Origin: Sphingorhabdus lutea
GTDB taxonomy: Bacteria; Pseudomonadota; Alphaproteobacteria; Sphingomonadales; Sphingomonadaceae
Assembly: GCF_001889025.1 (NCBI RefSeq)
Contig: NZ_CP018154.1
Span: 1,974,501-2,038,500 of the forward strand
Direction: 5' to 3'
Length of the DNA: 64,000 nt
The position numbers and the translations under genes are program-made. How positions within the stretch are numbered: position 1 is the first letter of the stretch; each line of letters begins with the position of its first letter. Shown here piece by piece: positions 1 through 64,000 of the stretch. The notes below the pieces were generated by a model. It made no database searches. It had not been told where the DNA came from and saw only the letters and a program-made list of their open reading frames with translations.

Positions 1-110
1 ACATAAACAACATCGCCCAATTGCCCCTGTGCATAATCGGTAATACCAACGGTTGCAGATGTGCCGGAAACTTGGATCCATTCATGATCTTCGGAAAAAT
101 AACGTGACAT
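1..110 (-). CDS. gcvH: Glycine cleavage system H protein, partial (3' part off the window)
   Basis: Only the first 36 or so codons are present; the gene runs off the left edge. The reverse strand reads [12 protein letters not shown], followed by [15 protein letters not shown], which is the characteristic N-terminal half of GcvH. GcvH is the lipoyl carrier that shuttles the aminomethyl group between the P, T and L proteins. The lipoyl-lysine itself lies outside the window. An AGGAG ribosome site at 116-120 sits 5 nt before the ATG. The gene follows gcvT by 16 nt, so both are probably read from the riboswitch-controlled promoter. Confidence 0.9.
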
Positions 111-126
111 AAAAACTCCTCTTAAC

Positions 127-1278
127 TTATTTTGAGACACCGCGCGGTGCACGGTGATAATTTTGGGGGACAAATGGCATTTTTGTAATGGTGGCGGGGA
201 TTTTCTTGCCCCGTTGTTCCAAAATAATTTCCTGGCCTTCAACGGCCAATTCGGTCGGCACATATGCCATGGCAATTGGCCGTCCCAATGATGGAGAAAA
301 ACCGCCACTGGTCACATTGCCAATTATAGCACCATTGCCATTGACAACAACCGCGCCCTCCCGAACGGGTTGGCGGCCATCAATAGACAATCCGACGCGT
401 TTTTTTACCGGCCCATTCTCTAACTCGTTCAGGATTTTTTCTGCGCCCGAAAACCCGCCCTCTTCACGCCTTTTTTTAGAAATGGCAAAGGACAGGTCCG
501 CTGATACTGGCAAAATTTCTGGGTTCATATCATGCCCATAAAGCGGCAATCCCGCCTCCAGCCGCAGCGAATCACGCGCACCAAGACCAATGGGTTTCAC
601 CTCGTCTAACGCGCATAAAGCATCCGCAAATTCCATCGCATGTTCCGCCGGAATGGAGATTTCAAACCCATCCTCGCCCGTATATCCCGAACGGCTAATC
701 CCCAACGCAACCCCATTCCACATAAAGGGCGCAGCATCCATAAAATATAAATCGGTCACCTGCGGCCAATCGGGCTGCAATGGCATTATCCCCAATTTTT
801 CAATGGCGGCGGCAGCCTTTGGCCCTTGTAATGCCAATAATGCTGCATCTGTCATATGATTTATCTTTATATCTTCGGGTAATTTTTTACGAAGATAGGC
901 AATATCACCATGTTTTACCGCGCCATTGACGACCATATAAAGATTATGGCCGGTGTTGGTGACCATTAAATCATCCAATATGCCGCCATCATTATTTAGC
1001 AATAATGAATAACGCATCTTTCCCGCCTTTAACGCGGAAATATCGCCCGGCAAAATTGCCTCCAACTTTGCGGCAACATCTGGCCCGCTTAATTGCAATT
1101 GCCCCATATGAGACACATCAAATAATCCGGCATTTTCACGCACCCATAAATGCTCTGCCATAATGCCTTCATATTGCACCGGCATGGAATATCCCGCAAA
1201 GGGGACCATGCGGCCGCCGCGCGCAATATGCCAATTATTTAACGGCAATAAACCTAAATTTTCTGTATTTTCATCCAT
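127..1278 (-). CDS. gcvT: Glycine cleavage system T protein (aminomethyltransferase)
   Basis: GcvT moves the methylene group of the H-protein-bound aminomethyl moiety to tetrahydrofolate and releases ammonia. The protein shows the family's N-terminal [16 protein letters not shown] stretch, [10 protein letters not shown], a central [13 protein letters not shown] and the [20 protein letters not shown] region. I chose the ATG at 1278 (M-D-E-N-T-E-N), giving 383 aa, because homologues begin shortly before the LPL-x-x-WH motif. In-frame ATGs at 1302 and 1332 would add residues that overlap the riboswitch expression platform. The start is therefore likely but not certain. The gene is the first of a gcvT-gcvH operon behind a tandem glycine riboswitch. 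Confidence 0.93.
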
Positions 1279-1344
1279 CGTGACAAACCCCAAATGTGAC
1301 ATATCCCAAAAGTGCCTAAGCCAAATCAACATGATATGGCCGCA

Positions 1345-1523
1345 CCCCCTCTGTCACGGGACCTGAGAGTTTTCACGGCGGATAAATTCGCCGCTTACCC
1401 CTTCGGTGGTTAATGCAAAATGCATTAACTCTTTCCAGAGTTTTTCCCTAAAGCGGTCCCTGTTGCCTGAGAGTTTCCGGGGTGGTTGCTCCTTCGGCGG
1501 CGGCGTAAACCGCGCTCTCCCGC
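1345..1523 (-). ncRNA. Tandem glycine riboswitch
   Basis: On the minus strand two consecutive aptamer-like blocks are visible. The first opens with GGGAGAGCGCGG and contains CCGAAGGAGCAA and AACTCTCAGGCAACAGGGAC. After a short linker the second has CTGGAAAGAG, ACCACCGAAGGGGTAA and AACTCTCAGGT, ending near GACAGAGGGGG. The paired GGAGAG, CCGAAGG-GCAA and ACTCTCAGG-CAGGGAC elements are the hallmark of the gcvT glycine riboswitch. It lies just upstream of gcvT. In other bacteria such tandem elements usually switch on the glycine cleavage operon when glycine is high; that mode is inferred here. Confidence 0.93.
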
Positions 1524-1554
1524 TTTATGGCCGACTGTCTTTCGATAATCAGAA

Positions 1555-1583
1555 TTGATATTTGAATTGGCCCAGAGTGCCAA
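1555..1583 (-). promoter_or_regulatory. Putative sigma70-type promoter for the riboswitch-gcvT-gcvH unit
   Basis: Read on the minus strand, TTGGCA (1583-1578) and TATCAA (1560-1555) are separated by 17 nt. Transcription would begin about 30 nt before the first riboswitch aptamer. The -35 is a 5 of 6 match and the -10 a 4 of 6 match to consensus. The position is sensible but this is a by-eye call. Confidence 0.4.
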
Positions 1584-1617
1584 AAGAGTCAATGCGACTT
1601 TTCACATATCCACAATT

Positions 1618-2298
1618 TTATTTCGTTAATTTTTGCGACAGCGCCATGATAGACGCATTTTCGTGCACATGGCTGCCCCCGCCCTTTGCCATTAACAATG
1701 TCATCATCGCGCGTGCGACATCTTGCGCCCTTACCGAACGATATTTTGCCCATTTACCCTGTAATAAAATATCAAAAAGGGGCGATATCATCATCGCCAT
1801 TTTCTCAAGCGGCCTCGAATCATTTTCCCGCCGTCCGCGCAACAGGCCGGGCCGGATAATATCCAACCGTGCAAAATTCATCGCCCTAATTTTTTTATCG
1901 ACCATGCCCTTTGTTTGAAGATAAAAATTCTTCGCCTCTGCATTTGCCTGCGCCGATGATATTAAAATCACATGCTCCACCCCTGCATTCTTGGCCGCAG
2001 AAATGACCGACAAAATTAAATCATGGTCTATTTTAAAAAATTCTTCATTACTGCCCGCCTTTTTACGTGTCGTGCCAAGACAACAGACAAGCTGTTTTGC
2101 GCCGCTATTCATAATATATTGCGGCCAATTTTCCGGGCTTGCCTGATGATGTATCATACCCACAGCTAGGGGGTGGGCGCGTGATCGGCCAATGCTGGCC
2201 GTGCTTAACCCCATATTTTCCTGATCCAATATTTTTAACAATTCCGACCCAACCAAACCAGTTGCACCGAAAATAAGAATTGGTCTTTGTTCCATCAT
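1618..2298 (-). CDS. NAD(P)-binding Rossmann-fold protein (SDR/HTATIP2-like)
   Basis: The N-terminus carries the dinucleotide-binding motif ILIFGATGLVGSELL (GxxGxxG). Further on are VCCLGTTRKKAGS, VEHVILISSAQA, a K in the TKG context and RPGLLRGRRE. This layout matches atypical short-chain dehydrogenase proteins related to oxidoreductase HTATIP2 and NAD-dependent epimerases. The substrate cannot be told. The start is put at the ATG at 2298 (M-M-E-Q-R-P), 10 nt after the dgt stop. An in-frame upstream extension would overlap dgt and has no better ribosome site. The product is about 226 aa. It probably shares a transcript with dgt. Confidence 0.75.
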   Translation of the reverse strand: MMEQRPILIFGATGLVGSELLKILDQENMGLSTASIGRSRAHPLAVGMIHHQASPENWPQYIMNSGAKQLVCCLGTTRKKAGSNEEFFKIDHDLILSVISAAKNAGVEHVILISSAQANAEAKNFYLQTKGMVDKKIRAMNFARLDIIRPGLLRGRRENDSRPLEKMAMMISPLFDILLQGKWAKYRSVRAQDVARAMMTLLMAKGGGSHVHENASIMALSQKLTK

Positions 2299-2308
2299 AA
2301 TGCCGATA

Positions 2309-3460
2309 TCATATTGCCATGATTTTTTCATGATATTTTTGGGCATATCTATCTGTCATTCCCGCCAAAAAATCGGCAATATGGCGCTGCCTATCTGGTG
2401 ATTGCGAAGGCAATCGGGCATACCAATCATTGGGTAATAGCGCGGGATTGGCCAATAATTTGTCCATTATATTGGAAATAATAATCGCCGCTTTTTCCGC
2501 CGCCGCCAATTGTTGCGGGTGATGATATAAACGCCGGTACATAAATTTCTTTAATGCGCGTTCATTTTCCTTCATTTCAGGAGAGAAAGTAACAATTTGA
2601 ACGCCGCATTGCCGCACATCATCCAATGATGAAATATTATATCTCTCAATATTTTGCCTTGTCGTCAAAATAACATCATTAACCATCGCACCAATTTGTT
2701 CACGAATAAATTCTGCGATCAATTTATCCTTTGCCGCATGGGGATATTTTGCGGCCAATATATTCCACCTTGCCTCCACAAATGGCAATTCGAACAAATC
2801 TTCTATTTCCAATAAACCTGCACGAATTCCATCGTCAATATCATGATTATCATAGGCAATGTCATCGGCAATGGCCGCTACCTGCGCCTCCAATGATGGC
2901 CATTGGTCCAAATGAAAATCAAATTTCTTATTGGCCTGTTCCAATGCCCAGCTTGGCCGCTTTATTGGGCCATTATGCTTGGTCAGCCCTTCCAATAATT
3001 CCCAACTTAAATTTAGCCCCTGCCATTCAATATAGGGGCTGTCCAATATCATCAATGTTCGGATGGTTTGCGCATTATGGTCAAATCCGCCATATTTTTC
3101 CATTGATTTTTGCAGCGCATCTTCACCCGCATGACCAAAGGGGGGATGGCCAATATCATGCGCCAGACATAGCGCCTCGGTCAAATCTTCATCCAAGCCT
3201 AATATACGCGCGATGGTTCGGCCAATTTGCGCGACTTCCAAACTATGGGTTAATCGAACGCGATAATGATCGCCGCCCGGCGCGACAAAAACCTGTGTCT
3301 TATGGCCCAACCGCCGAAAACTTATCGAATGGATAATCCGGTCTCGATCGCGCTGAAAAATATTTCGCGGCCCTCTATTTCTATCATCGCCCTCATGCAC
3401 CAAACGCCCTTTGCTATATTCGGCATTGCTGGCATAGGCTGCCCTGTTCATTTGTGACAT
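2309..3460 (-). CDS. dgt: Deoxyguanosinetriphosphate triphosphohydrolase-like protein (HD domain)
   Basis: This 383 aa protein has the HD phosphohydrolase signature of the dGTPase family. RRLGHKTQVF is followed by the first metal-ligand His in RLTHSLEVAQIGR. The HD pair lies in LAHDIGHPPFGHAGE, and a later Asp is in AIADDIAYDNHDIDDG. Relatives hydrolyse dNTPs to deoxynucleosides and triphosphate and so limit dNTP pools; the actual substrate range here is unknown. It begins with M-S-Q-M-N-R, 14 nt after the TPR-SPOR gene, with which it probably shares a transcript. Length is normal for the short alphaproteobacterial dGTPase-like subgroup. Confidence 0.9.
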   Translation of the reverse strand: MSQMNRAAYASNAEYSKGRLVHEGDDRNRGPRNIFQRDRDRIIHSISFRRLGHKTQVFVAPGGDHYRVRLTHSLEVAQIGRTIARILGLDEDLTEALCLAHDIGHPPFGHAGEDALQKSMEKYGGFDHNAQTIRTLMILDSPYIEWQGLNLSWELLEGLTKHNGPIKRPSWALEQANKKFDFHLDQWPSLEAQVAAIADDIAYDNHDIDDGIRAGLLEIEDLFELPFVEARWNILAAKYPHAAKDKLIAEFIREQIGAMVNDVILTTRQNIERYNISSLDDVRQCGVQIVTFSPEMKENERALKKFMYRRLYHHPQQLAAAEKAAIIISNIMDKLLANPALLPNDWYARLPSQSPDRQRHIADFLAGMTDRYAQKYHEKIMAI

Positions 3461-3474
3461 AATTTTTTTACCGA

Positions 3475-5430
3475 TTATTTAATGGGGTCAACCACGACGC
3501 CGTCTTCGCTCATCCAAACAAAGCTGTCGCCGCCGGCTTTGCGATATTCCGCATCCCATTTTTTGGCGTCCGCAGCATTGTCAAATGGCCCGACCACCAA
3601 TCGATTGGTTTTGCCCCATGCGGAAACTGCGCCGCTTCTTCCTTTAAATAATTTTTCATATTTTTTGGTCAAACGGCGAAAATCAAAACCCAATGCCTTT
3701 TCATCGCTGCCCGTTGCCACCTGCACCCATGCCCGCGCAGGATGAACAGGTTTTTTCTTTTCTGCGGGCTTTGACTTTTCCTTTTCAATCTTTTTTTCAT
3801 CGACCTTTTTCGGCTCTGGCGGTGCAGCTTTGGCCGGTGTGATGGTCGCCAAATTCACCGCAACAACCGCCGATTTTTTTTCACTTTCCGGAATTTCAAT
3901 GGAATTAACCAACGCGCCCAAATCAAATCCGCCAATTTCCTTTTCACCATTATTTGCATTTTGCGGCGCAGCAACAGGCATGTCAGATGTTGGCACTGAA
4001 GATGCGGGCAAAGTAGCGCTGGTTACTGTTGCGGCTGGTAAGGTGGCGGCGGGTAAAGCGGGGTTCGACGTTTCTATTTTCTGCGCTATATTCAGGTCTT
4101 TTATTTCTGGTTTAATCACCGATTTAATTTCTGCGCCTTCATTCAAGACACGCACTGGCGGAGAAATTGCGGGCAATTCCGCCGTACCTTGTGTATCACT
4201 ATTTTGTTTTATTACTGCTGAAAATGCCGGCTTCACCTCATTTGCCGGAGATACTGCAATGGATGGCGCGGCGGGTGTATTTGCAATTGCAGCGGGCGTT
4301 TGTTTTTCAATTGTCGCAACATTTACCATGGCATTACCTGCGGCATCTTCCTGCCGTGTAATTTTAATGGCGGGCCGCACATTTGCTGGCTCTGGTAATT
4401 GAGCAATGGCGATTTTTTGCGTTTCAGTTTTTTTCTTTTCCCTTGGCGGCTTTGGCACATAATTACGTGCGCTATCACGCGCGTTTTGCTTGCGCCTTAA
4501 TGATCGCGAATTTGCCGCATCGTCATCTATGGCGGCGATTTTTGTGTCATTTTGCGCTGGCTTCTCACCCAATGGCGTGCCGGATGGAATCAACCTGCCC
4601 CCACTGCCATTCGCGCCAATGGGGCCACTATTTACCGTCTGTGTGCTGGCGGCAATTTTAACCGCGTCACTATCACGCCCAATGGAAATAGCGGGAAAAT
4701 GCCCCATATGCATTGCCGCTGCCTTTTGCGCGGGGGTTAATCGCGCCATGCTTTTCAAATATGGCCTGAATCTCTCGGCAATGGCGGGCTGCATAAAACC
4801 TTGCACCACTTTGAACGCCTCTTTTTCATCGCCATCAGCGGCCAATATCAATGCACGGGCGCGCCATGCCTCTGGCACTTGGCGGTCCAATAATGGGTTT
4901 AACATGGACGACGCATCGGCCTGACGCCCTGAAAGCGCCAGCGATATGGCATGGCGGATAATCAAATTATCGCTATTCACAGCCGTTGCAGCAAGTTGAT
5001 AATCACGCTGCGCCTGTCCAAAATTACCCAATAAATCAAATGCAAGGCCCCGTTCCATGGCAATGGACCGTTCGGTCACGCCCAATTTCACCGCATCATC
5101 AAAATATTTCAGCGCGGTAAAAGGGTCTTCATTTTGGATATAGGATGTGCCCAATCCCGCCTTTATCCGGCCATTGGCGGGCTGCACTGCCTCTGCGCGC
5201 AGGAAAAACAACCTTGCCGCCTCTACATCGCCCAATAATAATGACGCATTGCCCGCGTCAATTAACGCATCGGCATCCATCGCATCGCGCCCAATCCGGC
5301 GCATGGCATTTTGCAATTCAATCGAACCGGGCAGCTCATTAACCTGATCCTGCATGGCAAAGGCCGGCGTCATTTGGCTATAGGACGCCCCCACCAAAGC
5401 ACATGATAAAAGCAGCAATTTAACCCGCAT
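3475..5430 (-). CDS. Periplasmic TPR and SPOR-domain protein
   Basis: A 651 aa exported protein. Residues 1-25 form a signal peptide (MRVKLLLLSCALVGA, ending around AFA). Residues of roughly 45-240 contain TPR-like helical repeats (LIDAGNASLLLGDVEAARLFFLRAE, ALKYFDDAVKLG and similar). A long low-complexity Ala/Pro/Lys linker follows, and the last 80 or so residues form a SPOR domain (WVQVATGS, then LVVGPFDNAADAKKW). SPOR domains bind denuded septal glycan strands, so a role at the division septum or in envelope maintenance is likely. It lies directly downstream of ftsZ on the same strand but is separated by a hairpin terminator, so it may have its own promoter. I do not recognise a named orthologue. 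Confidence 0.8.
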   Translation of the reverse strand: MRVKLLLLSCALVGASYSQMTPAFAMQDQVNELPGSIELQNAMRRIGRDAMDADALIDAGNASLLLGDVEAARLFFLRAEAVQPANGRIKAGLGTSYIQNEDPFTALKYFDDAVKLGVTERSIAMERGLAFDLLGNFGQAQRDYQLAATAVNSDNLIIRHAISLALSGRQADASSMLNPLLDRQVPEAWRARALILAADGDEKEAFKVVQGFMQPAIAERFRPYLKSMARLTPAQKAAAMHMGHFPAISIGRDSDAVKIAASTQTVNSGPIGANGSGGRLIPSGTPLGEKPAQNDTKIAAIDDDAANSRSLRRKQNARDSARNYVPKPPREKKKTETQKIAIAQLPEPANVRPAIKITRQEDAAGNAMVNVATIEKQTPAAIANTPAAPSIAVSPANEVKPAFSAVIKQNSDTQGTAELPAISPPVRVLNEGAEIKSVIKPEIKDLNIAQKIETSNPALPAATLPAATVTSATLPASSVPTSDMPVAAPQNANNGEKEIGGFDLGALVNSIEIPESEKKSAVVAVNLATITPAKAAPPEPKKVDEKKIEKEKSKPAEKKKPVHPARAWVQVATGSDEKALGFDFRRLTKKYEKLFKGRSGAVSAWGKTNRLVVGPFDNAADAKKWDAEYRKAGGDSFVWMSEDGVVVDPIK

Positions 5431-5570
5431 ATATAAACCCTAATCCTGATAATAAATTATGCGGCGACTATTTGGGCCACATCATCCCATATTAAATATA
5501 GCCTATCATATTTATTCCAAGATAAGTTATAATTTTCGCGGGCAAAATGTGCCAAAAGCCAGTTAAGTGG

Positions 5571-5610
5571 CGCCAAAATAAATATGGCGGCCAATTTATG
5601 ACCGCCATAT
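5571..5610 (-). terminator. Probable rho-independent terminator after ftsZ
   Basis: A 9-bp perfect stem (ATATGGCGG at 5582-5590, CCGCCATAT at 5602-5610) begins 29 nt past the ftsZ stop. On the minus strand it is followed by a T-rich stretch, ATTTATTTTGG. This closes the division-cluster transcript ahead of the TPR-SPOR gene. Confidence 0.65.
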
Positions 5611-5638
5611 CCGTTATATCATGATTATTTTGACCAGG

Positions 5639-7102
5639 TTAATTACCCTGTCTGTTCAAAAAGCGGGGAATATTTGGTCCATCGCCACCATCATCATTAT
5701 CATCGCGTGACGAACCTAGCCCCTTGGAAAGATTTGACATGCGTTCAAACAATGTGCCGCCGCCCGTTGCAATGCGCGGCGCGGGGGATTCGGGTTGTTT
5801 TGGCGCTTCCTCAATTTCTTCGGCAACGCTATTTTCGCTGCCCAATTCTAACATATCGCCATCATCATGCGATTGTTGATCTGCAGTGTGAGAAGATGCC
5901 TTGTTATCCTCAAAAGGATCAGACAATGTCATCACTTCTTCTTTAACAGGTTCTTCAGACATTGGCGCACTTAATTCCATTGGTGCTTCTTGTGGTTTTT
6001 CAGCATCAACCTCTGGCGCAATTGGCGCGGCAGTTTCTTCTTGTTGGAAAGAAAATGACGCCTTTGGCTGCGGCGTTACCGGCGCAGATGCCTTTGCAAA
6101 TGTCATGGGACGCTGGCTGGCCGCATTTGCGCCCATATCCGCATCAATACCTGTGGCAACAACCGACACGCGGATTTTGCCATTCAAATCATTGTTAAAT
6201 GCCGAACCCCAAATAATATTGGCATCAGGATCAACCAATTCACGAATATGGTTTGCGGCCTCATCCACCTCCATCAGGCGCATATCTTCACCGCCGGTTA
6301 TGGAAACAATAACTCCCTTTGCACCTTGCATCGACACGCCGTCAAGCAAGGGGTTGGCAATTGCTTTTTCCGCAGCTTCTAATGCGCGGCCATCGCCCTC
6401 TGCCTCACCCGTGCCCATCATCGCCTTGCCCATTTCGTGCATCACACTACGCACATCGGCAAAGTCTAGGTTGATAAGGCCCGGCATTATCATCAAATCG
6501 GTAATGCCGCGTACGCCCTGTTGCAAAACCTCATCAGCAAGCAGAAATGCCTCTTTAAAGGTGGTGTTTGGATTGGCGACTAAAAACAGATTTTGATTTG
6601 GAATGACGATTAAGGTATCGACATGCTTTTGCAATTCTTCAATACCGCTATCGGCCGATTTCATCCGGCGCGAACCTTCAAACATAAATGGCTTGGTTAC
6701 CACGCCGACCGTCAAAATATTCATTTCGCGGGCCGCCTGCGCAATAACAGGCGCCGCGCCTGTACCGGTGCCGCCACCCATGCCCGCGGCGATAAAGCAC
6801 ATATGCGATCCCTCAATCGCTTTTTTAACCTGCTCAATTGTTTCCTCGGCGGCTGCACGGCCAACCTCTGGCCGTGAACCTGCACCCAATCCTTGGGTAA
6901 TATCTGGCCCCAATTGGATGCGATGTTCCGCAGGGGAGGAATTTAATGCCTGCGCATCGGTATTGGCAACCATGAAATCAACGCCCTCTACATTGGCGTT
7001 AATCATATTTGCAATCGCATTGCCGCCTGCGCCGCCAACGCCGATAACGGCGATTTTTGGACGAAGCTCATCAACTGCTGGTGGTCCAATATTGATGCTC
7101 AT
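5639..7102 (-). CDS. ftsZ: Cell division protein FtsZ
   Basis: The tubulin-like GTPase that forms the cytokinetic ring. The N-terminal part has the nucleotide-binding loop GVGGAGGNA (21-29) and the tubulin signature GGGTGTG (109-115). [10 protein letters not shown] and the T7-loop region [11 protein letters not shown] follow. After the globular domain there is an acidic, Pro-rich linker of about 150 residues. The protein ends with the conserved tail [10 protein letters not shown], which contacts FtsA. At 487 aa it is longer than E. coli FtsZ because of that linker, as is usual in alphaproteobacteria. Unlike the tightly packed genes upstream, ftsZ is separated from ftsA by 158 nt, leaving room for a promoter of its own. 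Confidence 0.98.
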
Positions 7103-7218
7103 CTTTACTACCCCTTTAACCTTAATAAATTTCCAAATGAAATGAGAATAATATGCTCACGTCCAAATGAATATAATTTTTTAATATACTAGAAACATGC
7201 CATAGACAATTTTTACAG

Positions 7219-7224
7219 ATTATA
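7219..7224 (-). promoter_or_regulatory. Possible -10 element of an ftsZ promoter
   Basis: A perfect TATAAT on the minus strand lies 117 nt before the ftsZ start, inside the AT-rich ftsA-ftsZ gap. No convincing -35 is seen at 16-18 nt, so this is a weak call. FtsZ genes commonly have extra promoters in this position. Confidence 0.3.
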
Positions 7225-7260
7225 AAGCATAAATGACATATTTACGCAGTAAAAACTCTA

Positions 7261-8520
7261 TCAATAATTTTCCTTAATCACCGATATAATTTTTTGAAAT
7301 AATGATTTTGGCGCCGAACCCATGCCTGTTTGTTCGGCATAATCAATCATCCCCATATCCTTTTGATCCAAAAAGGCAAATTGCACCATTCCGGCCAAGG
7401 TGGCATAGGCTGGGCCATGATGCGCATCGGGCAGGCCGCTAAAATATTCTGGTTTGCCAATACGGACATTTATGCCCAAAGAGGATTGAAAATAATCGGC
7501 CAATCCTGTCAAATTGGCACAGCCCCCTGTCACGACAACCAATTTTACCTGTCCATGCTCCTTCATCATATCTCGAATGGTGGCGGCAACTTCGCGTGAA
7601 ATATTGTCCAATTTTTCACAAATTGCGGTATTTAATTGCGCCCGGGTAATTGATTGCACATTGGAATGGCTTGTCCCTTCCTGTTTATCCAATTCGATTA
7701 TATCTTGATTATCCCTTGGGCTTTGCTGGGCCGACCCGTAAAAACATTTAATCCGCTCTGCATGGCCGCGCCTTATCCCAAAACTGGACGCCACATGATC
7801 GGTAATATCATTGCCGCCCACCGAAATGCTTTTCAAATCGGTCAACATTGAATTTTTGAACAGCGAAATATTGGTTATTTCCGCGCCCATATCGATTAAG
7901 ATACAGCCCAATTCCTTTTCTTCATCGCCCAAAACGGAAATTCCCGCCATTAAAGTGGACGCAGCGATAAAAGTTGGCTGTAAATGCGCGGCACGAACCG
8001 CATTATCAATATTACGATATGGCGATGGGTCGGCCATAATCATGTGCACATCCACGCCCATCATATCGGCATGCAGGCCAAGGGGCAATTGCACCCCCTT
8101 CACGCCATCAATGCGATATTTGCTTGCCTGTGCATGCAATATCATCTTGCCGCCCGTGTCAAATCCCTCTCGCCCCGCCGCGATTAAATCATCTATATCA
8201 TGTTGCTCGACACGATTGCCGCCAAGCTCCAACTCCACCGATGCAATTGAACATTCCAACCCACCAGCGGTAATGCTGACCGCGATTTCATCAATATTAA
8301 TAGCTGCAATACGTTCTGCCTGCTCAACCGTGTTGCGAATGACCACTTCGGCCTGTTCAATATCGGCAATATTTCCGCGCGTCACACCGCGACTTTCGCG
8401 CAGCCCCGTGCCCAGAACGATAATGCTGCCATCTTCGCGTCGACCGGCAATCATTGAACATATTTTGGAACTGCCAATGTCCAATGCTGCAATAATTTTT
8501 TCAACTTTTTCCGCGCTCAT
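7261..8520 (-). CDS. ftsA: Cell division protein FtsA
   Basis: The actin-like ATPase that tethers FtsZ to the inner membrane. The phosphate-1 motif is seen as ALDIGSSKI (12-20), the second phosphate region as LIDMGAEITNISLF, and the adenosine motif as VVVTGGCANLTGL. The inserted 1C domain lies between. The C-terminus is an amphipathic helix (LFQKIISVIKENY) of the membrane-targeting type. The length of 419 aa is normal. Its ATG overlaps the ftsQ stop in an ATGA, so translation is probably coupled. Confidence 0.97.
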   Translation of the reverse strand: MSAEKVEKIIAALDIGSSKICSMIAGRREDGSIIVLGTGLRESRGVTRGNIADIEQAEVVIRNTVEQAERIAAINIDEIAVSITAGGLECSIASVELELGGNRVEQHDIDDLIAAGREGFDTGGKMILHAQASKYRIDGVKGVQLPLGLHADMMGVDVHMIMADPSPYRNIDNAVRAAHLQPTFIAASTLMAGISVLGDEEKELGCILIDMGAEITNISLFKNSMLTDLKSISVGGNDITDHVASSFGIRRGHAERIKCFYGSAQQSPRDNQDIIELDKQEGTSHSNVQSITRAQLNTAICEKLDNISREVAATIRDMMKEHGQVKLVVVTGGCANLTGLADYFQSSLGINVRIGKPEYFSGLPDAHHGPAYATLAGMVQFAFLDQKDMGMIDYAEQTGMGSAPKSLFQKIISVIKENY

Positions 8521-9479
8521 ACTCCATCTTCCTCTGAGGTTGCTGGCATAGCGGGTTTTTCACTATTATCATCACTATCATCCGTTTTTTTATCATCGGA
8601 TTCATTTTTATCCTGGGCCGTTTTTACCCGAAAATAGGCCCGGTCCGGATCGCGCATGTCAAACCGCAATGTGCCGCGCCCCAATAAACGATTTACCCCG
8701 TCCATACGGGCAAATTTAACAAAGGCTGTTTCGGCCTGTTCCTTGCCCTCTGGAAGGGCCAAAACTTCACCTGTCTTAAATTCAATATCCCATCGCCTAT
8801 TGCCAATCCAATTGGCCGCCACAATTTCCGGACGCAGCGAGCTTACCTTTTCAAGCAGCGCATTTAACGACCCAACCTGTTGGTTCGCGCCATTGCCCAA
8901 AATTAAAATCAGCGCATCATTGCCAGAAATTTCAACATCTTTTAAGATAACACCTTCGCTGTCGACCAAGGCGATATCACCATTTATTTTCCACCGCGCC
9001 ACCGGTTCACGTTCCACAATGTCAACCACCAATGAATCGGGCAAACGGCGCGACACCCGCACTTCCTTTACCCAGCCATAGGTCAATAAATCGCGCCTTA
9101 TCCGTTCCACATCAACCAAAGGCATGGCGCGGTTTTCCTCTGCCAAGACAAGATCATAGACCCTAATTTGGTCAACACGGTTCATGCCATTAACTTCCAC
9201 TCTTTTTACTTCAAAACCCGCGCGTTTTGACATGTCGACATAATGATCAAATATCATTTGCGGCACACCCATTGCACGGCCAAATAAAAATAGGGCAAGC
9301 AAAATAAACGCCACAATCGCGGCGGTAATTATTTTACGAAGATGTTGAGAGCTTATCGGTATATTGGCAATGAAACGGTCAAAATTTGATATTTTTTTGA
9401 CACGTTTTTTGCGCGGCGCGGCCCTGCTTTTTGGGTCTGCCTTATTTTTTTGACCACGTTTGATGCTGGCCCTGCTCAC
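8517..9479 (-). CDS. ftsQ: Cell division protein FtsQ
   Basis: A bitopic division protein linking the cytoplasmic ring to FtsL and the septal synthases. It has a long basic cytoplasmic tail (1-45, many K/R), one membrane segment at about 49-70, a POTRA domain beginning with VKRVEVNGMNRVDQIRVYDLV, and a beta domain to about residue 275. The last 35 residues are acidic and Ser/Asp-rich. It starts with GTG at 9479, where GTGA overlaps the ddl stop. The product is 320 aa. Confidence 0.93.
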   Translation of the reverse strand: MSRASIKRGQKNKADPKSRAAPRKKRVKKISNFDRFIANIPISSQHLRKIITAAIVAFILLALFLFGRAMGVPQMIFDHYVDMSKRAGFEVKRVEVNGMNRVDQIRVYDLVLAEENRAMPLVDVERIRRDLLTYGWVKEVRVSRRLPDSLVVDIVEREPVARWKINGDIALVDSEGVILKDVEISGNDALILILGNGANQQVGSLNALLEKVSSLRPEIVAANWIGNRRWDIEFKTGEVLALPEGKEQAETAFVKFARMDGVNRLLGRGTLRFDMRDPDRAYFRVKTAQDKNESDDKKTDDSDDNSEKPAMPATSEEDGV

Positions 9480-10396
9480 CCTGCCTCCTCGATTATCATT
9501 TCAACCAAGCTGGCATAATCAATGCCGACATATTTTGCCTGTTCTGGAACAAGGCTAAGCGGTGTCATGCCCGGCTGTGTGTTGGTTTCCAACACGAACA
9601 CGCCGTCCTTGCCCAATTCATCATCCCAGCGAAAATCGGTGCGTGACACGCCCTTGCATCCCAATCCTTCATGACATTTAATTGCCAATAATTTCATATA
9701 TTCCTCTATTTCTTGAGGAATAATTGCTGGGCAAATATGCTGTGTCATGCCATCAGTATATTTGGCATCAAAATCATAAAAACCGCTTTTCGGGACTAAT
9801 TCGGTAACGGCAAGGGCGCGGCCACCCATTACGGCGGTGGTCAGCTCCCTACCCTTAATAAATGGTTCGGCCAATAATTCGTCAAATTCTTGCCATGGCC
9901 CTTTGCTATCGCGCGATATCGGGTCGCCATAATTGCTTTCATTGGTGACAATCGCCACGCCGACCGATGACCCTTCATTTATCGGTTTCAACACATAGGG
10001 GCGCGGCAATGGGTCGCCCGAATAAAGGGTTTCACTTTTCACCACCTTACCCTTTGGCATTGGCACACCAAGGGGGACAAGACGCTGTTTCGTCAATTCC
10101 TTGTCAATAGCAATCATCGATGTGACCATGCCGCTATGCGTATATTTCACACCCATCAGGTCAAGCATGCCCTGCACACTGCCATCTTCACCCGGTACAC
10201 CGTGCAATGCATTAAACACAATATCGGGTTTGGCCGCACTAATTTTGGCCGCCACATTGCGGTCCATATCAATACGGGTAACGCGATAACCGCGTCCCTC
10301 CAACGCATCAGCAACGCCATTACCGCTCATCAAAGAAACGGGACGTTCATTGGACCAACCGCCCATCAATACCGCAATATGGGGCTTATCGCTCAT
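9476..10396 (-). CDS. ddl: D-alanine--D-alanine ligase
   Basis: This ATP-grasp enzyme joins two D-alanines for the peptidoglycan stem peptide. Visible motifs are the N-terminal VLMGGWSNERPVSLMSG, NALHGVPGEDGSVQG, the ATP-binding region YVLKPINEGSSVGV and the C-terminal metal/phosphate site FVLETNTQPGMTPLSL. At 306 aa it is the usual DdlB length. Its start overlaps the end of the DUF4262 gene by 11 nt and its stop overlaps ftsQ by 4 nt, so it lies within the coupled cluster. Confidence 0.96.
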   Translation of the reverse strand: MSDKPHIAVLMGGWSNERPVSLMSGNGVADALEGRGYRVTRIDMDRNVAAKISAAKPDIVFNALHGVPGEDGSVQGMLDLMGVKYTHSGMVTSMIAIDKELTKQRLVPLGVPMPKGKVVKSETLYSGDPLPRPYVLKPINEGSSVGVAIVTNESNYGDPISRDSKGPWQEFDELLAEPFIKGRELTTAVMGGRALAVTELVPKSGFYDFDAKYTDGMTQHICPAIIPQEIEEYMKLLAIKCHEGLGCKGVSRTDFRWDDELGKDGVFVLETNTQPGMTPLSLVPEQAKYVGIDYASLVEMIIEEAG

Positions 10397-10886
10397 CCTT
10401 TTTTCTTTCTAAATATAATGGTGGTTGGAAATTTATCACATCATTGGCGCAACCATCTTCCCATGGAAATAAACCGTCTTTAGAACCGGGCCACACCAAT
10501 TGAAATGCCGCATCCATATCTTGGTTCATATGTTCTTTTTGATACCAAATGGCGGAATTGAAAAATGCGGGAATAATATTTGTGGGATGAACCGCCTTCA
10601 CCGCGACTTTATGATTATCCAATAATCCATCCAGCATGATACCGTCTTTTAAAACCAATCCATTTTTACATTGATCCAAAACTTCATTTATCATCGCGCC
10701 CATTATTTCATGGGTAAGGCCAAAAGTTATAATCTCTGCCTGCCCAACACTTTGGGCAAAGCCAATGGAATATGTAAAATCGGGCAATGTTTCATGAGGT
10801 CCAAAAACGGTGGTTGTTTGGCATCCATATTCTTGAATATTGAACAATAATTTTTCTTCATATTCCTTTTGTTTATTATTCGTCAT
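10386..10886 (-). CDS. DUF4262 domain-containing protein inside the division cluster
   Basis: A cytoplasmic 166 aa protein of the DUF4262 type. The family hallmarks are a Y-S-I-G-F motif (DFTYSIGFAQSVGQAEII), then FGLTHEIMGAMINEVL, and a later P-x-F-F-N-S-A-I-W-Y stretch. The biochemical function of DUF4262 is unknown. The start is the ATG at 10886 because it overlaps the murB stop in an ATGA, the same junction as most genes here; an upstream ATG at 10916 would overlap murB. The 3' end overlaps ddl by 11 nt. The gene is thus translationally embedded between murB and ddl, where division clusters do not normally carry it. Its composition is more AT-rich and it lacks the GC-rich codons of its neighbours, suggesting insertion. 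Confidence 0.8.
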   Translation of the reverse strand: MTNNKQKEYEEKLLFNIQEYGCQTTTVFGPHETLPDFTYSIGFAQSVGQAEIITFGLTHEIMGAMINEVLDQCKNGLVLKDGIMLDGLLDNHKVAVKAVHPTNIIPAFFNSAIWYQKEHMNQDMDAAFQLVWPGSKDGLFPWEDGCANDVINFQPPLYLERKKDER

Positions 10887-11788
10887 CCAACTTTCCCAAC
10901 TCTTTGAATTTCCCATTCAAGCTCAATGCCCGACTGGTCCTTTACACGGCGGCGCACTTCCTCACCCAATGCTTCTATCTCGGCTGAACTTGCCCCGCCA
11001 ATATTAAGAAGGAAATTTGTGTGCTTCTCGCTCACCTGTGCGTTGCCGATGGTAAGGCCGCGGCAACCCGCCGCATCAACCAATCGCCATGCTTTATCCC
11101 CATCGGGATTTTTGAAGGTAGAACCACCGGTGCGCGAACGAAGCGGCTGTGATGCCTCCCGCTCTGCGGCAATGCGGTCCATTTCCGCGCCAATGGTTGC
11201 GGGATTGCCCGCCACACCCTGAAATAAAGCCTCCACCACAATCGCATCCTTGGGCACATCGCTATGGCGGTATCGGTAATTAAACTGTGCCTTATCCCAT
11301 GTCACAATGTCGCCATTGCGCATTACCAATGTTGCCTCGATTAAATTATCGGCGGTTTCATGGCCATATGCGCCTGCATTCATTTTTACCGCGCCGCCAA
11401 CGGTGCCGGGGATACCGCGTTGATATTCCAATCCGGCAATACCTGCATCGCGCGCCGCGCTGGCCAATGAAATGCCCATTGCCGCCGCCCCTGCACGAAC
11501 TTTATGGTCATCTTCAACAATAATGGCCGCCATTTTTTTGGGCAAGCGAACAACAACACCGTCCACACCGCCATCGCGCACGATTAAATTTGACCCAACG
11601 CCAATGGCCATGACGGGAATGGATGCGTCCAATCCGCGCAGGAAATTGGCCAAATCTTCCTTACTTTCAGGACGGATAAGCCATTGCGCCCGTCCGCCCG
11701 TGCGAAACCAGATGAAGGATGCAAGGTCGCCATTTTGTTCAACCTTGCCATTTAATGCGGGAATTGAGATTGCATTTTCCATGCCCAT
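10883..11788 (-). CDS. murB: UDP-N-acetylenolpyruvoylglucosamine reductase MurB
   Basis: The FAD enzyme that reduces UDP-GlcNAc-enolpyruvate to UDP-MurNAc. Visible are FIWFRTGGRAQWLIRP, the FAD-binding GVGSNLIVRDGG, QRGIPGTVGGAVKMNAGAYG, the catalytic-serine region SRTGGSTFKNP and the C-terminal KHTNFLLN. The start is the ATG at 11788, which overlaps the murC stop by one base (TAATG), giving 301 aa. A longer reading to 11863 would run into murC and adds unrelated residues. Confidence 0.96.
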   Translation of the reverse strand: MGMENAISIPALNGKVEQNGDLASFIWFRTGGRAQWLIRPESKEDLANFLRGLDASIPVMAIGVGSNLIVRDGGVDGVVVRLPKKMAAIIVEDDHKVRAGAAAMGISLASAARDAGIAGLEYQRGIPGTVGGAVKMNAGAYGHETADNLIEATLVMRNGDIVTWDKAQFNYRYRHSDVPKDAIVVEALFQGVAGNPATIGAEMDRIAAEREASQPLRSRTGGSTFKNPDGDKAWRLVDAAGCRGLTIGNAQVSEKHTNFLLNIGGASSAEIEALGEEVRRRVKDQSGIELEWEIQRVGKVG

Positions 11789-13197
11789 TATGACCCGCGC
11801 GCCTTTTCTATACCATCGGCCAAACCCGCCGCCCATGCGGTAATATCCCCCGCACCCAAACAAATTACATGATCATCCGCCTGAATTTTTCCGGCCAATA
11901 AAATGGCAAGATCGTCAGCATTTTCAACCATATCGACCATATGATGGCCGCGCCGTTTCAATCCAGCGGCCAATATCTCGCTATTCGCGCCGTCAATTGG
12001 GCTTTCTCCTGCCGCATAAACGGGCGTTACCACCACCATATCGGCATCGTTAAATGCCTGTTGAAATTGTTCCATATGGTCGTTTAAGCGCGAATAACGA
12101 TGGGGTTGAACCACGGCAATCACACGGCCTTTGGATGCTTCGCGGGCGGCGGCCAACACAGCCTTTATCTCCACGGGATGATGCCCATAATCATCAATTA
12201 TATGCGCGCCTGCTACCTCACCCACCTTGGTAAATCGGCGTTTCACACCAGCAAAATTGGCAAAACCAGATTGCAATTGCGCGTCACTTAACCCCATTTC
12301 AATACCAATGGCCAATGCGGCAATCGCATTTTGCACATTATGCTTGCCCGGCATAGGAAGATGGATGTCACAAATTTTGCGTATTGTGCCATCGCGTTTT
12401 TTGACCACCAGATCAAATGTATTGCCGCCGCTGTCGCTGCGAATATTATCACCGCGAACATCCGCCTGTGCTGAAAAACCATAGGTTACAATGCGCCGAT
12501 CGCGAATTTGCGGTAAAATTGATTGCACCTCTGGATGATCAAGGCACATAATCGCCGCCCCATAAAAGGGCACATTTTCAACAAATTCGACAAAGGATTT
12601 TTTAATCGCGTCAAAACTGCCATAATGGTCAAGATGTTCTGGATCAATATTGGTAACCACCGCCAATGTGCCGTCCAAACGTAAAAAGCTGCCATCGCTT
12701 TCATCCGCTTCGACCACCATCCATTCGCTTGTCCCCAAACGTGCATTTGAACCATAATTATTGATAATGCCGCCATTTATAACTGTGGGGTCAATATTGC
12801 CCGCATCCAAAACCGCTGCAATCATCGATGTGGTGGTGGTTTTGCCATGTGTTCCGGCCACGGCAATCGTGTTTTTCAACCGCATCAACTCGGCCAACAT
12901 TTCGGCGCGGCGTACCAATGGAATACGGTTTTCCAATGCGGCCTCAACCTCTGGATTGCCGCGTTTTACCGCAGTGGAGGTTACAACAACCGACACACCC
13001 GCAACATTTTCCGCCGCCTGTCCAATGGTGACCTTTATCCCCTTTTCACGCAGCCCCTTAACCACATAGCCGTCGGAAATATCAGAACCCTGAACCTTAT
13101 ATCCCAAATTATGCATCACCTCAGCAATGCCGGACATGCCAATGCCGCCAATGCCGGCAAAATGTATTATACCAATATCGGTTGGAACACCCTTCAT
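11788..13197 (-). CDS. murC: UDP-N-acetylmuramate--L-alanine ligase MurC
   Basis: MurC adds L-Ala, the first stem-peptide residue, to UDP-MurNAc. It has the N-terminal UDP-binding loop [16 protein letters not shown], the ATP-binding P-loop [41 protein letters not shown], and the C-terminal [12 protein letters not shown] and QPHRYSR motifs. At 469 aa it is full length. It starts in an ATGA overlap with murG. Confidence 0.98.
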
Positions 13198-14375
13198 GAA
13201 GAAACCTCTTTCGCCATCGCTGGACTTGCACCAAATGATGGATTTTTATTATTTGTTATTTTCATCGGCTTTGTCATAGGGGCTGTGCCAAAAGATTCAA
13301 CCAAATCCGCCAATTCACGCACGGCAAATGGTCGGCCACATTTCCATGCGCGCCGCGCCGCATTTTCCAACGCCTCCGGCCCCATCGCCATTTTCTGCAT
13401 TTGTTTGGCCAATTGCTTGGGGGTGAAAGCCGCTTGATTTATTGACGTTGCACCTCCGGCATCGACCATTTCGGCCACATTATATCGTTGATGATCATCC
13501 ATCGCCGTCGGCAAAGGAACAAAAATGGCGGGCCGCCCTGCACAGCTTAATTCCGCAATTGTCGATGCACCTGCACGGGCGATAACCAAATGTGCCCACC
13601 CAATTTTTTCCGGTAAATCGGGTAAATATGTCGCCAATGTCGCGGGGATATTATGGCTGCGATATGTATCGCGCACCCGTTCAATATCCTCCTCTCGGCA
13701 TTGTTGAATAACCTGCAACCGGCGCTTCAGGTTTAACGGCAACATTGACAAACCATCGGGCACAATATCGGATAATATGCTTGCCCCCTGACTACCTCCG
13801 GTCACCAATACGCGAAATATGCCTTCCTCCAAAAATGGTGGGAAATTTTGATCGCGAAGCTCCAACACTTCTTCTCGAACTGGATTACCCACCAAATGCA
13901 CCTTTTTTTGATGCTTATCAGCCAATCTTTGCACATTGGGATATGCGGTTGCGATTGCATTCACCTTGCGCGCGGACAATCGGTTCACACGTCCCAAAAC
14001 AGCATTTTGTTCATGGATAATGGTGGGAATATTTTCCGCAAATGCCGCCAATAAAGCAGGAAGCGCGGGATATCCGCCAAAACCGACCACTGCGGTGGGT
14101 TCAAAATTTTTATATAAATTGCGCGCCATTTTGCGCCCCGCCCATATGGAACGCGCCGCCGACAACCATCCCTTTGGCCCGCCCGAAACACGCCCTGCGG
14201 GTAAAATATGTGTCGATACCCCATCGGGAAGGCCGGGAATTTTTGCACCGCGATCATCAGTGACAAATGCCACCACATGCCCGCGAGAGATAAGCTCCTT
14301 TGCCAATGCATAGGCCGGAATAACATGACCGCCCGTTCCACCAGCCGACAACACATAATGGCGGGTAACAGTCAT
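13194..14375 (-). CDS. murG: UDP-GlcNAc:lipid I N-acetylglucosaminyltransferase MurG
   Basis: MurG converts lipid I to lipid II at the inner face of the cytoplasmic membrane. It shows the glycine-rich loop [17 protein letters not shown], the acceptor-side [12 protein letters not shown], the second G-loop [14 protein letters not shown] and the donor site [11 protein letters not shown] with [18 protein letters not shown] residues. It has 393 aa, with a C-terminal tail slightly longer than in E. coli. ATGA overlaps join it to ftsW upstream and murC downstream. Confidence 0.97.
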
Positions 14376-15625
14376 CGATTATATCTCCTATTTTGTCCTT
14401 GTTTATGCATGAAGGGATTACGACGAGTAAGCGCCAATATCAAACCCGAAGTGATAGAAATTGACCATAAAGATGATCCACCATAGCTTATAAAGGGTAA
14501 AGTCATCCCTTTTGAAGGAAACATACCAAGGTTTACCGCAATATTAATCATGGCCTGTCCACAAAATTGCGTCACCAATCCCGTCACCGCCAATATTGTA
14601 AAATAATCTTTTTCTTCAAATAAACGCAGCGCCACGCGAATGATAATGGCAAAATAAATAATAATAATCGCCGCACAGGCCAATAAACCAAATTCTTCGC
14701 CAATGACGGAAAAAATATAATCGGTATGCGCCTCTGGCAGGGAATATTTACGTTCCCCCAATCCCGGGCCAACACCAAATAAACCGCCCGCGCTTAACGT
14801 GGACAGCGCCAATTTATCATGGGTAATGCCATCTGTTCCAAATAAAAATGCGTCAATCCGCGTGGCCGCTACGCTATAGGTGAAATAAGCAGTGACCAAT
14901 CCACCAATGCCCATGCCGAAAAGTGCAGCCAATTTCCAAAATTTTACACCCGACACCATGATGACTGCAAAACAAATGCCGGATAATAAAATTGTTTGCC
15001 CCAAATCCGGCTGCAACATCAATATCATTGCCAAAAATCCAGTAATCGCAAAAATAATCGGATATACTGGCAGGCTTTTATCCTTTAATTTCCATGACAC
15101 CACCCACGCAATGGCCACCGCATAAAATGGTTTTAGGAATTCCGATGCCTGAAACGACATGAAACCTAAATTTATCCATCTTTTTGCGCCGTTAATCTCA
15201 CTGCCTAAAATAATGGTAAACAACATGGCAACCACCATCGCGGCAAAACCAATTAACGCCATTCGCCGAACCATATTTTTGGGAAACATGGAGATCACCA
15301 ACATCGTGACAAATGCAATAACCGCCCATGCAAATTGCCGGTAAAAGAAATATAATTCGGGTAAGGAGACATCCGCGCTGGACAATCGGCGTGCAGTCGC
15401 GGGCGATGCCGCAGCCACAGCCAATAATCCAATGGCAAGCAAGCTTAAAATCAATGCCAATAAAACACGGTCCAATTCCCAAAACCAGATGCCAAGCGCG
15501 GTTCTGTCCCCGCGCCCCAATCGATTGGAAAGGTCAAATTGTTCTGAAATCATCCGTCCGGCAAGCGGAAAATTGGCCTGAAGCTTTGGATCTTCTTCAT
15601 TGGCCGAATTTTGGGGTTCAGCCAT
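14372..15625 (-). CDS. ftsW: Septal peptidoglycan glycosyltransferase FtsW
   Basis: A SEDS-family polytopic membrane protein that polymerises lipid II together with FtsI. Multiple hydrophobic segments are evident. SEDS landmarks include the loop ending in HTDYIFSVIGEEFGL, AINLGMFPSKGMTLPFISYGGSS near the C-terminus, and QPDLGQTILL in the middle. I start it at the ATG at 15625 (M-A-E-P-Q-N), which overlaps the murD stop by 8 nt and gives 418 codons including stop. A longer frame to 15715 lies inside murD and adds non-homologous residues. Confidence 0.95.
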   Translation of the reverse strand: MAEPQNSANEEDPKLQANFPLAGRMISEQFDLSNRLGRGDRTALGIWFWELDRVLLALILSLLAIGLLAVAAASPATARRLSSADVSLPELYFFYRQFAWAVIAFVTMLVISMFPKNMVRRMALIGFAAMVVAMLFTIILGSEINGAKRWINLGFMSFQASEFLKPFYAVAIAWVVSWKLKDKSLPVYPIIFAITGFLAMILMLQPDLGQTILLSGICFAVIMVSGVKFWKLAALFGMGIGGLVTAYFTYSVAATRIDAFLFGTDGITHDKLALSTLSAGGLFGVGPGLGERKYSLPEAHTDYIFSVIGEEFGLLACAAIIIIYFAIIIRVALRLFEEKDYFTILAVTGLVTQFCGQAMINIAVNLGMFPSKGMTLPFISYGGSSLWSISITSGLILALTRRNPFMHKQGQNRRYNR

Positions 15626-16946
15626 TGACGTCCCTTTGTTCAGATATTGCCCGAACCGCCATTTTAAAACATTCGCCCCTTGCTTCAAAATCTCTAAATT
15701 GATCAAATGATGCACAGGCAGGCGATAATAATATATTATCCCCCTTTTCTGCCATGCTGGCGGCGCGCTCCACGGCCATAATCAACATTTCGCATTGTTC
15801 AACCTTGGCATGTGGGCTGAACATTTTATGATATTCTGCGCCCGATTCACCAATGGTGTAAATCGCCTTTACATGATCCATAAATGGCAATGCAGCGGAA
15901 ATATCATAATCCTTTGCCACCCCACCTATTATCCAATGCACATTATGAAATGCCGCCAATGCCGGTGCGGCCGAGGCCATATTTGTCGCTTTGCTATCAT
16001 TTATATATGAAACGCCGTCAATTTCGCCAATATATTCCAAACGATGCGGCAAACCCTTATATGTTTTAAGCCCTGCCTCTATAACCTTGTCATTCAGGCC
16101 AAGGCCGCGACATATTGCAACCGCGCCGGAAATATTTTGCGCATTATGCGGCCCATTTATGGATATACTATGGTCAAAATGGGCAATATCAACGGCATAG
16201 ACAATCTGTTTTTGCGCGGATATTTTACTCTCTTGTGTCTCATCAGGATAATTATCCTGCGCCATTTTTAACGATATCGCGTCATCACCGCAAAAAATTG
16301 CCTGTCCATTTGAATGTTGCATTTCAAACAGGCGCCGTTTGGAACGAGAATAGCCCTCAAAACCATCATATCGATCCAAATGATCGGGGGTCAGGTTTAA
16401 TAATAATGCAAATTCGCAGGCCAGATTTTGTGTTAAATCAATTTGATATGATGATAATTCCAACACATATACACCACCAGCGGGCAATGCATCCTGCCCC
16501 AAAATAGGCAGGCCAATATTACCGCCCATGCGCGTGGGGATGGCCGCATTTTTCAAAATATGATGCACCAAAGCCGTGGTGGTCGATTTACCATTTGTGC
16601 CAGTAATGCCGACAACACGGTGCGGGGGCAATTCATGACGCGCCATAGCAAATAATTCAATATCGCCCAGAATTGGCACATTTGCGGCATTTGCCCTGCC
16701 CACAATGGGATGTGTATTTAATGCTATTCCTGGCGACAGGATTAACGCGTCATATCCCGCCAAATCCATTTCCATGGGATCGGCAAGCGTGGCGATATCC
16801 TCCACCATTTTTCTGGCTTCGCTGCGATTATCCCATGCAGTAACATGTGCGCCGCTAGCGATTAAAGATTTAACCGTCGCATATCCGGTGCGGGCAAGGC
16901 CAAGCACAATATATTTTTTTCCTGCAAAGGCGCGCGAAATAATCAT
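15618..16946 (-). CDS. murD: UDP-N-acetylmuramoylalanine--D-glutamate ligase MurD
   Basis: MurD adds D-Glu to UDP-MurNAc-L-Ala. Motifs are the N-terminal [29 protein letters not shown], the P-loop [46 protein letters not shown] and the C-terminal [20 protein letters not shown]. The start is the ATG at 16946 (M-I-I-S-R-A), in an ATGA overlap with the mraY stop, giving 442 aa. The reading upstream of it belongs to mraY. Confidence 0.97.
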
Positions 16947-18013
16947 CTTAATTTCAATGTAGAAAGCCCCGCCAGCGCAAGCACCAGAGAGATAATCCAA
17001 AATCTAATCACCACTGTGGATTCCGCCCAGCCCATTTGTTCAAAATGATGGTGAATGGGCGCCATGCGGAAAACCCGCTTTCCGGTCCGTTTGAAATAAA
17101 ATACCTGAATGATGACCGATGCCGCCTCCAACACAAATAAACCGCCAACAACGGCCAGCACAAATTCATGATGCACCGACACGGCAATTGCGCCCAATGC
17201 CCCGCCAAGGGCCAAGCTGCCCGTATCGCCCATGAAAATGGCCGCAGGGGGCGCATTAAACCATAAAAAGGCAAGACAGCCGCCGATAATGGCCGCACAA
17301 AATATGGCCAATTCGCCCGCGCCCGGCACATGCGGAATCCCCAAATAATCAGAGAATATGGCATTACCAGCAAGATAGACGATGATTAAAAATGTGCCGC
17401 TGGCGATGACCACGGGCATGGTTGCCAACCCGTCCAAACCATCGGTTAAATTTACCGCATTGCCCGACCCAACAATAACAAACATGGCAAAAATGATGGC
17501 AAAATATCCCATATCAATCGCGACTTTATTGAAAAAGGGCACGTAAATTTCGGTACCATTTTGGCTTAAAATCATGAAACTGACAATACCGGCAATCGCA
17601 AATTCGATTAACAATCGAACCTTGCCCGACACGCCCTTATGGCTTGCCTTTCGCACTTTATCCAAATCGTCCATAAACCCGACCATGCCGAAACCCAATG
17701 TTACAATCAGGCATGACCAAACATAAATATTATCCAATTTCATCCATAATAACAAAGAAATGGTTAATGATATTAAAATCATTAACCCGCCCATTGTGGG
17801 CGTGCCAACCTTTGCCAAATGGCTTTGCGGGCCGTCGGCACGAATGGGTTGCCCCTTGCCCTGTCGTAACCGCAGCATGACAATGAATCGAGGACCAATT
17901 AACATCCCAATGAAAAGGGATGTTGCAACCGCACCGCCTGTTCTGAAACTGATATAGCGGAAAAGGTTGAACACACCTTCAAAGCCAAACCATTCCGCCA
18001 ATAAATATAACAT
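16943..18013 (-). CDS. mraY: Phospho-N-acetylmuramoyl-pentapeptide transferase MraY
   Basis: An integral membrane enzyme that transfers phospho-MurNAc-pentapeptide to undecaprenyl phosphate to make lipid I. About ten hydrophobic segments are interspersed with the family motifs: [23 protein letters not shown], the catalytic [36 protein letters not shown] and the histidine-rich PIHHHFE loop. At 356 aa it is full length. The ATG directly abuts the murF stop, with no gap. Confidence 0.98.
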
Positions 18014-19453
18014 TTATGTACCCAACCCCTTAAACTTATTTACTATTTTGGACAATCCAACACTATTTGAACCTTTGACCAAAATTAAATCACCCGCGCA
18101 TAATAGCTGATGAAATAATTGTTCACCATGTTCTGCGTCTCTGCAATGGTGGATATTTGAATTTGGTTCAACCTGTGATTTCATGCTTGTGAAAAGATTT
18201 TTCATTTCATCCCCCACCAAAATGACATGATGCGGGTTTGCCTGCATAATTATGGGCGCAAGCGCGGCATGATAATGGTCGCTTTGGTCGCCCAATTCTT
18301 TCATACTACCCAATATTAAAATTAACTGGCTATGCCCATTTTGCGGTTTTGAAAATGTCAAACTGGCCTGCTCAATTGTTGCCTTCATCGATGCAGGGTT
18401 CGCATTGTAACTTTCATCAATCATTGTCGCGCTACCGCCGCCGACATTACGGACAATCACTTCGCCGCGCCCTTGTAATCCCGCCATATCAGCCAAGGCC
18501 AAACCTGCAACCGCCAAATCACCGCCCACGGCATGAACCGCGCCCATCACGGCCAGGCTATTTGATGCCCAATGACGGCCATCTTGCGAAAGTTGATAAG
18601 TTACCTGCCCGCCGCCCAATTTTTGAGCAAAAGCAGCAGTAATATGGCTTCCGCCTTCGACCCTGTTCATCATTTCAATGGCACATATGTCCGCGCCTTC
18701 ATTAAAACCAAAACCAATGACATCATGGCCCAATGACGCCGCAATTCCGGCCATTAAGTCAAAATATGGGCTGTCATAAGAAATAATCGCCTGACCACCC
18801 TTTGTTAATCCTTCAAATATTTCGGCCTTGGCTCTGGCAATTTCGCTTTCATCCTTAAAAAATTCAATATGCGCAGGGGCAATAGTGGTAATAATCGCAG
18901 CATTTGGCTGCACCAATTTGGTTAGCGCCGATAATTCGCCCACATGGTTCATACCCATTTCAAAAACCGCATATTCGCAATCACGCGGCATCCGCGCCAA
19001 ACTTAATGGCACGCCGACATGATTATTATAACTTTTGACCGAACGGTGCGCCTTGCCAAATGAAATGCGGTTTAATGCTGCGAATAATGCCTCTTTCGTG
19101 CCGGTTTTCCCCGCCGAACCAGTAACGCCAATCACCTTGCCCGACATGCGCCGTCGCGCCGCTATACCCAGATTATTTAACGCCTCCTGCGTATCTTCAA
19201 CCTTTATGACATTGCATACACCATCAAATGACACATCATCACTGATTAAAATCGCCGCCGCGCCATTTTTCACCGCCGCATTGACGAATAAATGCCCGTC
19301 GCTTGCCTCCCCCTTCATGGCGATGAATAAATCACCCGCCAATATTTCGCGCGAATCAAACGCCACACCATTTATGTCGCCATTATGATGCGCCGACAAT
19401 AAATCGCCATTTACCGCTGCGATAATTTCATCAACAGTCCATAAAGCGGTCAT
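18014..19453 (-). CDS. murF: UDP-MurNAc-tripeptide--D-alanyl-D-alanine ligase MurF
   Basis: MurF attaches D-Ala-D-Ala (the Ddl product) to complete the pentapeptide. It shows FDSREILAGDLFIAMKGEASDGH at the N-terminus, split here as FDSREI and GDLFIAMKGE. The P-loop is GVTGSAGKTGTKEAL, followed by FEMGMNHVGELS and DESYNANPASMKA. The ATG at 19453 (M-T-A-L-W-T) overlaps the murE stop in an ATGA and gives 479 aa. The upstream MCD codons would deepen the overlap without benefit. Confidence 0.97.
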   Translation of the reverse strand: MTALWTVDEIIAAVNGDLLSAHHNGDINGVAFDSREILAGDLFIAMKGEASDGHLFVNAAVKNGAAAILISDDVSFDGVCNVIKVEDTQEALNNLGIAARRRMSGKVIGVTGSAGKTGTKEALFAALNRISFGKAHRSVKSYNNHVGVPLSLARMPRDCEYAVFEMGMNHVGELSALTKLVQPNAAIITTIAPAHIEFFKDESEIARAKAEIFEGLTKGGQAIISYDSPYFDLMAGIAASLGHDVIGFGFNEGADICAIEMMNRVEGGSHITAAFAQKLGGGQVTYQLSQDGRHWASNSLAVMGAVHAVGGDLAVAGLALADMAGLQGRGEVIVRNVGGGSATMIDESYNANPASMKATIEQASLTFSKPQNGHSQLILILGSMKELGDQSDHYHAALAPIIMQANPHHVILVGDEMKNLFTSMKSQVEPNSNIHHCRDAEHGEQLFHQLLCAGDLILVKGSNSVGLSKIVNKFKGLGT

Positions 19454-20916
19454 ATCGCACACTCCCGCGCGACTTCGACATCGTCAAATGGGTGAATAGT
19501 CATATCATCACCGCGCCCGTAAATTTGGCCATTTTCATGCCCTTTGCCAGCAATTAAAATAATGTCATTTCCATTGGCCGCTGCGATTGCAGTGGCGATT
19601 GCATCGCGCCGATCGGCAATATTTGCCGCCTGTGGTGCGCCCTCCAATATTGCCGCCCTGATGGATGCGGGATCTTCCCCACGCGGATTATCATCAGTAA
19701 TAATTATATTATCGGCGAATTTTGCTGCAATTTCACCCATTGGCTTTCGTTTACCCATATCGCGGTCGCCGCCCGCGCCAAATACCAAATGTAATTTGCC
19801 GCTGACATGCGGGCGCAGCGCCGCAATTGCCGCCTCCAACGCATCGGGCGTATGTGCATAATCAACATAAATTGGCGCCCCAGATCGGCTTATCGCGGCG
19901 CGCTCCAACCTGCCCCTTACGGGTTGCAACCTGCCCAATAGGGGGATTAAATCATCCAGCTTTGCCCCACTGGCCAGCACAATCGCCATGGATGTTAACG
20001 CATTTGCCGCCTGATATGCACCAATTAGGGGGAGCATGATTTGTGCCTCTTGCCCCTGTACCTCAAGCGTTAATTTTTGGCCAAGCTGGGTCGGTTCTCT
20101 TTTCAAGATATGAATGGATTTCCCTGCCTCACCCACGGTAATCATGCGGATGCCGCGTTTTTTGACAATATCTATAACCTTGCCTGATGATGGATCATCG
20201 GCCCAAATCACCGCAACGCCATCTTCATCCAAAACCTGTTCAAACAACCGCATTTTGGCACGAAAATATTCCTCCATCGTGCCATGATAATCCAAATGAT
20301 CACGGGTAAAATTGGTAAAGGCGGCGATGCTGACCTTTGGCCCTTCGCTGCGATATTGGTCCAACCCATGGCTGGATGCTTCAAATATAGCATGGCTTAT
20401 CCCCTCCCGCGAAAGGCCGGAGAGATTGTTTAAAAATGTTACAATATCCGGCGTGGTCAATCCGGTTTTCACCTGTTCATCGGCGGTGGTAATGCCCAAT
20501 GTGCCAATGGAGGCAGCATGAAAGCCCAACATCCGCCAAAGCTGGCGCGTTAATTCAACATTTGATGTTTTGCCATTTGTGCCCGTCACCGCCGCAACCA
20601 TTGGCGGAAATGGTTTAAAATATAATGCTGCAAGCAAAGCAAAGGTCCGCCTTGGCTCATCGCTTTTAATATGCAGAGCACCTTCCACCTTTGCATCGGG
20701 ATGCGCGACAATGGCAATCGCCCCTGCGCCAATTGCATCGGCGATAAAATCTTCGCCATTAAATTTAGCACCGCGAAACGCGCCGAAAATATTATCCTTG
20801 GCAATTTTGCGATTATCAATGGCAAATCCGCTGACGCGTTGATCCAATATCTGCGTCGTTACAGCATGTGCTGGAACCAAAATTTCCGCGCTATTAAGCA
20901 AGGCCCCAAGCCGCAT
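19450..20916 (-). CDS. murE: UDP-MurNAc-L-Ala-D-Glu ligase MurE, meso-diaminopimelate type
   Basis: MurE adds the third stem-peptide residue. The P-loop is AAVTGTNGKTSNVEL, with FEASSHGLDQYR, FTNFTRDHLDYHG and YVDYAHTPDALE downstream. The residues that select the amino acid read DDNPRGEDP, the DNPR form associated with meso-diaminopimelate rather than lysine. The C-terminal AGKGHENGQ motif is present. At 488 aa it is complete. Its ATG lies one nucleotide after the ftsI stop. Confidence 0.97.
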   Translation of the reverse strand: MRLGALLNSAEILVPAHAVTTQILDQRVSGFAIDNRKIAKDNIFGAFRGAKFNGEDFIADAIGAGAIAIVAHPDAKVEGALHIKSDEPRRTFALLAALYFKPFPPMVAAVTGTNGKTSNVELTRQLWRMLGFHAASIGTLGITTADEQVKTGLTTPDIVTFLNNLSGLSREGISHAIFEASSHGLDQYRSEGPKVSIAAFTNFTRDHLDYHGTMEEYFRAKMRLFEQVLDEDGVAVIWADDPSSGKVIDIVKKRGIRMITVGEAGKSIHILKREPTQLGQKLTLEVQGQEAQIMLPLIGAYQAANALTSMAIVLASGAKLDDLIPLLGRLQPVRGRLERAAISRSGAPIYVDYAHTPDALEAAIAALRPHVSGKLHLVFGAGGDRDMGKRKPMGEIAAKFADNIIITDDNPRGEDPASIRAAILEGAPQAANIADRRDAIATAIAAANGNDIILIAGKGHENGQIYGRGDDMTIHPFDDVEVARECAI

Positions 20917-20917
20917 T

Positions 20918-22651
20918 TCATTCTCCCTTTGGCGCCCATAATAAAGGCATTAATTCCGAAACATCAACATCGCGATTCTTATTAGGTATCACCCCTAGCA
21001 TTGGACCGATACGTGGGACAAGCTGTGCCACAATCGGAGCAGCAGTCCAACCGGCGGTGCGTTGAAACCCTGTCGCGGCCAAACCCTTTGGTTCATCCAC
21101 CATGGTGATAATGACATAGCGCGGATCATCCATTGGAAATGCCGCAGCAAAAGTCGCCACCACCAAATTGCGATTATATCCGCCCGATTCGGGTTTTTCC
21201 GCAGAACCCGTTTTACCGCCAATCCTATATCCCGGTGCATCCGCCTTGCGCCCTGTGCCATCGGCAACAATCATGCGCAACAATTGGCGCATCCGCGCGC
21301 TGGTTGCGGCGGAAAATACGCGCCGTGATTTAATTTTTTGATTTGGCGCAACTTTATACATGGTTGCCGGATGCCATAATCCGCCATTGACCAATGCGCA
21401 ATATGCCGTCGCCAAATGCAGCGGCGTTACAGAAATACCGTGGCCATAGCCCACTGTCATATTGGTAATGCGTCCCCAATTTCTGGGCCAAATGGGCTGC
21501 GCACGTTCCCCCAATTCAATTTCAGGTCGTTCATTAAAACCCAAATTGCGCAGCATTGCGTCCATCCGTTCCTTGCCCAAATTGTCGGCCAGCCGCGCCG
21601 TCACTATATTGGAACTATGCACCAAAGTTTCGGGCACATTTAACCAACGATTGGCCGGATGTGTGTCACGAATTTTATATCCACCAATGTCAAGCGGCGC
21701 CGTTGCATCATATCTTATTGCCAAATCCCTGACTGTTCCTGCATCCAATGCAGCGGCAACGGTCAATGGTTTGAACGTAGAACCAAGCTCATATACCTGA
21801 TTGGTCACGCCATTTACTTGGCTGCTTAAAAAAGCATATCCATCCGGCGGCGGCGATCCATCCTTGCTATCATTGGCAAATAAAGGGCGGTTGGGGTTGA
21901 ATGACGGCAGCGTCGCCATGGCTATCACCTCCCCGCTATGCACATCCATAATAATGCCCGACGCGCTTTTCGCCCCCGATGAACGCATGCCTTTGTCAAG
22001 CTCGCTTTCCAATGCAGCCTGCACCCGAACATCAACCGATAAAATAGTTTGTTTGGCCCGGCTATTGGGGTTTGATAAATGTTCGTTCTTGGCCCGCTCT
22101 ATGCCCAAAACGCCCTTCCCATCGCGGTTAATGAAACCCAAAATATGCGCACCAAGATTATGCTGCGGATATAATCTTTCTGCCTCTCTTGGAAATTCAA
22201 TTGCCAATTCACCCAATGCATGAACCCTGCGCACTTCCTCTGGCAAAGCGCGTTTGCGCAAATATCCATCACGTTTGGATGTTAATTTTTCAAAAAAATT
22301 CTGCGCCGGTGTATCGGGGAAAATTTGGTGTAATTGCTGGGACAAAACCTGTTTATCGCCAATAATGTCCGCCGGTTTCACCCAAATGGCATAGGCGCTG
22401 ATGGTTTGTGCCATTGGGTTGCCATTGCGATCAACAATTTCACCGCGATCGGGAACATATTCCCCATTTGTGGCACCAAATGCGCTATTGCCTTCAAAAA
22501 AACCAATCATGCCAATCCGGCCAATGGCCAAAACCACAAAACAAAGAAAAAGGGCGACTAACCATAATAGCCGCCAATATGCTGTGCGTTCCGCATCAAC
22601 AGCCAATTTTGCTTGGCTGGATTTTATGGATCTGGTGACCAATAAACTCAT
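20918..22651 (-). CDS. ftsI: Septal peptidoglycan transpeptidase FtsI (PBP3)
   Basis: The class B penicillin-binding protein that cross-links septal peptidoglycan with FtsW. A short cytoplasmic tail is followed by one membrane segment at about 28-52 and a dimerisation domain with VPDRGEIVDRNG. The transpeptidase domain carries the SxxK active site in ELGSTFKPL (Ser near 289), SxN in VHSSNIV and KTG in GGKTGSAEKP (near 478). At 577 aa it is a normal length. The ATGA overlap with ftsL couples the pair. Confidence 0.97.
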   Translation of the reverse strand: MSLLVTRSIKSSQAKLAVDAERTAYWRLLWLVALFLCFVVLAIGRIGMIGFFEGNSAFGATNGEYVPDRGEIVDRNGNPMAQTISAYAIWVKPADIIGDKQVLSQQLHQIFPDTPAQNFFEKLTSKRDGYLRKRALPEEVRRVHALGELAIEFPREAERLYPQHNLGAHILGFINRDGKGVLGIERAKNEHLSNPNSRAKQTILSVDVRVQAALESELDKGMRSSGAKSASGIIMDVHSGEVIAMATLPSFNPNRPLFANDSKDGSPPPDGYAFLSSQVNGVTNQVYELGSTFKPLTVAAALDAGTVRDLAIRYDATAPLDIGGYKIRDTHPANRWLNVPETLVHSSNIVTARLADNLGKERMDAMLRNLGFNERPEIELGERAQPIWPRNWGRITNMTVGYGHGISVTPLHLATAYCALVNGGLWHPATMYKVAPNQKIKSRRVFSAATSARMRQLLRMIVADGTGRKADAPGYRIGGKTGSAEKPESGGYNRNLVVATFAAAFPMDDPRYVIITMVDEPKGLAATGFQRTAGWTAAPIVAQLVPRIGPMLGVIPNKNRDVDVSELMPLLWAPKGE

Positions 22652-23292
22652 CTATTACGCGCCTCTCGCGCTGCGCCTTTTTTAATATCGCCGCGCATTT
22701 TATCGGACATCATTATTTCGTCAATTCGCGCCAATTTCTCTTTCTTGCTTAATTCGGCCTTTATCCCATCCTTATCCTTTTGACGCGCTGCGGCATTGGA
22801 TTTTTCGCTACCTTCGCTTGGTTTGTTCGATATATTTGCGGCGGCAATGTCGCTTGGGCTTGCATCTTCTTTTTCATCATCGCCCATAATGCTTTGTTTT
22901 AATGGTGCAAATGCCGATCCAATAACACCCGCTGGCTTAACATTTATGGCATCCCCATTTGATGCGACCAAAACTGGCTTTCTATCCATATCAATCGCCC
23001 CGCCAAGTCCGGCAAGCGCGCGCTGTCCATCGGCAAATTGGTCCGCAGTTGGCGCGGCATAACCAAATAATAATGCGTTCCATTCCTCCAATTGCTGCAT
23101 GCTGGCCCTTGTCCGCAATTCAGCGCGCAATGTGCTAATCTCTCTTTGGGTTTGCACAATTTCCTTATCAATTTTTGACAAGTCGCTATGCGCCGCCGCC
23201 ACATTTAATGACAAGGGGTATAAAAGCAGCAGGATGACGAATATCAACGCCAACCAGCCTAAATTGCGAATCCTTTTCATCGCCAAACTCAT
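22648..23292 (-). CDS. ftsL: Cell division protein FtsL (long alphaproteobacterial form)
   Basis: Identity rests on position between rsmH and ftsI and on topology. A short basic N-terminus is followed by one strong membrane segment at about 11-31 and a coiled coil at about 35-65 (LSKIDKEIVQTQREISTLRAE). A C-terminal extension rich in charged residues runs to residue 214. Classical FtsL is about 100 aa, so half of this protein is extra periplasmic tail of unknown role. The ATG at 23292 (M-S-L-A-M-K) overlaps the rsmH stop in an ATGA and is preferred over an upstream start inside rsmH. It should bridge FtsQ to FtsI-FtsW. Confidence 0.82.
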   Translation of the reverse strand: MSLAMKRIRNLGWLALIFVILLLLYPLSLNVAAAHSDLSKIDKEIVQTQREISTLRAELRTRASMQQLEEWNALLFGYAAPTADQFADGQRALAGLGGAIDMDRKPVLVASNGDAINVKPAGVIGSAFAPLKQSIMGDDEKEDASPSDIAAANISNKPSEGSEKSNAAARQKDKDGIKAELSKKEKLARIDEIMMSDKMRGDIKKGAAREARNR

Positions 23293-24272
23293 GCTGCTTT
23301 TCCTTTTTGAAATTCGCCAAATGGCCATGCGGGATTTTCTGTGCGCTCTGCAACACGCAAAATGGCCGAGCGACTGCGCGGATTGCGCGCCAATTCTTCT
23401 TCATCGGGCTTAATCGCCTTGGACAAATTGGTAAAAGTCGGCAATGGCCCATTATTTTGGGTGATGGGTATATGTCGCGATACGGCCATTTTGGTCGTGC
23501 TACGTTGCTTCATAAACTGTTTCACCAGTCGATCTTCCAAACTGTGAAAGGTAACAATTGCCAATTTACCACCGGGCCGCAAAATGCGTTCCGCCGCCGC
23601 CATTGCAGCGCGCAACTCATCCAATTCTTGATTGATATGAATGCGTATCGCCTGAAAAGTGCGCGTTGATGGGTCCTTTGGCATTCCGGCATGATGGCCC
23701 AATGCCTTGCGAACAATATTCGCCAAATCCAAAGTCGTTTTTAACGGGCGGGCCGCCACAATTGCGCGGGCAATTTGGCGCGATTTGCGCTCCTCGCCAT
23801 AAAGGAAAATTATATCGGCAATTTGGTTTTCATCGGCTTCGTTCAAAAAATCTGCAGCGCTTTGTCCTGATTGTGACATGCGCATATCCAATGGACCTTC
23901 TTCGCGGAAAGAAAATCCGCGCTCGGCCTGATCCAATTGCATGGATGACACGCCAATATCCAAAACGACATTATCAACCTGTGCCACGCCATATTCTTCC
24001 AATATAGATTGCATGGAAGAGAAGCAGGCAGAGAAAAGGCGAAACGCGCCATCTGCTCTGCCTGCAAGTTCTGCACCAGTGGCAATTGCAGCGGGATCAC
24101 GGTCAAACGCATATACGCGCGCGCCGGCAGCCAGAAAAGCCCGGCTATATCCCCCTGCACCAAAGGTGCCATCCACTATCTCGCTTCCAGGGGTGATGGA
24201 GAGAGATTGGATTAGTTTGCCCAATAAAACGGGATCATGTGGTGAGGATGATTGCGGCGACAAAGAGGTCAT
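23289..24272 (-). CDS. rsmH: 16S rRNA (cytosine(1402)-N(4))-methyltransferase RsmH
   Basis: RsmH (formerly MraW) methylates N4 of C1402 in 16S rRNA using S-adenosylmethionine. Motifs are HDPVLLGKLIQSL, the SAM site DGTFGAGGYSRAFL, FDRDPAAI, LDIGVSSMQLDQAERGFSF, PLDMRM, FQAIRIHINQEL and the C-terminal FHSLEDRLVK. At 327 aa it is full length. It starts in an ATGA overlap with mraZ, the conserved first pair of division clusters. Confidence 0.97.
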   Translation of the reverse strand: MTSLSPQSSSPHDPVLLGKLIQSLSITPGSEIVDGTFGAGGYSRAFLAAGARVYAFDRDPAAIATGAELAGRADGAFRLFSACFSSMQSILEEYGVAQVDNVVLDIGVSSMQLDQAERGFSFREEGPLDMRMSQSGQSAADFLNEADENQIADIIFLYGEERKSRQIARAIVAARPLKTTLDLANIVRKALGHHAGMPKDPSTRTFQAIRIHINQELDELRAAMAAAERILRPGGKLAIVTFHSLEDRLVKQFMKQRSTTKMAVSRHIPITQNNGPLPTFTNLSKAIKPDEEELARNPRSRSAILRVAERTENPAWPFGEFQKGKAA

Positions 24273-24751
24273 TTACCTTTCCTTTCCGCCTGATCAATCC
24301 AGAATAATAATTCCTCGCGCACTTGATTATAACCAGATGGCGTATCGGCAAGGAAGATATCAGGATTCCAAATCATAAAATGGGTGGTAGTGCCAAAGAA
24401 GAAAGCCTTATCTTCTAATTTACCAAAAAATTTCAACATGGGCTGAATGACAAAACGTCCACTTTGTTCAAAAGGAATATCGTAAATAGAGGAAGAAGGC
24501 TGCTCACGGTTAAAATCTTCACCGCGATTAAGCGCGCTTTCCCACTGTTTTTCTATATCAGTGCGGATTTTATTGCGCTCTGCCTTGCCAAATCCGATTA
24601 AGCAGGGATATTCGGCATGACGGGCAAGGCATACAATATTGCCACTGCTGGATTGTTCGACACAGCTGCGCAATTCCGATGGCATAGTCATGCGGCCCTT
24701 ACTGTCCAAATTGGACAGCCCAGATCCGCCATATACCACCAATTGTGACAC
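24269..24751 (-). CDS. mraZ: Transcriptional regulator MraZ
   Basis: MraZ is the DNA-binding, AbrB-like repressor that autoregulates division clusters in other bacteria. The first half has NLDSKGRMTMPSELR, a swapped-hairpin SpoVT/AbrB-type motif. The second repeat has FEQSGRFVIQPMLKFFG. At 160 aa the length is typical. The start is a GTG at 24751 with GGGGATTAAG just before it as the ribosome site. It is the first gene of the cluster. I did not find the regularly spaced TGGG repeats that MraZ binds in E. coli, so autoregulation is not shown by the sequence. Confidence 0.95.
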   Translation of the reverse strand: MSQLVVYGGSGLSNLDSKGRMTMPSELRSCVEQSSSGNIVCLARHAEYPCLIGFGKAERNKIRTDIEKQWESALNRGEDFNREQPSSSIYDIPFEQSGRFVIQPMLKFFGKLEDKAFFFGTTTHFMIWNPDIFLADTPSGYNQVREELLFWIDQAERKGK

Positions 24752-24882
24752 CTTAATCCCCTTATGGTTTTTGCCCCATTATCGGTGTCATCCACGGCCA
24801 ATATATGAATTTAATTTTTACATATAATTTGGCCAATATTCTCCCTGCCGCAAAAGCATGACTTAAAATGCTCGCGAAAAAA

Positions 24883-24900
24883 GAATCTCATGAAGGATTC
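24883..24900. promoter_or_regulatory. Pair of GANTC sites (CcrM/GcrA-type) upstream of mraZ
   Basis: GAATC at 24883-24887 and GATTC at 24896-24900 lie 13 bp apart, start to start, about 130-150 nt before the mraZ start. GANTC is the target of the cell-cycle methylase CcrM in many alphaproteobacteria, and GcrA uses methylated sites to activate promoters of division genes in Caulobacter. A similar role here is inferred from position and pairing only. Confidence 0.3.
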
Positions 24901-24957
24901 CACCCCATCTATAATTAGGGCATATCAAGGGATTTCATGGTTGAAAAGGGGGATTTT

Positions 24958-24993
24958 ATGGGACAAGCACTTGTGATTAGCCTTAGCTATTGA
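24958..24993 (+). CDS. Possible 11-codon leader or micro-peptide ORF
   Basis: An ATG at 24958 opens M-G-Q-A-L-V-I-S-L-S-Y then TGA. It is preceded by AAAAGGGGGA, a strong Shine-Dalgarno-like run 4 nt upstream. No gene follows on the plus strand for kilobases, so it is not an obvious leader. It may be chance, an orphan small peptide, or the start of a decayed gene. Confidence 0.2.
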   Translation: MGQALVISLSY

Positions 24994-25164
24994 AAAATAT
25001 AGTTAATTTTTTATTCACCATATTGGTGATTTACATGATTTCATAAATTTTTTCTGATTATATATAAATTATTGAAAAAAATGCCTGAAAATAGGCACAA
25101 AATATTCACGGTCAGGCGCAAATAGATTTTACGCCCATAAAATCCCAAAATATATTATTATAAA

Positions 25165-25205
25165 TAAAATCGTCATTTTGGCGCATCATGCCAACAAAAT
25201 GCGCC
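25165..25205 (-). terminator. Probable terminator after the cysK-linked operon
   Basis: On the minus strand, starting about 3 nt after the stop of the 25208-25969 gene, GGCGCAT and ATGCGCC (25205-25199 and 25186-25180) form a 7-bp stem. AAAATGACGATTTTATTT follows. The T-tract is interrupted, so efficiency is uncertain, but it would separate this operon from mraZ. Confidence 0.45.
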
Positions 25206-25207
25206 CG

Positions 25208-25969
25208 TTAACTCGCGGAGAGTTTTTTCAATAAATTGATAATCAATGCCATATTATCATTACCGCCAAGCATAGACGCCGCATCATCCAAAAATTCATC
25301 GCCCATTAAATCCGCATCGGCCAATAAAATGGCATGCCCCTTGCCCACTTTACAAATGGCGACCCAATTTTCGGTCTCAATATTGCATATACTATTTTTG
25401 GAGCTACCCTTTATCGATGTCCAATAACCAGCGGTCTGGGTTAAAATTTGATATTCTTGATAATCAAGCTCAACATCCCCGCTTTCCATCGACACCACCA
25501 TTTCCAACCCCCAATGCTTAAACAAGGGAGAAAGCAAGGATGTGAAAACGGGCCGACGCTTATCCCCAATGGGATATTTTGATTCCACCGCCAATGCAGG
25601 ATCGGCAAGGAATAATGCCCTGCCGCCCTTGGCAATCCAATCATCCAAAATGACCAATTCCTCTGGCGAAAGCGCCCTTGGCTGGGCCAGCATGATGATT
25701 TTCGTTTTTGATGTTTTCAAAATCGCCAAATCGTCAATTTGCTGCACATCATAATCTTCGCTTAATTTAACAAAGGCGTGATATGGTTTGGCCTCCCCCG
25801 AAAGCAGCATCGCCGGGTCACCCTCCCCCATCGCCATGGGGATGGATGACATTAACAATAATGGCGGCAATTGTTTTTGCTTGGGCAAATAATTTGCACC
25901 GAAATAGGCCGCAACCAACAATAATAATGCCGATAGGCCCATTCCCAATATGATTTTTTTATCGCGCAA
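25208..25969 (-). CDS. Membrane-anchored GldG-like protein
   Basis: A 253 aa protein with one N-terminal hydrophobic segment (about 7-27) and a periplasmic domain. The domain has the look of the GldG/ABC-type uncharacterised transport-system family: IIMLAQPRALSPEELVILDDWIAKGGRALFLADP, recognisable as LDDWIAKGGR-LFLADP. DxD-like and G-x-G-H-A-I-L-L-A-D-A-D-L residues occur near the C-terminus. No ABC ATPase or GldF-like permease lies beside it. The first codon appears to be TTG at 25969; an ATG nine codons in is the alternative. It is the last gene behind cysK and the small membrane protein at 25995, with a 25-nt gap. Its biological role is unknown. Confidence 0.55.
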   Translation of the reverse strand: MRDKKIILGMGLSALLLLVAAYFGANYLPKQKQLPPLLLMSSIPMAMGEGDPAMLLSGEAKPYHAFVKLSEDYDVQQIDDLAILKTSKTKIIMLAQPRALSPEELVILDDWIAKGGRALFLADPALAVESKYPIGDKRRPVFTSLLSPLFKHWGLEMVVSMESGDVELDYQEYQILTQTAGYWTSIKGSSKNSICNIETENWVAICKVGKGHAILLADADLMGDEFLDDAASMLGGNDNMALIINLLKKLSAS

Positions 25970-25994
25970 AATGAACAGCTTTATGAATTAAATA

Positions 25995-26321
25995 TTATTT
26001 TTTTGCAGGCGGATTATCGGTGCTTTGCACCACCGGATTTGCGCCCGGCTCGGCTGCCTTGCTTTTATTCATCGCCTTTGCCTTTACCGCTTCATCAACA
26101 GGCGCAGGGGTCGCGCCCAATTCAGCCAAGGGTTCTTTGGGAATATCAATCCCTTTGGACACCGCATTGCTGGGATCGCTCAACTCTTCTTCGGTTGGCA
26201 ATCCGGATAATAAGGCCTTATCCTCATTATCCAATGTCATTTGGGCCAAGGTGACGAACAATAAAACCGCCACCATGCCCATGATGGAGAATTTTACCCG
26301 TTGAATTGAACTAATGCGCAT
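25995..26321 (-). CDS. Small single-span membrane protein of unknown function
   Basis: A 108 aa protein. After a short basic start (MRISSIQRVKFS) there is one membrane segment at about 13-29, then a soluble tail rich in Pro, Ala, Lys and acidic residues. I see no known domain. Its ATG directly abuts the cysK stop (GGAGGGTAAATG). The end of the cysK coding sequence therefore supplies the ribosome site, and the two are likely translationally coupled. It is not recognisable as an assembly or transport factor from sequence alone. Confidence 0.65.
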   Translation of the reverse strand: MRISSIQRVKFSIMGMVAVLLFVTLAQMTLDNEDKALLSGLPTEEELSDPSNAVSKGIDIPKEPLAELGATPAPVDEAVKAKAMNKSKAAEPGANPVVQSTDNPPAKK

Positions 26322-27320
26322 TTACCCTCCCACGGTCTGCCACGGCATTGGCGGCAATCCCTTTTCCGCCATCCAATCCGGATTGTAAAGCGTAGATAAA
26401 TAACGCAGCCCCGTATCGCATAAAATAGTCACAATGCGCGATTTTGGTCCTAATTTTTTGCCCAGCTCCACCGCACCGGCAATATTTATGCCGGATGACA
26501 GACCAAGGCACAGCCCCTCATCCTTTAACATATGGCGCACCCAAAACAGACCATCTTCATCGGAAATACGAAATTGTGTATCAATTGGCGCGCCTTCTAA
26601 ATTTGCGGTGATACGCCCCTGCCCAATACCCTCTGCAACCGAATTACCCTCTGCTTTTAATTCGCCAGATTTAAAATATTCATATAAAGCCGCGCCATGT
26701 GGATCAGTTAAGGCAATGGTGATATTTTCATCAAATTCTTTAAGGCCAAGGCCAACACCGGCAATTGTACCCCCCGTGCCAGCAGCACAGGTAAATCCGT
26801 CAATTCGGCCCTCCATCTGATGCCAAATTTCCTTTGCCGTTGTTTCAATATGCGCACGGCGATTGGCCACATTGTCAAATTGATTGGCCCAAATGGCATT
26901 TTCGGTTTCTTCGGCCAATTGACGCGACTGATGAACAAAATGCGCCGAATTTGAATAGGGCGCAGCAGGAACCAACACCAATTTTGCGCCCAATGATCGC
27001 AATGTGTCCATTTTCTCGCGCGATTGCGTTTCGGGCATAACAATGATGGTCGAATATCCCAACGCATTGGCAACTATGGCAAGCCCGATACCAGTATTGC
27101 CCGCTGTTCCTTCAACAATCGTGCCGCCCGGTTTCAACCGCCCCTGCTGTTCGGCATCGCGAACAATATAAAGCGCCGCCCGATCCTTTACCGATGCACC
27201 GGGGTTAAGAAATTCACATTTCCCATAAATGTCACAACCCGCAGCTTTACTTGGCCCATCAAGGCGTATTAACGGCGTATCGCCGATTAAGCCCAACATA
27301 TTTTGATAAATTTTTGTCAT
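26322..27320 (-). CDS. cysK: Cysteine synthase (O-acetylserine sulfhydrylase A family)
   Basis: This PLP enzyme makes cysteine from O-acetylserine and sulfide. The PLP-lysine is in GASVKDRAAL (Lys45). The substrate loop is EGTAGNTGIG (72-77 for TAGNTG), and the phosphate-binding GTGGTIAGVG follows. SSGINIAGA near the C-terminus supplies the conserved Ser. At 332 aa the length is usual. Some relatives act on other O-acyl serines or on cystathionine, so the exact substrate is inferred. It heads a three-gene operon with two membrane proteins and diverges from the receptor gene at 27506. Confidence 0.88.
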   Translation of the reverse strand: MTKIYQNMLGLIGDTPLIRLDGPSKAAGCDIYGKCEFLNPGASVKDRAALYIVRDAEQQGRLKPGGTIVEGTAGNTGIGLAIVANALGYSTIIVMPETQSREKMDTLRSLGAKLVLVPAAPYSNSAHFVHQSRQLAEETENAIWANQFDNVANRRAHIETTAKEIWHQMEGRIDGFTCAAGTGGTIAGVGLGLKEFDENITIALTDPHGAALYEYFKSGELKAEGNSVAEGIGQGRITANLEGAPIDTQFRISDEDGLFWVRHMLKDEGLCLGLSSGINIAGAVELGKKLGPKSRIVTILCDTGLRYLSTLYNPDWMAEKGLPPMPWQTVGG

Positions 27321-27471
27321 TGCCTATTTAATAGTCCTAGCTGCGCCATGAAACAAGATGATAGAATGATATTATTTTTTAGCCATCGGATTTATCAGCC
27401 GAATTTTTGATGTTTTTCCCACACTCTTTCAATTCATCATATATTTTTGCACATATTGCCTATTTATGTGT

Positions 27472-27486
27472 TGATATATTATATCA
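27472..27486 (+). promoter_or_regulatory. Putative Zur operator
   Basis: A 15-bp perfect inverted repeat, TGATATA-T-TATATCA, lies 19 nt before the ATG of the TonB-dependent receptor. It matches 12 of the 14 fixed positions of the general Zur box TGTTATAnTATAACA. It probably overlaps the core promoter, so binding of the zinc-loaded repressor would block transcription. This is a by-eye match. Fur-type or other AT-rich palindromes are possible alternatives. Confidence 0.5.
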
Positions 27487-27505
27487 TAACTATTAAACGC
27501 GCCGC

Positions 27506-29626
27506 ATGACAAATAAAAATTTAAAGATACTCTTATCTGCCTCCGCCCTCTCCTCCCTTTTCATCCCTGCAGTGGGATATGCCCAATCGATCAAAGGTGA
27601 CATGCCGCCGACGGTTGAAAAGGCGCAGGATGATTTTCATAATAATCCTGAAATCATCGTCACCGCCCCATATTTTGAAGATTTGGACTTTTTGGCAGGC
27701 ACATCTGCACTTAGCGGCAGCGAGCTTTCCGTTTTATCACGCGGGCAAATTGGCGATGTTTTAACAAAATTACCCGGTGTATCAGCAACCGGCTTTTCCC
27801 CCGGCGCATCGCGCCCCGTCATTCGCGGCTTTTCTGGCAATCGCGTCATGGTCCTTACCGATGGCATTGGTAATATTGATGCGTCAAATACCTCCGCTGA
27901 CCATGCGGTAACCATTGAAAGCTTAACCGTCGAACGGATTGAGGTATTGCGCGGTCCGGCGGTATTATTATTTGGTGGCCAAGCCGTTGGCGGCGCGGTT
28001 AATGCGCTGGACAAACGCATCCCAAGGTCCGTGCCCGAAGAAACTATTCATCTTGACTTCACAGGCAGCTATTCCACCGCAGCCAAAGAAGGAGCGCTTG
28101 GCGGATCGGCTGATTTCAAACTAACCAATAAATTGGTCGCCCATGTCGATGGCAGTTACCGTAAAAGCAGCGACCTGCGTACCGGCGGATATGTGTTGTC
28201 ACCATCTTTGCGCGAACAGCAATTTGAACTTGTCCAAGAGGCAATAGACGAAGGCGAGTTAGAAGAAGCCGCCGAAGCCGAAGAATTGGCCAATTTGCGC
28301 GGCCGCATCCCCAATAGCGGTGTTGAGACATGGACAGCAGGAACCGGCATTTCATTCATCGATGATGGTGGCTCATTGGGCATTTCATTTTCCATATATG
28401 ATACAAATTATGGAGTGCCAGAAGCTCCATCGGGCGGCCATGACCATGGCGGCGAAGAACCTGCACCGGTTAGCATTGGTCTTCGCCAATATCGCACCGA
28501 TTTACGCGGAGAGGTTGAAGCAGGCGGTTTTATTGACAAAATAAAATTACGCGCTGGATATGCCGATTATCAACATACCGAATTTGAAGGCGATGAGGTT
28601 GGCACTTTATTTTTATCAAAGGGCATTGAATCGCGCTTAGAATTTATTCAGGATAAACGTGGCATTTGGCGCGGCGCATCGGGCGTTCAATATCAATTAC
28701 GTGATTTTAACGCCATTGGTGAAGAGGCATTTGTACCCAAATATAGCAGCCATCAATTTGGCCTTTTCACCCTGCAAGAATTAACATTTGATCCAATTGA
28801 TGTCGAATTTGCCTTGCGATATGACCATAGCAATATCTCATCACAGGCAATTGATTTTGACAGAAATTATGATGCATTTTCTGCGGCAATTGGCGTTGGA
28901 TATTTAATTGGCGATACCAAAATTGGTGTCAATTTTTCCCGCACACAGCGCGCACCAAGCGCGGAGGAACTATTGTCCGACGGGCCGCATATCGCCACGC
29001 AGGCCTATGAAATTGGCGACACAGGATTGAAAACCGAAAAATCACTGAATGCGGAAATTTATGCGCGTTATAACAGCAATAATCTCAACCTAAACGCCAC
29101 ACTATATCTTCATCATTTTAATGATTTTATTTTTGAAGATGCCACCGGCGCAGAGGAAGATGATCTGCCCGTTTTTCAATATTTCCAAAATGATGCCCGT
29201 TTTTATGGCATCGAAACACAGGCTGATATCAAATTTGCCACTATAGGACAGGCAGATTTATGGGCCCATTTTGTGGGTGATTATACCCATGCAAAGGTTA
29301 ATAATGTTGGACCTGTGCCGCGTATCCCGCCGCTTCGTCTATTGGGCGGTTTAGAATGGAAACAAACGACCTTTGACATAAAAGGCGAAGTGGAATGGAA
29401 TGCATCACAAAAACGCATTGCCACATTTGAAACCCCCACAGACAGCTTTACCTTCGTGAATTTGTCGGCAACTTTACGGCCATTTTCGGCCCAGCCTAAT
29501 ATTAGCGTAAATTTGGCGGCGAATAATATTTTCGATGTTGTGGGCCGCCGCGCGGCATCCTTTACAAAGGATTTTGTGCCGCTTGCCGGACGTGATTTCA
29601 GGATCAGCTTTATCAGCAGTTTTTAA
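27506..29626 (+). CDS. znuD: TonB-dependent outer-membrane receptor, ZnuD-like (zinc uptake)
   Basis: A 706 aa outer-membrane transporter. Residues 1-26 are a signal peptide ending at YAQ. A TonB-box-like EIIVTAPY lies at 49-56. The plug domain follows with QIGDVLTKLPGV, RPVIRGFSGNRVMVLTDG and VERIEVLRGPAVLLFGG, and then the beta barrel. The protein ends in aromatic DFRISFISSF, the usual barrel-assembly signal. An extracellular-type loop near residue 310 reads GGHDHGGEEP, the His/Asp-rich feature of ZnuD receptors. An acidic Glu-rich stretch lies at about 243-262. A Zur-like box precedes the gene. Zinc as substrate is inferred from the loop and operator; haem or another metal complex cannot be excluded. 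Confidence 0.75.
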   Translation: MTNKNLKILLSASALSSLFIPAVGYAQSIKGDMPPTVEKAQDDFHNNPEIIVTAPYFEDLDFLAGTSALSGSELSVLSRGQIGDVLTKLPGVSATGFSPGASRPVIRGFSGNRVMVLTDGIGNIDASNTSADHAVTIESLTVERIEVLRGPAVLLFGGQAVGGAVNALDKRIPRSVPEETIHLDFTGSYSTAAKEGALGGSADFKLTNKLVAHVDGSYRKSSDLRTGGYVLSPSLREQQFELVQEAIDEGELEEAAEAEELANLRGRIPNSGVETWTAGTGISFIDDGGSLGISFSIYDTNYGVPEAPSGGHDHGGEEPAPVSIGLRQYRTDLRGEVEAGGFIDKIKLRAGYADYQHTEFEGDEVGTLFLSKGIESRLEFIQDKRGIWRGASGVQYQLRDFNAIGEEAFVPKYSSHQFGLFTLQELTFDPIDVEFALRYDHSNISSQAIDFDRNYDAFSAAIGVGYLIGDTKIGVNFSRTQRAPSAEELLSDGPHIATQAYEIGDTGLKTEKSLNAEIYARYNSNNLNLNATLYLHHFNDFIFEDATGAEEDDLPVFQYFQNDARFYGIETQADIKFATIGQADLWAHFVGDYTHAKVNNVGPVPRIPPLRLLGGLEWKQTTFDIKGEVEWNASQKRIATFETPTDSFTFVNLSATLRPFSAQPNISVNLAANNIFDVVGRRAASFTKDFVPLAGRDFRISFISSF

Positions 29627-29627
29627 A

Positions 29628-30407
29628 TCATTTCGGAATATTGACTGATAGGGGCTTCTTCTCATGACGTGAGGAGAAGCCTATCACTATTATCGCCAAT
29701 TCATATAAAATCACCAATGGCACGCCCAATAAAAATTGCGAAACAATATCAGGCGGGGTTAACACAGCAGCAACAACAAATGCGCCGACAATGGCATAAC
29801 GCCGCCCGGATTTCAGTTGTTGAAGACTTACTATCCCAGCCTTTTCCAACAAAATAAGCAATAATGGCAATAAAAATGAGATACCAAAGCCAAAGATAAA
29901 TGTGGTCACAAAATCAAGATAATTGCCCACACCGGGCAATGCCTCTTGCGTCACGCCGCCAACATCACCCGAAAAGCCAAGTAGGAATTTTAACGCAACC
30001 GGCATCGCAACATAATATGCCATTGCCGCGCCAAGTCCAAATAATATGGGGGTCATCAATAAAAATGGCAAAAATGCCTTTTTCTCATTTGAAAATAAAC
30101 CCGGCGCAATAAAACGCCAAATTTGCGTCGCCAATACCGGAAATGCGACCATAAGCGCGGCAAAAAACGCTACCTTAATTTCGGTAAAAAATGCCTCAAA
30201 TATATTGGTGTAAATAATTTTACCCTGCCCCGCGACCAATAGGGGTTGAACCAAAAATGCAAAAATCGACTTGGCAAAATAAAAACAAACACCAAATGAA
30301 ATGGCCAGCGCCAAAAAACAATAAAGCAACCTTGTGCGCAGCTCTATTAAATGTTCCATCAGGGTCATTTCGCCCTCTTGACCGCCTGTTTCCTTATCCT
30401 CCATCAT
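29628..30407 (-). CDS. tatC: Sec-independent protein translocase TatC
   Basis: The polytopic core of the twin-arginine translocase, which recognises RR signal peptides with TatB. Six hydrophobic segments are visible, together with MEHLIELRTRLL at the N-terminus (the conserved HLxELRxR), FxPGLFSNEKKAFLP, and FGFGISFLLPLLL. At 259 aa it is full length. It begins at 30407 in an ATGA overlap with tatB. Its stop lies one base from the stop of the receptor gene on the other strand. Confidence 0.96.
   Translation of the reverse strand: MMEDKETGGQEGEMTLMEHLIELRTRLLYCFLALAISFGVCFYFAKSIFAFLVQPLLVAGQGKIIYTNIFEAFFTEIKVAFFAALMVAFPVLATQIWRFIAPGLFSNEKKAFLPFLLMTPILFGLGAAMAYYVAMPVALKFLLGFSGDVGGVTQEALPGVGNYLDFVTTFIFGFGISFLLPLLLILLEKAGIVSLQQLKSGRRYAIVGAFVVAAVLTPPDIVSQFLLGVPLVILYELAIIVIGFSSRHEKKPLSVNIPK
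29647..29685. other. Long hairpin in the tatC 3' end between convergent genes
   Basis: GGCTTCTTCTCA (29653-29664) pairs with TGAGGAGAAGCC (29670-29681) with one G-U wobble and a 5-nt loop. GATA/TATC extend the stem across a 2-nt bulge. It lies inside the last codons of tatC and 21 nt past the receptor's stop. No T-tract follows on either strand. It could act as a transcript-end stabiliser for both convergent messages. Confidence 0.45.
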
Positions 30408-30736
30408 AAAGGCAGCTCTTCATTTTTCGGTTTATTATCATCTGATTTTACAGTTTTTTTTGTCCCATCCTTGGCATCAGCATCATTTTCATAATCGCTC
30501 ATCGGATGTTCGCGCATGATATTTTCATTTTGCGCCTGCCATTCTTTTTTCAGCTCATCCAATTCCGCCTCGCGCACCATTTCATCAAATCCAGAGCGGA
30601 TTTTGCCTGTTACACGGCGCGCCTTTGCCACAAAGCCACCAACTTTGCGCATTACAGCGGGCAATTCCTTTGGGCCAATCACCACCAGGGCAATTAACGC
30701 AACGACCAGAAATTCTGAAGATGCTACATCAAACAT
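30404..30736 (-). CDS. tatB: Sec-independent protein translocase TatB
   Basis: A 110 aa single-span protein with the TatB pattern. A short periplasmic MFDVASSEF is followed by one membrane helix with the hinge VVIGPKELP. An amphipathic helix (VMRKVGGFVAKARR) and a charged, acidic tail complete it. The Glu in the first turn (SSEFLVV) and GPKELP are diagnostic of TatB rather than TatA. It sits between tatA and tatC in the standard order. Confidence 0.95.
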   Translation of the reverse strand: MFDVASSEFLVVALIALVVIGPKELPAVMRKVGGFVAKARRVTGKIRSGFDEMVREAELDELKKEWQAQNENIMREHPMSDYENDADAKDGTKKTVKSDDNKPKNEELPL

Positions 30737-30751
30737 ATAAAAACCGCAGGA

Positions 30752-31003
30752 TTAATCCTGTTTATCGGCTTCCTTGACCGGTTCTGCTGCTGCAGAGGGA
30801 GTGGGAGCGGCGCTGCTCTCACCAATTTTCTTTGGGGCATTTGCCTCTGCTTCATCTTCGGCCATACCTTTTTTAAAGCTTTTAATTCCTTTGGCCACAT
30901 CCCCCATCATGTCGGAAAAACGGCCCTTGCCAAATAATAACAGCACCAAAATACCAACGACCAGCCAATGCCAAATACTCAAACCACCCATAATTTGCTC
31001 CAT
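30752..31003 (-). CDS. tatA: Sec-independent protein translocase TatA
   Basis: The pore-forming subunit of the twin-arginine translocase. It is 83 aa, with a short N-terminus (GGLSIWHWL), one membrane helix, the FGKGRFSD hinge, an amphipathic helix with GIKSFKKGM, and an acidic Ala/Pro tail. It is the first gene of tatABC; tatB follows after 15 nt. Confidence 0.95.
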
Positions 31004-31120
31004 TCAGGCCAATTTTTCGGCCAATCATCTTCAATAAATTTAATATAGGCGCAATTTGCGCATTATCCAATATAGTATCCGCAAAGTTAGAATTTATTCG
31101 ATCAATAAAATGTGAATTGA

Positions 31121-31145
31121 TAAAAAATGGGCAAAAACTGCGCCC
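31121..31145 (-). terminator. Weak terminator after scpB
   Basis: On the minus strand, 8 nt beyond the scpB stop, a short GGGC/GCCC stem (31145-31142 with 31132-31129) is followed by ATTTTTTA. The stem is only 4 bp, so some transcripts may read through into tatABC. Confidence 0.35.
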
Positions 31146-31153
31146 TATTCGTT

Positions 31154-31777
31154 CTATTCGCCATCATCTTCACCATTGCTTTTTTCATCCTCACTATCAT
31201 TATCGGCGTTATCATCATCTACATGAAAATCCATGCTCTCCATCGCCTCATCCACGGGGTCGAGCAAACCTGCAGCGCGCAAATCATCAATTCCGGGCAA
31301 ATCGCGCCGACTTTCCAACCCAAAATGCGTTAAAAAATCATCGGTTATTTTATAAATTAACGGGCGGCCCACAACCTCGCGCCGTCCGGCAGGGCGAACC
31401 CATCCTGCCTCCATTAACACATCCAAAGTCCCCTTGGAAATTTGTACACCCCTTATCGCCTCAATCTCTGCACGGCTGACAGGTTGATGATAGGCAATAA
31501 TAGCCAATGTCTCCACCGCTGCGCGGCTTAATTTACGCACATCATCCTTGGTCCGCCGCAACAAATGGGCAAAATTTGGCGATGTTTCAAAATGCCATCG
31601 CCGCCCTCTTTTCACCAAATTCACCCCGCGATTTTCATAATGCTTGGTCAAAATTTGCAAGGCATTTTCTATATCGCCCTGCTCTCCCACAATTTTTTGC
31701 AATTCCAATATGCTAATCGGTTCTTCGCTGGCAAAAATGGCCGCCTCGAGTGCGCGTTCAAAAATATCATCGCCCAT
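31154..31777 (-). CDS. scpB: Segregation and condensation protein B
   Basis: ScpB is the winged-helix kleisin-interacting subunit of the SMC condensin complex, acting in chromosome compaction and segregation. The protein shows LEAAIFASEEPISILEL, then RAAVETLAIIAYHQPVSRAEIEAIRGV, recognisable as LAIIAYHQPVSR-EIE-IRGV. GWVRPAGRREVVGRPLIY follows and an acidic Asp/Glu-rich tail closes it. At 207 aa the length is normal. It directly abuts scpA. Confidence 0.94.
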   Translation of the reverse strand: MGDDIFERALEAAIFASEEPISILELQKIVGEQGDIENALQILTKHYENRGVNLVKRGRRWHFETSPNFAHLLRRTKDDVRKLSRAAVETLAIIAYHQPVSRAEIEAIRGVQISKGTLDVLMEAGWVRPAGRREVVGRPLIYKITDDFLTHFGLESRRDLPGIDDLRAAGLLDPVDEAMESMDFHVDDDNADNDSEDEKSNGEDDGE

Positions 31778-32659
31778 TTAATGCGCTCCATCCTTGGGCA
31801 TGCCGGCCATTTGCCGCAACATCAAAGGCGCAAAGGGCGCATCTTGGCGAATTTCAACCCTGCCATGACGGGCCAATTCCAATGATGCCAAAAATGTGGA
31901 TGCAAGCGCCGATTTACGATAGCCCGCATCTGCGCCTTCGCCCGCGCCCTCCCCCGCAAGGTTAAGGGGTAGGAAAGCAGAAATCTCGGTCCATTGTATA
32001 GCATGGCCAATCATTTTGGAAATTCGCGATAATGCATCCTCCAATGTCATGACGCGGCGTCTTTTCACCATATGAATGGCGGGCTTATTTCTGGATTGCA
32101 CCTGACCATAGGCGGTCATTAAATCAAATAAATTACACGTCCATTTACGCTGTTTTACGATTTTTAATCCCTCTGGCGTGCCGCGAAAAAAAACATCACG
32201 GCCAATTCTGTTCCGCGCCAATAACCGCCCGCCGGCCTCTCGCATCGCGTTTAATCGCTCCAATCGCAATTGTAACCGCAGGGCAAGTTCCTCTGGCGAG
32301 GGGTCAATAGCCGGGTCTTTAGGTAATAATAAACCCGATTTTAAATAGGTAAGCCAAGCCGCCATCACCAAATAATCAGCCGCCAATTCCAATTTTAAAT
32401 GCCGCGCACGTTCCACAAAATCAAGATATTGGGCCACCAGATCAAGGATGGATATCTGCCTTAAATCCACCTTTTGATGACGCGCAAGGGCCAATAATAA
32501 ATCAAGCGGCCCTTCCCACCCATCAATATCAATGGTCAGGACATATTGATCATCCTGTTCATTTTTTACGCCCGTTTGCGTGTCGCCAAATAAAAATTCT
32601 GCTTCTCCCACAATATTTGATGTGGAGGAGACAGGAGATATTTCGTCAATTTTCGGCAT
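31778..32659 (-). CDS. scpA: Segregation and condensation protein A
   Basis: ScpA is the kleisin that bridges SMC heads. The N-terminal domain has FEGPLDLLL-like residues (GWEGPLDLLLALARHQKVD), followed by ILDLVAQYLDFV and DYLVMAAWLTYLKSGLLLP. The C-terminal winged helix includes FLASLELARHGRVEIRQD. At 293 aa it is full length. Its start overlaps the nagZ stop by one base (TAATG) and its stop abuts scpB, so nagZ-scpA-scpB form one coupled unit. Confidence 0.94.
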   Translation of the reverse strand: MPKIDEISPVSSTSNIVGEAEFLFGDTQTGVKNEQDDQYVLTIDIDGWEGPLDLLLALARHQKVDLRQISILDLVAQYLDFVERARHLKLELAADYLVMAAWLTYLKSGLLLPKDPAIDPSPEELALRLQLRLERLNAMREAGGRLLARNRIGRDVFFRGTPEGLKIVKQRKWTCNLFDLMTAYGQVQSRNKPAIHMVKRRRVMTLEDALSRISKMIGHAIQWTEISAFLPLNLAGEGAGEGADAGYRKSALASTFLASLELARHGRVEIRQDAPFAPLMLRQMAGMPKDGAH

Positions 32660-33666
32660 TAAGCCGCCATTGCCAATAGCGCGTCTCTTTTCGCGATTAA
32701 CGCATCATATTCATCGCGCGGCTGCATGCTTAATCCTTGCATGGCGCGGTCCAAACGCGCCAATGATTGCGGCGTCATGTCGGGCAGTTTTTCTGCCATT
32801 GCGGTCATATCGTCCATTTTCCCCCAACAATTTAACGCGACATCGCATCCCGCCTCAATTGCCTGCTTCGCCAAATCGGCAATATCGCCTTGTAACGCCT
32901 TCATATCCAAATCATCCGACATTAACCAACCATCAAAACCAATTTGGCCGCGAATAATATTTTGAATGATTGCTGGCGACAATGTGGCACAATTTTCTTT
33001 GTCCCACGCGGTATAAACAATATGCGCCGTCATCGCCATTGCGGATTGATTTAATTGTTTAAACGGCGCCATATCATGCTGTAAATCTTCTTCGCTGGCG
33101 TCCACAATTGGCAATTCCAAATGGCTATCGCTTTTTGATCTGCCATGGCCTGGAATATGTTTTAATATGCCCGCCACGCCGGCGCGCGCCATGCCGTCCA
33201 ACACCGCCTGTCCCAATGCGGCAACTCGCTGCGGCTCACGTCCCAATGCACGGTCGCCAATAATATCATGTGCGCCCTCTTGCCGCACATCCAATAATGG
33301 CAAACAATTTACACTCACCCCTGCGGCGGCCAGATGATGCGCCAATGCCTCTGCATTTATGCGCGCCGCCTCAATCGCGCTAATCGGGGAGATATCATAT
33401 AATTTATCAAATATTTCGCCATTTGGGAATTTGGGCCATAATGGAGCGGTCATTCTTTGCACGCGTCCACCCTCTTGATCGATTAAAATGGGCACATTGT
33501 CACGGCCCGACAATGCCCGCAAATCATCGGTCAACCGCCGTAAATTTTCTTTATCATCAATATTTCGGCCAAATAAAATATATCCCGCCGGATTAGATTC
33601 TTTGAAAAAGGCGCGTTCATTTTCGCTTAAACTTGTGCCCAAAAAACCAAAAATCGCAGGTAACAT
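32659..33666 (-). CDS. nagZ: Beta-N-acetylhexosaminidase NagZ
   Basis: A family 3 glycosidase that removes GlcNAc from anhydro-muropeptides in cytoplasmic peptidoglycan recycling. It shows YILFGRNIDDKENLRRL, LIDQEGGRVQRM, GILKHIPGHGRSKSDSHLELP, seen as KHIPGHGR and the catalytic His in DSHLELP, and the nucleophile Asp in MSDDLDMKAL. I start at the ATG at 33666; the codon before it is a TTG. The product is 335 aa. A muropeptide permease (AmpG-like) is encoded at 54-56 kb of the window. Confidence 0.94.
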   Translation of the reverse strand: MLPAIFGFLGTSLSENERAFFKESNPAGYILFGRNIDDKENLRRLTDDLRALSGRDNVPILIDQEGGRVQRMTAPLWPKFPNGEIFDKLYDISPISAIEAARINAEALAHHLAAAGVSVNCLPLLDVRQEGAHDIIGDRALGREPQRVAALGQAVLDGMARAGVAGILKHIPGHGRSKSDSHLELPIVDASEEDLQHDMAPFKQLNQSAMAMTAHIVYTAWDKENCATLSPAIIQNIIRGQIGFDGWLMSDDLDMKALQGDIADLAKQAIEAGCDVALNCWGKMDDMTAMAEKLPDMTPQSLARLDRAMQGLSMQPRDEYDALIAKRDALLAMAA

Positions 33667-33870
33667 CAATTTTCCCCAATAATATATTATAGCCGTATAA
33701 TATATTTCATTGCTGCGGATTTAGGCTTTATTCTTCGCGTAGACAAGCGGCATGACTAAGAAAATTGTGTATAATCTTATCAATATTATAACGTAAAAAA
33801 GCGATGCCGCCCAATATTGACATTTGACCAATATTAAACGCGCACCGCTTTTTCATAAAATTTAATAATA

Positions 33871-34590
33871 TTAACGAACAACCAAGCAATTTTCACCCGC
33901 CGCACGCAATTTGGCGCAGATATCCTGTGCCTGTGCAGCATTGCCGACCCCCGCCTGTAAACGGAAAATTTTGCGGCCATTATCAACCTTGCCTTCAACA
34001 ATTTTACGGTTGGCCGAGGATAGAAAACCAAAACGACTGGAAAGGCCAGACCATGCATTTTGCGCCGATGCAGAATCGCTAAACGCGCCAAGCTGCACCA
34101 TTGCACCCGATGCACCGCCATTATTGGACGCACCATTTGCGGCCGCATTACCCTTGGCCGGTTCATTGCCATTTGCCGATGGATTGACCCCTGCTTTTGC
34201 AGTGGGGCTTTGCATATTTTCTTTTTCAGGGCCGGCGCCTGTGGGCAATTTTCGGCCATCGCTTGCCGCATAGGCCGCATCGCCCTCACCCTCAAAACTC
34301 TTGCCCTGGGGGTCTTCGGCCTTAACCTTATAATCGCCCTCTTGCGCGACGATTAAATCACCATTGCCAATGCCGCCTTGGGCGTTTTGGTTTCTTTGCC
34401 ACCAATAAATACCGCCAATAATGGCCGCCAACATGGCCAATCCCGCCAATAATAACCCGATTATCCTGCTTGATGAAGGGCCGCTATCATATTCATAATC
34501 ATCCGCCGTTTCCAACCAGGGCAGACGCTCTGTATCATCAAGGCCCAGACCCTGTTCATCCCCATCATATCCGTGATCATTATTCATCAT
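33871..34590 (-). CDS. SPOR-domain membrane protein
   Basis: A bitopic protein of about 240 aa. An acidic cytoplasmic part (about 1-38) is followed by one membrane helix at about 41-62. A low-complexity Gly/Asn/Ala linker leads to a C-terminal SPOR domain (MVQLGAFSDSASAQNAW, then FRLQAGVGNAAQAQDICAKLRA). SPOR domains home to septal peptidoglycan, so a division-site role like that of FtsN or DedD is plausible. I place the start at the ATG pair near 34590 because GCGGGGAT precedes it; an upstream ATG at 34620 has no ribosome site. The gene lies 43 nt downstream of argS on the same strand. Confidence 0.8.
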   Translation of the reverse strand: MMNNDHGYDGDEQGLGLDDTERLPWLETADDYEYDSGPSSSRIIGLLLAGLAMLAAIIGGIYWWQRNQNAQGGIGNGDLIVAQEGDYKVKAEDPQGKSFEGEGDAAYAASDGRKLPTGAGPEKENMQSPTAKAGVNPSANGNEPAKGNAAANGASNNGGASGAMVQLGAFSDSASAQNAWSGLSSRFGFLSSANRKIVEGKVDNGRKIFRLQAGVGNAAQAQDICAKLRAAGENCLVVR

Positions 34591-34633
34591 ATTATCATCC
34601 CCGCATTTTTTCAGCGTCATTAAAAATATAAAA

Positions 34634-36361
34634 CTACATCTTTATACTTGCCTCAACCCCCAAAATATGAAGGCCATTTTTAATAACTTGCCCTATTTTT
34701 TCGGCTAAGAAAAGCCTTGCCGAGCTTAGCTTTTCATCCTGTGCCAATATGAAGCGTTTTTCGGGGCGGTCATTACCAATATTCCAATATGCATGATAAG
34801 CTGCTGCAATATCACCCAAATAAAATGCGATGCGGTGTGGTTCATATGCTTTTGCAGCGGCCTCAACTATTCGCGGGAAATTGGCCGCTTCTTTAATCAG
34901 CGCGATTTCCTCTGCGCCCAATTGATCCAAAAATTCAGCGCTTGGCACAAAATTTTCTTCTTCTTTTGCCTTTCTGATGGTCGAACAAATACGGGCATGG
35001 GCATATTGCACATAAAAAACCGGATTATCTTTTGACGCCTCAATCACCTTGGCAAAGTCAAAATCCATTTGTGCATCGGCCTTGCGCGTTAACATGGTGA
35101 AACGCACCACATCCTTGCCCACTTCTTCGACCACTTCGGCCAATGTCACAAAGCTGCCGGAACGTTTCGACATTTTAACCGGTTCGCCATTGCGCAGTAA
35201 TTTAACCATTTGGACCAATTTAATGTCAAAGTCGATTTGCCCCTTGGTCAGGGCGGCAACCGCCGATTTAATCCGCTTTACCGTGCCCGCATGGTCCGCC
35301 CCCCAAATGTTAATCATCACATCTACATTATGGCTTTTTTGATGATGATATGCCATATCCGCGCCAAAATAGGTCCATTTGCCGTCAGATTTCTTAATAG
35401 GCCTATCCTGATCATCGCCAAATTTGGTTGATCGGAAAAGAGGCAGCTCAATCGGCTCCCAATCCTCTATAACCTTGCCCTTGGGCGCTTCCAATATACC
35501 ATCATAAACCAAATCCTGGCTACGCAGCCATTTTTCGGCCTCCTCTGCCTTGCCTTCTTTATGAAGCGCCGCTTCGGATGAAAATAAATCATGCTTTATG
35601 CCCAACAGGCCAAGATCAGCTCTGATCATATCCATCATGGCATCGACCGCGGTTTCGCGGAAAATTTGCAGCCACTCGGCCTCATCCTTGCCCAAATAGG
35701 CATCGCCAAATTTATCGGCCAATAATTTACCCACCGGAATTAAATAATCCCCAGGATATAGTCCCTCGGCCAATTGGCCCACATCATGGCCCAATGCCTC
35801 TGCATAACGGTGATAGGCCGAACGCGCCAACACATCCACTTGCCCGCCCGCATCATTGATATAATATTCACGAACCACTTCATATCCGGCAAATTCCATC
35901 AATCCGGCCAATGCGTCACCCACCACAGCACCGCGGCAATGGCCCATATGCATGGGGCCGGTGGGATTTGCCGAAACATATTCAATATTTGCCCTTTTCC
36001 CCTTGCCCAATATGGAACGCCCATATTCATCGCCAAACTTAGCAATAATATTCAGCTCATCCAGCCAGCTTTCCCGCGTCAATCGCAGGTTGATAAAGCC
36101 AGGCCCGGCGATATCGCCGCCATCCACCATCGCCAAATCGGTTATTTTAGGAAGGATAATTTGTGCCAAGGTGCGCGGATTTGTTCCCGCCGGTTTGGCC
36201 AACACCATCGCAACATTGGTTGAAATATCCCCATGGCTGGCATCACGTGGCGGCTCGACCGTTATATTGGCGCGTGACAGACCTGCAGGCAAGGCTTTTT
36301 CCGCCTCCAGCGCGTCTAAAATCCTGTGTAATTCATCAGTAAATTTTGCAAAAATGCTCAC
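34634..36361 (-). CDS. argS: Arginyl-tRNA synthetase
   Basis: A class I aminoacyl-tRNA synthetase charging tRNA-Arg. It shows EPPRDASHGDISTNVAM, the HxGH signature in PTGPMHMGHCRG, and the KMSKR loop in GEPVKMSKRSGSFV. The C-terminal anticodon-binding region contains YVQYAHARICS and ends with GLHILGVEA. I start at the GTG at 36361 (S-I-F-A-K-F follows), giving 575 aa, close to the E. coli length of 577. A frame reading back to 36409 adds residues not expected in the family and lacks a better ribosome site. Confidence 0.95.
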   Translation of the reverse strand: MSIFAKFTDELHRILDALEAEKALPAGLSRANITVEPPRDASHGDISTNVAMVLAKPAGTNPRTLAQIILPKITDLAMVDGGDIAGPGFINLRLTRESWLDELNIIAKFGDEYGRSILGKGKRANIEYVSANPTGPMHMGHCRGAVVGDALAGLMEFAGYEVVREYYINDAGGQVDVLARSAYHRYAEALGHDVGQLAEGLYPGDYLIPVGKLLADKFGDAYLGKDEAEWLQIFRETAVDAMMDMIRADLGLLGIKHDLFSSEAALHKEGKAEEAEKWLRSQDLVYDGILEAPKGKVIEDWEPIELPLFRSTKFGDDQDRPIKKSDGKWTYFGADMAYHHQKSHNVDVMINIWGADHAGTVKRIKSAVAALTKGQIDFDIKLVQMVKLLRNGEPVKMSKRSGSFVTLAEVVEEVGKDVVRFTMLTRKADAQMDFDFAKVIEASKDNPVFYVQYAHARICSTIRKAKEEENFVPSAEFLDQLGAEEIALIKEAANFPRIVEAAAKAYEPHRIAFYLGDIAAAYHAYWNIGNDRPEKRFILAQDEKLSSARLFLAEKIGQVIKNGLHILGVEASIKM

Positions 36362-36403
36362 GTTACAATATCCAACCCATAATAAAAAGTTCATCATTCC
36401 AAA

Positions 36404-36435
36404 TGACAAAAAGAATAGCCATTATCAATGGCTAT
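36404..36435 (-). terminator. Rho-independent terminator of the lipoprotein gene
   Basis: ATAGCCATT (36415-36423) and AATGGCTAT (36427-36435) form a 9-bp stem with a 3-nt loop. On the minus strand TCTTTTTGTC follows. It lies between the lipoprotein gene and argS, so argS likely has its own promoter just downstream. Confidence 0.6.
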
Positions 36436-36486
36436 CCCAAAAAATTCATCGCTCAACGCCAAAATATTGGCGCAAATTATTAAAAA

Positions 36487-37137
36487 TCAGCGCGTTGCAT
36501 TATATTTAAATTGCTCTTCGGTCAGTTGAAAACCAATTAACAATTCAAAACTGGACCGCAAAATCGCCGATTTAACCGCAGGATCGGACATTGGATCAAC
36601 CGCAGCATCTGCATCGCCTGCACGCCGTTTACGGGTGATTTTATCAACTATATCCTCGGGTAAACGCGCCGCCACTGGGTCCAAATAACTGGCCGCTTTT
36701 GCTGGTGCAGATGCGCGATATTCGCCATCCGCAAACGAAATATCCACCGTGCCAATACGTTTGGCAACAACCGCGCTGCCGCCCTGCACCACGGTGGAAA
36801 AATAAGGTAGGCTGATGGTCCGTGCGCCGCGATTATCCGAACGACGTGCCTGCACCTCAAAATTTGCCTCAGTGTAAATTTTCTCGCCCTCTGAATTACA
36901 GGCAGAACGAACATTGGTAACCACCGCAACCACGTCTATAGCGCTGGCATCTTGGCTGGTCACGGGATCAAAAATGGTAATATCACCTGTTCCATCGGGA
37001 ATGGCGACCGCAGGACAGCCCGTGCGAGATGCGGTAATACCCACACCGCTGGAAACATCAATGTCACCATCGCCCCGGCAAGAGGCCAATAAAGGAATGG
37101 TCAATGATAATAAAATCAATTTTTTATTCAGCGTCAC
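36487..37137 (-). CDS. Putative lipoprotein of unknown function
   Basis: A 216 aa protein whose N-terminus is a lipoprotein signal peptide with lipobox LLASC, so Cys20 would be lipidated. The mature part contains SGVGITASRTGCPAVAIPDG, TISLPYFSTVVQGG and a C-terminal region rich in Lys/Arg. I recognise no domain. Two additional cysteines (in RTGCPA and SACNSEG) could form a disulfide in the periplasm. It has its own hairpin terminator and is divergent from ispH, so it is probably a single-gene unit. Confidence 0.7.
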   Translation of the reverse strand: MTLNKKLILLSLTIPLLASCRGDGDIDVSSGVGITASRTGCPAVAIPDGTGDITIFDPVTSQDASAIDVVAVVTNVRSACNSEGEKIYTEANFEVQARRSDNRGARTISLPYFSTVVQGGSAVVAKRIGTVDISFADGEYRASAPAKAASYLDPVAARLPEDIVDKITRKRRAGDADAAVDPMSDPAVKSAILRSSFELLIGFQLTEEQFKYNATR

Positions 37138-37335
37138 AATATCTGTCCTTATTCATTCATATTGGGTCAGCGCAGCCTCATCATATGAAACAACATCCCT
37201 ATCCCTTCATGAAATTTTCTACCTATCACCTTGTCCTTATCCATTGCAGCCCAGCCATGCAATAAGCCATATCAGGAATATGAAAGAATATTTCACCCCT
37301 TTATTGGCACAATATCCGCAAAAAAGCATGGATTT

Positions 37336-37365
37336 TTAACAAAATGATATTACATGCAATACATT
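37336..37365 (+). promoter_or_regulatory. Possible promoter for ispH
   Basis: TTAACA (37336-37341) and TACATT (37360-37365) are separated by 18 nt, with the start site expected about 30 nt before the ispH start. Matches are 5 of 6 and 4 of 6. This is a weak by-eye call. Confidence 0.3.
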
Positions 37366-37399
37366 GATAACATGACCTGTAAATGAATGAGGTGACATT

Positions 37400-38356
37400 T
37401 TGACCGATTCAACCAAAATGCCGATGAAAATCTTGCTTGCTGCACCGCGCGGTTTTTGTGCCGGTGTGGACCGCGCGATTAAAATTGTCGAACTTGCCTT
37501 AAAAAAACATGGGGCGCCGGTTTATGTGCGCCATGAAATTGTGCATAATAAATATGTTGTGGATGATTTGCGGGCAAAGGGCGCAATTTTCGTTGAGGAA
37601 TTGGACGAAGTGCCATCGGGCGCCCATGTTATTTTTTCGGCTCATGGAGTTCCGAAATCCGTACCAATTGACGCGCAAAACCGCAATCTTGAATATTTTG
37701 ACGCCACCTGCCCGCTTGTGTCAAAGGTGCATAGACAGGCAGAGCGGCAGGTTGCTGCTGGACGGCATATCTTATTTATTGGCCATGCCAATCATCCAGA
37801 GGTTATCGGCACATTTGGTCAAGTGGCCAATGGCATGATGACATTGATTGAAACCAAAGAAGATGCCGAAAAAATTGAAGTGCAAGATCCTGAAAATCTC
37901 GCATTTTTGACGCAGACTACTCTGTCCGTTGATGATACGACCGAAATTATCAATATTTTACAGACCAGATTTCCTCAAATAGTCGCGCCCAAGGGCGAGG
38001 ATATTTGCTATGCAACATCCAACAGGCAAGATGCCGTTAAAAAAATAGCACGGAATAGCGATGTTTTATTGGTCATTGGTGCACCCAACAGCTCCAATTC
38101 CATGCGATTGGTGGAATTGGCCGCGCGGATGGGTTGCGAAGCAAAATTGGTGCAACGCGCAGATGAAATTTTATTTAATTGGCCCGAAAGCGTCAAAGTA
38201 ATTGGCTTAACCGCCGGGGCATCTGCGCCGGAAATATTGGTTCAAGAGGTGATTGACCGTATTGCCACCAAATATGAATTGGAAATTGAAACCATTCAAA
38301 CGGTTGAAGAAAATATCGCCTTTAAACTTCCCAAACAGCTTGAGACTGCGGCATAA
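37400..38356 (+). CDS. ispH: 4-hydroxy-3-methylbut-2-enyl diphosphate reductase IspH
   Basis: The last step of the MEP isoprenoid pathway, an Fe-S enzyme making IPP and DMAPP. The three cluster cysteines are visible: Cys20 in [13 protein letters not shown], Cys104 in [10 protein letters not shown] and Cys203 in [25 protein letters not shown] is near the C-terminus. The start is taken as TTG at 37400 because GAGGTG lies 5 nt upstream; ATGs at 37418 and 37424 are alternatives. It is followed by thrB after one base and then rnhA, which suggests a small operon. Confidence 0.95.
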
Positions 38357-38357
38357 T

Positions 38358-39317
38358 ATGGCTGTATTTACGCAGGTTTCGGCCGAACAAGTCGATTTAT
38401 TTTTAGAAAATTTTGATGCCGGCAATTTAATAAGCTTAAAAGGCATTGCCGAGGGTGTTGAAAATAGCAATTTCCTGTTGGAAACCGATAAAGCCCGATA
38501 TATTTTGACCATTTATGAACAACGGGTCGATGTGAATGATTTGCCCTATTATATCTCCTTGCTTGATCATTTAAGCACCTCTAACTGCCCCGTTCCCGCC
38601 TTTATTAAGGATAAATCGGGTAATGTGGTTCAACAAATTGCGGGAAAATCGGCATGTCTTATTGAATTTATGGAGGGCGTATCGCTTCAACATCCGACCG
38701 AAAAATTGGCGCTTGAGGCGGGCAAGGCTATGGGCCAAATGCATCTTGCAGCGCATGGATTTACACAACAACGTGAAAATAAAATGGGCCAAGCGCATTG
38801 GGCCAATTTGCTGGCATCATGTGAGAAAGAGGCCCGAGACAGCTTTGGCGATGAATTGATCGACAATATGAAATTGGAATGTGGTTTTTTAGAGGCTTAT
38901 TGGCCAAAATCCCTCCCCAAATCCACCATACATGCCGATTACTTTCCTGACAATCTTTTGATATTAAATGAAAAAGTAAATGCAATTATAGATTTTTATT
39001 TCGCGTGTAGCGACATTGCATTATTTGACGTTGCCATCGCGCACAGCGCATGGTCGTTTCATTCTGAAACAAATATCTACCAAGAAAATATTGGCAATAT
39101 GTTTTTATTGGGTTATCAACAACATCGCATATTAAGTGACGAAGAAAAAACAATGTTCACCATATTATGCAGGGGCGCATCGATGCGATTTTTTCTATCG
39201 CGTCTATATGATTGGATTAACACACCGCCATCGGCTTTGGTGATGCGTAAAGATCCTTTAATATATTATAGGCGGCTGCAGCATTATATTGAACATGGGG
39301 TAAAATGGCCAAATTAG
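38358..39317 (+). CDS. thrB: Homoserine kinase (ThrB, APH-fold type)
   Basis: Phosphorylates homoserine in threonine synthesis. It belongs to the aminoglycoside-phosphotransferase-fold ThrB group of alphaproteobacteria and pseudomonads. The N-terminus reads [16 protein letters not shown], followed by [15 protein letters not shown]. The catalytic loop is [13 protein letters not shown] (HxDxxxxN) and the metal site is [10 protein letters not shown]. The start is the ATG at 38358, one base after the ispH stop, giving 319-320 aa; an earlier frame inside ispH is not used. Its 3' end overlaps rnhA by 13 nt. Confidence 0.93.
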
Positions 39318-39754
39318 TTGAAATTTACACCGATGGCGCGTGCAAGGGAAATCCTGGACCGGGTGGTTGGGGCGCGATTATTCGCTATGGCAAGCATGAA
39401 AAAGAAATTTCCGGCCATGAAGGCGAAACCACCAATAACCGCATGGAAATGATGGCCGCGATAAAGGCGTTAAATATTTTAATCGAACCTTGCGACGTGC
39501 AATTATATACTGACAGCAAATATTTATGCGATGGCATGAACCGTTGGATTGACGGATGGAAACGCAATGGCTGGAAAAATGCATCCAAAAAACCGGTTAA
39601 AAACGCCGATTTGTGGCATGAATTGATTGAAGCAATAAAGCGTCATCAGGTAACATGGAATTGGGTAAAGGGTCATGCTGGCCATGCTGAAAATGAACGC
39701 GCCGATGCTTTGGCGACAAGCGCGGCAGATGAAGCCGCCGCGTTGATAAATTAA
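39305..39754 (+). CDS. rnhA: Ribonuclease HI
   Basis: Degrades the RNA strand of RNA-DNA hybrids. The metal-binding carboxylates appear in [18 protein letters not shown] (first Asp), [12 protein letters not shown] (Glu) and [12 protein letters not shown] (second Asp), with the last Asp in ENERADALA. The basic handle region [16 protein letters not shown] is present. At 149 aa it is full length. It begins within the end of thrB. Confidence 0.96.
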
Positions 39755-39803
39755 ACCAGCTAATCAATTAAAATTCAGGCCAAAATATTATATGGCCATT
39801 TGA

Positions 39804-39980
39804 CTATTCTGCCTCGCGAATTTCAGCAGTAGGTCCATTTTTCTGAATTGATTCAATGGCGTTTAGGGCAGATTTTTTGCTACTATATCCCTCGGTCCAA
39901 AACATTGTTTCGCTATTATATTTAAAATAGGCGACATGCTCACCCTTTTTATTTTTTTTAATTTCAAAATAATGTGCCAT
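39804..39980 (-). CDS. YegP-family (DUF1508) small protein
   Basis: A 58 aa ORF reading M-A-H-Y-F-E-I-K-K-N-K-K-G-E-H at the start, then FKYNSETMFWTEGYSSK and ALNAIESIQKN. This is the single DUF1508/YegP repeat: a beta strand with FEI-K, a G-E-x-x-WTEGY-like turn and an S-x-x-S-A-x-x-x-I-x-x-V/I-helix. AGAGGA precedes the ATG at a good distance. The function of YegP proteins is unknown; E. coli YegP has two such repeats. It converges with rnhA. The FAD oxidoreductase upstream is on the same strand, 121 nt away. Confidence 0.75.
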   Translation of the reverse strand: MAHYFEIKKNKKGEHVAYFKYNSETMFWTEGYSSKKSALNAIESIQKNGPTAEIREAE

Positions 39981-40101
39981 GATTTTTCCTCTCTTGACGA
40001 TAATTATTGCAACAATATATCAATAAAAATATGTGGGGTGCAAATATTATATTGAGTAATTACATTATTTTATACCATTTTACACCGGATTAAATTTTTG
40101 T

Positions 40102-41238
40102 TCAAAACCTTGCCGGTGAATATTGAATATTATCAATTATGGGGATATTTTGCGCCATTCTATCCACTCTATTTTCACCAAATATAAATTCACTTAATTT
40201 TCTCGCAGCAAGGGCGGCAATTGCAGGCGATGTTTGAATGCCAAATCCACCCTGTCCAGCCAACCAGAAAAAATGATCATTGCCTTTATCCGCGCCAATA
40301 ATGGGCAATCTGTCGGGTGCAAAACTGCGCAGCCCCGCCCATTTAGTCACCATTTTTTTTATCGGCCAATTCACCACTTTTTGAAACCTGTCTATGGCAA
40401 TTGCAACGTCCATTTCATCGGCCGATACATCACATGGCGGGGATGCGGTTTCATCATGCGGGCTTAGCCAAATATGATTTTTACCACTATCTTTAAAATA
40501 AAAACTGCCATCCAATCCCAAGATTAAGGGGGTGGGCATGTCATCTTGTCGTTCCACCTCCAATTCAATCATGGTGCGCCGATATGGACGGATGGATAAA
40601 GGGTTGATGCCGCAATTTTGTGCCACATTATCCGCCCATGCTCCGGCCGCATTCACCAATATTTTGGCGGTGAAATGCGCCCCCTTTATATCAACATGCC
40701 ATTGCCCATTTTTCCATATAGCCTTTAATAATTCAGCATTACATTTAATATCAATTTGCTTTTTTCGTGCTTGGCGCAAAAATGAATGATGCAATGCGGC
40801 GACATTTATATCCCGGCAATTTGGTTCCCAAATACCAATATCCCATTCGCCGCGCAGACCGGAAATTTTTGTCTCAATTTGCGCTTTATTTACCAATTCA
40901 TATGCAAAATTTGACATTTCATATGCAGTTAAAAATTTTTGCCTTTGCCCGTCATCCAGCTTAGTTCCAATATGCAGCGCACCCCGATTGGATAAAAAAC
41001 CCTCTTCATTAAAATCTTTTGGCGGCGTCATTAAAAATTGCCCCGATGCGCTGGTCAATGGTTCGACCAATGGCCCGCCATAGCTTTCGGACCAAAATGC
41101 GGCGGAACGGCCCGTTGAGTGCCGCCCTGGCATATCCTCCATCTCACATAATGCAATGTTCAAATTATCAGGCAGAAAGGCCGCAAGGCTGCCCCCCGCA
41201 ATGCCTGCGCCAATAATTATTATGTCATAATCGCTCAT
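40102..41238 (-). CDS. FAD-dependent oxidoreductase (DadA/glycine-oxidase-like)
   Basis: A 378 aa flavoprotein of the DAO superfamily. The N-terminus has the Rossmann dinucleotide motif IIIIGAGIAGGSLAAFL, followed by HSTGRSAAFWSESYGG, the conserved area next to the flavin. ILVNAAGAWADNVA is the second FAD motif and PIIGADKGNDHFFWLAGQGGFGIQTSPA is the C-terminal flavin site. The substrate is unknown; amino acids or 2-hydroxyacids are typical of the family. The upstream alpha/beta hydrolase gene ends 18 nt before it, so the two are probably cotranscribed. Confidence 0.82.
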   Translation of the reverse strand: MSDYDIIIIGAGIAGGSLAAFLPDNLNIALCEMEDMPGRHSTGRSAAFWSESYGGPLVEPLTSASGQFLMTPPKDFNEEGFLSNRGALHIGTKLDDGQRQKFLTAYEMSNFAYELVNKAQIETKISGLRGEWDIGIWEPNCRDINVAALHHSFLRQARKKQIDIKCNAELLKAIWKNGQWHVDIKGAHFTAKILVNAAGAWADNVAQNCGINPLSIRPYRRTMIELEVERQDDMPTPLILGLDGSFYFKDSGKNHIWLSPHDETASPPCDVSADEMDVAIAIDRFQKVVNWPIKKMVTKWAGLRSFAPDRLPIIGADKGNDHFFWLAGQGGFGIQTSPAIAALAARKLSEFIFGENRVDRMAQNIPIIDNIQYSPARF

Positions 41239-41256
41239 GCGTTAGGCCAATATCAA

Positions 41257-42228
41257 TCAACTATGCTTTTGAATAAAATCAAAAATTTCGCCCATCACCT
41301 TGTCCCTGACCGGATCGGCTTCCCGCAATAATTCATGCGCGGCCTCTTTTCCATATAGCACCAATTTTGCATTGGGCATACGTTTAGCATCTTTAATAAT
41401 GCGTCCCGTATCTACCAATTTATCATTTGTAGTGGCCAATATCAAAGTAGGCGTTTTTATTGCCCCCATAATGGTATCATTGTCCAAATCATGAACTGAT
41501 TGCATGGCGCGTTCAACCCAATGCCAACTGCCCGGGCCTAATTTCACCTCTGGCCGTTCCCCCCACCAGAAAATTTCATCATCATAACGCTCTGCATCAT
41601 GCGTTAAAATTCTCGACCTCATCGATTCCGGCGATAATGGTTTCTCACTTACTTTCCATGCTGGTTTTTCGCCCCTGCCCAATGCAACCATCATTTTTAC
41701 AGCAAAATGATTAAACCAGCGCGGCATACCGCCCGATTGCATAGATAGCATAGGCGCTGATAAAATCACCATATCAGGGTTTATTTTTTTCTCTGCCAAT
41801 GCGCGGACAGCCAAATGCCCGCCCATGCTGTGCGCAACAACAATATGCGGCCCTACATTATTCGCCGCCCATTTTTCATAAAAACCGGTTAAATCGTCAA
41901 TCCATGTGGAAAAATCATCAATATAACCAACATTTTGATCGGCCAATAACCGACCGGAAAGCCCCTGCCCACGCCAATCAATTGCCGTTACATTTAATCC
42001 ATTTTCGGAAAATTGAACCAAGGTTTCCAAATATTTTTCATAATGATCACCGCGACCGGGCAAAAATAATAAAGACCCCTTGGGCTTAATAGAGTCAATA
42101 GAATCAGGCTGTTGTTTATTTGCCTTTATATCGATTCGTCTAATCAACCACCCATCATTGGCACTCCAAAGGCTTTCACTCGCATTAACTGGTATTTTAC
42201 GGCCATTAAATTTAACTTTATTGTTCAT
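41257..42228 (-). CDS. Alpha/beta hydrolase (lysophospholipase-like)
   Basis: A 323 aa serine hydrolase. The nucleophile elbow is VAHSMGGHLA (Ser134). Before it are FLPGRGDHYEKYLETL and the oxyanion-region TAIDWRGQGLSGR. The catalytic Asp and His are likely in LATTNDKLVDTGR and YGKEAAHELLRE. The pattern resembles PldB-type lysophospholipase/monoacylglycerol lipase proteins. There is no signal peptide, so it is probably cytoplasmic. It is divergent from the pilus operon and likely in one unit with the FAD oxidoreductase downstream. Confidence 0.82.
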   Translation of the reverse strand: MNNKVKFNGRKIPVNASESLWSANDGWLIRRIDIKANKQQPDSIDSIKPKGSLLFLPGRGDHYEKYLETLVQFSENGLNVTAIDWRGQGLSGRLLADQNVGYIDDFSTWIDDLTGFYEKWAANNVGPHIVVAHSMGGHLAVRALAEKKINPDMVILSAPMLSMQSGGMPRWFNHFAVKMMVALGRGEKPAWKVSEKPLSPESMRSRILTHDAERYDDEIFWWGERPEVKLGPGSWHWVERAMQSVHDLDNDTIMGAIKTPTLILATTNDKLVDTGRIIKDAKRMPNAKLVLYGKEAAHELLREADPVRDKVMGEIFDFIQKHS

Positions 42229-42311
42229 TTGCGAATTTCCGTTTCTTTTTTTTTACAATCCTTTGGCCGTAGTTACTATTTGGTAAGTATTGATGGTTAA
42301 TAGTCATATTC

Positions 42312-42785
42312 ATGACTGAAACATATATACAATACGCCCTTGGGGTCTTTTTAGGAATCAACCTATGCTATTGCATATATACCGATTTCAAATCTAGGCT
42401 AATCTATAATTATATCACTTTGCCTATTGCGCTTGCAGCGCCAATTTATTGGTATGCAACAGGCGACACTTCTTTTTCAGCCATCGCAACACATCTTGCC
42501 ATTGGGATAGGAACATTCCTATTTTATTCCATTTTCCATAAATTTGGATGGATGGGCGGCGGCGATGTTAAATTATTTGCCGCTTTGGCATTTTGGTTTG
42601 ATTTCGTCACCGTGGCAAAAATGCTTTTATACGCCGCTGTTTGTGGCGGGCTATTAACCGTTCTTTTGTTGATGTGGCATATCGCATTCAAATCAAAGAG
42701 AAAATTACAAATCCCATATGGGGTTGCAATCGCTGTGTCCGCTTTATGGACAGTCAGTGAACGAATTTTTAACCATTTTACGTGA
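42312..42785 (+). CDS. cpaA: Prepilin peptidase CpaA (type IVb/Tad)
   Basis: A small polytopic aspartyl protease that processes Flp prepilins. It has several hydrophobic segments and the family motif GGGDVKLFAALAFW (GxGD). The other catalytic Asp lies in YTDFKSRLIYNY near residue 25. At 157 aa it has the short, A24-type layout without an N-methylation domain. It is the first gene of the Tad cluster; cpaB follows after 45 nt with its own TAGGAGG ribosome site. Confidence 0.9.
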   Translation: MTETYIQYALGVFLGINLCYCIYTDFKSRLIYNYITLPIALAAPIYWYATGDTSFSAIATHLAIGIGTFLFYSIFHKFGWMGGGDVKLFAALAFWFDFVTVAKMLLYAAVCGGLLTVLLLMWHIAFKSKRKLQIPYGVAIAVSALWTVSERIFNHFT

Positions 42786-42830
42786 ATAAGGGTGTCTCAA
42801 CCGAAGGACCCTTAGGAGGCCAAGTTCGTC

Positions 42831-43817
42831 ATGGATAAGAAAAAAGTAATATTGCTGGTCGGTGCGATTGTTTTCGCAATGTTTGCAGCATTTATGGCAA
42901 AAAGTTTGTGGTCAGGCTCTTCTGCGCCTGTTGCTCAAGCACAAAAGCCAGCCGCGCCCAGCGGCCCAATGATATTGGTGGCGACTCGTTCGTTGCCAGT
43001 TGGCACTATTATTACGGCGGACAGCTATCGCTATCAGCCTTGGCCAAAGGACCTTATCGAAGAAGCCTATTTTGTAAAAAAAGGCGAAGCAGGTGCGAAT
43101 CTGGCGCAAGAGCTTGATGGTACGGTTGTGCGCAACCCCATTACCGCTGGTCAACCGATTACAAAAGGTGCTTTGGTTGCACCTGGCGATCGCGGTTTCC
43201 TTGCGGCGGCGCTTGGCCCTGGCATGCGCGCAGTGACTGTTCCTGTATCGGCATTAACCGGTGTAGCAGGATTTGTCTTCCCTGGTGACCGTGTAGATTT
43301 GGTTCTAACGCAAAAGGTAAATGGTGTTGAGGGGCCGACATTAAATGTTTCGGAAACCATCATTCGCAACATGCGCGTGCTGGCAACCGATCAAAGAGCA
43401 CAGCCCAGCCTTGATGATAAGGGTAATACTGTGGTTAATTCTTATAAATTGGTCACTTTAGAAGCCACTCCGCGTATCGCAGAAAAAATCTCCGTTGCGC
43501 AAACCATTGGCACAATCAGCCTCTCCCTTCGTTCACTTGCCGATAATAGCGCCGCGATTGAAAGCGCCCTTGCATCAGGCAATTTGAACATTCCAAAAGG
43601 CGCAAGCCGCGAGGAAGAAGAAAAAATCCTACGTGGGCTGGCCCAAAAGCCAACATCTGGAAAAACTTCATATTCAACAGGCGGTGATGTCTCTCGTTTC
43701 CAACGCAGCACCATCCCCCCAATGACCGCAAAACAACAAGAAAAAATTGAGGAAATAAGAAAAGGCCCGGTCGTGAACATCTCACGCGGCGGCAACAGAC
43801 AACAAGTAGAATTTTAA
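42831..43817 (+). CDS. cpaB: Pilus assembly protein CpaB (RcpC)
   Basis: A 328 aa envelope protein of the Tad pilus. One N-terminal membrane segment is at about 5-27. It is followed by a SAF domain (VATRSLPVGTIITADSYR) and the conserved ALGPGMRAVTVPVSALTGVAGFVFPGDRVD region, visible as GMRAVTVPV and GFVFPGDRVD. The C-terminal third is charged. CpaB probably guides or stabilises the secretin. Its stop is 48 nt before the CpaC start. Confidence 0.92.
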   Translation: MDKKKVILLVGAIVFAMFAAFMAKSLWSGSSAPVAQAQKPAAPSGPMILVATRSLPVGTIITADSYRYQPWPKDLIEEAYFVKKGEAGANLAQELDGTVVRNPITAGQPITKGALVAPGDRGFLAAALGPGMRAVTVPVSALTGVAGFVFPGDRVDLVLTQKVNGVEGPTLNVSETIIRNMRVLATDQRAQPSLDDKGNTVVNSYKLVTLEATPRIAEKISVAQTIGTISLSLRSLADNSAAIESALASGNLNIPKGASREEEEKILRGLAQKPTSGKTSYSTGGDVSRFQRSTIPPMTAKQQEKIEEIRKGPVVNISRGGNRQQVEF

Positions 43818-43865
43818 TTGGAACGTCTGATGACCATCCTCAATAAAAAAGACAGGAATTATGCG

Positions 43866-45461
43866 ATGAAAACCCGCTTTTTAAGCTCAGCCACCGCGAT
43901 GGCAATGTCGCTATCGGTATTGGCCTCTGCAACTATTGCCCTGCCATTTAGCGTCAGCGCCCAAGCGGCAGAACCAGTATTGCTGTCCATTGGGAATGGT
44001 AAACAGGTTAATCTGACCAGTGCGATTACCGATATTGTGGTTGCCGATCCGCGTATTGCCGATGTTGATGTTAAATCACCGCGTCAAATTTATATTTTCG
44101 GTAAAGCGGCTGGTGAAACAACGGTATATGCAACCAATGCGGCGGGTAAAACAGTTTATCAGGTCACGATTAGAGTGGGCCAAAATATCGAAAATGTTGA
44201 CGATATGTTTGCTCTGGCCATGCCTGATGCACAGGTGAATATCACCAAATTAAATGGTGTATATTTGCTTACCGGAACCGTTGCCCAACCCGAAGATGCC
44301 GCCGAAGCGGAATCATTGTTAAAGGCATTTTCCGGTGATGTTCAGGTGGTGAACCGTTTGAAAACCGCCACCCCAATGCAGGTGAATTTACAGGTCCGCA
44401 TTGCCGAGGTCAGCCGTTCTCTATCTAAAGCAATCACCTCTAATTTGGTGACGCGGGATAATACAAATGGTTTCCAATTTGGTTTAGCCCGTGGCCGCAA
44501 CGCGGTTACCATTGGCGATGTTGATACATCTTCCTTGCCACTTGTTGATGCGTCGTCAAATTATGGGTTGCCCGCTGGTTCACTCAGCCTGCCCTTTGAT
44601 CCTGCAACCGGACAATTTGTGACTGGTGGTCGGGCTGTTACATTTAACAACCCCACAACAGGGGCAAGCGCAATTGCCGGCATCGCGACATTATTTGGCA
44701 TGGATGTTGGCGCGGCATTGGATGCTTCTGAACAAGCAGGTTTAATCACCACATTGGCACAACCAAATTTGACAACTGTTTCGGGTGAAACTGCCAACTT
44801 CTTGGCTGGCGGCCAATTCCCCATTCCCGTATCATCTGGTCTTGGTTCAACATCGGTTGAATTTAGAAATTATGGTGTCAGCTTAACCTACACGCCAACC
44901 GTTTTATCCGATGGCCGCATTTCATTGCGCGTAAAGCCAGAGGTTTCGGATATTTCAAGCCAAGGCGCTGTGCGTATCAATGGTTTGGAAATCCCTGCCC
45001 TGACCACGCGAACCGTTGAAACCACGGTGGAGCTTGGCTCTGGCCAAAGCTTTATGATTGGCGGGTTAATCAGCAATAGCATGCAAAGTTCGGTCGATAA
45101 AATGCCCGGCGCTGGCGATATTCCCATTTTGGGTAGCTTGTTCAAATCAAATGGCTGGCGCAAAAATGAAACCGAATTGATGATTATTGTGACGCCATAT
45201 TTGGTGAAGCCTGTTTCGGAAAGTGAAATTGTCTTGCCGACCGATGGTTTTGAATCTCCCAATGATTTGGAACGGTTATTATTGGGCAAAGTTTCCAAGA
45301 AAAATGCGGACGTCAAACGTCCAGGTCCCACGGTCCAAACCGAAACGGTGACCGATCCTGGATTTAATGCCCCACCACAATCATCTGCGCCTGTGTCTGG
45401 TCAAAAAAACACCGCGCCTAGCAATAATGCATCAACCCCTGGCTTCAGCTTTAATAATTGA
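43866..45461 (+). CDS. cpaC: Pilus secretin CpaC (RcpA)
   Basis: The outer-membrane secretin of the Tad pilus. I start at the ATG at 43866 (M-K-T-R-F-L) because a signal peptide follows at once and CAGGA lies upstream; in-frame ATG 43830 and TTG 43818 give leaders without that. An N-terminal pilus-associated domain (KQVNLTSAITDIVVADPRIADV) precedes the secretin core. The core has QPNLTTVSGETANFLAGGQFP and YTPTVLSDGRISLRVKPEV, and ends with MIGGLIS and ELMIIVTPYLVKPV. The mature part ends in a Pro/Asn/Ser tail. The product is 531 aa. Confidence 0.93.
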   Translation: MKTRFLSSATAMAMSLSVLASATIALPFSVSAQAAEPVLLSIGNGKQVNLTSAITDIVVADPRIADVDVKSPRQIYIFGKAAGETTVYATNAAGKTVYQVTIRVGQNIENVDDMFALAMPDAQVNITKLNGVYLLTGTVAQPEDAAEAESLLKAFSGDVQVVNRLKTATPMQVNLQVRIAEVSRSLSKAITSNLVTRDNTNGFQFGLARGRNAVTIGDVDTSSLPLVDASSNYGLPAGSLSLPFDPATGQFVTGGRAVTFNNPTTGASAIAGIATLFGMDVGAALDASEQAGLITTLAQPNLTTVSGETANFLAGGQFPIPVSSGLGSTSVEFRNYGVSLTYTPTVLSDGRISLRVKPEVSDISSQGAVRINGLEIPALTTRTVETTVELGSGQSFMIGGLISNSMQSSVDKMPGAGDIPILGSLFKSNGWRKNETELMIIVTPYLVKPVSESEIVLPTDGFESPNDLERLLLGKVSKKNADVKRPGPTVQTETVTDPGFNAPPQSSAPVSGQKNTAPSNNASTPGFSFNN

Positions 45462-45487
45462 TCTGAAACAAATTTAGGAGAATAGAC

Positions 45488-46102
45488 ATGAAAGTCAGAA
45501 ATTTCTTATTCGCCATCTTGGCCGGATCAACTGTTGCAGCATGTGGCGGCGCTCCATCATCCGGCCTATATTCCGTGCATCAACCCGTTGTAACCCGTAC
45601 AAATTACGTATTGGACGTTAATGTTGATGGCAATGGCGCAATTTCAGGACGCGAAGCAGTGCGCGCTGCGGAATGGATGGAGGCCCTTGGCCTTGGCTAT
45701 GGCGACAAAATTGCTATTGATGCGGGGGATAATCGTAATGGATATGGATCAAAACAATCATTGGCAGAAATGGCATCGCGCCATGGCATGTTAATATCCG
45801 AAACTGCGCCAGTAACCCCGGGATATATTGCACCAGGAACGGTTCGTATCGTGGTTAGCCGCTCTACCGCAGCTGTGCCATCCTGCCCAGATTGGAGCAC
45901 ATCAACCGATTCCAATTTCAATGGCGGAAATCATTCCAATCATGGATGCGCCATGAACAGCAATTTGGCAGCCATGGTTGCCGACCCAGAAGATTTAGTG
46001 CGCGGCCGCGAGGATAATCGCAACCAAGCACGCGATAAAACAAAGGCAGTTGATGCCTATCGCGCAAAAGCAAAAACAACCGGAAGCGCAGGAGGTAATT
46101 AA
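45488..46102 (+). CDS. cpaD: Pilus biogenesis lipoprotein CpaD
   Basis: A 204 aa lipoprotein with lipobox VAACGG (Cys20). It has the CpaD features of a repeated Asp/Asn-containing N-terminal segment and VRIVVSRSTAAVPSCPDWS, the conserved SCPDW stretch. This is followed by SNHGCAMNSNLAAMVADPEDLVRG, the C-N-L-A-x-M-V-A-D-P-x-D-L motif. Family members sit in the outer membrane or periplasm near the secretin. ATAGGAGAATAGAC precedes the ATG. It is followed by cpaE after 2 nt. Confidence 0.9.
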   Translation: MKVRNFLFAILAGSTVAACGGAPSSGLYSVHQPVVTRTNYVLDVNVDGNGAISGREAVRAAEWMEALGLGYGDKIAIDAGDNRNGYGSKQSLAEMASRHGMLISETAPVTPGYIAPGTVRIVVSRSTAAVPSCPDWSTSTDSNFNGGNHSNHGCAMNSNLAAMVADPEDLVRGREDNRNQARDKTKAVDAYRAKAKTTGSAGGN

Positions 46103-46104
46103 TC

Positions 46105-47379
46105 ATGAATGCACCTTGGAAATCAGGATCATCCTCTGACAAAGACCCATATGGCGCCTATGTTTGTGACGATGCCACATCCGATGTCATCCGCAGTGTT
46201 GTCGGCGAAATGGGATGGGCAGAAGAAAAATGCTTTAAGGGCGGTTTACGTAATGCAGTGCAGTCGCTTTCTGTATCGGCAAGCCCGCAAATCCTTCTTG
46301 TTGATTTGTCCGAGTCCGGCGATCCATTAAATGACATTAATTCCCTGGCCGAAGTATGCGAGCCTGGCACTATTGTTATTGCCATGGGACAGGTAAATGA
46401 CGTTCGTCTATATCGTGATTTAATCATCTCTGGATTGCATGATTATCTGCTTAAACCAATTAGCCCAGACAGCTTGCGCGATGCATTTGCACAGGCGCAA
46501 ATTGCATTAACCGCGCCAAAGCATGAAGAAAATGCTGGTGAGAAAATTCATATTTCCACCGCAGTTATTGGCACAAGAGGCGGCGTTGGCGCATCAACAA
46601 TCGCCACCAGCCTTGCATGGATTTTTAGCGAGAAAAAAGGCCATAGCACTGGATATTTGGATTTGGACGTGCATTTTGGCACGGGCGCCTTGACTTTGGA
46701 TTTAGAACCAGGCCGCGGCCTGACCGATGCCATTGATAATCCCAGCCGTATTGATGGTTTGTTCATCGAACGCGCGATGATTAAGGCAAATGATAAATTG
46801 GCAATTTTATCTGCCGAGGCATCAATGAATAATCCATTGATGAGCGACGGCAGCGCATTTTACCAATTACAGGAAGAATTTAGAGCTTCATTTGAAGCAA
46901 CAGTGATTGATTTACCGCGCAATATGCTGGTCAATTATCCGCATCTTGTGCATGATGTGAACGTTAATATTGTTGTATGTGAGCTTACCTTGGCCTCTGC
47001 ACGTGATGCCATTCGCATCATTGCTTGGTTAAAAAGCAATTCGCCAAATAGCAAGATTTTCATCGTCGCCAATAAAACACATAGTTCAGGCAGTGAATTA
47101 TCACGCAAGGACTTTGAAGATTCAATCGACATGAAAATTGATCTTATTATTCCTGCTGACTTTAAATCAATGGCACAGGCGTCAAAGCTTGGCCAACCGG
47201 TTGTGCAGGCGGTGTCATCTTCGAAAATCAGCCAATTTGTAACTACATTGTCCGACATGGTCGAAGGCTCTGCCGCACCAGCCGAAGAAGGCGATGAAGG
47301 CAAAAAGTCAAAATCATTATTTGGCAAAATTGGTGATTTAAAATCCATTTTATCCACCAAGCCAAAGGTAGATGCATAG
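46105..47379 (+). CDS. cpaE: Pilus assembly ATPase-like CpaE (MinD/ParA family)
   Basis: A 424 aa protein with a receiver-like N-terminal domain (about 20-130) and a MinD/ParA domain. The P-loop reads GTRGGVGASTIATSLAW, the Ala variant in which the second Lys is not obvious, as seen in CpaE proteins. DLDVHFGTGALTLDLEP and VIDLPRNMLVNYP follow. CpaE positions the pilus machine at a cell pole in Caulobacter. A GGAGGT ribosome site lies upstream. The next gene is tadB rather than the expected cpaF. Confidence 0.9.
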   Translation: MNAPWKSGSSSDKDPYGAYVCDDATSDVIRSVVGEMGWAEEKCFKGGLRNAVQSLSVSASPQILLVDLSESGDPLNDINSLAEVCEPGTIVIAMGQVNDVRLYRDLIISGLHDYLLKPISPDSLRDAFAQAQIALTAPKHEENAGEKIHISTAVIGTRGGVGASTIATSLAWIFSEKKGHSTGYLDLDVHFGTGALTLDLEPGRGLTDAIDNPSRIDGLFIERAMIKANDKLAILSAEASMNNPLMSDGSAFYQLQEEFRASFEATVIDLPRNMLVNYPHLVHDVNVNIVVCELTLASARDAIRIIAWLKSNSPNSKIFIVANKTHSSGSELSRKDFEDSIDMKIDLIIPADFKSMAQASKLGQPVVQAVSSSKISQFVTTLSDMVEGSAAPAEEGDEGKKSKSLFGKIGDLKSILSTKPKVDA

Positions 47380-47384
47380 GTAAT

Positions 47385-47407
47385 TTGGGCGGTAAATTTC
47401 TGCCCAA
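47385..47407. other. Hairpin in the cpaE-tadB gap
   Basis: TTGGGC (47385-47390) and GCCCAA (47402-47407) form a 6-bp stem with an 11-nt loop that can add inner pairs. There is no T-tract. It lies between cpaE and tadB, exactly where cpaF normally lies. Confidence 0.4.
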
Positions 47408-47442
47408 TAGCCTGATTTTAAGAATATATGAGGACCGAATAA

Positions 47443-48414
47443 ATGAATTCACAACTGACCATATTTTTGACTTTGTCAGGCGTACTTGGCTTCATTGTCC
47501 TCGCTTTTTTGGCGTTTAATGATGGTGCGGGCAAAACCGTTGCAAAACGGATAAATGCCATTCGCGTTCGCCATTCCGATAGTTCGGATGTTAAGGTGGA
47601 ACAACAAATGCGCAAGGCGATTGCCGCGCGCCGCCCCATTAACGCATCGGATATCAGCCAATTAAGCAGGTCAGACAAATTAAGATTGCGGCTAACCCAA
47701 ACCGGCAAAAGATGGGAAATTAAAAATTATTTAATTGCCTGTGCCTCTATTGCTGCTGTATTTTTTATGTTGTTATTCTTAAAAGGCGCACCCTTATTAT
47801 TGGCCGTTTTTGTGGGCATTTCATTGGGTCTTGCCTTACCCCATATGTTTGTGGGGCATTTAATCAACAAACGGATCAAAAATTTCACGTCAAGTTTTCC
47901 CGATGCAATTGAATTATTAGTTCGCGGATTAAAATCCGGTTTGCCCGTTGGTGAAACATTGGGCGTTGTGGGACGCGAAGTAGATGGGCCAGTTGGCGAA
48001 GAATTTAAAATGGTAACCGAAAAAATTAAAATCGGTAAAACCATGGAGGACGCGCTTCAAGAATCTGCCGATCGTTTGGACACGCCGGAATTTCAATTTT
48101 TCGTCATTACCCTGGCCATTCAACGTGAAACCGGCGGTAACTTGGCCGAAACATTGGCAAATTTGGCCAATGTGCTGCGCAGCCGTGCGCAAATGAAATT
48201 GAAAATTCGGGCCATGTCATCTGAATCAAAGGCTTCGGCCTATATCGTTGGTTCACTGCCTTTCCTTGTTTTCGCAATGGTATGGTATGTTAACCCGGAT
48301 TATTTGGGCGGATTTTTTTACGAAGAACGCTTAATCATTGCGGGCATAATCGGCCTTGTGTGGATGGGTATTGGTGTGGCCATTATGGCCAAGATGGTGA
48401 GTTTTGAAATATGA
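47443..48414 (+). CDS. tadB: Tad inner-membrane platform protein TadB (T2SSF)
   Basis: A 323 aa polytopic protein of the type II secretion F family that forms the inner-membrane base of the Tad pilus. The N-terminal membrane segment is followed by a cytoplasmic stretch with LSRSDKLRLRLTQTGKRW. The F-domain holds FPDAIELLVRGLKSGLPVGETLGVVGREVDGPVGEEF, visible as FPDAIELLVRGLKSGLP and GPVGEEF. After the F-domain there are two hydrophobic segments near the C-terminus. It overlaps tadC by 4 nt in an ATGA. Confidence 0.92.
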   Translation: MNSQLTIFLTLSGVLGFIVLAFLAFNDGAGKTVAKRINAIRVRHSDSSDVKVEQQMRKAIAARRPINASDISQLSRSDKLRLRLTQTGKRWEIKNYLIACASIAAVFFMLLFLKGAPLLLAVFVGISLGLALPHMFVGHLINKRIKNFTSSFPDAIELLVRGLKSGLPVGETLGVVGREVDGPVGEEFKMVTEKIKIGKTMEDALQESADRLDTPEFQFFVITLAIQRETGGNLAETLANLANVLRSRAQMKLKIRAMSSESKASAYIVGSLPFLVFAMVWYVNPDYLGGFFYEERLIIAGIIGLVWMGIGVAIMAKMVSFEI

Positions 48415-49454
48415 ATATTACATTATTACCAATATTGGCACAGGCGCAAATTAAGGGACCAACCCTTTATGGCGTGGATGTTTTGTGGGTCGCCACCATT
48501 TTATTCGGCCTTGCCGCGCTGGGCGTGATAGTCGCCATTTATGCTGCATTGACTGTGCGTGACCCGATGGCAAAACGCGTTAAGGCGTTAAACGAACGGC
48601 GCGAACAATTAAAGGCGGGTATTACCGCATCAACGGCCAAAAAACGGGCCAAACTTGTCGGGCAAAGCAATACTACCGATAAAATGCGCAACATGCTGTC
48701 GTCGATGAAGGTTTTACAGACTGATCAGGTTAAAGAAGCACAGCAAAAATTATTCCAAGCCGGCATTAGACGCAAAGAATTGGCCGTTACTGTTATTTTC
48801 AGCCGTTTAATCCTGCCTATCGTGCTTGGTGGCGGCAGTGCGCTTGCCATATATGGTTTTGGGATGCTGGCCGATTGGAGTCCGCTGAAAAAATTTGGCG
48901 TGTTCGCGGTTTGCACCATCATTGGGTATAAGGCGGCGGATATTTATTTGGGTAATATTATTGCCAAACGGACCGATGCCATTCGTAAAGGACTTCCCGA
49001 TGCGCTAGACCTTTTGGTGATTTGTGCAGAAGCTGGCCTGACCGTGGACGTGGCGTTTAACCGTGTGGCAAAGGAACTTGGCCGTGGTTATCCCGAATTG
49101 GGCGATGAATTTGCGCTTACCTCTATCGAGCTTGGCTTTTTATCCGAACGGCGTCAGGCATTTGAAAATTTGGCATATCGCGTGGATTTAGATGCGATTA
49201 AAGGCGTGGTGACGACCATGATCCAAACCGAAAAATATGGTACGCCCTTGGCATCTGCGCTTCGCGTTTTATCCGCTGAGTTCAGAAACGATCGGATGAT
49301 GCGCGCCGAAGAAAAAGCGGCCCGTCTGCCCGCCATTATGACTATTCCGCTTATTTTGTTCATTCTGCCCACCTTGTTCATCGTGATCCTTGGTCCTGCG
49401 GCATGTTCAATCGGCGATGCATTTGCCCCTGGCGGCGCAGGTTCGACAACATAA
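48411..49454 (+). CDS. tadC: Tad inner-membrane platform protein TadC (T2SSF)
   Basis: The second T2SSF platform protein, 347 aa. It has a membrane segment near 20-45, a cytoplasmic basic region, and a hydrophobic pair around 125-170. The F-domain is LPDALDLLVICAEAGLTVDVAFNRVA, with RAEEKAARLPAIMTIPLILFILP at the C-terminal segment. It is the last gene of the cluster and is followed by a strong terminator. No downstream TPR protein or pilin is present here. Confidence 0.92.
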   Translation: MNITLLPILAQAQIKGPTLYGVDVLWVATILFGLAALGVIVAIYAALTVRDPMAKRVKALNERREQLKAGITASTAKKRAKLVGQSNTTDKMRNMLSSMKVLQTDQVKEAQQKLFQAGIRRKELAVTVIFSRLILPIVLGGGSALAIYGFGMLADWSPLKKFGVFAVCTIIGYKAADIYLGNIIAKRTDAIRKGLPDALDLLVICAEAGLTVDVAFNRVAKELGRGYPELGDEFALTSIELGFLSERRQAFENLAYRVDLDAIKGVVTTMIQTEKYGTPLASALRVLSAEFRNDRMMRAEEKAARLPAIMTIPLILFILPTLFIVILGPAACSIGDAFAPGGAGSTT

Positions 49455-49473
49455 ATATATAAATAAACTACAC

Positions 49474-49508
49474 AAAAAAGCCCGCTATTTTTCGTAGCGG
49501 GCTTTTTT
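49474..49508. terminator. Bidirectional rho-independent terminator
   Basis: AAAAAAGCCCGCTA (49474-49487) and TAGCGGGCTTTTTT (49495-49508) form a 14-bp perfect stem with a 7-nt loop. Because A and T tracts flank both sides it terminates tadC on the plus strand and the FAH gene on the minus strand. Confidence 0.92.
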
Positions 49509-49528
49509 ATTTAATGGTCTATCTGTTT

Positions 49529-50536
49529 TTAAACAGTGACCACTTGCTGTTCAATCGCGCCAAAAATACTATGCCCTGCATCATCCTGAACCTCTATCCG
49601 GATAATATCGCCATGGGTCATGAATGCTGTTTTCATTTCCCCCATTTGGATTTTTTCCACCATGCGGATTTCAGCAATACAGCTATATCCCAGCCCGCCT
49701 TCGGATACGGGTTTACCTGGCCCACCATCGGCGCCGCGATTGGAAACTGTACCTGAACCAATGATGCTGCCTGCGCCCAAATTGCGCGTCTTGGCAAGAT
49801 GCGCGATTAAAACGCCAAAATCAAATGTGCAATCATCGGACGCCACAGCCCTGCCAAAATGGGAGCCATTATAATCAACCAATAAAGCGCGGTGCAATTT
49901 GCCATTCTGCCAATATTCACCCAATTTTTCAGGCGTCACAAAAACTGGGGATAATGCACTGGCGGGTTTGGATTGGACAAAACCAAACCCCTTGCCAATT
50001 TCAGCAGGAATTAAATTACGCAGCGACACATCATTGACCAAACCGACCAATTTAATATGTTTTAACGCATCCGATGCGCTAACCCCTTGGGGGACATCGT
50101 CGGTGACCACCACAATTTCCGCTTCAAAATCACAACCCCATGCCTCATCGGCTAATTTAATTGGGTCGCGCGGTCCCAAAAATTCATCTGACCCGCCCTG
50201 ATACATTAACGGGTCATGCCAGAAACTATCGGGCATTTCTGCGCCGCGCGCCTGTCGAACCAATGCGACATGATTGACATAGGCCGAACCATCGGCCCAT
50301 TGATAGGCGCGGGGTAATGGCGCATCCGCCACCCGTTCATGAAAACGATGCTTCGGAATAACATCATGGGCAAGGTCAGTTGCTAATGCCTCCAAATGCG
50401 GGGCAATATCGGCCCAATTGTCCAATGCATATTGCATGGTCGGTGCAATATGCCCCGCCTCTGCATACCATGCCAAATCATCAGACACGACGACAAGCTG
50501 TCCATCACGACCTTTTTTAAGCGATGCCAATTTCAT
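49529..50536 (-). CDS. Fumarylacetoacetase-family hydrolase (FAH)
   Basis: A 335 aa metal-dependent hydrolase that in tyrosine catabolism splits fumarylacetoacetate to fumarate and acetoacetate. The metal-ligand residues are in GCDFEAEIVVVTDDV (E-x-E) with LVNDVSLRNLIPAE following. The catalytic core has FDFGVLIAHLAKTRNLGAGSIIGSGTVSNR, with GSIIGSGTVSN readable. It lies 5 nt from a VOC-family gene and after hppD on the same strand. This supports a tyrosine role, though the family also includes other acylpyruvate hydrolases. Confidence 0.85.
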   Translation of the reverse strand: MKLASLKKGRDGQLVVVSDDLAWYAEAGHIAPTMQYALDNWADIAPHLEALATDLAHDVIPKHRFHERVADAPLPRAYQWADGSAYVNHVALVRQARGAEMPDSFWHDPLMYQGGSDEFLGPRDPIKLADEAWGCDFEAEIVVVTDDVPQGVSASDALKHIKLVGLVNDVSLRNLIPAEIGKGFGFVQSKPASALSPVFVTPEKLGEYWQNGKLHRALLVDYNGSHFGRAVASDDCTFDFGVLIAHLAKTRNLGAGSIIGSGTVSNRGADGGPGKPVSEGGLGYSCIAEIRMVEKIQMGEMKTAFMTHGDIIRIEVQDDAGHSIFGAIEQQVVTV

Positions 50537-50540
50537 GAAA

Positions 50541-51098
50541 TTACTCCTCCGGATCTTTATGCAACCAATCTGCGTGGCGCGGTGCTTTTTTGGTTTGGCT
50601 CCATTCGTCCAACATTAATGGGGCAACGCGGTGCAATTCTGCATATTGTTCAGCATTGCCTATATTGCATGCAAGTTCAAGCCGATGACCATTGGGATCA
50701 AAGAAATATATTGAACGGAAAATTCCGTGAAATGTCGGCCCGATAACCTCAACACCCTGTGTTTCGATATGCGCCTTGGCCGCCAATAATGCTTCAACAT
50801 CGCTGACTTCAAATGCAATATGCTGCACCCATGCCGGTGTATTGGGGTCTTTGCCCATTTTGGGCTGATTGGGTAATTCGAAAAAGGCGATGACATTGCC
50901 GCCGCCCATTTCCAAAAATATATGCATATAGGGGTCATATTCGCCCGTTGATGGCACATGATCCTCTGCAAAGGCGGTGGTAAATTTCATCCCCAAAAGA
51001 TTTTGGTAAAAATCCGCCGTTTCCTTTGCATCATTGCATCGATAGGCAACATGATGAATGCGCGATATTGAAATGGGGGATGATGATGGCCCGTTCAT
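50541..51098 (-). CDS. VOC-family dioxygenase-like protein
   Basis: A 185 aa vicinal-oxygen-chelate protein. It begins with ISRIHHVAYRCNDAKETADFYQNLLGM, readable as IHHVAYRCND-ADFYQNLLG. The second motif is WVQHIAFEVSDVEAL, and the third is FFDPNGHRLELAC. His/Glu metal ligands are thus present. Its stop and start overlap or nearly meet hppD and the FAH gene (4 nt overlap; 4 nt gap). This suggests a dioxygenase or glyoxalase step acting with tyrosine degradation, but the exact reaction is not evident. No homogentisate dioxygenase (HGD cupin) is seen. Confidence 0.7.
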   Translation of the reverse strand: MNGPSSSPISISRIHHVAYRCNDAKETADFYQNLLGMKFTTAFAEDHVPSTGEYDPYMHIFLEMGGGNVIAFFELPNQPKMGKDPNTPAWVQHIAFEVSDVEALLAAKAHIETQGVEVIGPTFHGIFRSIYFFDPNGHRLELACNIGNAEQYAELHRVAPLMLDEWSQTKKAPRHADWLHKDPEE

Positions 51099-52162
51099 GA
51101 TTTTGTCGCCGGAATAACACCGCGCCTCATTTGGTCCAATTCAATGCTTTCAAACAAAGCCTTAAAATTGCCCTCACCAAAACCGTCATTCCCCTTGCGC
51201 TGGATAATTTCAAAGAATATTGGGCCGACCATATTTTCGGTAAAAATTTGCAATAATAATCCGCCGCCCGTTTCCGGTGCACCGTCAATTAAGATTTTTC
51301 GTTTTTGCATTTCGGCAACATCATGGCCATGGCCGGGCAATCGCTGATCCAACATTTCATAATAGGTATCGGGTGTGTCCTGAAATTTAATGCCCCGCGC
51401 ACGCAGCGCATCAACCGTGGCGAAAATATCATCGCTGGCCAATGCAATATGCTGAATCCCCTCGCCGCGATATTCGCGGATAAATTCTTCAATCTGGCTA
51501 TGGTCATCCTGACTTTCATTTAATGGGATGCGAATTTTATCATCCGGCGCGGTCATCGCCTTTGAAAATAGACCGGTAGATTTACCCTCAATATCAAAAT
51601 AACGTATTTCACGAAAATTGAACAATTTTTCATAAAAACCAGCCCAAATATCCATGCCGCCACGTTTCAAATTATGCGTCAAATGGTCCAATGTGTGCAG
51701 GCCAACCGATTTATCATCACGGCCCGCGCCCTCCACATGTTTAAAGTCCACATCATATATGCTGTTCGCACCATAACGATCGACCAGATATAAATTTGAC
51801 CCACCAATCCCCTTAATCGCGGGAATGGAAAGCTCCATTGGCCCAACAGGGCCCTGCACTGCCTCTGCACCATTGGCCACAACATGGTCAAATGCCGCGC
51901 GCGCATCATTTACGCGAAACGCCATGGCATTTGCCGATGGACCATGATCGGCGCGAAATTCGGCAACCTGCCCCTCTGGTTCCATATTCAACAGGAAATT
52001 TATGTCACCTTGCGTATAATGGCGCACATTTTTGCTGCGGTGCGTGGAATATAAAGTAAATCCCATGGCTTCAAATAAATTGGCCAATAATTCTGGCTCT
52101 GGATGGGTATATTCAACAAATTCAAAACCGTCTAGACCGGCGGGATTGGGATAATTGGTCAT
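51095..52162 (-). CDS. hppD: 4-hydroxyphenylpyruvate dioxygenase
   Basis: Converts 4-hydroxyphenylpyruvate to homogentisate, the second step of tyrosine breakdown. Two VOC halves are seen. The iron ligands are His in LHTLDHLTHNL (DHLTHN), His in IQHIALASDDI and Glu in PIFFEIIQRKGN. GFGEGNFKALFESIELDQMRRG forms the C-terminal gate helix. At 355 aa the length is normal. The start at 52162 is followed by M-T-N-Y-P-N. It overlaps the VOC gene by 4 nt. Confidence 0.95.
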   Translation of the reverse strand: MTNYPNPAGLDGFEFVEYTHPEPELLANLFEAMGFTLYSTHRSKNVRHYTQGDINFLLNMEPEGQVAEFRADHGPSANAMAFRVNDARAAFDHVVANGAEAVQGPVGPMELSIPAIKGIGGSNLYLVDRYGANSIYDVDFKHVEGAGRDDKSVGLHTLDHLTHNLKRGGMDIWAGFYEKLFNFREIRYFDIEGKSTGLFSKAMTAPDDKIRIPLNESQDDHSQIEEFIREYRGEGIQHIALASDDIFATVDALRARGIKFQDTPDTYYEMLDQRLPGHGHDVAEMQKRKILIDGAPETGGGLLLQIFTENMVGPIFFEIIQRKGNDGFGEGNFKALFESIELDQMRRGVIPATKS

Positions 52163-52295
52163 TCATGCATCCTTTGAATTAAATAATTTATGGCAAATAT
52201 GGTAACAATTGCAACTATATTGTGCAAGCAAAAAGATGCAGCAAATCTTTTATTTCGCTTCTTTATTTTTTCGCTTCACGCTAGGTGGAGGAAAT

Positions 52296-53654
52296 ATGGC
52301 CGATTATGCAAAATCCACTAACCCGCTTGTCCAACATCAATTGGACCGCCTATGGAATCTTTCCCCGGGAAAGGACGTGCTTGGCCTTGAACGCATCACA
52401 ATATTATTGGAAAGATTAGGCAATCCGCACCTTGACTTACCGCCCATTTTCCATGTGGCGGGCACAAATGGCAAGGGGTCAACTATCGCATTCCTGCGAA
52501 GCGCGTTGGAGGCAGCGGGCCATAAGGTTCATATTTATACCAGCCCGCATTTGGTCAATTTTAACGAACGCATCCGCATTTCGGGTCAGTTAATTAAAGA
52601 TGATTATTTGGCCCAATTGCTGGCTCAAATTCTGGACATAGCAGAGGATATTCACGCCAGTTTTTTTGAGGTCACTACAGCCGCCATGTTCCTTGCCTTT
52701 GCAAAAAACCCTGCCGATGCCTGTATTATCGAGGTCGGCCTTGGCGGACGGTTAGATGCAACCAATGTCATTACATCCCCACTTGTCACTGGCATAGCCT
52801 CCCTTGGCATTGATCATGAGACGTTTTTGCTTGCCCCCGAAAAAGGTACACCAACCATAGCAATGGAGCGTATTGGATGGGAAAAGGCAGGAATTGCCAA
52901 AACGGGCCGCCCTCTTATCATCGCAAATCCATGCGCAAATGCCATGAACGGTATTAAATTAGCGGCCAAAAATGCAGGTGCGATAATATATAAACAGGGC
53001 GATGCATGGTGGGGCAATTATGATGAAAGCCATATCGAATATCGCGATGATGATTTTTCGATTAGAATCGCACTGCCCGCCCTTTATGGGCAGCATCAGG
53101 CGGAAAATGCCTTGCTCGCCACCGCGATGCTGCGTCACCAAAATACGCTTCATATCCCTGAATCTGCCTATCTTGACATGGTCAAAAATGTTCGATGGCC
53201 CGCGCGATTACAAGCTTTGGCCAACGGCCCCTTAACCGCACCATTGCCGCAAAATATAGCCATATGGTTGGATGGCGGGCATAATGTGGATGCGGCGCAG
53301 CGTGTGGCCCAATTTTTGGCACAGCAAAGCATGAATGGTGAAAAATTCATCTTAATATTCGGCATGCTGGCCAATAAGGATGCATCTGCATTTATTAATA
53401 TATTGGCGCCCTATATTGATATATTCATCGCCTTGCCCATTGATGGTCATGATCATTATCACCCCGAAATGCTTTGCAATATTGCAAAGGATGCCGGCAT
53501 AAAGCATCAATTTCCCGCGTTTCAAGTCGAACAAGCTATTGGCATTGCAGCAAAGATGGCAACAGGCACAGAATATACGCATAAAATGCTGATTTCCGGA
53601 TCGCTATATTTGGCAGGTGAAATTTTGCGTAAAAATGACCAAATCCCGATTTAA
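52296..53654 (+). CDS. folC: Folylpolyglutamate synthase/dihydrofolate synthase FolC
   Basis: Adds glutamate to folates (and to dihydropteroate). The P-loop is HVAGTNGKGSTIAFLRSAL. YTSPHLVNFNERI, EVGLGGRLDATN and the C-terminal WLDGGHNVDAAQRVAQFL are all present. The start is the ATG at 52296 because GTGGAGGAAAT precedes it; upstream in-frame starts would add a hydrophobic leader unlike the family. The product is 452 aa. It is divergent from hppD. Confidence 0.94.
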   Translation: MADYAKSTNPLVQHQLDRLWNLSPGKDVLGLERITILLERLGNPHLDLPPIFHVAGTNGKGSTIAFLRSALEAAGHKVHIYTSPHLVNFNERIRISGQLIKDDYLAQLLAQILDIAEDIHASFFEVTTAAMFLAFAKNPADACIIEVGLGGRLDATNVITSPLVTGIASLGIDHETFLLAPEKGTPTIAMERIGWEKAGIAKTGRPLIIANPCANAMNGIKLAAKNAGAIIYKQGDAWWGNYDESHIEYRDDDFSIRIALPALYGQHQAENALLATAMLRHQNTLHIPESAYLDMVKNVRWPARLQALANGPLTAPLPQNIAIWLDGGHNVDAAQRVAQFLAQQSMNGEKFILIFGMLANKDASAFINILAPYIDIFIALPIDGHDHYHPEMLCNIAKDAGIKHQFPAFQVEQAIGIAAKMATGTEYTHKMLISGSLYLAGEILRKNDQIPI

Positions 53655-53687
53655 TGGGCAATTATTGGCGCGCATGAATATGCCCAT
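53654..53687 (+). repeat. Inverted repeat after folC (possible 3' end hairpin)
   Basis: ATGGGCA (53654-53660) and TGCCCAT (53681-53687) pair across a 20-nt loop in which TATT/AATA can extend pairing. It starts on the last base of the folC stop. There is no T-tract, so it may be a processing or stability hairpin. Confidence 0.4.
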
Positions 53688-53785
53688 AAATATTATATAA
53701 TCCTCAAAGATACAGCAACTGCTATAATTTATCCACTTTGCATGCGCTCATGCAATGATGATAAAGCATTATTTTGATGCGATAA

Positions 53786-53825
53786 ATAAGCTATTGGAAC
53801 ATCACTTCAACAAAAAATAGCTTAT
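53786..53825. repeat. 10-bp inverted repeat with a 20-nt spacer
   Basis: ATAAGCTATT (53786-53795) and AATAGCTTAT (53816-53825) form a perfect inverted repeat 64 nt before the DUF6628-like gene. A second hairpin, TTGCATG/CATGCAA, lies at 53738-53755. It could be a regulator site or part of a structured leader for the downstream gene. Confidence 0.4.
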
Positions 53826-53888
53826 ATCTTATTATTGATATTGACTTGCAATAACAATAATTGCATCCTTCAAAAAGAAGGAGCAAAT

Positions 53889-54332
53889 ATGTTAAATCAA
53901 CAAGAAATGATGAAAATCCTGCCCTATCAGGTGCCAAAATCGCGCGCGCAAATGCTAATTTTATATTGTGTGCGCCGCATGGGCGCGTGGGGCTTGCATG
54001 ATGCAATGGCAGCAAATGCAATGCTCAATAATTTCGGCCTATCCTATCAACGCCCATTAATCCTGCTCCGCAATTATATGCAGGAAAGTGCCAAAACATC
54101 GGTGAAAAGGATCAAAATCGCGCCCTGTTGCTGTCGCCGCGCCACCCATGATGAAAAAAACATGCTGACTATCCTTGCTTTATCTTTGGACAATCCGCAC
54201 AAAGCAACTTCGCATTTAACGCTGTTGACTGGCATGGTCGATAATATGCGCCTTTTAACATGTGCACAGGCGTTAAGCGCGGCCTTTACCGATTTGGGCC
54301 ATCCTATATCATCCCAAATGCAGGATGATTAA
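53889..54332 (+). CDS. DUF6628-like protein
   Basis: A 147 aa protein that resembles the uncharacterised DUF6628 family of sphingomonads. It carries VRRMGAWGLHDAMAANAMLNNFGLSYQRPLILLR, readable as RRMGAWGLHDA-AANAMLNNFGLSYQRPL. Further motifs are a KRIKIAPCCCRRATHDE core with a Cys triplet and a C-terminal QALSAAFTDLGHPI. The CCC triplet may bind metal. The start is the ATG at 53889, with AGAAGGAG upstream. The family name is from memory and the function is unknown. The gene converges with the permease gene. Confidence 0.65.
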   Translation: MLNQQEMMKILPYQVPKSRAQMLILYCVRRMGAWGLHDAMAANAMLNNFGLSYQRPLILLRNYMQESAKTSVKRIKIAPCCCRRATHDEKNMLTILALSLDNPHKATSHLTLLTGMVDNMRLLTCAQALSAAFTDLGHPISSQMQDD

Positions 54333-54364
54333 AAATGGAGAGACGATTTAAGTCGTCTCTCCAT
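54331..54364 (-). terminator. Terminator between the DUF6628-like and permease genes
   Basis: ATGGAGAGACGA (54335-54346) and TCGTCTCTCCAT (54353-54364) form a 12-bp perfect stem. On the minus strand TTTTTAATC follows, so it terminates the permease gene. The hairpin overlaps the last codons of that gene. It also lies just after the DUF6628-like stop on the plus strand. Confidence 0.75.
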
Positions 54365-55715
54365 CATCGGTTTTACCCGCTGTACCCGCCGCCTCATCGA
54401 CCAATCCGGACCGCAACAAAAACCAAAAAAGGAAAATGCCGGGCAATGCGGCAAAGGTGGTCAATATATAAAAATTGACATAGCCCACACCTTCAATCAA
54501 GCCGCCCGCCGTCGTACCGGTTAAGAAACGGCCCACAATACTCGCCCCCGCAGAGATTAACGCATATTGCGATGCGGTAAATCGCAAATCACAAAGCGCA
54601 GAGAAATATGCGACCACGGCAACGCCGCCAAAACCGCTGGCAATATTTTCAAACCCAATTGCCGCTGCCATCGCCCAATTATTATGCCCCGATGCGGCAA
54701 GTCCGGCAAAAGAAAGATTGCTAACCGCCATTAAAATAAGGCTTAGCATCACCGATTTTTTCATCCCCAAACGGCTGTAAATCATGCCGCCAATGAAAAT
54801 GCCGATTAAATATGCCCAAAACCCTATACCCACATCGTAAAAGGCCACTTCATCATTGGTGAAGCCCAAATCTTCGAATAATAAACGGAATGTCAAATTG
54901 GCCAAAGTGTCACCAATTTTATGTAATAGGATGAATAATAAAACCAACCATGCGCCATGGCGTTGGAAAAACTCAACAAAGGGATTATAGGCCGCTGCCG
55001 CCATTTGGGCGATAGTTTTACGCTCAATCGGGTCGCGCCGGCGCGCCGGCTCACCCATTATCAACGCCGTTATCATGGCGGGCAAGGCAAAGGCTGCACA
55101 TGCCAAATAGGCAATGTTCCAGCCATAACGCGCCGCCACGACAAGTGCCAATGCGCCAGCCCCCGCCGATCCAATGCGCCAACCATATTGGCTCATCCCC
55201 GAACCAACGCCCAATTGTTCTGGTTTTAACAATTCAATACGATATCCATCAATAACAATATCATAGGTTGCACCCGCAATGCCCACGAAAATCGCGGATA
55301 AAGCAACATAGGCAATATCAGCAGACGGGTCAGCAAAGGCCAAATTGGCCACAGCCGCAATCACCAAAACCCCACTAAATAGCATCCATGAAACACGTTG
55401 GCCCAATCGGCCAATAAGGGGCAATGTCACCCCATCAACAATCCATGCCCATAAAAATTTGAAATTATAGGCAAGGAATATAAGCGAGAAAGCCGTCACC
55501 GCCTTTTTATCAATGCCATCCTGAGCCAATCTTGTCGTCAATGTCGCGCCAATCATGGCATAGGGAAATCCAGAGGACATGCCGACAAATAATGCGGCCA
55601 AAGGACCAGATTCAAAATAGGGTTTAACCGATGAAGGTAATTTTTCCTTTGGGAAAAATTTCACCAACAATAAAAATATCGCCCCTGCGGCCAACCAATA
55701 ATAACTATTGCTCAT
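54348..55715 (-). CDS. ampG: MFS permease, AmpG-like (muropeptide transport)
   Basis: A 455 aa polytopic membrane protein with about 12-13 hydrophobic segments. The N-terminal region contains LFVGMSSGFPYAMIGATLTTRLAQDGI, readable as GMSSGFPYAMIGATLT. KFLWAWIVDGVTLP follows, the typical AmpG core motif FK-x-x-W-A/P-x-x-D. YDIVIDGYRIELL (D-x-x-IDGYR) is also characteristic of AmpG. AmpG imports anhydro-muropeptides for recycling, upstream of NagZ. The assignment is by motif; a related MFS sugar or siderophore permease is possible. Confidence 0.75.
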   Translation of the reverse strand: MSNSYYWLAAGAIFLLLVKFFPKEKLPSSVKPYFESGPLAALFVGMSSGFPYAMIGATLTTRLAQDGIDKKAVTAFSLIFLAYNFKFLWAWIVDGVTLPLIGRLGQRVSWMLFSGVLVIAAVANLAFADPSADIAYVALSAIFVGIAGATYDIVIDGYRIELLKPEQLGVGSGMSQYGWRIGSAGAGALALVVAARYGWNIAYLACAAFALPAMITALIMGEPARRRDPIERKTIAQMAAAAYNPFVEFFQRHGAWLVLLFILLHKIGDTLANLTFRLLFEDLGFTNDEVAFYDVGIGFWAYLIGIFIGGMIYSRLGMKKSVMLSLILMAVSNLSFAGLAASGHNNWAMAAAIGFENIASGFGGVAVVAYFSALCDLRFTASQYALISAGASIVGRFLTGTTAGGLIEGVGYVNFYILTTFAALPGIFLFWFLLRSGLVDEAAGTAGKTDDGETT

Positions 55716-55821
55716 GGATTATCCCCACCCATTTTAAAAAATCTGTTTATATCGCCAATAGCTAAAGCATTTTTCATGAATGGCCAGTGACTTTTATCAA
55801 TTTTTGGTTCATGGGGACAAT

Positions 55822-56883
55822 ATGACCGAAAAACGCCCCCCCAAAGCCCATAATGCACAAGGTGCAAAGGGCGAGAAACGCCCCAAATTATCACCACGGC
55901 CCAGCGATGACGCACGTGCAAATAAAAATATGTCCCGCGCAAAAAATATAGTGCGGCCCGCCAAAACTGGATGGCAGCCCGAATTGGACAGCATGGCAGA
56001 GGCCGAATATTCCGGCCCGCGCGACAGCAAGGGTAAACCGCGCCGCCATTTACCCTCCCCCGGTAGGCCAGATGAAAAACGCGCCTTTCGGCCACGCCGC
56101 CCGGCAAATGCTGCCCCATCAAAAGGCAATTTGGAACGTAAAGATGGCGAAGAACGCATTGCCAAATTATTGGCGAGAGCTGGGGTTGCCAGCCGCCGAG
56201 AGGTGGAGCGCATGATTGCCGATGGCCGCGTGGAACGTGACGGTGTGCCCATAACCACCCCCGCAACAATGTTAAAAACCCTACATGGGATAAGCGTGGA
56301 TGGAAATTTGGTGAAACAGGCAGAGCCGACCAAATTATTCCTGTTCCACAAACCCAATGGATGTTTAACTGCGGAGCGTGATTTTTCGGGCCGCAAGACT
56401 ATTTATGACTTTCTGCCTGCCGATTTACCCCGCCTGATGCCCATTGGCCGATTGGACCTGAATACCGAAGGTTTATTGTTAATGACCAATGATGGCGAGT
56501 TTAAGCGCCAAATGGAATTGCCCTCCACCGGAGTTGAACGCACCTATCGCGCCCGAACATTTGGCGATGTAACACAGGAACAATTGGAGGATTTATTTAA
56601 TGGCATTGAAATTGACGGCATAAAATATGGCCGCATTCACGCCAATTTGGAACGCCGCACAGGCAGCAATCAATGGATTGAAATCACCCTGACCGAGGGT
56701 AAAAACCGCGAGGTTCGCCGCGTTCTTGAACATTTGGGATTAAAGGTAAGCCGGTTAATCCGCACCAGCTATGGCGCATTTACCCTTGGCGAAATGGCCC
56801 CGGCAGATATTAGCGAGGTGCGCAAATTTGACCTTGTCATGTTCCGTAAGACGCTTGACACGCAATTGGCGAAAAAGGGATAA
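55822..56883 (+). CDS. rRNA/23S pseudouridine synthase, RluB/RsuA family
   Basis: A 353 aa enzyme. Residues 1 to about 112 are a basic, low-complexity N-terminal extension (many K/R/P). An S4 domain follows with ERIAKLLARAGVASRREVERMI. The catalytic Asp is in MPIGRLDLNTEGLLLMTNDG. NREVRRVLEHLGLKVSRLIR closes the core. The start is the ATG at 55822 with GGGGACAAT upstream. By family the protein modifies 23S (RluB-type) or 16S (RsuA) rRNA; the precise site is not decidable. It is divergent from the permease and followed by rsmD after 3 nt. Confidence 0.85.
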   Translation: MTEKRPPKAHNAQGAKGEKRPKLSPRPSDDARANKNMSRAKNIVRPAKTGWQPELDSMAEAEYSGPRDSKGKPRRHLPSPGRPDEKRAFRPRRPANAAPSKGNLERKDGEERIAKLLARAGVASRREVERMIADGRVERDGVPITTPATMLKTLHGISVDGNLVKQAEPTKLFLFHKPNGCLTAERDFSGRKTIYDFLPADLPRLMPIGRLDLNTEGLLLMTNDGEFKRQMELPSTGVERTYRARTFGDVTQEQLEDLFNGIEIDGIKYGRIHANLERRTGSNQWIEITLTEGKNREVRRVLEHLGLKVSRLIRTSYGAFTLGEMAPADISEVRKFDLVMFRKTLDTQLAKKG

Positions 56884-56886
56884 ATA

Positions 56887-57444
56887 ATGCGTATTATTTC
56901 CGGACAATGGCGTTCGCGGCCCATCGTCGCACCAAAGGGGGATACCACCCGCCCCACCGCCGACCGCACACGCGAAACATTATTTTCCATGTTGAACAGC
57001 CGCCTTGGCAATTTTAACGGCCTATACGTCCTTGATTTATTTTCTGGATCTGGCGCATTGGGGTTGGAGGCATTGTCACGCGGCGCGGCGCATGTGACAT
57101 TTGTGGAACAAGATCCCGCCGCCTTAACCGCGCTCCGCAAAAATATCGCCAATTTGGATGCCGAAATGAAATGCGATGTCCGCCCCGTTTCGGTTTTAAC
57201 CCTTGGCCCTGCACAGCGCGGATATGACATCATCCTTGCCGATCCGCCCTATGCCACCAATGCTGGTGTGGTTGCCGTTGATAAATTATCCCGTTTGGGA
57301 TGGATTGCGGATGATGCATGGATAAGTTTGGAAACCGATCATAAAAGCGACATTGAAATAAAGGGATATGCCATTGACACCAGCCGCAAGGTTGGCAAGG
57401 CAAAATTAACTTTGCTGCGCGCGCAAATGCCCACTTGCGAATAA
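56887..57444 (+). CDS. rsmD: 16S rRNA (guanine(966)-N(2))-methyltransferase RsmD
   Basis: Modifies G966 of 16S rRNA. It has RIISGQWRSRPI, the basic TRPTADRTRETLFSML, the SAM site VLDLFSGSGALGLEALSRGA, and the catalytic ILADPPYAT (DPPY). At 185 aa it is full length. It starts 3 nt after the pseudouridine synthase, making a two-gene rRNA modification operon, with uvrD/pcrA 28 nt downstream. Confidence 0.95.
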   Translation: MRIISGQWRSRPIVAPKGDTTRPTADRTRETLFSMLNSRLGNFNGLYVLDLFSGSGALGLEALSRGAAHVTFVEQDPAALTALRKNIANLDAEMKCDVRPVSVLTLGPAQRGYDIILADPPYATNAGVVAVDKLSRLGWIADDAWISLETDHKSDIEIKGYAIDTSRKVGKAKLTLLRAQMPTCE

Positions 57445-57471
57445 TCTATTTGTTCCCTAATCGTTCTACCC

Positions 57472-59832
57472 ATGAATAATGACCAGAATTTTGATAATGA
57501 ACCCAATTGGCTGCGCGGGTTAAACCCACCCCAACGCGAAGCTGTGCTTACCACCGAAGGGCCGGTGTTAATGCTTGCCGGTGCGGGCACAGGTAAAACC
57601 GCCGCCCTAACCGCGCGATTGGCTAATATCATCTATACACGTAAAGCATGGCCATCGGAAATTTTGGCGGTTACATTTACCAATAAGGCGGCGCGTGAAA
57701 TGCGCGAACGCATTGGAAAAATGATTGGCGATGCGGTGGAGGGCATGCCATGGCTTGGCACTTTTCACTCCATTGGCGCAAAAATGCTGCGCCGCCATGC
57801 CGAATTGGTCGGCCTTGAAAGTAATTTCACCATCATTGATACCAGCGATCAATTACGATTGTTAAAACAGCTTATCCAAGCGGAAAATTTGGATGAAAAA
57901 CGCTGGCCCGCAAAATTGCTCGCCTCCTTAATCGACAAATGGAAAAATAAGGGGTTAATGCCCGAAGATATAAATGCAGGCGAAAGCGAGGCATATGCCA
58001 ATGGCAAAGGCCAATTGCTATATCAAATATATCAGGCGCGGCTCAAAACGCTAAACGCCTGTGATTTTGGTGATTTATTGCTGCTTAATTTGAAACTTAT
58101 GCGTGAAAATCGCGATATTTTGGAACAATATCAAGAACGCTTCAAATATATGTTGGTCGATGAATATCAAGACACCAATGCCGTGCAATATTTATGGCTG
58201 CGTTTATTGGCACAGCGGCGCAAAAATATTTGCGTGGTGGGCGATGATGACCAAAGTATTTACAGCTGGCGCGGCGCGGAAGTGACCAATATCTTACGCT
58301 TTGAGAAAGATTTTCCCGGCGCAAAAACAGTGAAATTGGAACAAAATTACCGCTCTACCCGCCATATTTTGGGCGCGGCATCCGGCCTTATCAACGCGAA
58401 TAGCGACCGATTGGGCAAAACCCTGTGGACCGAAATTGACGGGGGTGAGCCGGTTAAAATTTTGGGCGTGTGGGATGGGCCAGAGGAGGCCCGCCGCGTG
58501 GGCGAAGAGATTGAGGCATTGGCGCATAAGGGGCATGATTTAAATGATGCCGCCATTTTGGTGCGGGCACAATTTCAAACCCGCGAATTTGAGGATAGAT
58601 TTATCCAAATCGGCCTAAATTACCGGATTATTGGCGGGGCAAGATTTTATGAACGCGCGGAAATTCGCGATGCCATTGCCTATCTTCGCATCATCAACCA
58701 ACCCGCCGATGATCTTGCCTTTGAACGCATTGTCAACACACCCAAACGCGGTATAGGGGGCAAGGCGCTGGAAAAGATACATATTTTTGCCCGCGCATTA
58801 CAAAGCCCGCTTTATACCGCCGCTGCGGAACTGTGCCAAAGCGATGAAATGTCGGGCAAGGCAAAAAAATCATTGGCCGATTTATGCAAAAATATCGCCC
58901 GATGGCGCGATGAGGCGGGGCAAATTTCCCCATCGGAATTAACCCGCATGGTCATGGATGAATGCGGCTATACCGACATGTTACAGGCCGACCGCAGCGC
59001 GGAATCCACCGGACGGCTTGAAAATTTAACCGAGCTGACCCGCGCAATGGAAGATTATGAAACATTGGGCGATTTTTTGGAACATGTCTCGCTTGTCATG
59101 GATAATGATAATGCGGCAAGCGACCGATCGGTTACCATCATGACCATTCACGCGGCCAAGGGGTTGGAGTTTAAAAATCTGTTCCTTGTCGGGTGGGAAG
59201 AAGGCGTTTTCCCATCACAGCGCGCCATGGATGAAGGCGGCCTTGCCAGTTTGGAGGAGGAACGCCGCCTTGCCTATGTCGCCATTACCCGCGCACGTGA
59301 AAATTGCACCATATTTCACGCCGCCAATCGGCGAATTTATGGCCAATGGACCAGCAGCATCCCCAGTAGATTTATTGACGAGCTGCCCGATGAGCATATT
59401 GAAATGCAACAAAGCAATGCGGGCGGCGCGTCCCTGTGGCGCGCAAATTGGAGCGAGAATGAAGACCCGTTCAAACATTTATCCGCCGCCAATGCCACCC
59501 GCGCGGGGGCAAGAGGGCCAGGCTGGCAACGCGCGGCATTAGCATCCAATAATGCATCAGATAATAAATCATATAGCCCAGCCAGCAGCGGTTCAGGCGG
59601 CACATTAAGGGATAGCGATTTTTACCGCCCCCTACCTAGGGTTAAGGAAACAGGCCGCAGCGCCGCCAGCTATGCCCAAAAAGGCCGCAGCGATGTCGCG
59701 ATCGGTATGCGCGTTTTTCATGAAAAATTCGGCTATGGCGAAATATTGGAGATTGAGGGAAATAAGCTGGAAATCGAATTTGAACATGGCGGCAGCAAAA
59801 GGGTGATGGACAGCTTTATCAAGGTGGGGTGA
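57472..59832 (+). CDS. uvrD: ATP-dependent DNA helicase UvrD/PcrA
   Basis: A superfamily 1A 3'-5' helicase used in nucleotide-excision repair, mismatch repair and replication fork maintenance. Q-motif LNPPQREAVLTTEGP; Walker A AGAGTGKT (36-43) followed by VTFTNKAAREMRERI. The Walker B pair is in LVDEYQDTN near 229. Motif III is VVGDDDQSIYSWRGAE, and motif VI is LAYVAITRAREN. The tail has a linker and a C-terminal Tudor-like SH3 region (GMRVFHEKFGYGEILEIEG). At 786 aa it is full length. Both uvrD and pcrA names fit. It ends 17 nt from the stop of a MutH-like nuclease on the other strand. Confidence 0.95.
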   Translation: MNNDQNFDNEPNWLRGLNPPQREAVLTTEGPVLMLAGAGTGKTAALTARLANIIYTRKAWPSEILAVTFTNKAAREMRERIGKMIGDAVEGMPWLGTFHSIGAKMLRRHAELVGLESNFTIIDTSDQLRLLKQLIQAENLDEKRWPAKLLASLIDKWKNKGLMPEDINAGESEAYANGKGQLLYQIYQARLKTLNACDFGDLLLLNLKLMRENRDILEQYQERFKYMLVDEYQDTNAVQYLWLRLLAQRRKNICVVGDDDQSIYSWRGAEVTNILRFEKDFPGAKTVKLEQNYRSTRHILGAASGLINANSDRLGKTLWTEIDGGEPVKILGVWDGPEEARRVGEEIEALAHKGHDLNDAAILVRAQFQTREFEDRFIQIGLNYRIIGGARFYERAEIRDAIAYLRIINQPADDLAFERIVNTPKRGIGGKALEKIHIFARALQSPLYTAAAELCQSDEMSGKAKKSLADLCKNIARWRDEAGQISPSELTRMVMDECGYTDMLQADRSAESTGRLENLTELTRAMEDYETLGDFLEHVSLVMDNDNAASDRSVTIMTIHAAKGLEFKNLFLVGWEEGVFPSQRAMDEGGLASLEEERRLAYVAITRARENCTIFHAANRRIYGQWTSSIPSRFIDELPDEHIEMQQSNAGGASLWRANWSENEDPFKHLSAANATRAGARGPGWQRAALASNNASDNKSYSPASSGSGGTLRDSDFYRPLPRVKETGRSAASYAQKGRSDVAIGMRVFHEKFGYGEILEIEGNKLEIEFEHGGSKRVMDSFIKVG

Positions 59833-59849
59833 TATTTATGCCTTCCAAT

Positions 59850-60455
59850 TTAAATCGGCATAACTCTCTTTAGGAATTCTTTTCGGGCATAAAATGCTCT
59901 TGAAATACTTCCATGACCAGCACCTTTTGTGCGAGGCTGAATCAGTTTTCCCATTTTACCTGACAAACTTTTTAGTCCTTTTTGAGAGATTTGAGCTCTT
60001 ATTGTTTCATAATCCTCCTCAATTATCTTTTTAGTCTCTACATCAAGATCAACCTCATGGACTGCATGAATGTAGCTATGATCGGCAAAATTATTTCCTA
60101 CAACCCTAAGTACGCATACAAATTTGTTCAATTTTTGTAATAAATGACTATCAGAAAATGGGGTCTTCATTACTTGAATGGGATCTATCATAGTGACCGC
60201 CATCGTTTCCTTAAAAACCAATTCTCCCCTAGCATATTTTAATGACACGCTTTTTAATTCCCACGAACCAAAATTCGGACTTTGCGAAGAATTTATAGGT
60301 AAATTTAGATGTCGTTCTATAACTTGCCCCGCCCATCCTTTATTTTGACGTCCATTTTTAACAGGTTCAATTTGATGAATAATGGCAAGATCATGCAGGT
60401 TATGCTCAATGCCAGTTATTTCCTTTAGCTTTTTAAGTGCCTCGGAGCGTTCCAT
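59850..60455 (-). CDS. MutH/Sau3AI-family endonuclease
   Basis: A 201 aa single-domain protein. Its core reads KGWAGQVIERHL (Glu47), a Ser/Pro stretch, NFGSWELKSVSL (Asn61, Glu66, Lys68) and KETMAVTMIDP. This matches the MutH/Sau3AI order KGxxGxxxE, DF, ELK, ETx. MutH uses Asp70, Glu77 and Lys79 in E. coli; here the Asp position appears to be Asn61, so cleavage activity may be altered. The length is close to E. coli MutH (229 aa). Beside Dam and DpnA-like methylases it is most likely the GATC nuclease of a restriction-modification system. I chose ATG 60455, where AAAGGA lies 5 nt upstream; a GTG immediately before is possible. Codon use is AT-rich compared with neighbours. Confidence 0.7.
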   Translation of the reverse strand: MERSEALKKLKEITGIEHNLHDLAIIHQIEPVKNGRQNKGWAGQVIERHLNLPINSSQSPNFGSWELKSVSLKYARGELVFKETMAVTMIDPIQVMKTPFSDSHLLQKLNKFVCVLRVVGNNFADHSYIHAVHEVDLDVETKKIIEEDYETIRAQISQKGLKSLSGKMGKLIQPRTKGAGHGSISRAFYARKEFLKRVMPI

Positions 60456-61311
60456 CACAATCCTTTAATCTACTTATTGATAAATCAATATATTCTCTTT
60501 CGGCATCAATGCCACAAAATTTTCTATTATTTTGAATTGCTGACACTCCGGTAGTAGAACTACCGCTAAATGGATCAAAAACAAAATCCCCCTCTTTCGT
60601 AGATGAAAGAATAATTCGGTTTAATAGAGAAATGGGTTTTTGCGTGGGATGCTTGCCATGCATTTTTTCGTTTTTATTAGGTGGAAGAAATTGCCAAACA
60701 GTTTTCATTTGCTTTCCGCCATTCTCCTCCCTCATATCTTGGTAATTAAAAATATGTTTACTCTTAATGGACTTAGATGCCCATATAATAGTTTCAGTTG
60801 AATGAGTGAAATATCGACAAGACAAATTCGGCGGTGGGTTTGGTTTTTCCCACGTGATTTCATTTAAAATTTTAAAATTCAATGTTTGGAGTGCAAAGCC
60901 AACAATATGAATGATATGATGTGTCCCAGAAATCCATATTGTTCCATTAGGTTTCAATAATTTCTGACATAGTGACAGCCATTTTTTTGTATATTCAAAA
61001 TCCAACTCCGGACCTTCTGAACGGTCCCAATCCCCTTTATGAACAGGAACAACCTTGCCAGATTTGCAGGTAAATCCGCCATTTGATAGCTTATATGGAG
61101 GGTCTGCAAATATCATATCAAAACAACCATCGGGATGCTTTTTTAATATTGCTTCCATAACTTCAATTGTATCGCCTTCAAAAATATATGCTTTTTTTAC
61201 AGGACAATAATAAGCAAGATTATATGATTTGTTAATTTCGCTGTCCGACTCTGCGGGAATATAGCCTGTTCGTTCTTCAGCAAAAAAGTCTAATTTTTTT
61301 TTATCTTGCAT
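60433..61311 (-). CDS. DpnA-like adenine-specific DNA methyltransferase (beta class)
   Basis: A 292 aa N6-adenine methyltransferase. Motif IV comes first, as DMIFADPPYKLSNGG (70-73 for DPPY), and motif I last, as FDPFSGSSTTGVSA (245-258). This is the beta order. Long stretches agree with DpnA (M2.DpnII): the KGDWDR region, NLSCRYFTHSTETIIWASK and KHPTQKPISLLNRIILSSTKEGD, readable here in part. DpnA methylates GATC, preferentially on single strands, and eases transfer of the system by DNA uptake. The start is the ATG at 61311 (M-Q-D-K-K); the codon before it is a TTG. It overlaps dam by 11 nt and the nuclease gene by 23 nt. Confidence 0.9.
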   Translation of the reverse strand: MQDKKKLDFFAEERTGYIPAESDSEINKSYNLAYYCPVKKAYIFEGDTIEVMEAILKKHPDGCFDMIFADPPYKLSNGGFTCKSGKVVPVHKGDWDRSEGPELDFEYTKKWLSLCQKLLKPNGTIWISGTHHIIHIVGFALQTLNFKILNEITWEKPNPPPNLSCRYFTHSTETIIWASKSIKSKHIFNYQDMREENGGKQMKTVWQFLPPNKNEKMHGKHPTQKPISLLNRIILSSTKEGDFVFDPFSGSSTTGVSAIQNNRKFCGIDAEREYIDLSISRLKDCDGTLRGT

Positions 61312-62173
61312 CAAAAATCGCCAAGAGTTCAGGGGCAGCGTTTCTCGTCGAAGCTTTGCTGGAAATTAACCGAGACACATTAAACTCAATAATTTTGGCT
61401 TCCTTATACAATTTAAGGGTCTCTTCTGTTCTATGATTTGAAATTATTACAGTTGTCCCTTGCTCAGATAATCTAATTGCTTCATCTCTTAATTTTACAT
61501 GCTCAGCTTCACCAAATTCATTTTTAGAATAGCTTGTGAAATTTGATGTCGCGGTTAGTGGCGAATATGGCGGATCGCAGTAAAAAACATCGCCCGGCCT
61601 TGCCTGTGCGAAAGTGTCTTCGAAAGATTGATGATAAAATGTCGCCTCTTTCGCGAAAGAGGCAAAATTCATAATTTCATTTTTGGGACATTTAGGGTTA
61701 GTATATTTGCCAAATGGTACGTTAAATATTCCGCTCTTATTATATCTACATAGGCCATTAAAACAGTGGCGATTCAAATAAATAAAAATTGAAGACTTAC
61801 GGATTGAATTTGGCGAAGAGTTGAATTCTTCGCGCAATTCATAAAAAGCATCTGCATTATTGTTTGAACCATCAAATAGATTTTCAGTTTCTTTTAGAAT
61901 TAAGTCAGCGTCTGTCTGTATATTTATAAATAGGTCTATCAAATCAGCATTAGTGTCTGAAAGCAGAAAATTTGGATAGGTTGATACCAATGAAATTGCA
62001 CATGACCCTGCAAATGGCTCCACCAATCTTTCCCCCGAAGGCAGGACAGGCAATATATGACTGATAACCCTATGCTTATTGCCAGCCCATTTTAAAAATG
62101 GTTTACGTCCGATATTATTAACAATTTGATTCATATTTTTTGATAGCAGTCGAAAATCGAAAACGAAACGCAT
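61301..62173 (-). CDS. dam: Dam-like DNA adenine methyltransferase (GATC)
   Basis: A 290 aa alpha-class N6-adenine methyltransferase, very close in layout to E. coli Dam. The SAM motif is PFLKWAGNKHRVI (25-37) with LVEPFAGSCAIS. YLNRHCFNGLCRYNKSGIFNVPFGKY, partly shown, is the Dam signature, followed by DPPYSPLTATSNFTSY (200-203 for DPPY). It would methylate adenine in GATC. The ATG at 62173 follows the upstream gene's stop by 3 nt, with GGGGTGAGAA as the ribosome site. A second ATG at 62134 (M-N-Q-I-V-N) is closer to the family start. Codon use is unlike the neighbours. Confidence 0.92.
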   Translation of the reverse strand: MRFVFDFRLLSKNMNQIVNNIGRKPFLKWAGNKHRVISHILPVLPSGERLVEPFAGSCAISLVSTYPNFLLSDTNADLIDLFINIQTDADLILKETENLFDGSNNNADAFYELREEFNSSPNSIRKSSIFIYLNRHCFNGLCRYNKSGIFNVPFGKYTNPKCPKNEIMNFASFAKEATFYHQSFEDTFAQARPGDVFYCDPPYSPLTATSNFTSYSKNEFGEAEHVKLRDEAIRLSEQGTTVIISNHRTEETLKLYKEAKIIEFNVSRLISSKASTRNAAPELLAIFDAR

Positions 62174-62176
62174 TTC

Positions 62177-62617
62177 TCACCCCAAATCAGGGGGGATCCA
62201 GCCGCGTCTTGCCGCCACGCTAAATAATGTGTCGCGCGTATAAAATTTTAACAACCAATTGCTGTGCCCATATTCATGCCCCATCATATCCGCCAAAATA
62301 TCGGCCAAGGGGGTGTTCGCGCTATATTGCGCCATAAATTTGTCCGTCACATCCAATGACATCATCGTGATGCTGTGATGATATCCGCTTTTATCATCAT
62401 TGACCACGCCCGTTGCCTGATTATAGGCGCGGATGATGTCCGGCATGGCGGCCTTTGCCACCGCCAGCCCCATTTTACGCACAAGGTATAGCGCGGCGGC
62501 AAAATGCGCCTCATGCGTCCAATCGCTTTTCGGCCAGCTAAGATCATTTAACCCGCCATAAAGTTTTTCAAAATCGCTTTCCTGTGTAAAGGCAGCGTTA
62601 AAAGACGGCTTTGGCAC
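62177..62617 (-). CDS. Conserved protein of unknown function with WTHEAH motif
   Basis: A 146 aa protein of a conserved, uncharacterised family. Its pattern is SDWTHEAHFAAALYLV, then YNQATGVVNDDKSGYHHSITMM, and a C-terminal HSNWLLKFYTRDTLFS followed by ARRGWIPPDL. The conserved His residues suggest metal or acid-base chemistry, but no activity is known to me. It starts at a GTG at 62617 inside the end of the DUF885 gene (20 nt overlap), so it is likely translated with it. It is native in composition, and the methylase island begins 3 nt after its stop. Confidence 0.65.
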   Translation of the reverse strand: MPKPSFNAAFTQESDFEKLYGGLNDLSWPKSDWTHEAHFAAALYLVRKMGLAVAKAAMPDIIRAYNQATGVVNDDKSGYHHSITMMSLDVTDKFMAQYSANTPLADILADMMGHEYGHSNWLLKFYTRDTLFSVAARRGWIPPDLG

Positions 62618-64000
62618 TTTCTTCTTTCATCATTGCTTTGCGGACCATGGGGATGGGCGGCCCGCCATAGGATAGGAATTCATCATGAAATGCCTTCCAA
62701 TTTTTTTGCCCCTGTGCGCCGCCATTTTGCTTTGCGGTCCAATCGGCGCGAAGTTTCCTAATCATCAATTTACCCAGTGTGTAGTTAAGATAGGCGGGAT
62801 CATATGTGCCCCGCGCCGCCTGTTGCATGGCGGTGCCGGCATCTTGATAACATTCATTTTTGAAAAGTTCCTGACTTTGCGTCACGCTCAACCCACGGGC
62901 GTGCAGGCCAATGGCGGAAAGATAGCGGCAATTACGCAGCAACGCATTGGTTAATTGCCCAACATGGGTTTCGGGATCGGCCACGCCATTTTCACCGTTC
63001 AGCCCCGCCTCTACCATCATTTCTTCGCCATAATGCGCCCATCCCTCGGCAAAGGCATAGCCAACAAATAATTTGCCGATAATGCTTTTTGAACGGTTGC
63101 TATGCAAAAATTGCAAAAAATGCCCTGGCCAAATTTCATGCACCGACGTGCCGAGCAGATCCTTTTTGCCTGGAATAAATGCCGCGCGGGTTTCCGCATC
63201 CCAACTTGGATCGGGCGGAGAAATATAATAGGTGCTGGGCAATCCCGTTTCATATGGCCCAGGAATGATGATATAGGCGCTATTTTGCCGGTTATAGGGC
63301 GGGGATTCCTCCACCAATGCCTGTTCTGTCCCTGGAATAGTGACCAGATCATTTTTAATCAAAAATTCACGCAGTGGCGGCAATTGGTCGCGTGCCTCCT
63401 GCACTGGTCCTTTTTCCGGTTTATTCGCGGCCATTTTTGCCATGCAATCGGCAAGGCTGGCCAAGGGGGCGAATTTTGCACAGGCGGCCTTTAACGCATC
63501 CTGATTTCGTTTCAAATCCGCGCGGCCCACTGCCTCCAACTCATCCAAGGGAATACCTACCCCCTCGGTGCGCAGCAGCATATTGGAAAATTTCTGCCCG
63601 CCCAGCGCATATCCATCGGCGGTTGCAGGCTTTGATTGTATATGCAGCGAAAGGCTGGTCATCGCGGCCGATGCCTTGGCCACCGATGCATCAAATATTT
63701 TTTGCAGTTCATCATTTTTCACATCGGCAAAGGCGGCCTTTGCATCGCCGCCATAATATGCAGCAAAACCATCAAATCCCGCCACGCCCAATTTCAAAAA
63801 TGTCGCAGGCAGCGGCAATTTCAAATTGCCCTTTATCTGCTCAGCGGCGGCGGGAATATTGTCCAAATATTTAATAAACGCCTTCATCCGCGTTTCTTTA
63901 TTGGCATATTCGCGCGAAATATACACATCGGGATCAAGTGTATTGATATAAAATGCGGGGTTATTATGCGGTTGGTCCGCCTCCTCCATCCAAAACAGCT
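62598..64000 (-). CDS. DUF885 family peptidase-like protein, partial (N-terminus off the window)
   Basis: The reading frame is open to the right edge (L-F-W before the first ATG in the window), so the true start lies beyond 64000 and the visible 467 or so codons are the C-terminal part. Family members are about 570-600 aa, often exported with a lipobox or signal peptide. The metal-binding motif is SVHEIWPGHFLQFLHSN (HEIWPGH). AEGWAHYGEEMMVEAGL (E-x-W-A-H-Y-x-E) is also present. This is a zinc-peptidase-like fold; the substrate is unknown. It overlaps the next gene by 20 nt. Confidence 0.85.
   Translation of the reverse strand, partial: LFWMEEADQPHNNPAFYINTLDPDVYISREYANKETRMKAFIKYLDNIPAAAEQIKGNLKLPLPATFLKLGVAGFDGFAAYYGGDAKAAFADVKNDELQKIFDASVAKASAAMTSLSLHIQSKPATADGYALGGQKFSNMLLRTEGVGIPLDELEAVGRADLKRNQDALKAACAKFAPLASLADCMAKMAANKPEKGPVQEARDQLPPLREFLIKNDLVTIPGTEQALVEESPPYNRQNSAYIIIPGPYETGLPSTYYISPPDPSWDAETRAAFIPGKKDLLGTSVHEIWPGHFLQFLHSNRSKSIIGKLFVGYAFAEGWAHYGEEMMVEAGLNGENGVADPETHVGQLTNALLRNCRYLSAIGLHARGLSVTQSQELFKNECYQDAGTAMQQAARGTYDPAYLNYTLGKLMIRKLRADWTAKQNGGAQGQKNWKAFHDEFLSYGGPPIPMVRKAMMKEESAKAVF

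Follow-up and report, generated by a model that had tools for sequence, protein, structure and literature searches.

Three overlapping genes in a low-GC island

The window (the whole 64,000-nt stretch of Sphingorhabdus lutea DNA analysed here) holds three overlapping minus-strand ORFs at 59850–62173, each open to one terminal stop, and these intact frames and overlaps agree with the three genes described in the initial annotation. Starts were placed at the ATG directly downstream of each listed TTG or GTG, and the extent of the overlaps depends on this choice. The first gene, Ma (61301–62173, minus strand), encodes a Dam-type alpha-class N6-adenine methylase with GATC as the predicted site; translation from the ATG at 62173 gives 290 aa, and a further ATG is found 39 nt inside the gene. 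Ma overlaps by 11 nt (61301–61311) with Mb (60433–61311, minus strand), which encodes a DpnA-type beta-class N6-adenine methylase of 292 aa from the ATG at 61311; Mb in turn overlaps by 23 nt (60433–60455) with R (59850–60455, minus strand), the gene of a compact single-domain MutH-fold nuclease that is 201 aa long when started at the ATG at 60455.

The cassette forms a low-GC island (59850–62173), with a G+C content of 35.9% versus 50–52% in the four flanking genes measured. On the R side it is flanked by pcrA/uvrD (57472–59832, plus strand), and on the Ma side by a small gene (62177–62617, minus strand) that overlaps a DUF885 gene and encodes a 146-aa protein with no match in Pfam, NCBIfam or PADLOC. 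Homologues of this protein occur in 30 of 45 genus genomes (own genome counted, E ≤ 0.001), and no congener copy was seen beside pcrA. A promoter and terminator scan of the locus stayed near chance (12 versus 9.7 and 4 versus 3.2, respectively). An exact 14-nt direct repeat is present at 59838–59851, at the R stop codon, and at 62690–62703 in DUF885; it may be due to chance, and we did not take it as a target duplication because the second copy falls inside the flanking gene.

Besides the own genome, one of 36 congeners (G009) matches R; its copies of Mb and R are 70% and 69% identical, and the contig with them begins inside Mb. Ma has four matches in the 45 genus genomes, own genome counted: a piece in G006 is 63% identical and the other two about 31%. 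The G006 piece (L034:4334–4861) runs into unrelated sequence at the contig end, a candidate insertion sequence. R, Mb and Ma are absent beside pcrA in all 29 congener loci around this gene, two of which have DUF885 facing pcrA within 1.5 kb (with a gap of about 190 nt in G028). The cassette is compositionally foreign and horizontally acquired.

Both methylase assignments of the initial annotation, an E. coli Dam-like alpha enzyme and a beta-class DpnA homologue, held up. Ma scores 270.7 bits against the dam model TIGR00571, above its cut-off, and matches PF02086 at 4e-60. As judged from comparisons with E. coli Dam (7e-68) and pneumococcal DpnM (2dpm, 1e-36), Ma is nearer to Dam than to DpnM. 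Its best PADLOC model is PDLC03729, an orphan methylase, and it is the sole Dam-type match in its own genome at E ≤ 1e-20. Mb matches PF01555 at 3.9e-57 and shares 53% identity across 249 aligned positions with the second, DpnA-like methylase of plasmid pSRQ700; PDLC03371 is the best PADLOC model of both. The last gene of the three-gene GATC operon on pSRQ700, which we take to be LlaDCHI, encodes a PF04556 DpnII-family nuclease. The best solved match of Mb is CcrM (184 bits), whose extra C-terminal length is missing from Mb; a second beta-class methylase elsewhere in the genome, 42% identical to Mb, is CcrM-like by length and identity. A viral-contig scan with Mb gave no match. In a Neisseria gonorrhoeae record (L009:1422–3681), a DpnI-family (Dam-replacing) gene adjoins a disrupted DpnA-like gene whose matched part has 58% identity to Mb, together with a short ORF that matches PDDEXK_11 weakly, slightly under the cut-off.

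The MutH-like nuclease and its relatives

R matches PF02976 (MutH, 3.7e-9) and PF15515 (MvaI_BcnI, 1.8e-7), both over the curated cut-offs. It also scores 58.5 bits with the NCBIfam Sau3AI model (cut-off 300), and 49.9 and 35.4 bits with the MutH equivalogs (cut-offs 243 and 229.9), below both. The single PADLOC match is the 527-position REase_II model PDLC03553 (4.2e-9). The Pfam scan gave no PF04556 match for R, whereas all three DpnII-type control nucleases (285–309 aa) matched this family at 1.5e-79 or better, which rules out a DpnII/MboI-type nuclease. This outcome, with MutH and Sau3AI models matching and a DpnII match missing, supports the earlier description of R as a 201-aa single-domain MutH/Sau3AI-like nuclease. 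Sequence and structure model together point to a single-domain MutH fold with GATC-reading residues.

Conservation was assessed in a 61-row alignment consisting of 51 of the best 120 listed proteins (the three Asp-bearing ones counted), R of the window and nine loci. Lys39 (60339–60341), Glu83 (60207–60209), Arg175 (59931–59933) and, in the MAFFT alignment, Tyr189 (59889–59891), all encoded on the minus strand, correspond to MutH Lys48, Glu91, Arg184 and Tyr212, and each is found in 61/61 rows. In the structural alignment, residue 201 of the R model meets residue 224 of E. coli MutH at the end, the same offset as for Tyr189 and Tyr212. The MutH substitutions K48A and R184A each abolish activity (PMC10940147). 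Glu66-Leu67-Lys68 (60252–60260, minus strand) aligns with MutH Glu77-x-Lys79, and Glu66 and Lys68 are invariant (61/61), as are Glu47 and Lys108. The Asp-Glu-Lys triad of MutH is nevertheless incomplete in R: Asn61 (codon 60273–60275, minus strand) stands at the position of the catalytic Asp70, in a part of the model with low confidence (residues 59–62, pLDDT < 50). Among the listed relatives, taken from the best 120 of 2516, this position is Asn in 116 of 119 and Asp in three (P0028, P0045 and P0078), close relatives with the same context. The tail past the Tyr212 equivalent has 12 residues in 63 of the 120 listed proteins (R of the window counted), compared to 17 in E. coli MutH.

The protein search with R returned 2516 relatives at E ≤ 0.001, and the named ones among the matches listed are mostly called MutH. 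The initial annotation knew of no described system with this trio; relatives of the nuclease are in fact numerous, but in the open-licence papers searched no account combines a MutH-like nuclease with Dam and DpnA methylases. Whole homologues in DNA context were available at 13 other loci, from Sphingomonadales (L002), Chloroflexota (L003–L006), Pyrinomonadaceae (L007), phage or viral contigs (L013–L016) and Acidobacteriota (L126–L128). A GATC-type methylase gene lies upstream of R in 10 of them, of the alpha class at six (L003–L006, L013 and L016) and of the beta class at four (L002, L007, L014, where a small ORF intervenes, and L015). No second trio of Ma, Mb and R was present among the 13, although the L002 contig ends inside Mb. 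The alpha partners are DpnM-like in Chloroflexota and Dam-like in phages, indicating that the methylase partners of the family have been exchanged. A poly-G tract of 9 to 14 G recurs at a common position in the Chloroflexota DpnM-like genes (L003:4330, L004:4333, L005:4331 and L006:4191–4325), where the frame is open in one of the four loci and broken in three, possibly reflecting phase variation of the methylase or an assembly error in metagenome bins.

Phylum-wide scans for R gave 4/398 in Pseudomonadota (the own genome and three true MutH proteins, by comparison with E. coli MutH), 1/350 for the Chloroflexota seed, which was the seed alone, and 4/297 for the Pyrinomonadaceae seed, with the seed counted. 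The plasmid collection gave no match to R, and one phage record matched elsewhere. A further viral-scan locus (L017) was left out of the 13, as its match to R spans just 50 residues and an adjacent DpnA-type gene is lacking. R.Mis1I of Marseillevirus is a proven GATC enzyme sensitive to 6mA; it was set apart from the relatives of R by its description only, as CviAI-like with no recognisable domain (PMC7253447, PMC10734518).

The three remaining loci, from three Acidobacteriota genomes (L126:5266–5862, L127:4983–5582 and L128:5197–5802), hold solitary homologues without an adjacent methylase. These proteins have the canonical Asp, the pattern PD...(E/D)LK and a longer tail, and two of them have gene neighbours in common. 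In each genome a Dam-family methylase that exceeds the TIGR00571 cut-off is encoded at an unlinked locus (L169:3828–4718, L170:3795–4601 and L171:3996–4862). In a midpoint-rooted tree with very long outgroup branches, the solitary proteins nest among methylase-linked ones (98/95 with L007; 100/98 with L014 and L015), which, with that rooting, fits derivation from a restriction enzyme. A more distant MutH-like protein occurs in 25 records, all Synechococcus phages, mostly annotated as hypothetical. Dam adjoins it in S-RIM8 (L101:2552–4037) and WH25-B (L176:1112–2594), is naturally fused to it in S-8S29 (L175:1613–3091), and lies about 32 kb from it in S-CAM7.

Known GATC systems and the role of the cassette

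As in Type II restriction-modification systems, the nuclease and a methylase predicted to act at its site are encoded side by side. DpnII/LlaDCHI-type operons such as that of pSRQ700 are most alike in layout, with an alpha GATC methylase, a DpnA-type beta methylase and a nuclease in the same order in one operon and genes that overlap or nearly touch. However, their nuclease belongs to PF04556 and their alpha methylase is DpnM-type, whereas R is of the MutH fold and Ma is Dam-type. The Sau3AI family shares its MutH-like catalytic domain with R, but has two such domains in about 475–490 aa. Sau3AI pairs with a C5 methylase, whereas both methylases of the cassette are N6-adenine types. The second MutH-like domain of Sau3AI is degenerate (PMC1189080). 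DpnIII (Spn23FI) is blocked by 5mC (PMC12707154), and a katablepharid (protist mitochondrial) MutH-like enzyme of predicted GATC specificity lies beside a C5 methylase, with no methylation detected and no toxicity in E. coli (PMC8099122); R differs from both in its N6-adenine methylase partners. MutH of E. coli and H. influenzae resembles R in its single domain, its fold, the residues that read GATC and the greater part of its active site. R differs in having Asn in place of Asp70, an ExK pair preceded by two fewer residues and a shorter tail, and in its methylase linkage and horizontal acquisition. The cyanophage pairs and the S-8S29 fusion also place a Dam-type methylase beside a compact MutH-like protein, but their nuclease is very distant from R (6.8e-8 with the profile of the 61-row alignment) and its catalytic residue is Asp. 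The cyanophage regions read showed no DpnA-type gene.

Taken together, the best supported reading, and in our judgement a likely one, is that the cassette is a horizontally acquired Type II restriction-modification system for GATC, with a MutH-like nuclease in a DpnII-like operon of two methylases and a nuclease. In double-stranded DNA, Ma would methylate GATC at its adenine. Mb would also methylate GATC and may guard single-stranded incoming DNA, as DpnA does, which methylates single-stranded DNA (PMC4687349). R, taking the place of the unrelated DpnII-family nuclease, would be a probably monomeric endonuclease that binds GATC and cuts the unmethylated site one strand at a time, and full GATC methylation would block it. 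GATC use in the host lends this weak support. In 160 kb of the own genome the observed-to-expected ratio of GATC is 0.56. None of the other palindromic tetramers, 16 in all, is as low, and among 14 congeneric genomes, each sampled at 20–160 kb, this one has the lowest value (others 0.69–1.07). The depletion is partly compositional, since the genome nearest in base composition (G035), with no match to R, has 0.69, and CCGG (0.64) and GTAC (0.65) are low too; G009, which carries Mb and R, has 0.86.

The main doubt for the restriction reading is the Asn where the catalytic Asp is expected. The three Acidobacteriota homologues that lack a neighbouring methylase, and the occurrence of the full trio at this locus alone among those read, also weigh against it. 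R could be weak or dead, leaving mainly a GATC methylation module, or could bind or slowly nick DNA. The prevalence of Asn among the listed relatives, the Asp of the solitary and cyanophage proteins and the harmlessness in E. coli of the protist mitochondrial enzyme (PMC8099122) all speak for this, as do the methylase frames broken beside R in three of four Chloroflexota loci, a state that should kill the cell if the break is real and R cuts strongly. However, drift would not have preserved Glu47, Glu66, Lys68 and Lys108, which counts against a dead enzyme, and Asp does occur, in an identical context, in three close relatives. We regard a weak or dead R as quite unlikely, and Asn61 as presumably compatible with activity. 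That the true site is other than GATC, or GATC plus extra bases, is suggested by the PF15515 match of R and by the GANTC enzyme CcrM as best solved match of Mb, and seems highly improbable. Just as improbable is a methyl-directed mismatch-repair pair of Ma and R in the manner of Dam and MutH. The partner MutL of MutH lacks endonuclease activity, whereas an endonuclease motif, DQHA(X)2E(X)4E (DQHAAHERLVLE), is present in MutL of the host; together with the single carrier of R among the 36 congeners and the foreign composition of the island, this disfavours a repair link at the locus, as do the score of R far under the MutH equivalog cut-off and the tail shorter than that of E. coli MutH. Of the two readings offered by the initial annotation, restriction thus stands, in the form of a DpnII-like operon whose compact MutH/Sau3AI-type nuclease probably acts at GATC, while the link to Dam/MutH repair fails at this locus. 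The latter finds counterparts elsewhere in the family, in the three solitary Acidobacteriota proteins with unlinked Dam and in the cyanophage pairs and fusion, and is a live question for the solitary relatives.

A possible compact restriction lineage related to MutH

A broader reading is conceivable, though we think it rather doubtful: the compact MutH-like proteins with a PN...ExK motif may form a separate single-domain GATC restriction lineage that swaps alpha and beta 6mA methylase partners, in which Asn would tune slow, strand-by-strand cutting tolerant of hemimethylated DNA. On this view Asp reappeared in the Acidobacteriota branch, the linked methylase was lost, and the nuclease today partners a Dam encoded at an unlinked locus; a restriction enzyme may have given rise to MutH in the same manner, and this would be a second, independent instance. 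If the restriction reading of the cassette is true, a methylase-linked single-domain relative of MutH would be directly testable as a restriction enzyme, and natural Asn- and Asp-bearing homologues would probe the strictness of the PD-(D/E)XK motif. The family would offer living intermediates between restriction enzymes and MutH, and many metagenomic proteins named MutH would be restriction enzymes. Two adenine methylases and a MutH-relative nuclease, all predicted to act on GATC, would connect restriction systems with the repair enzymes of the Dam/MutH type.
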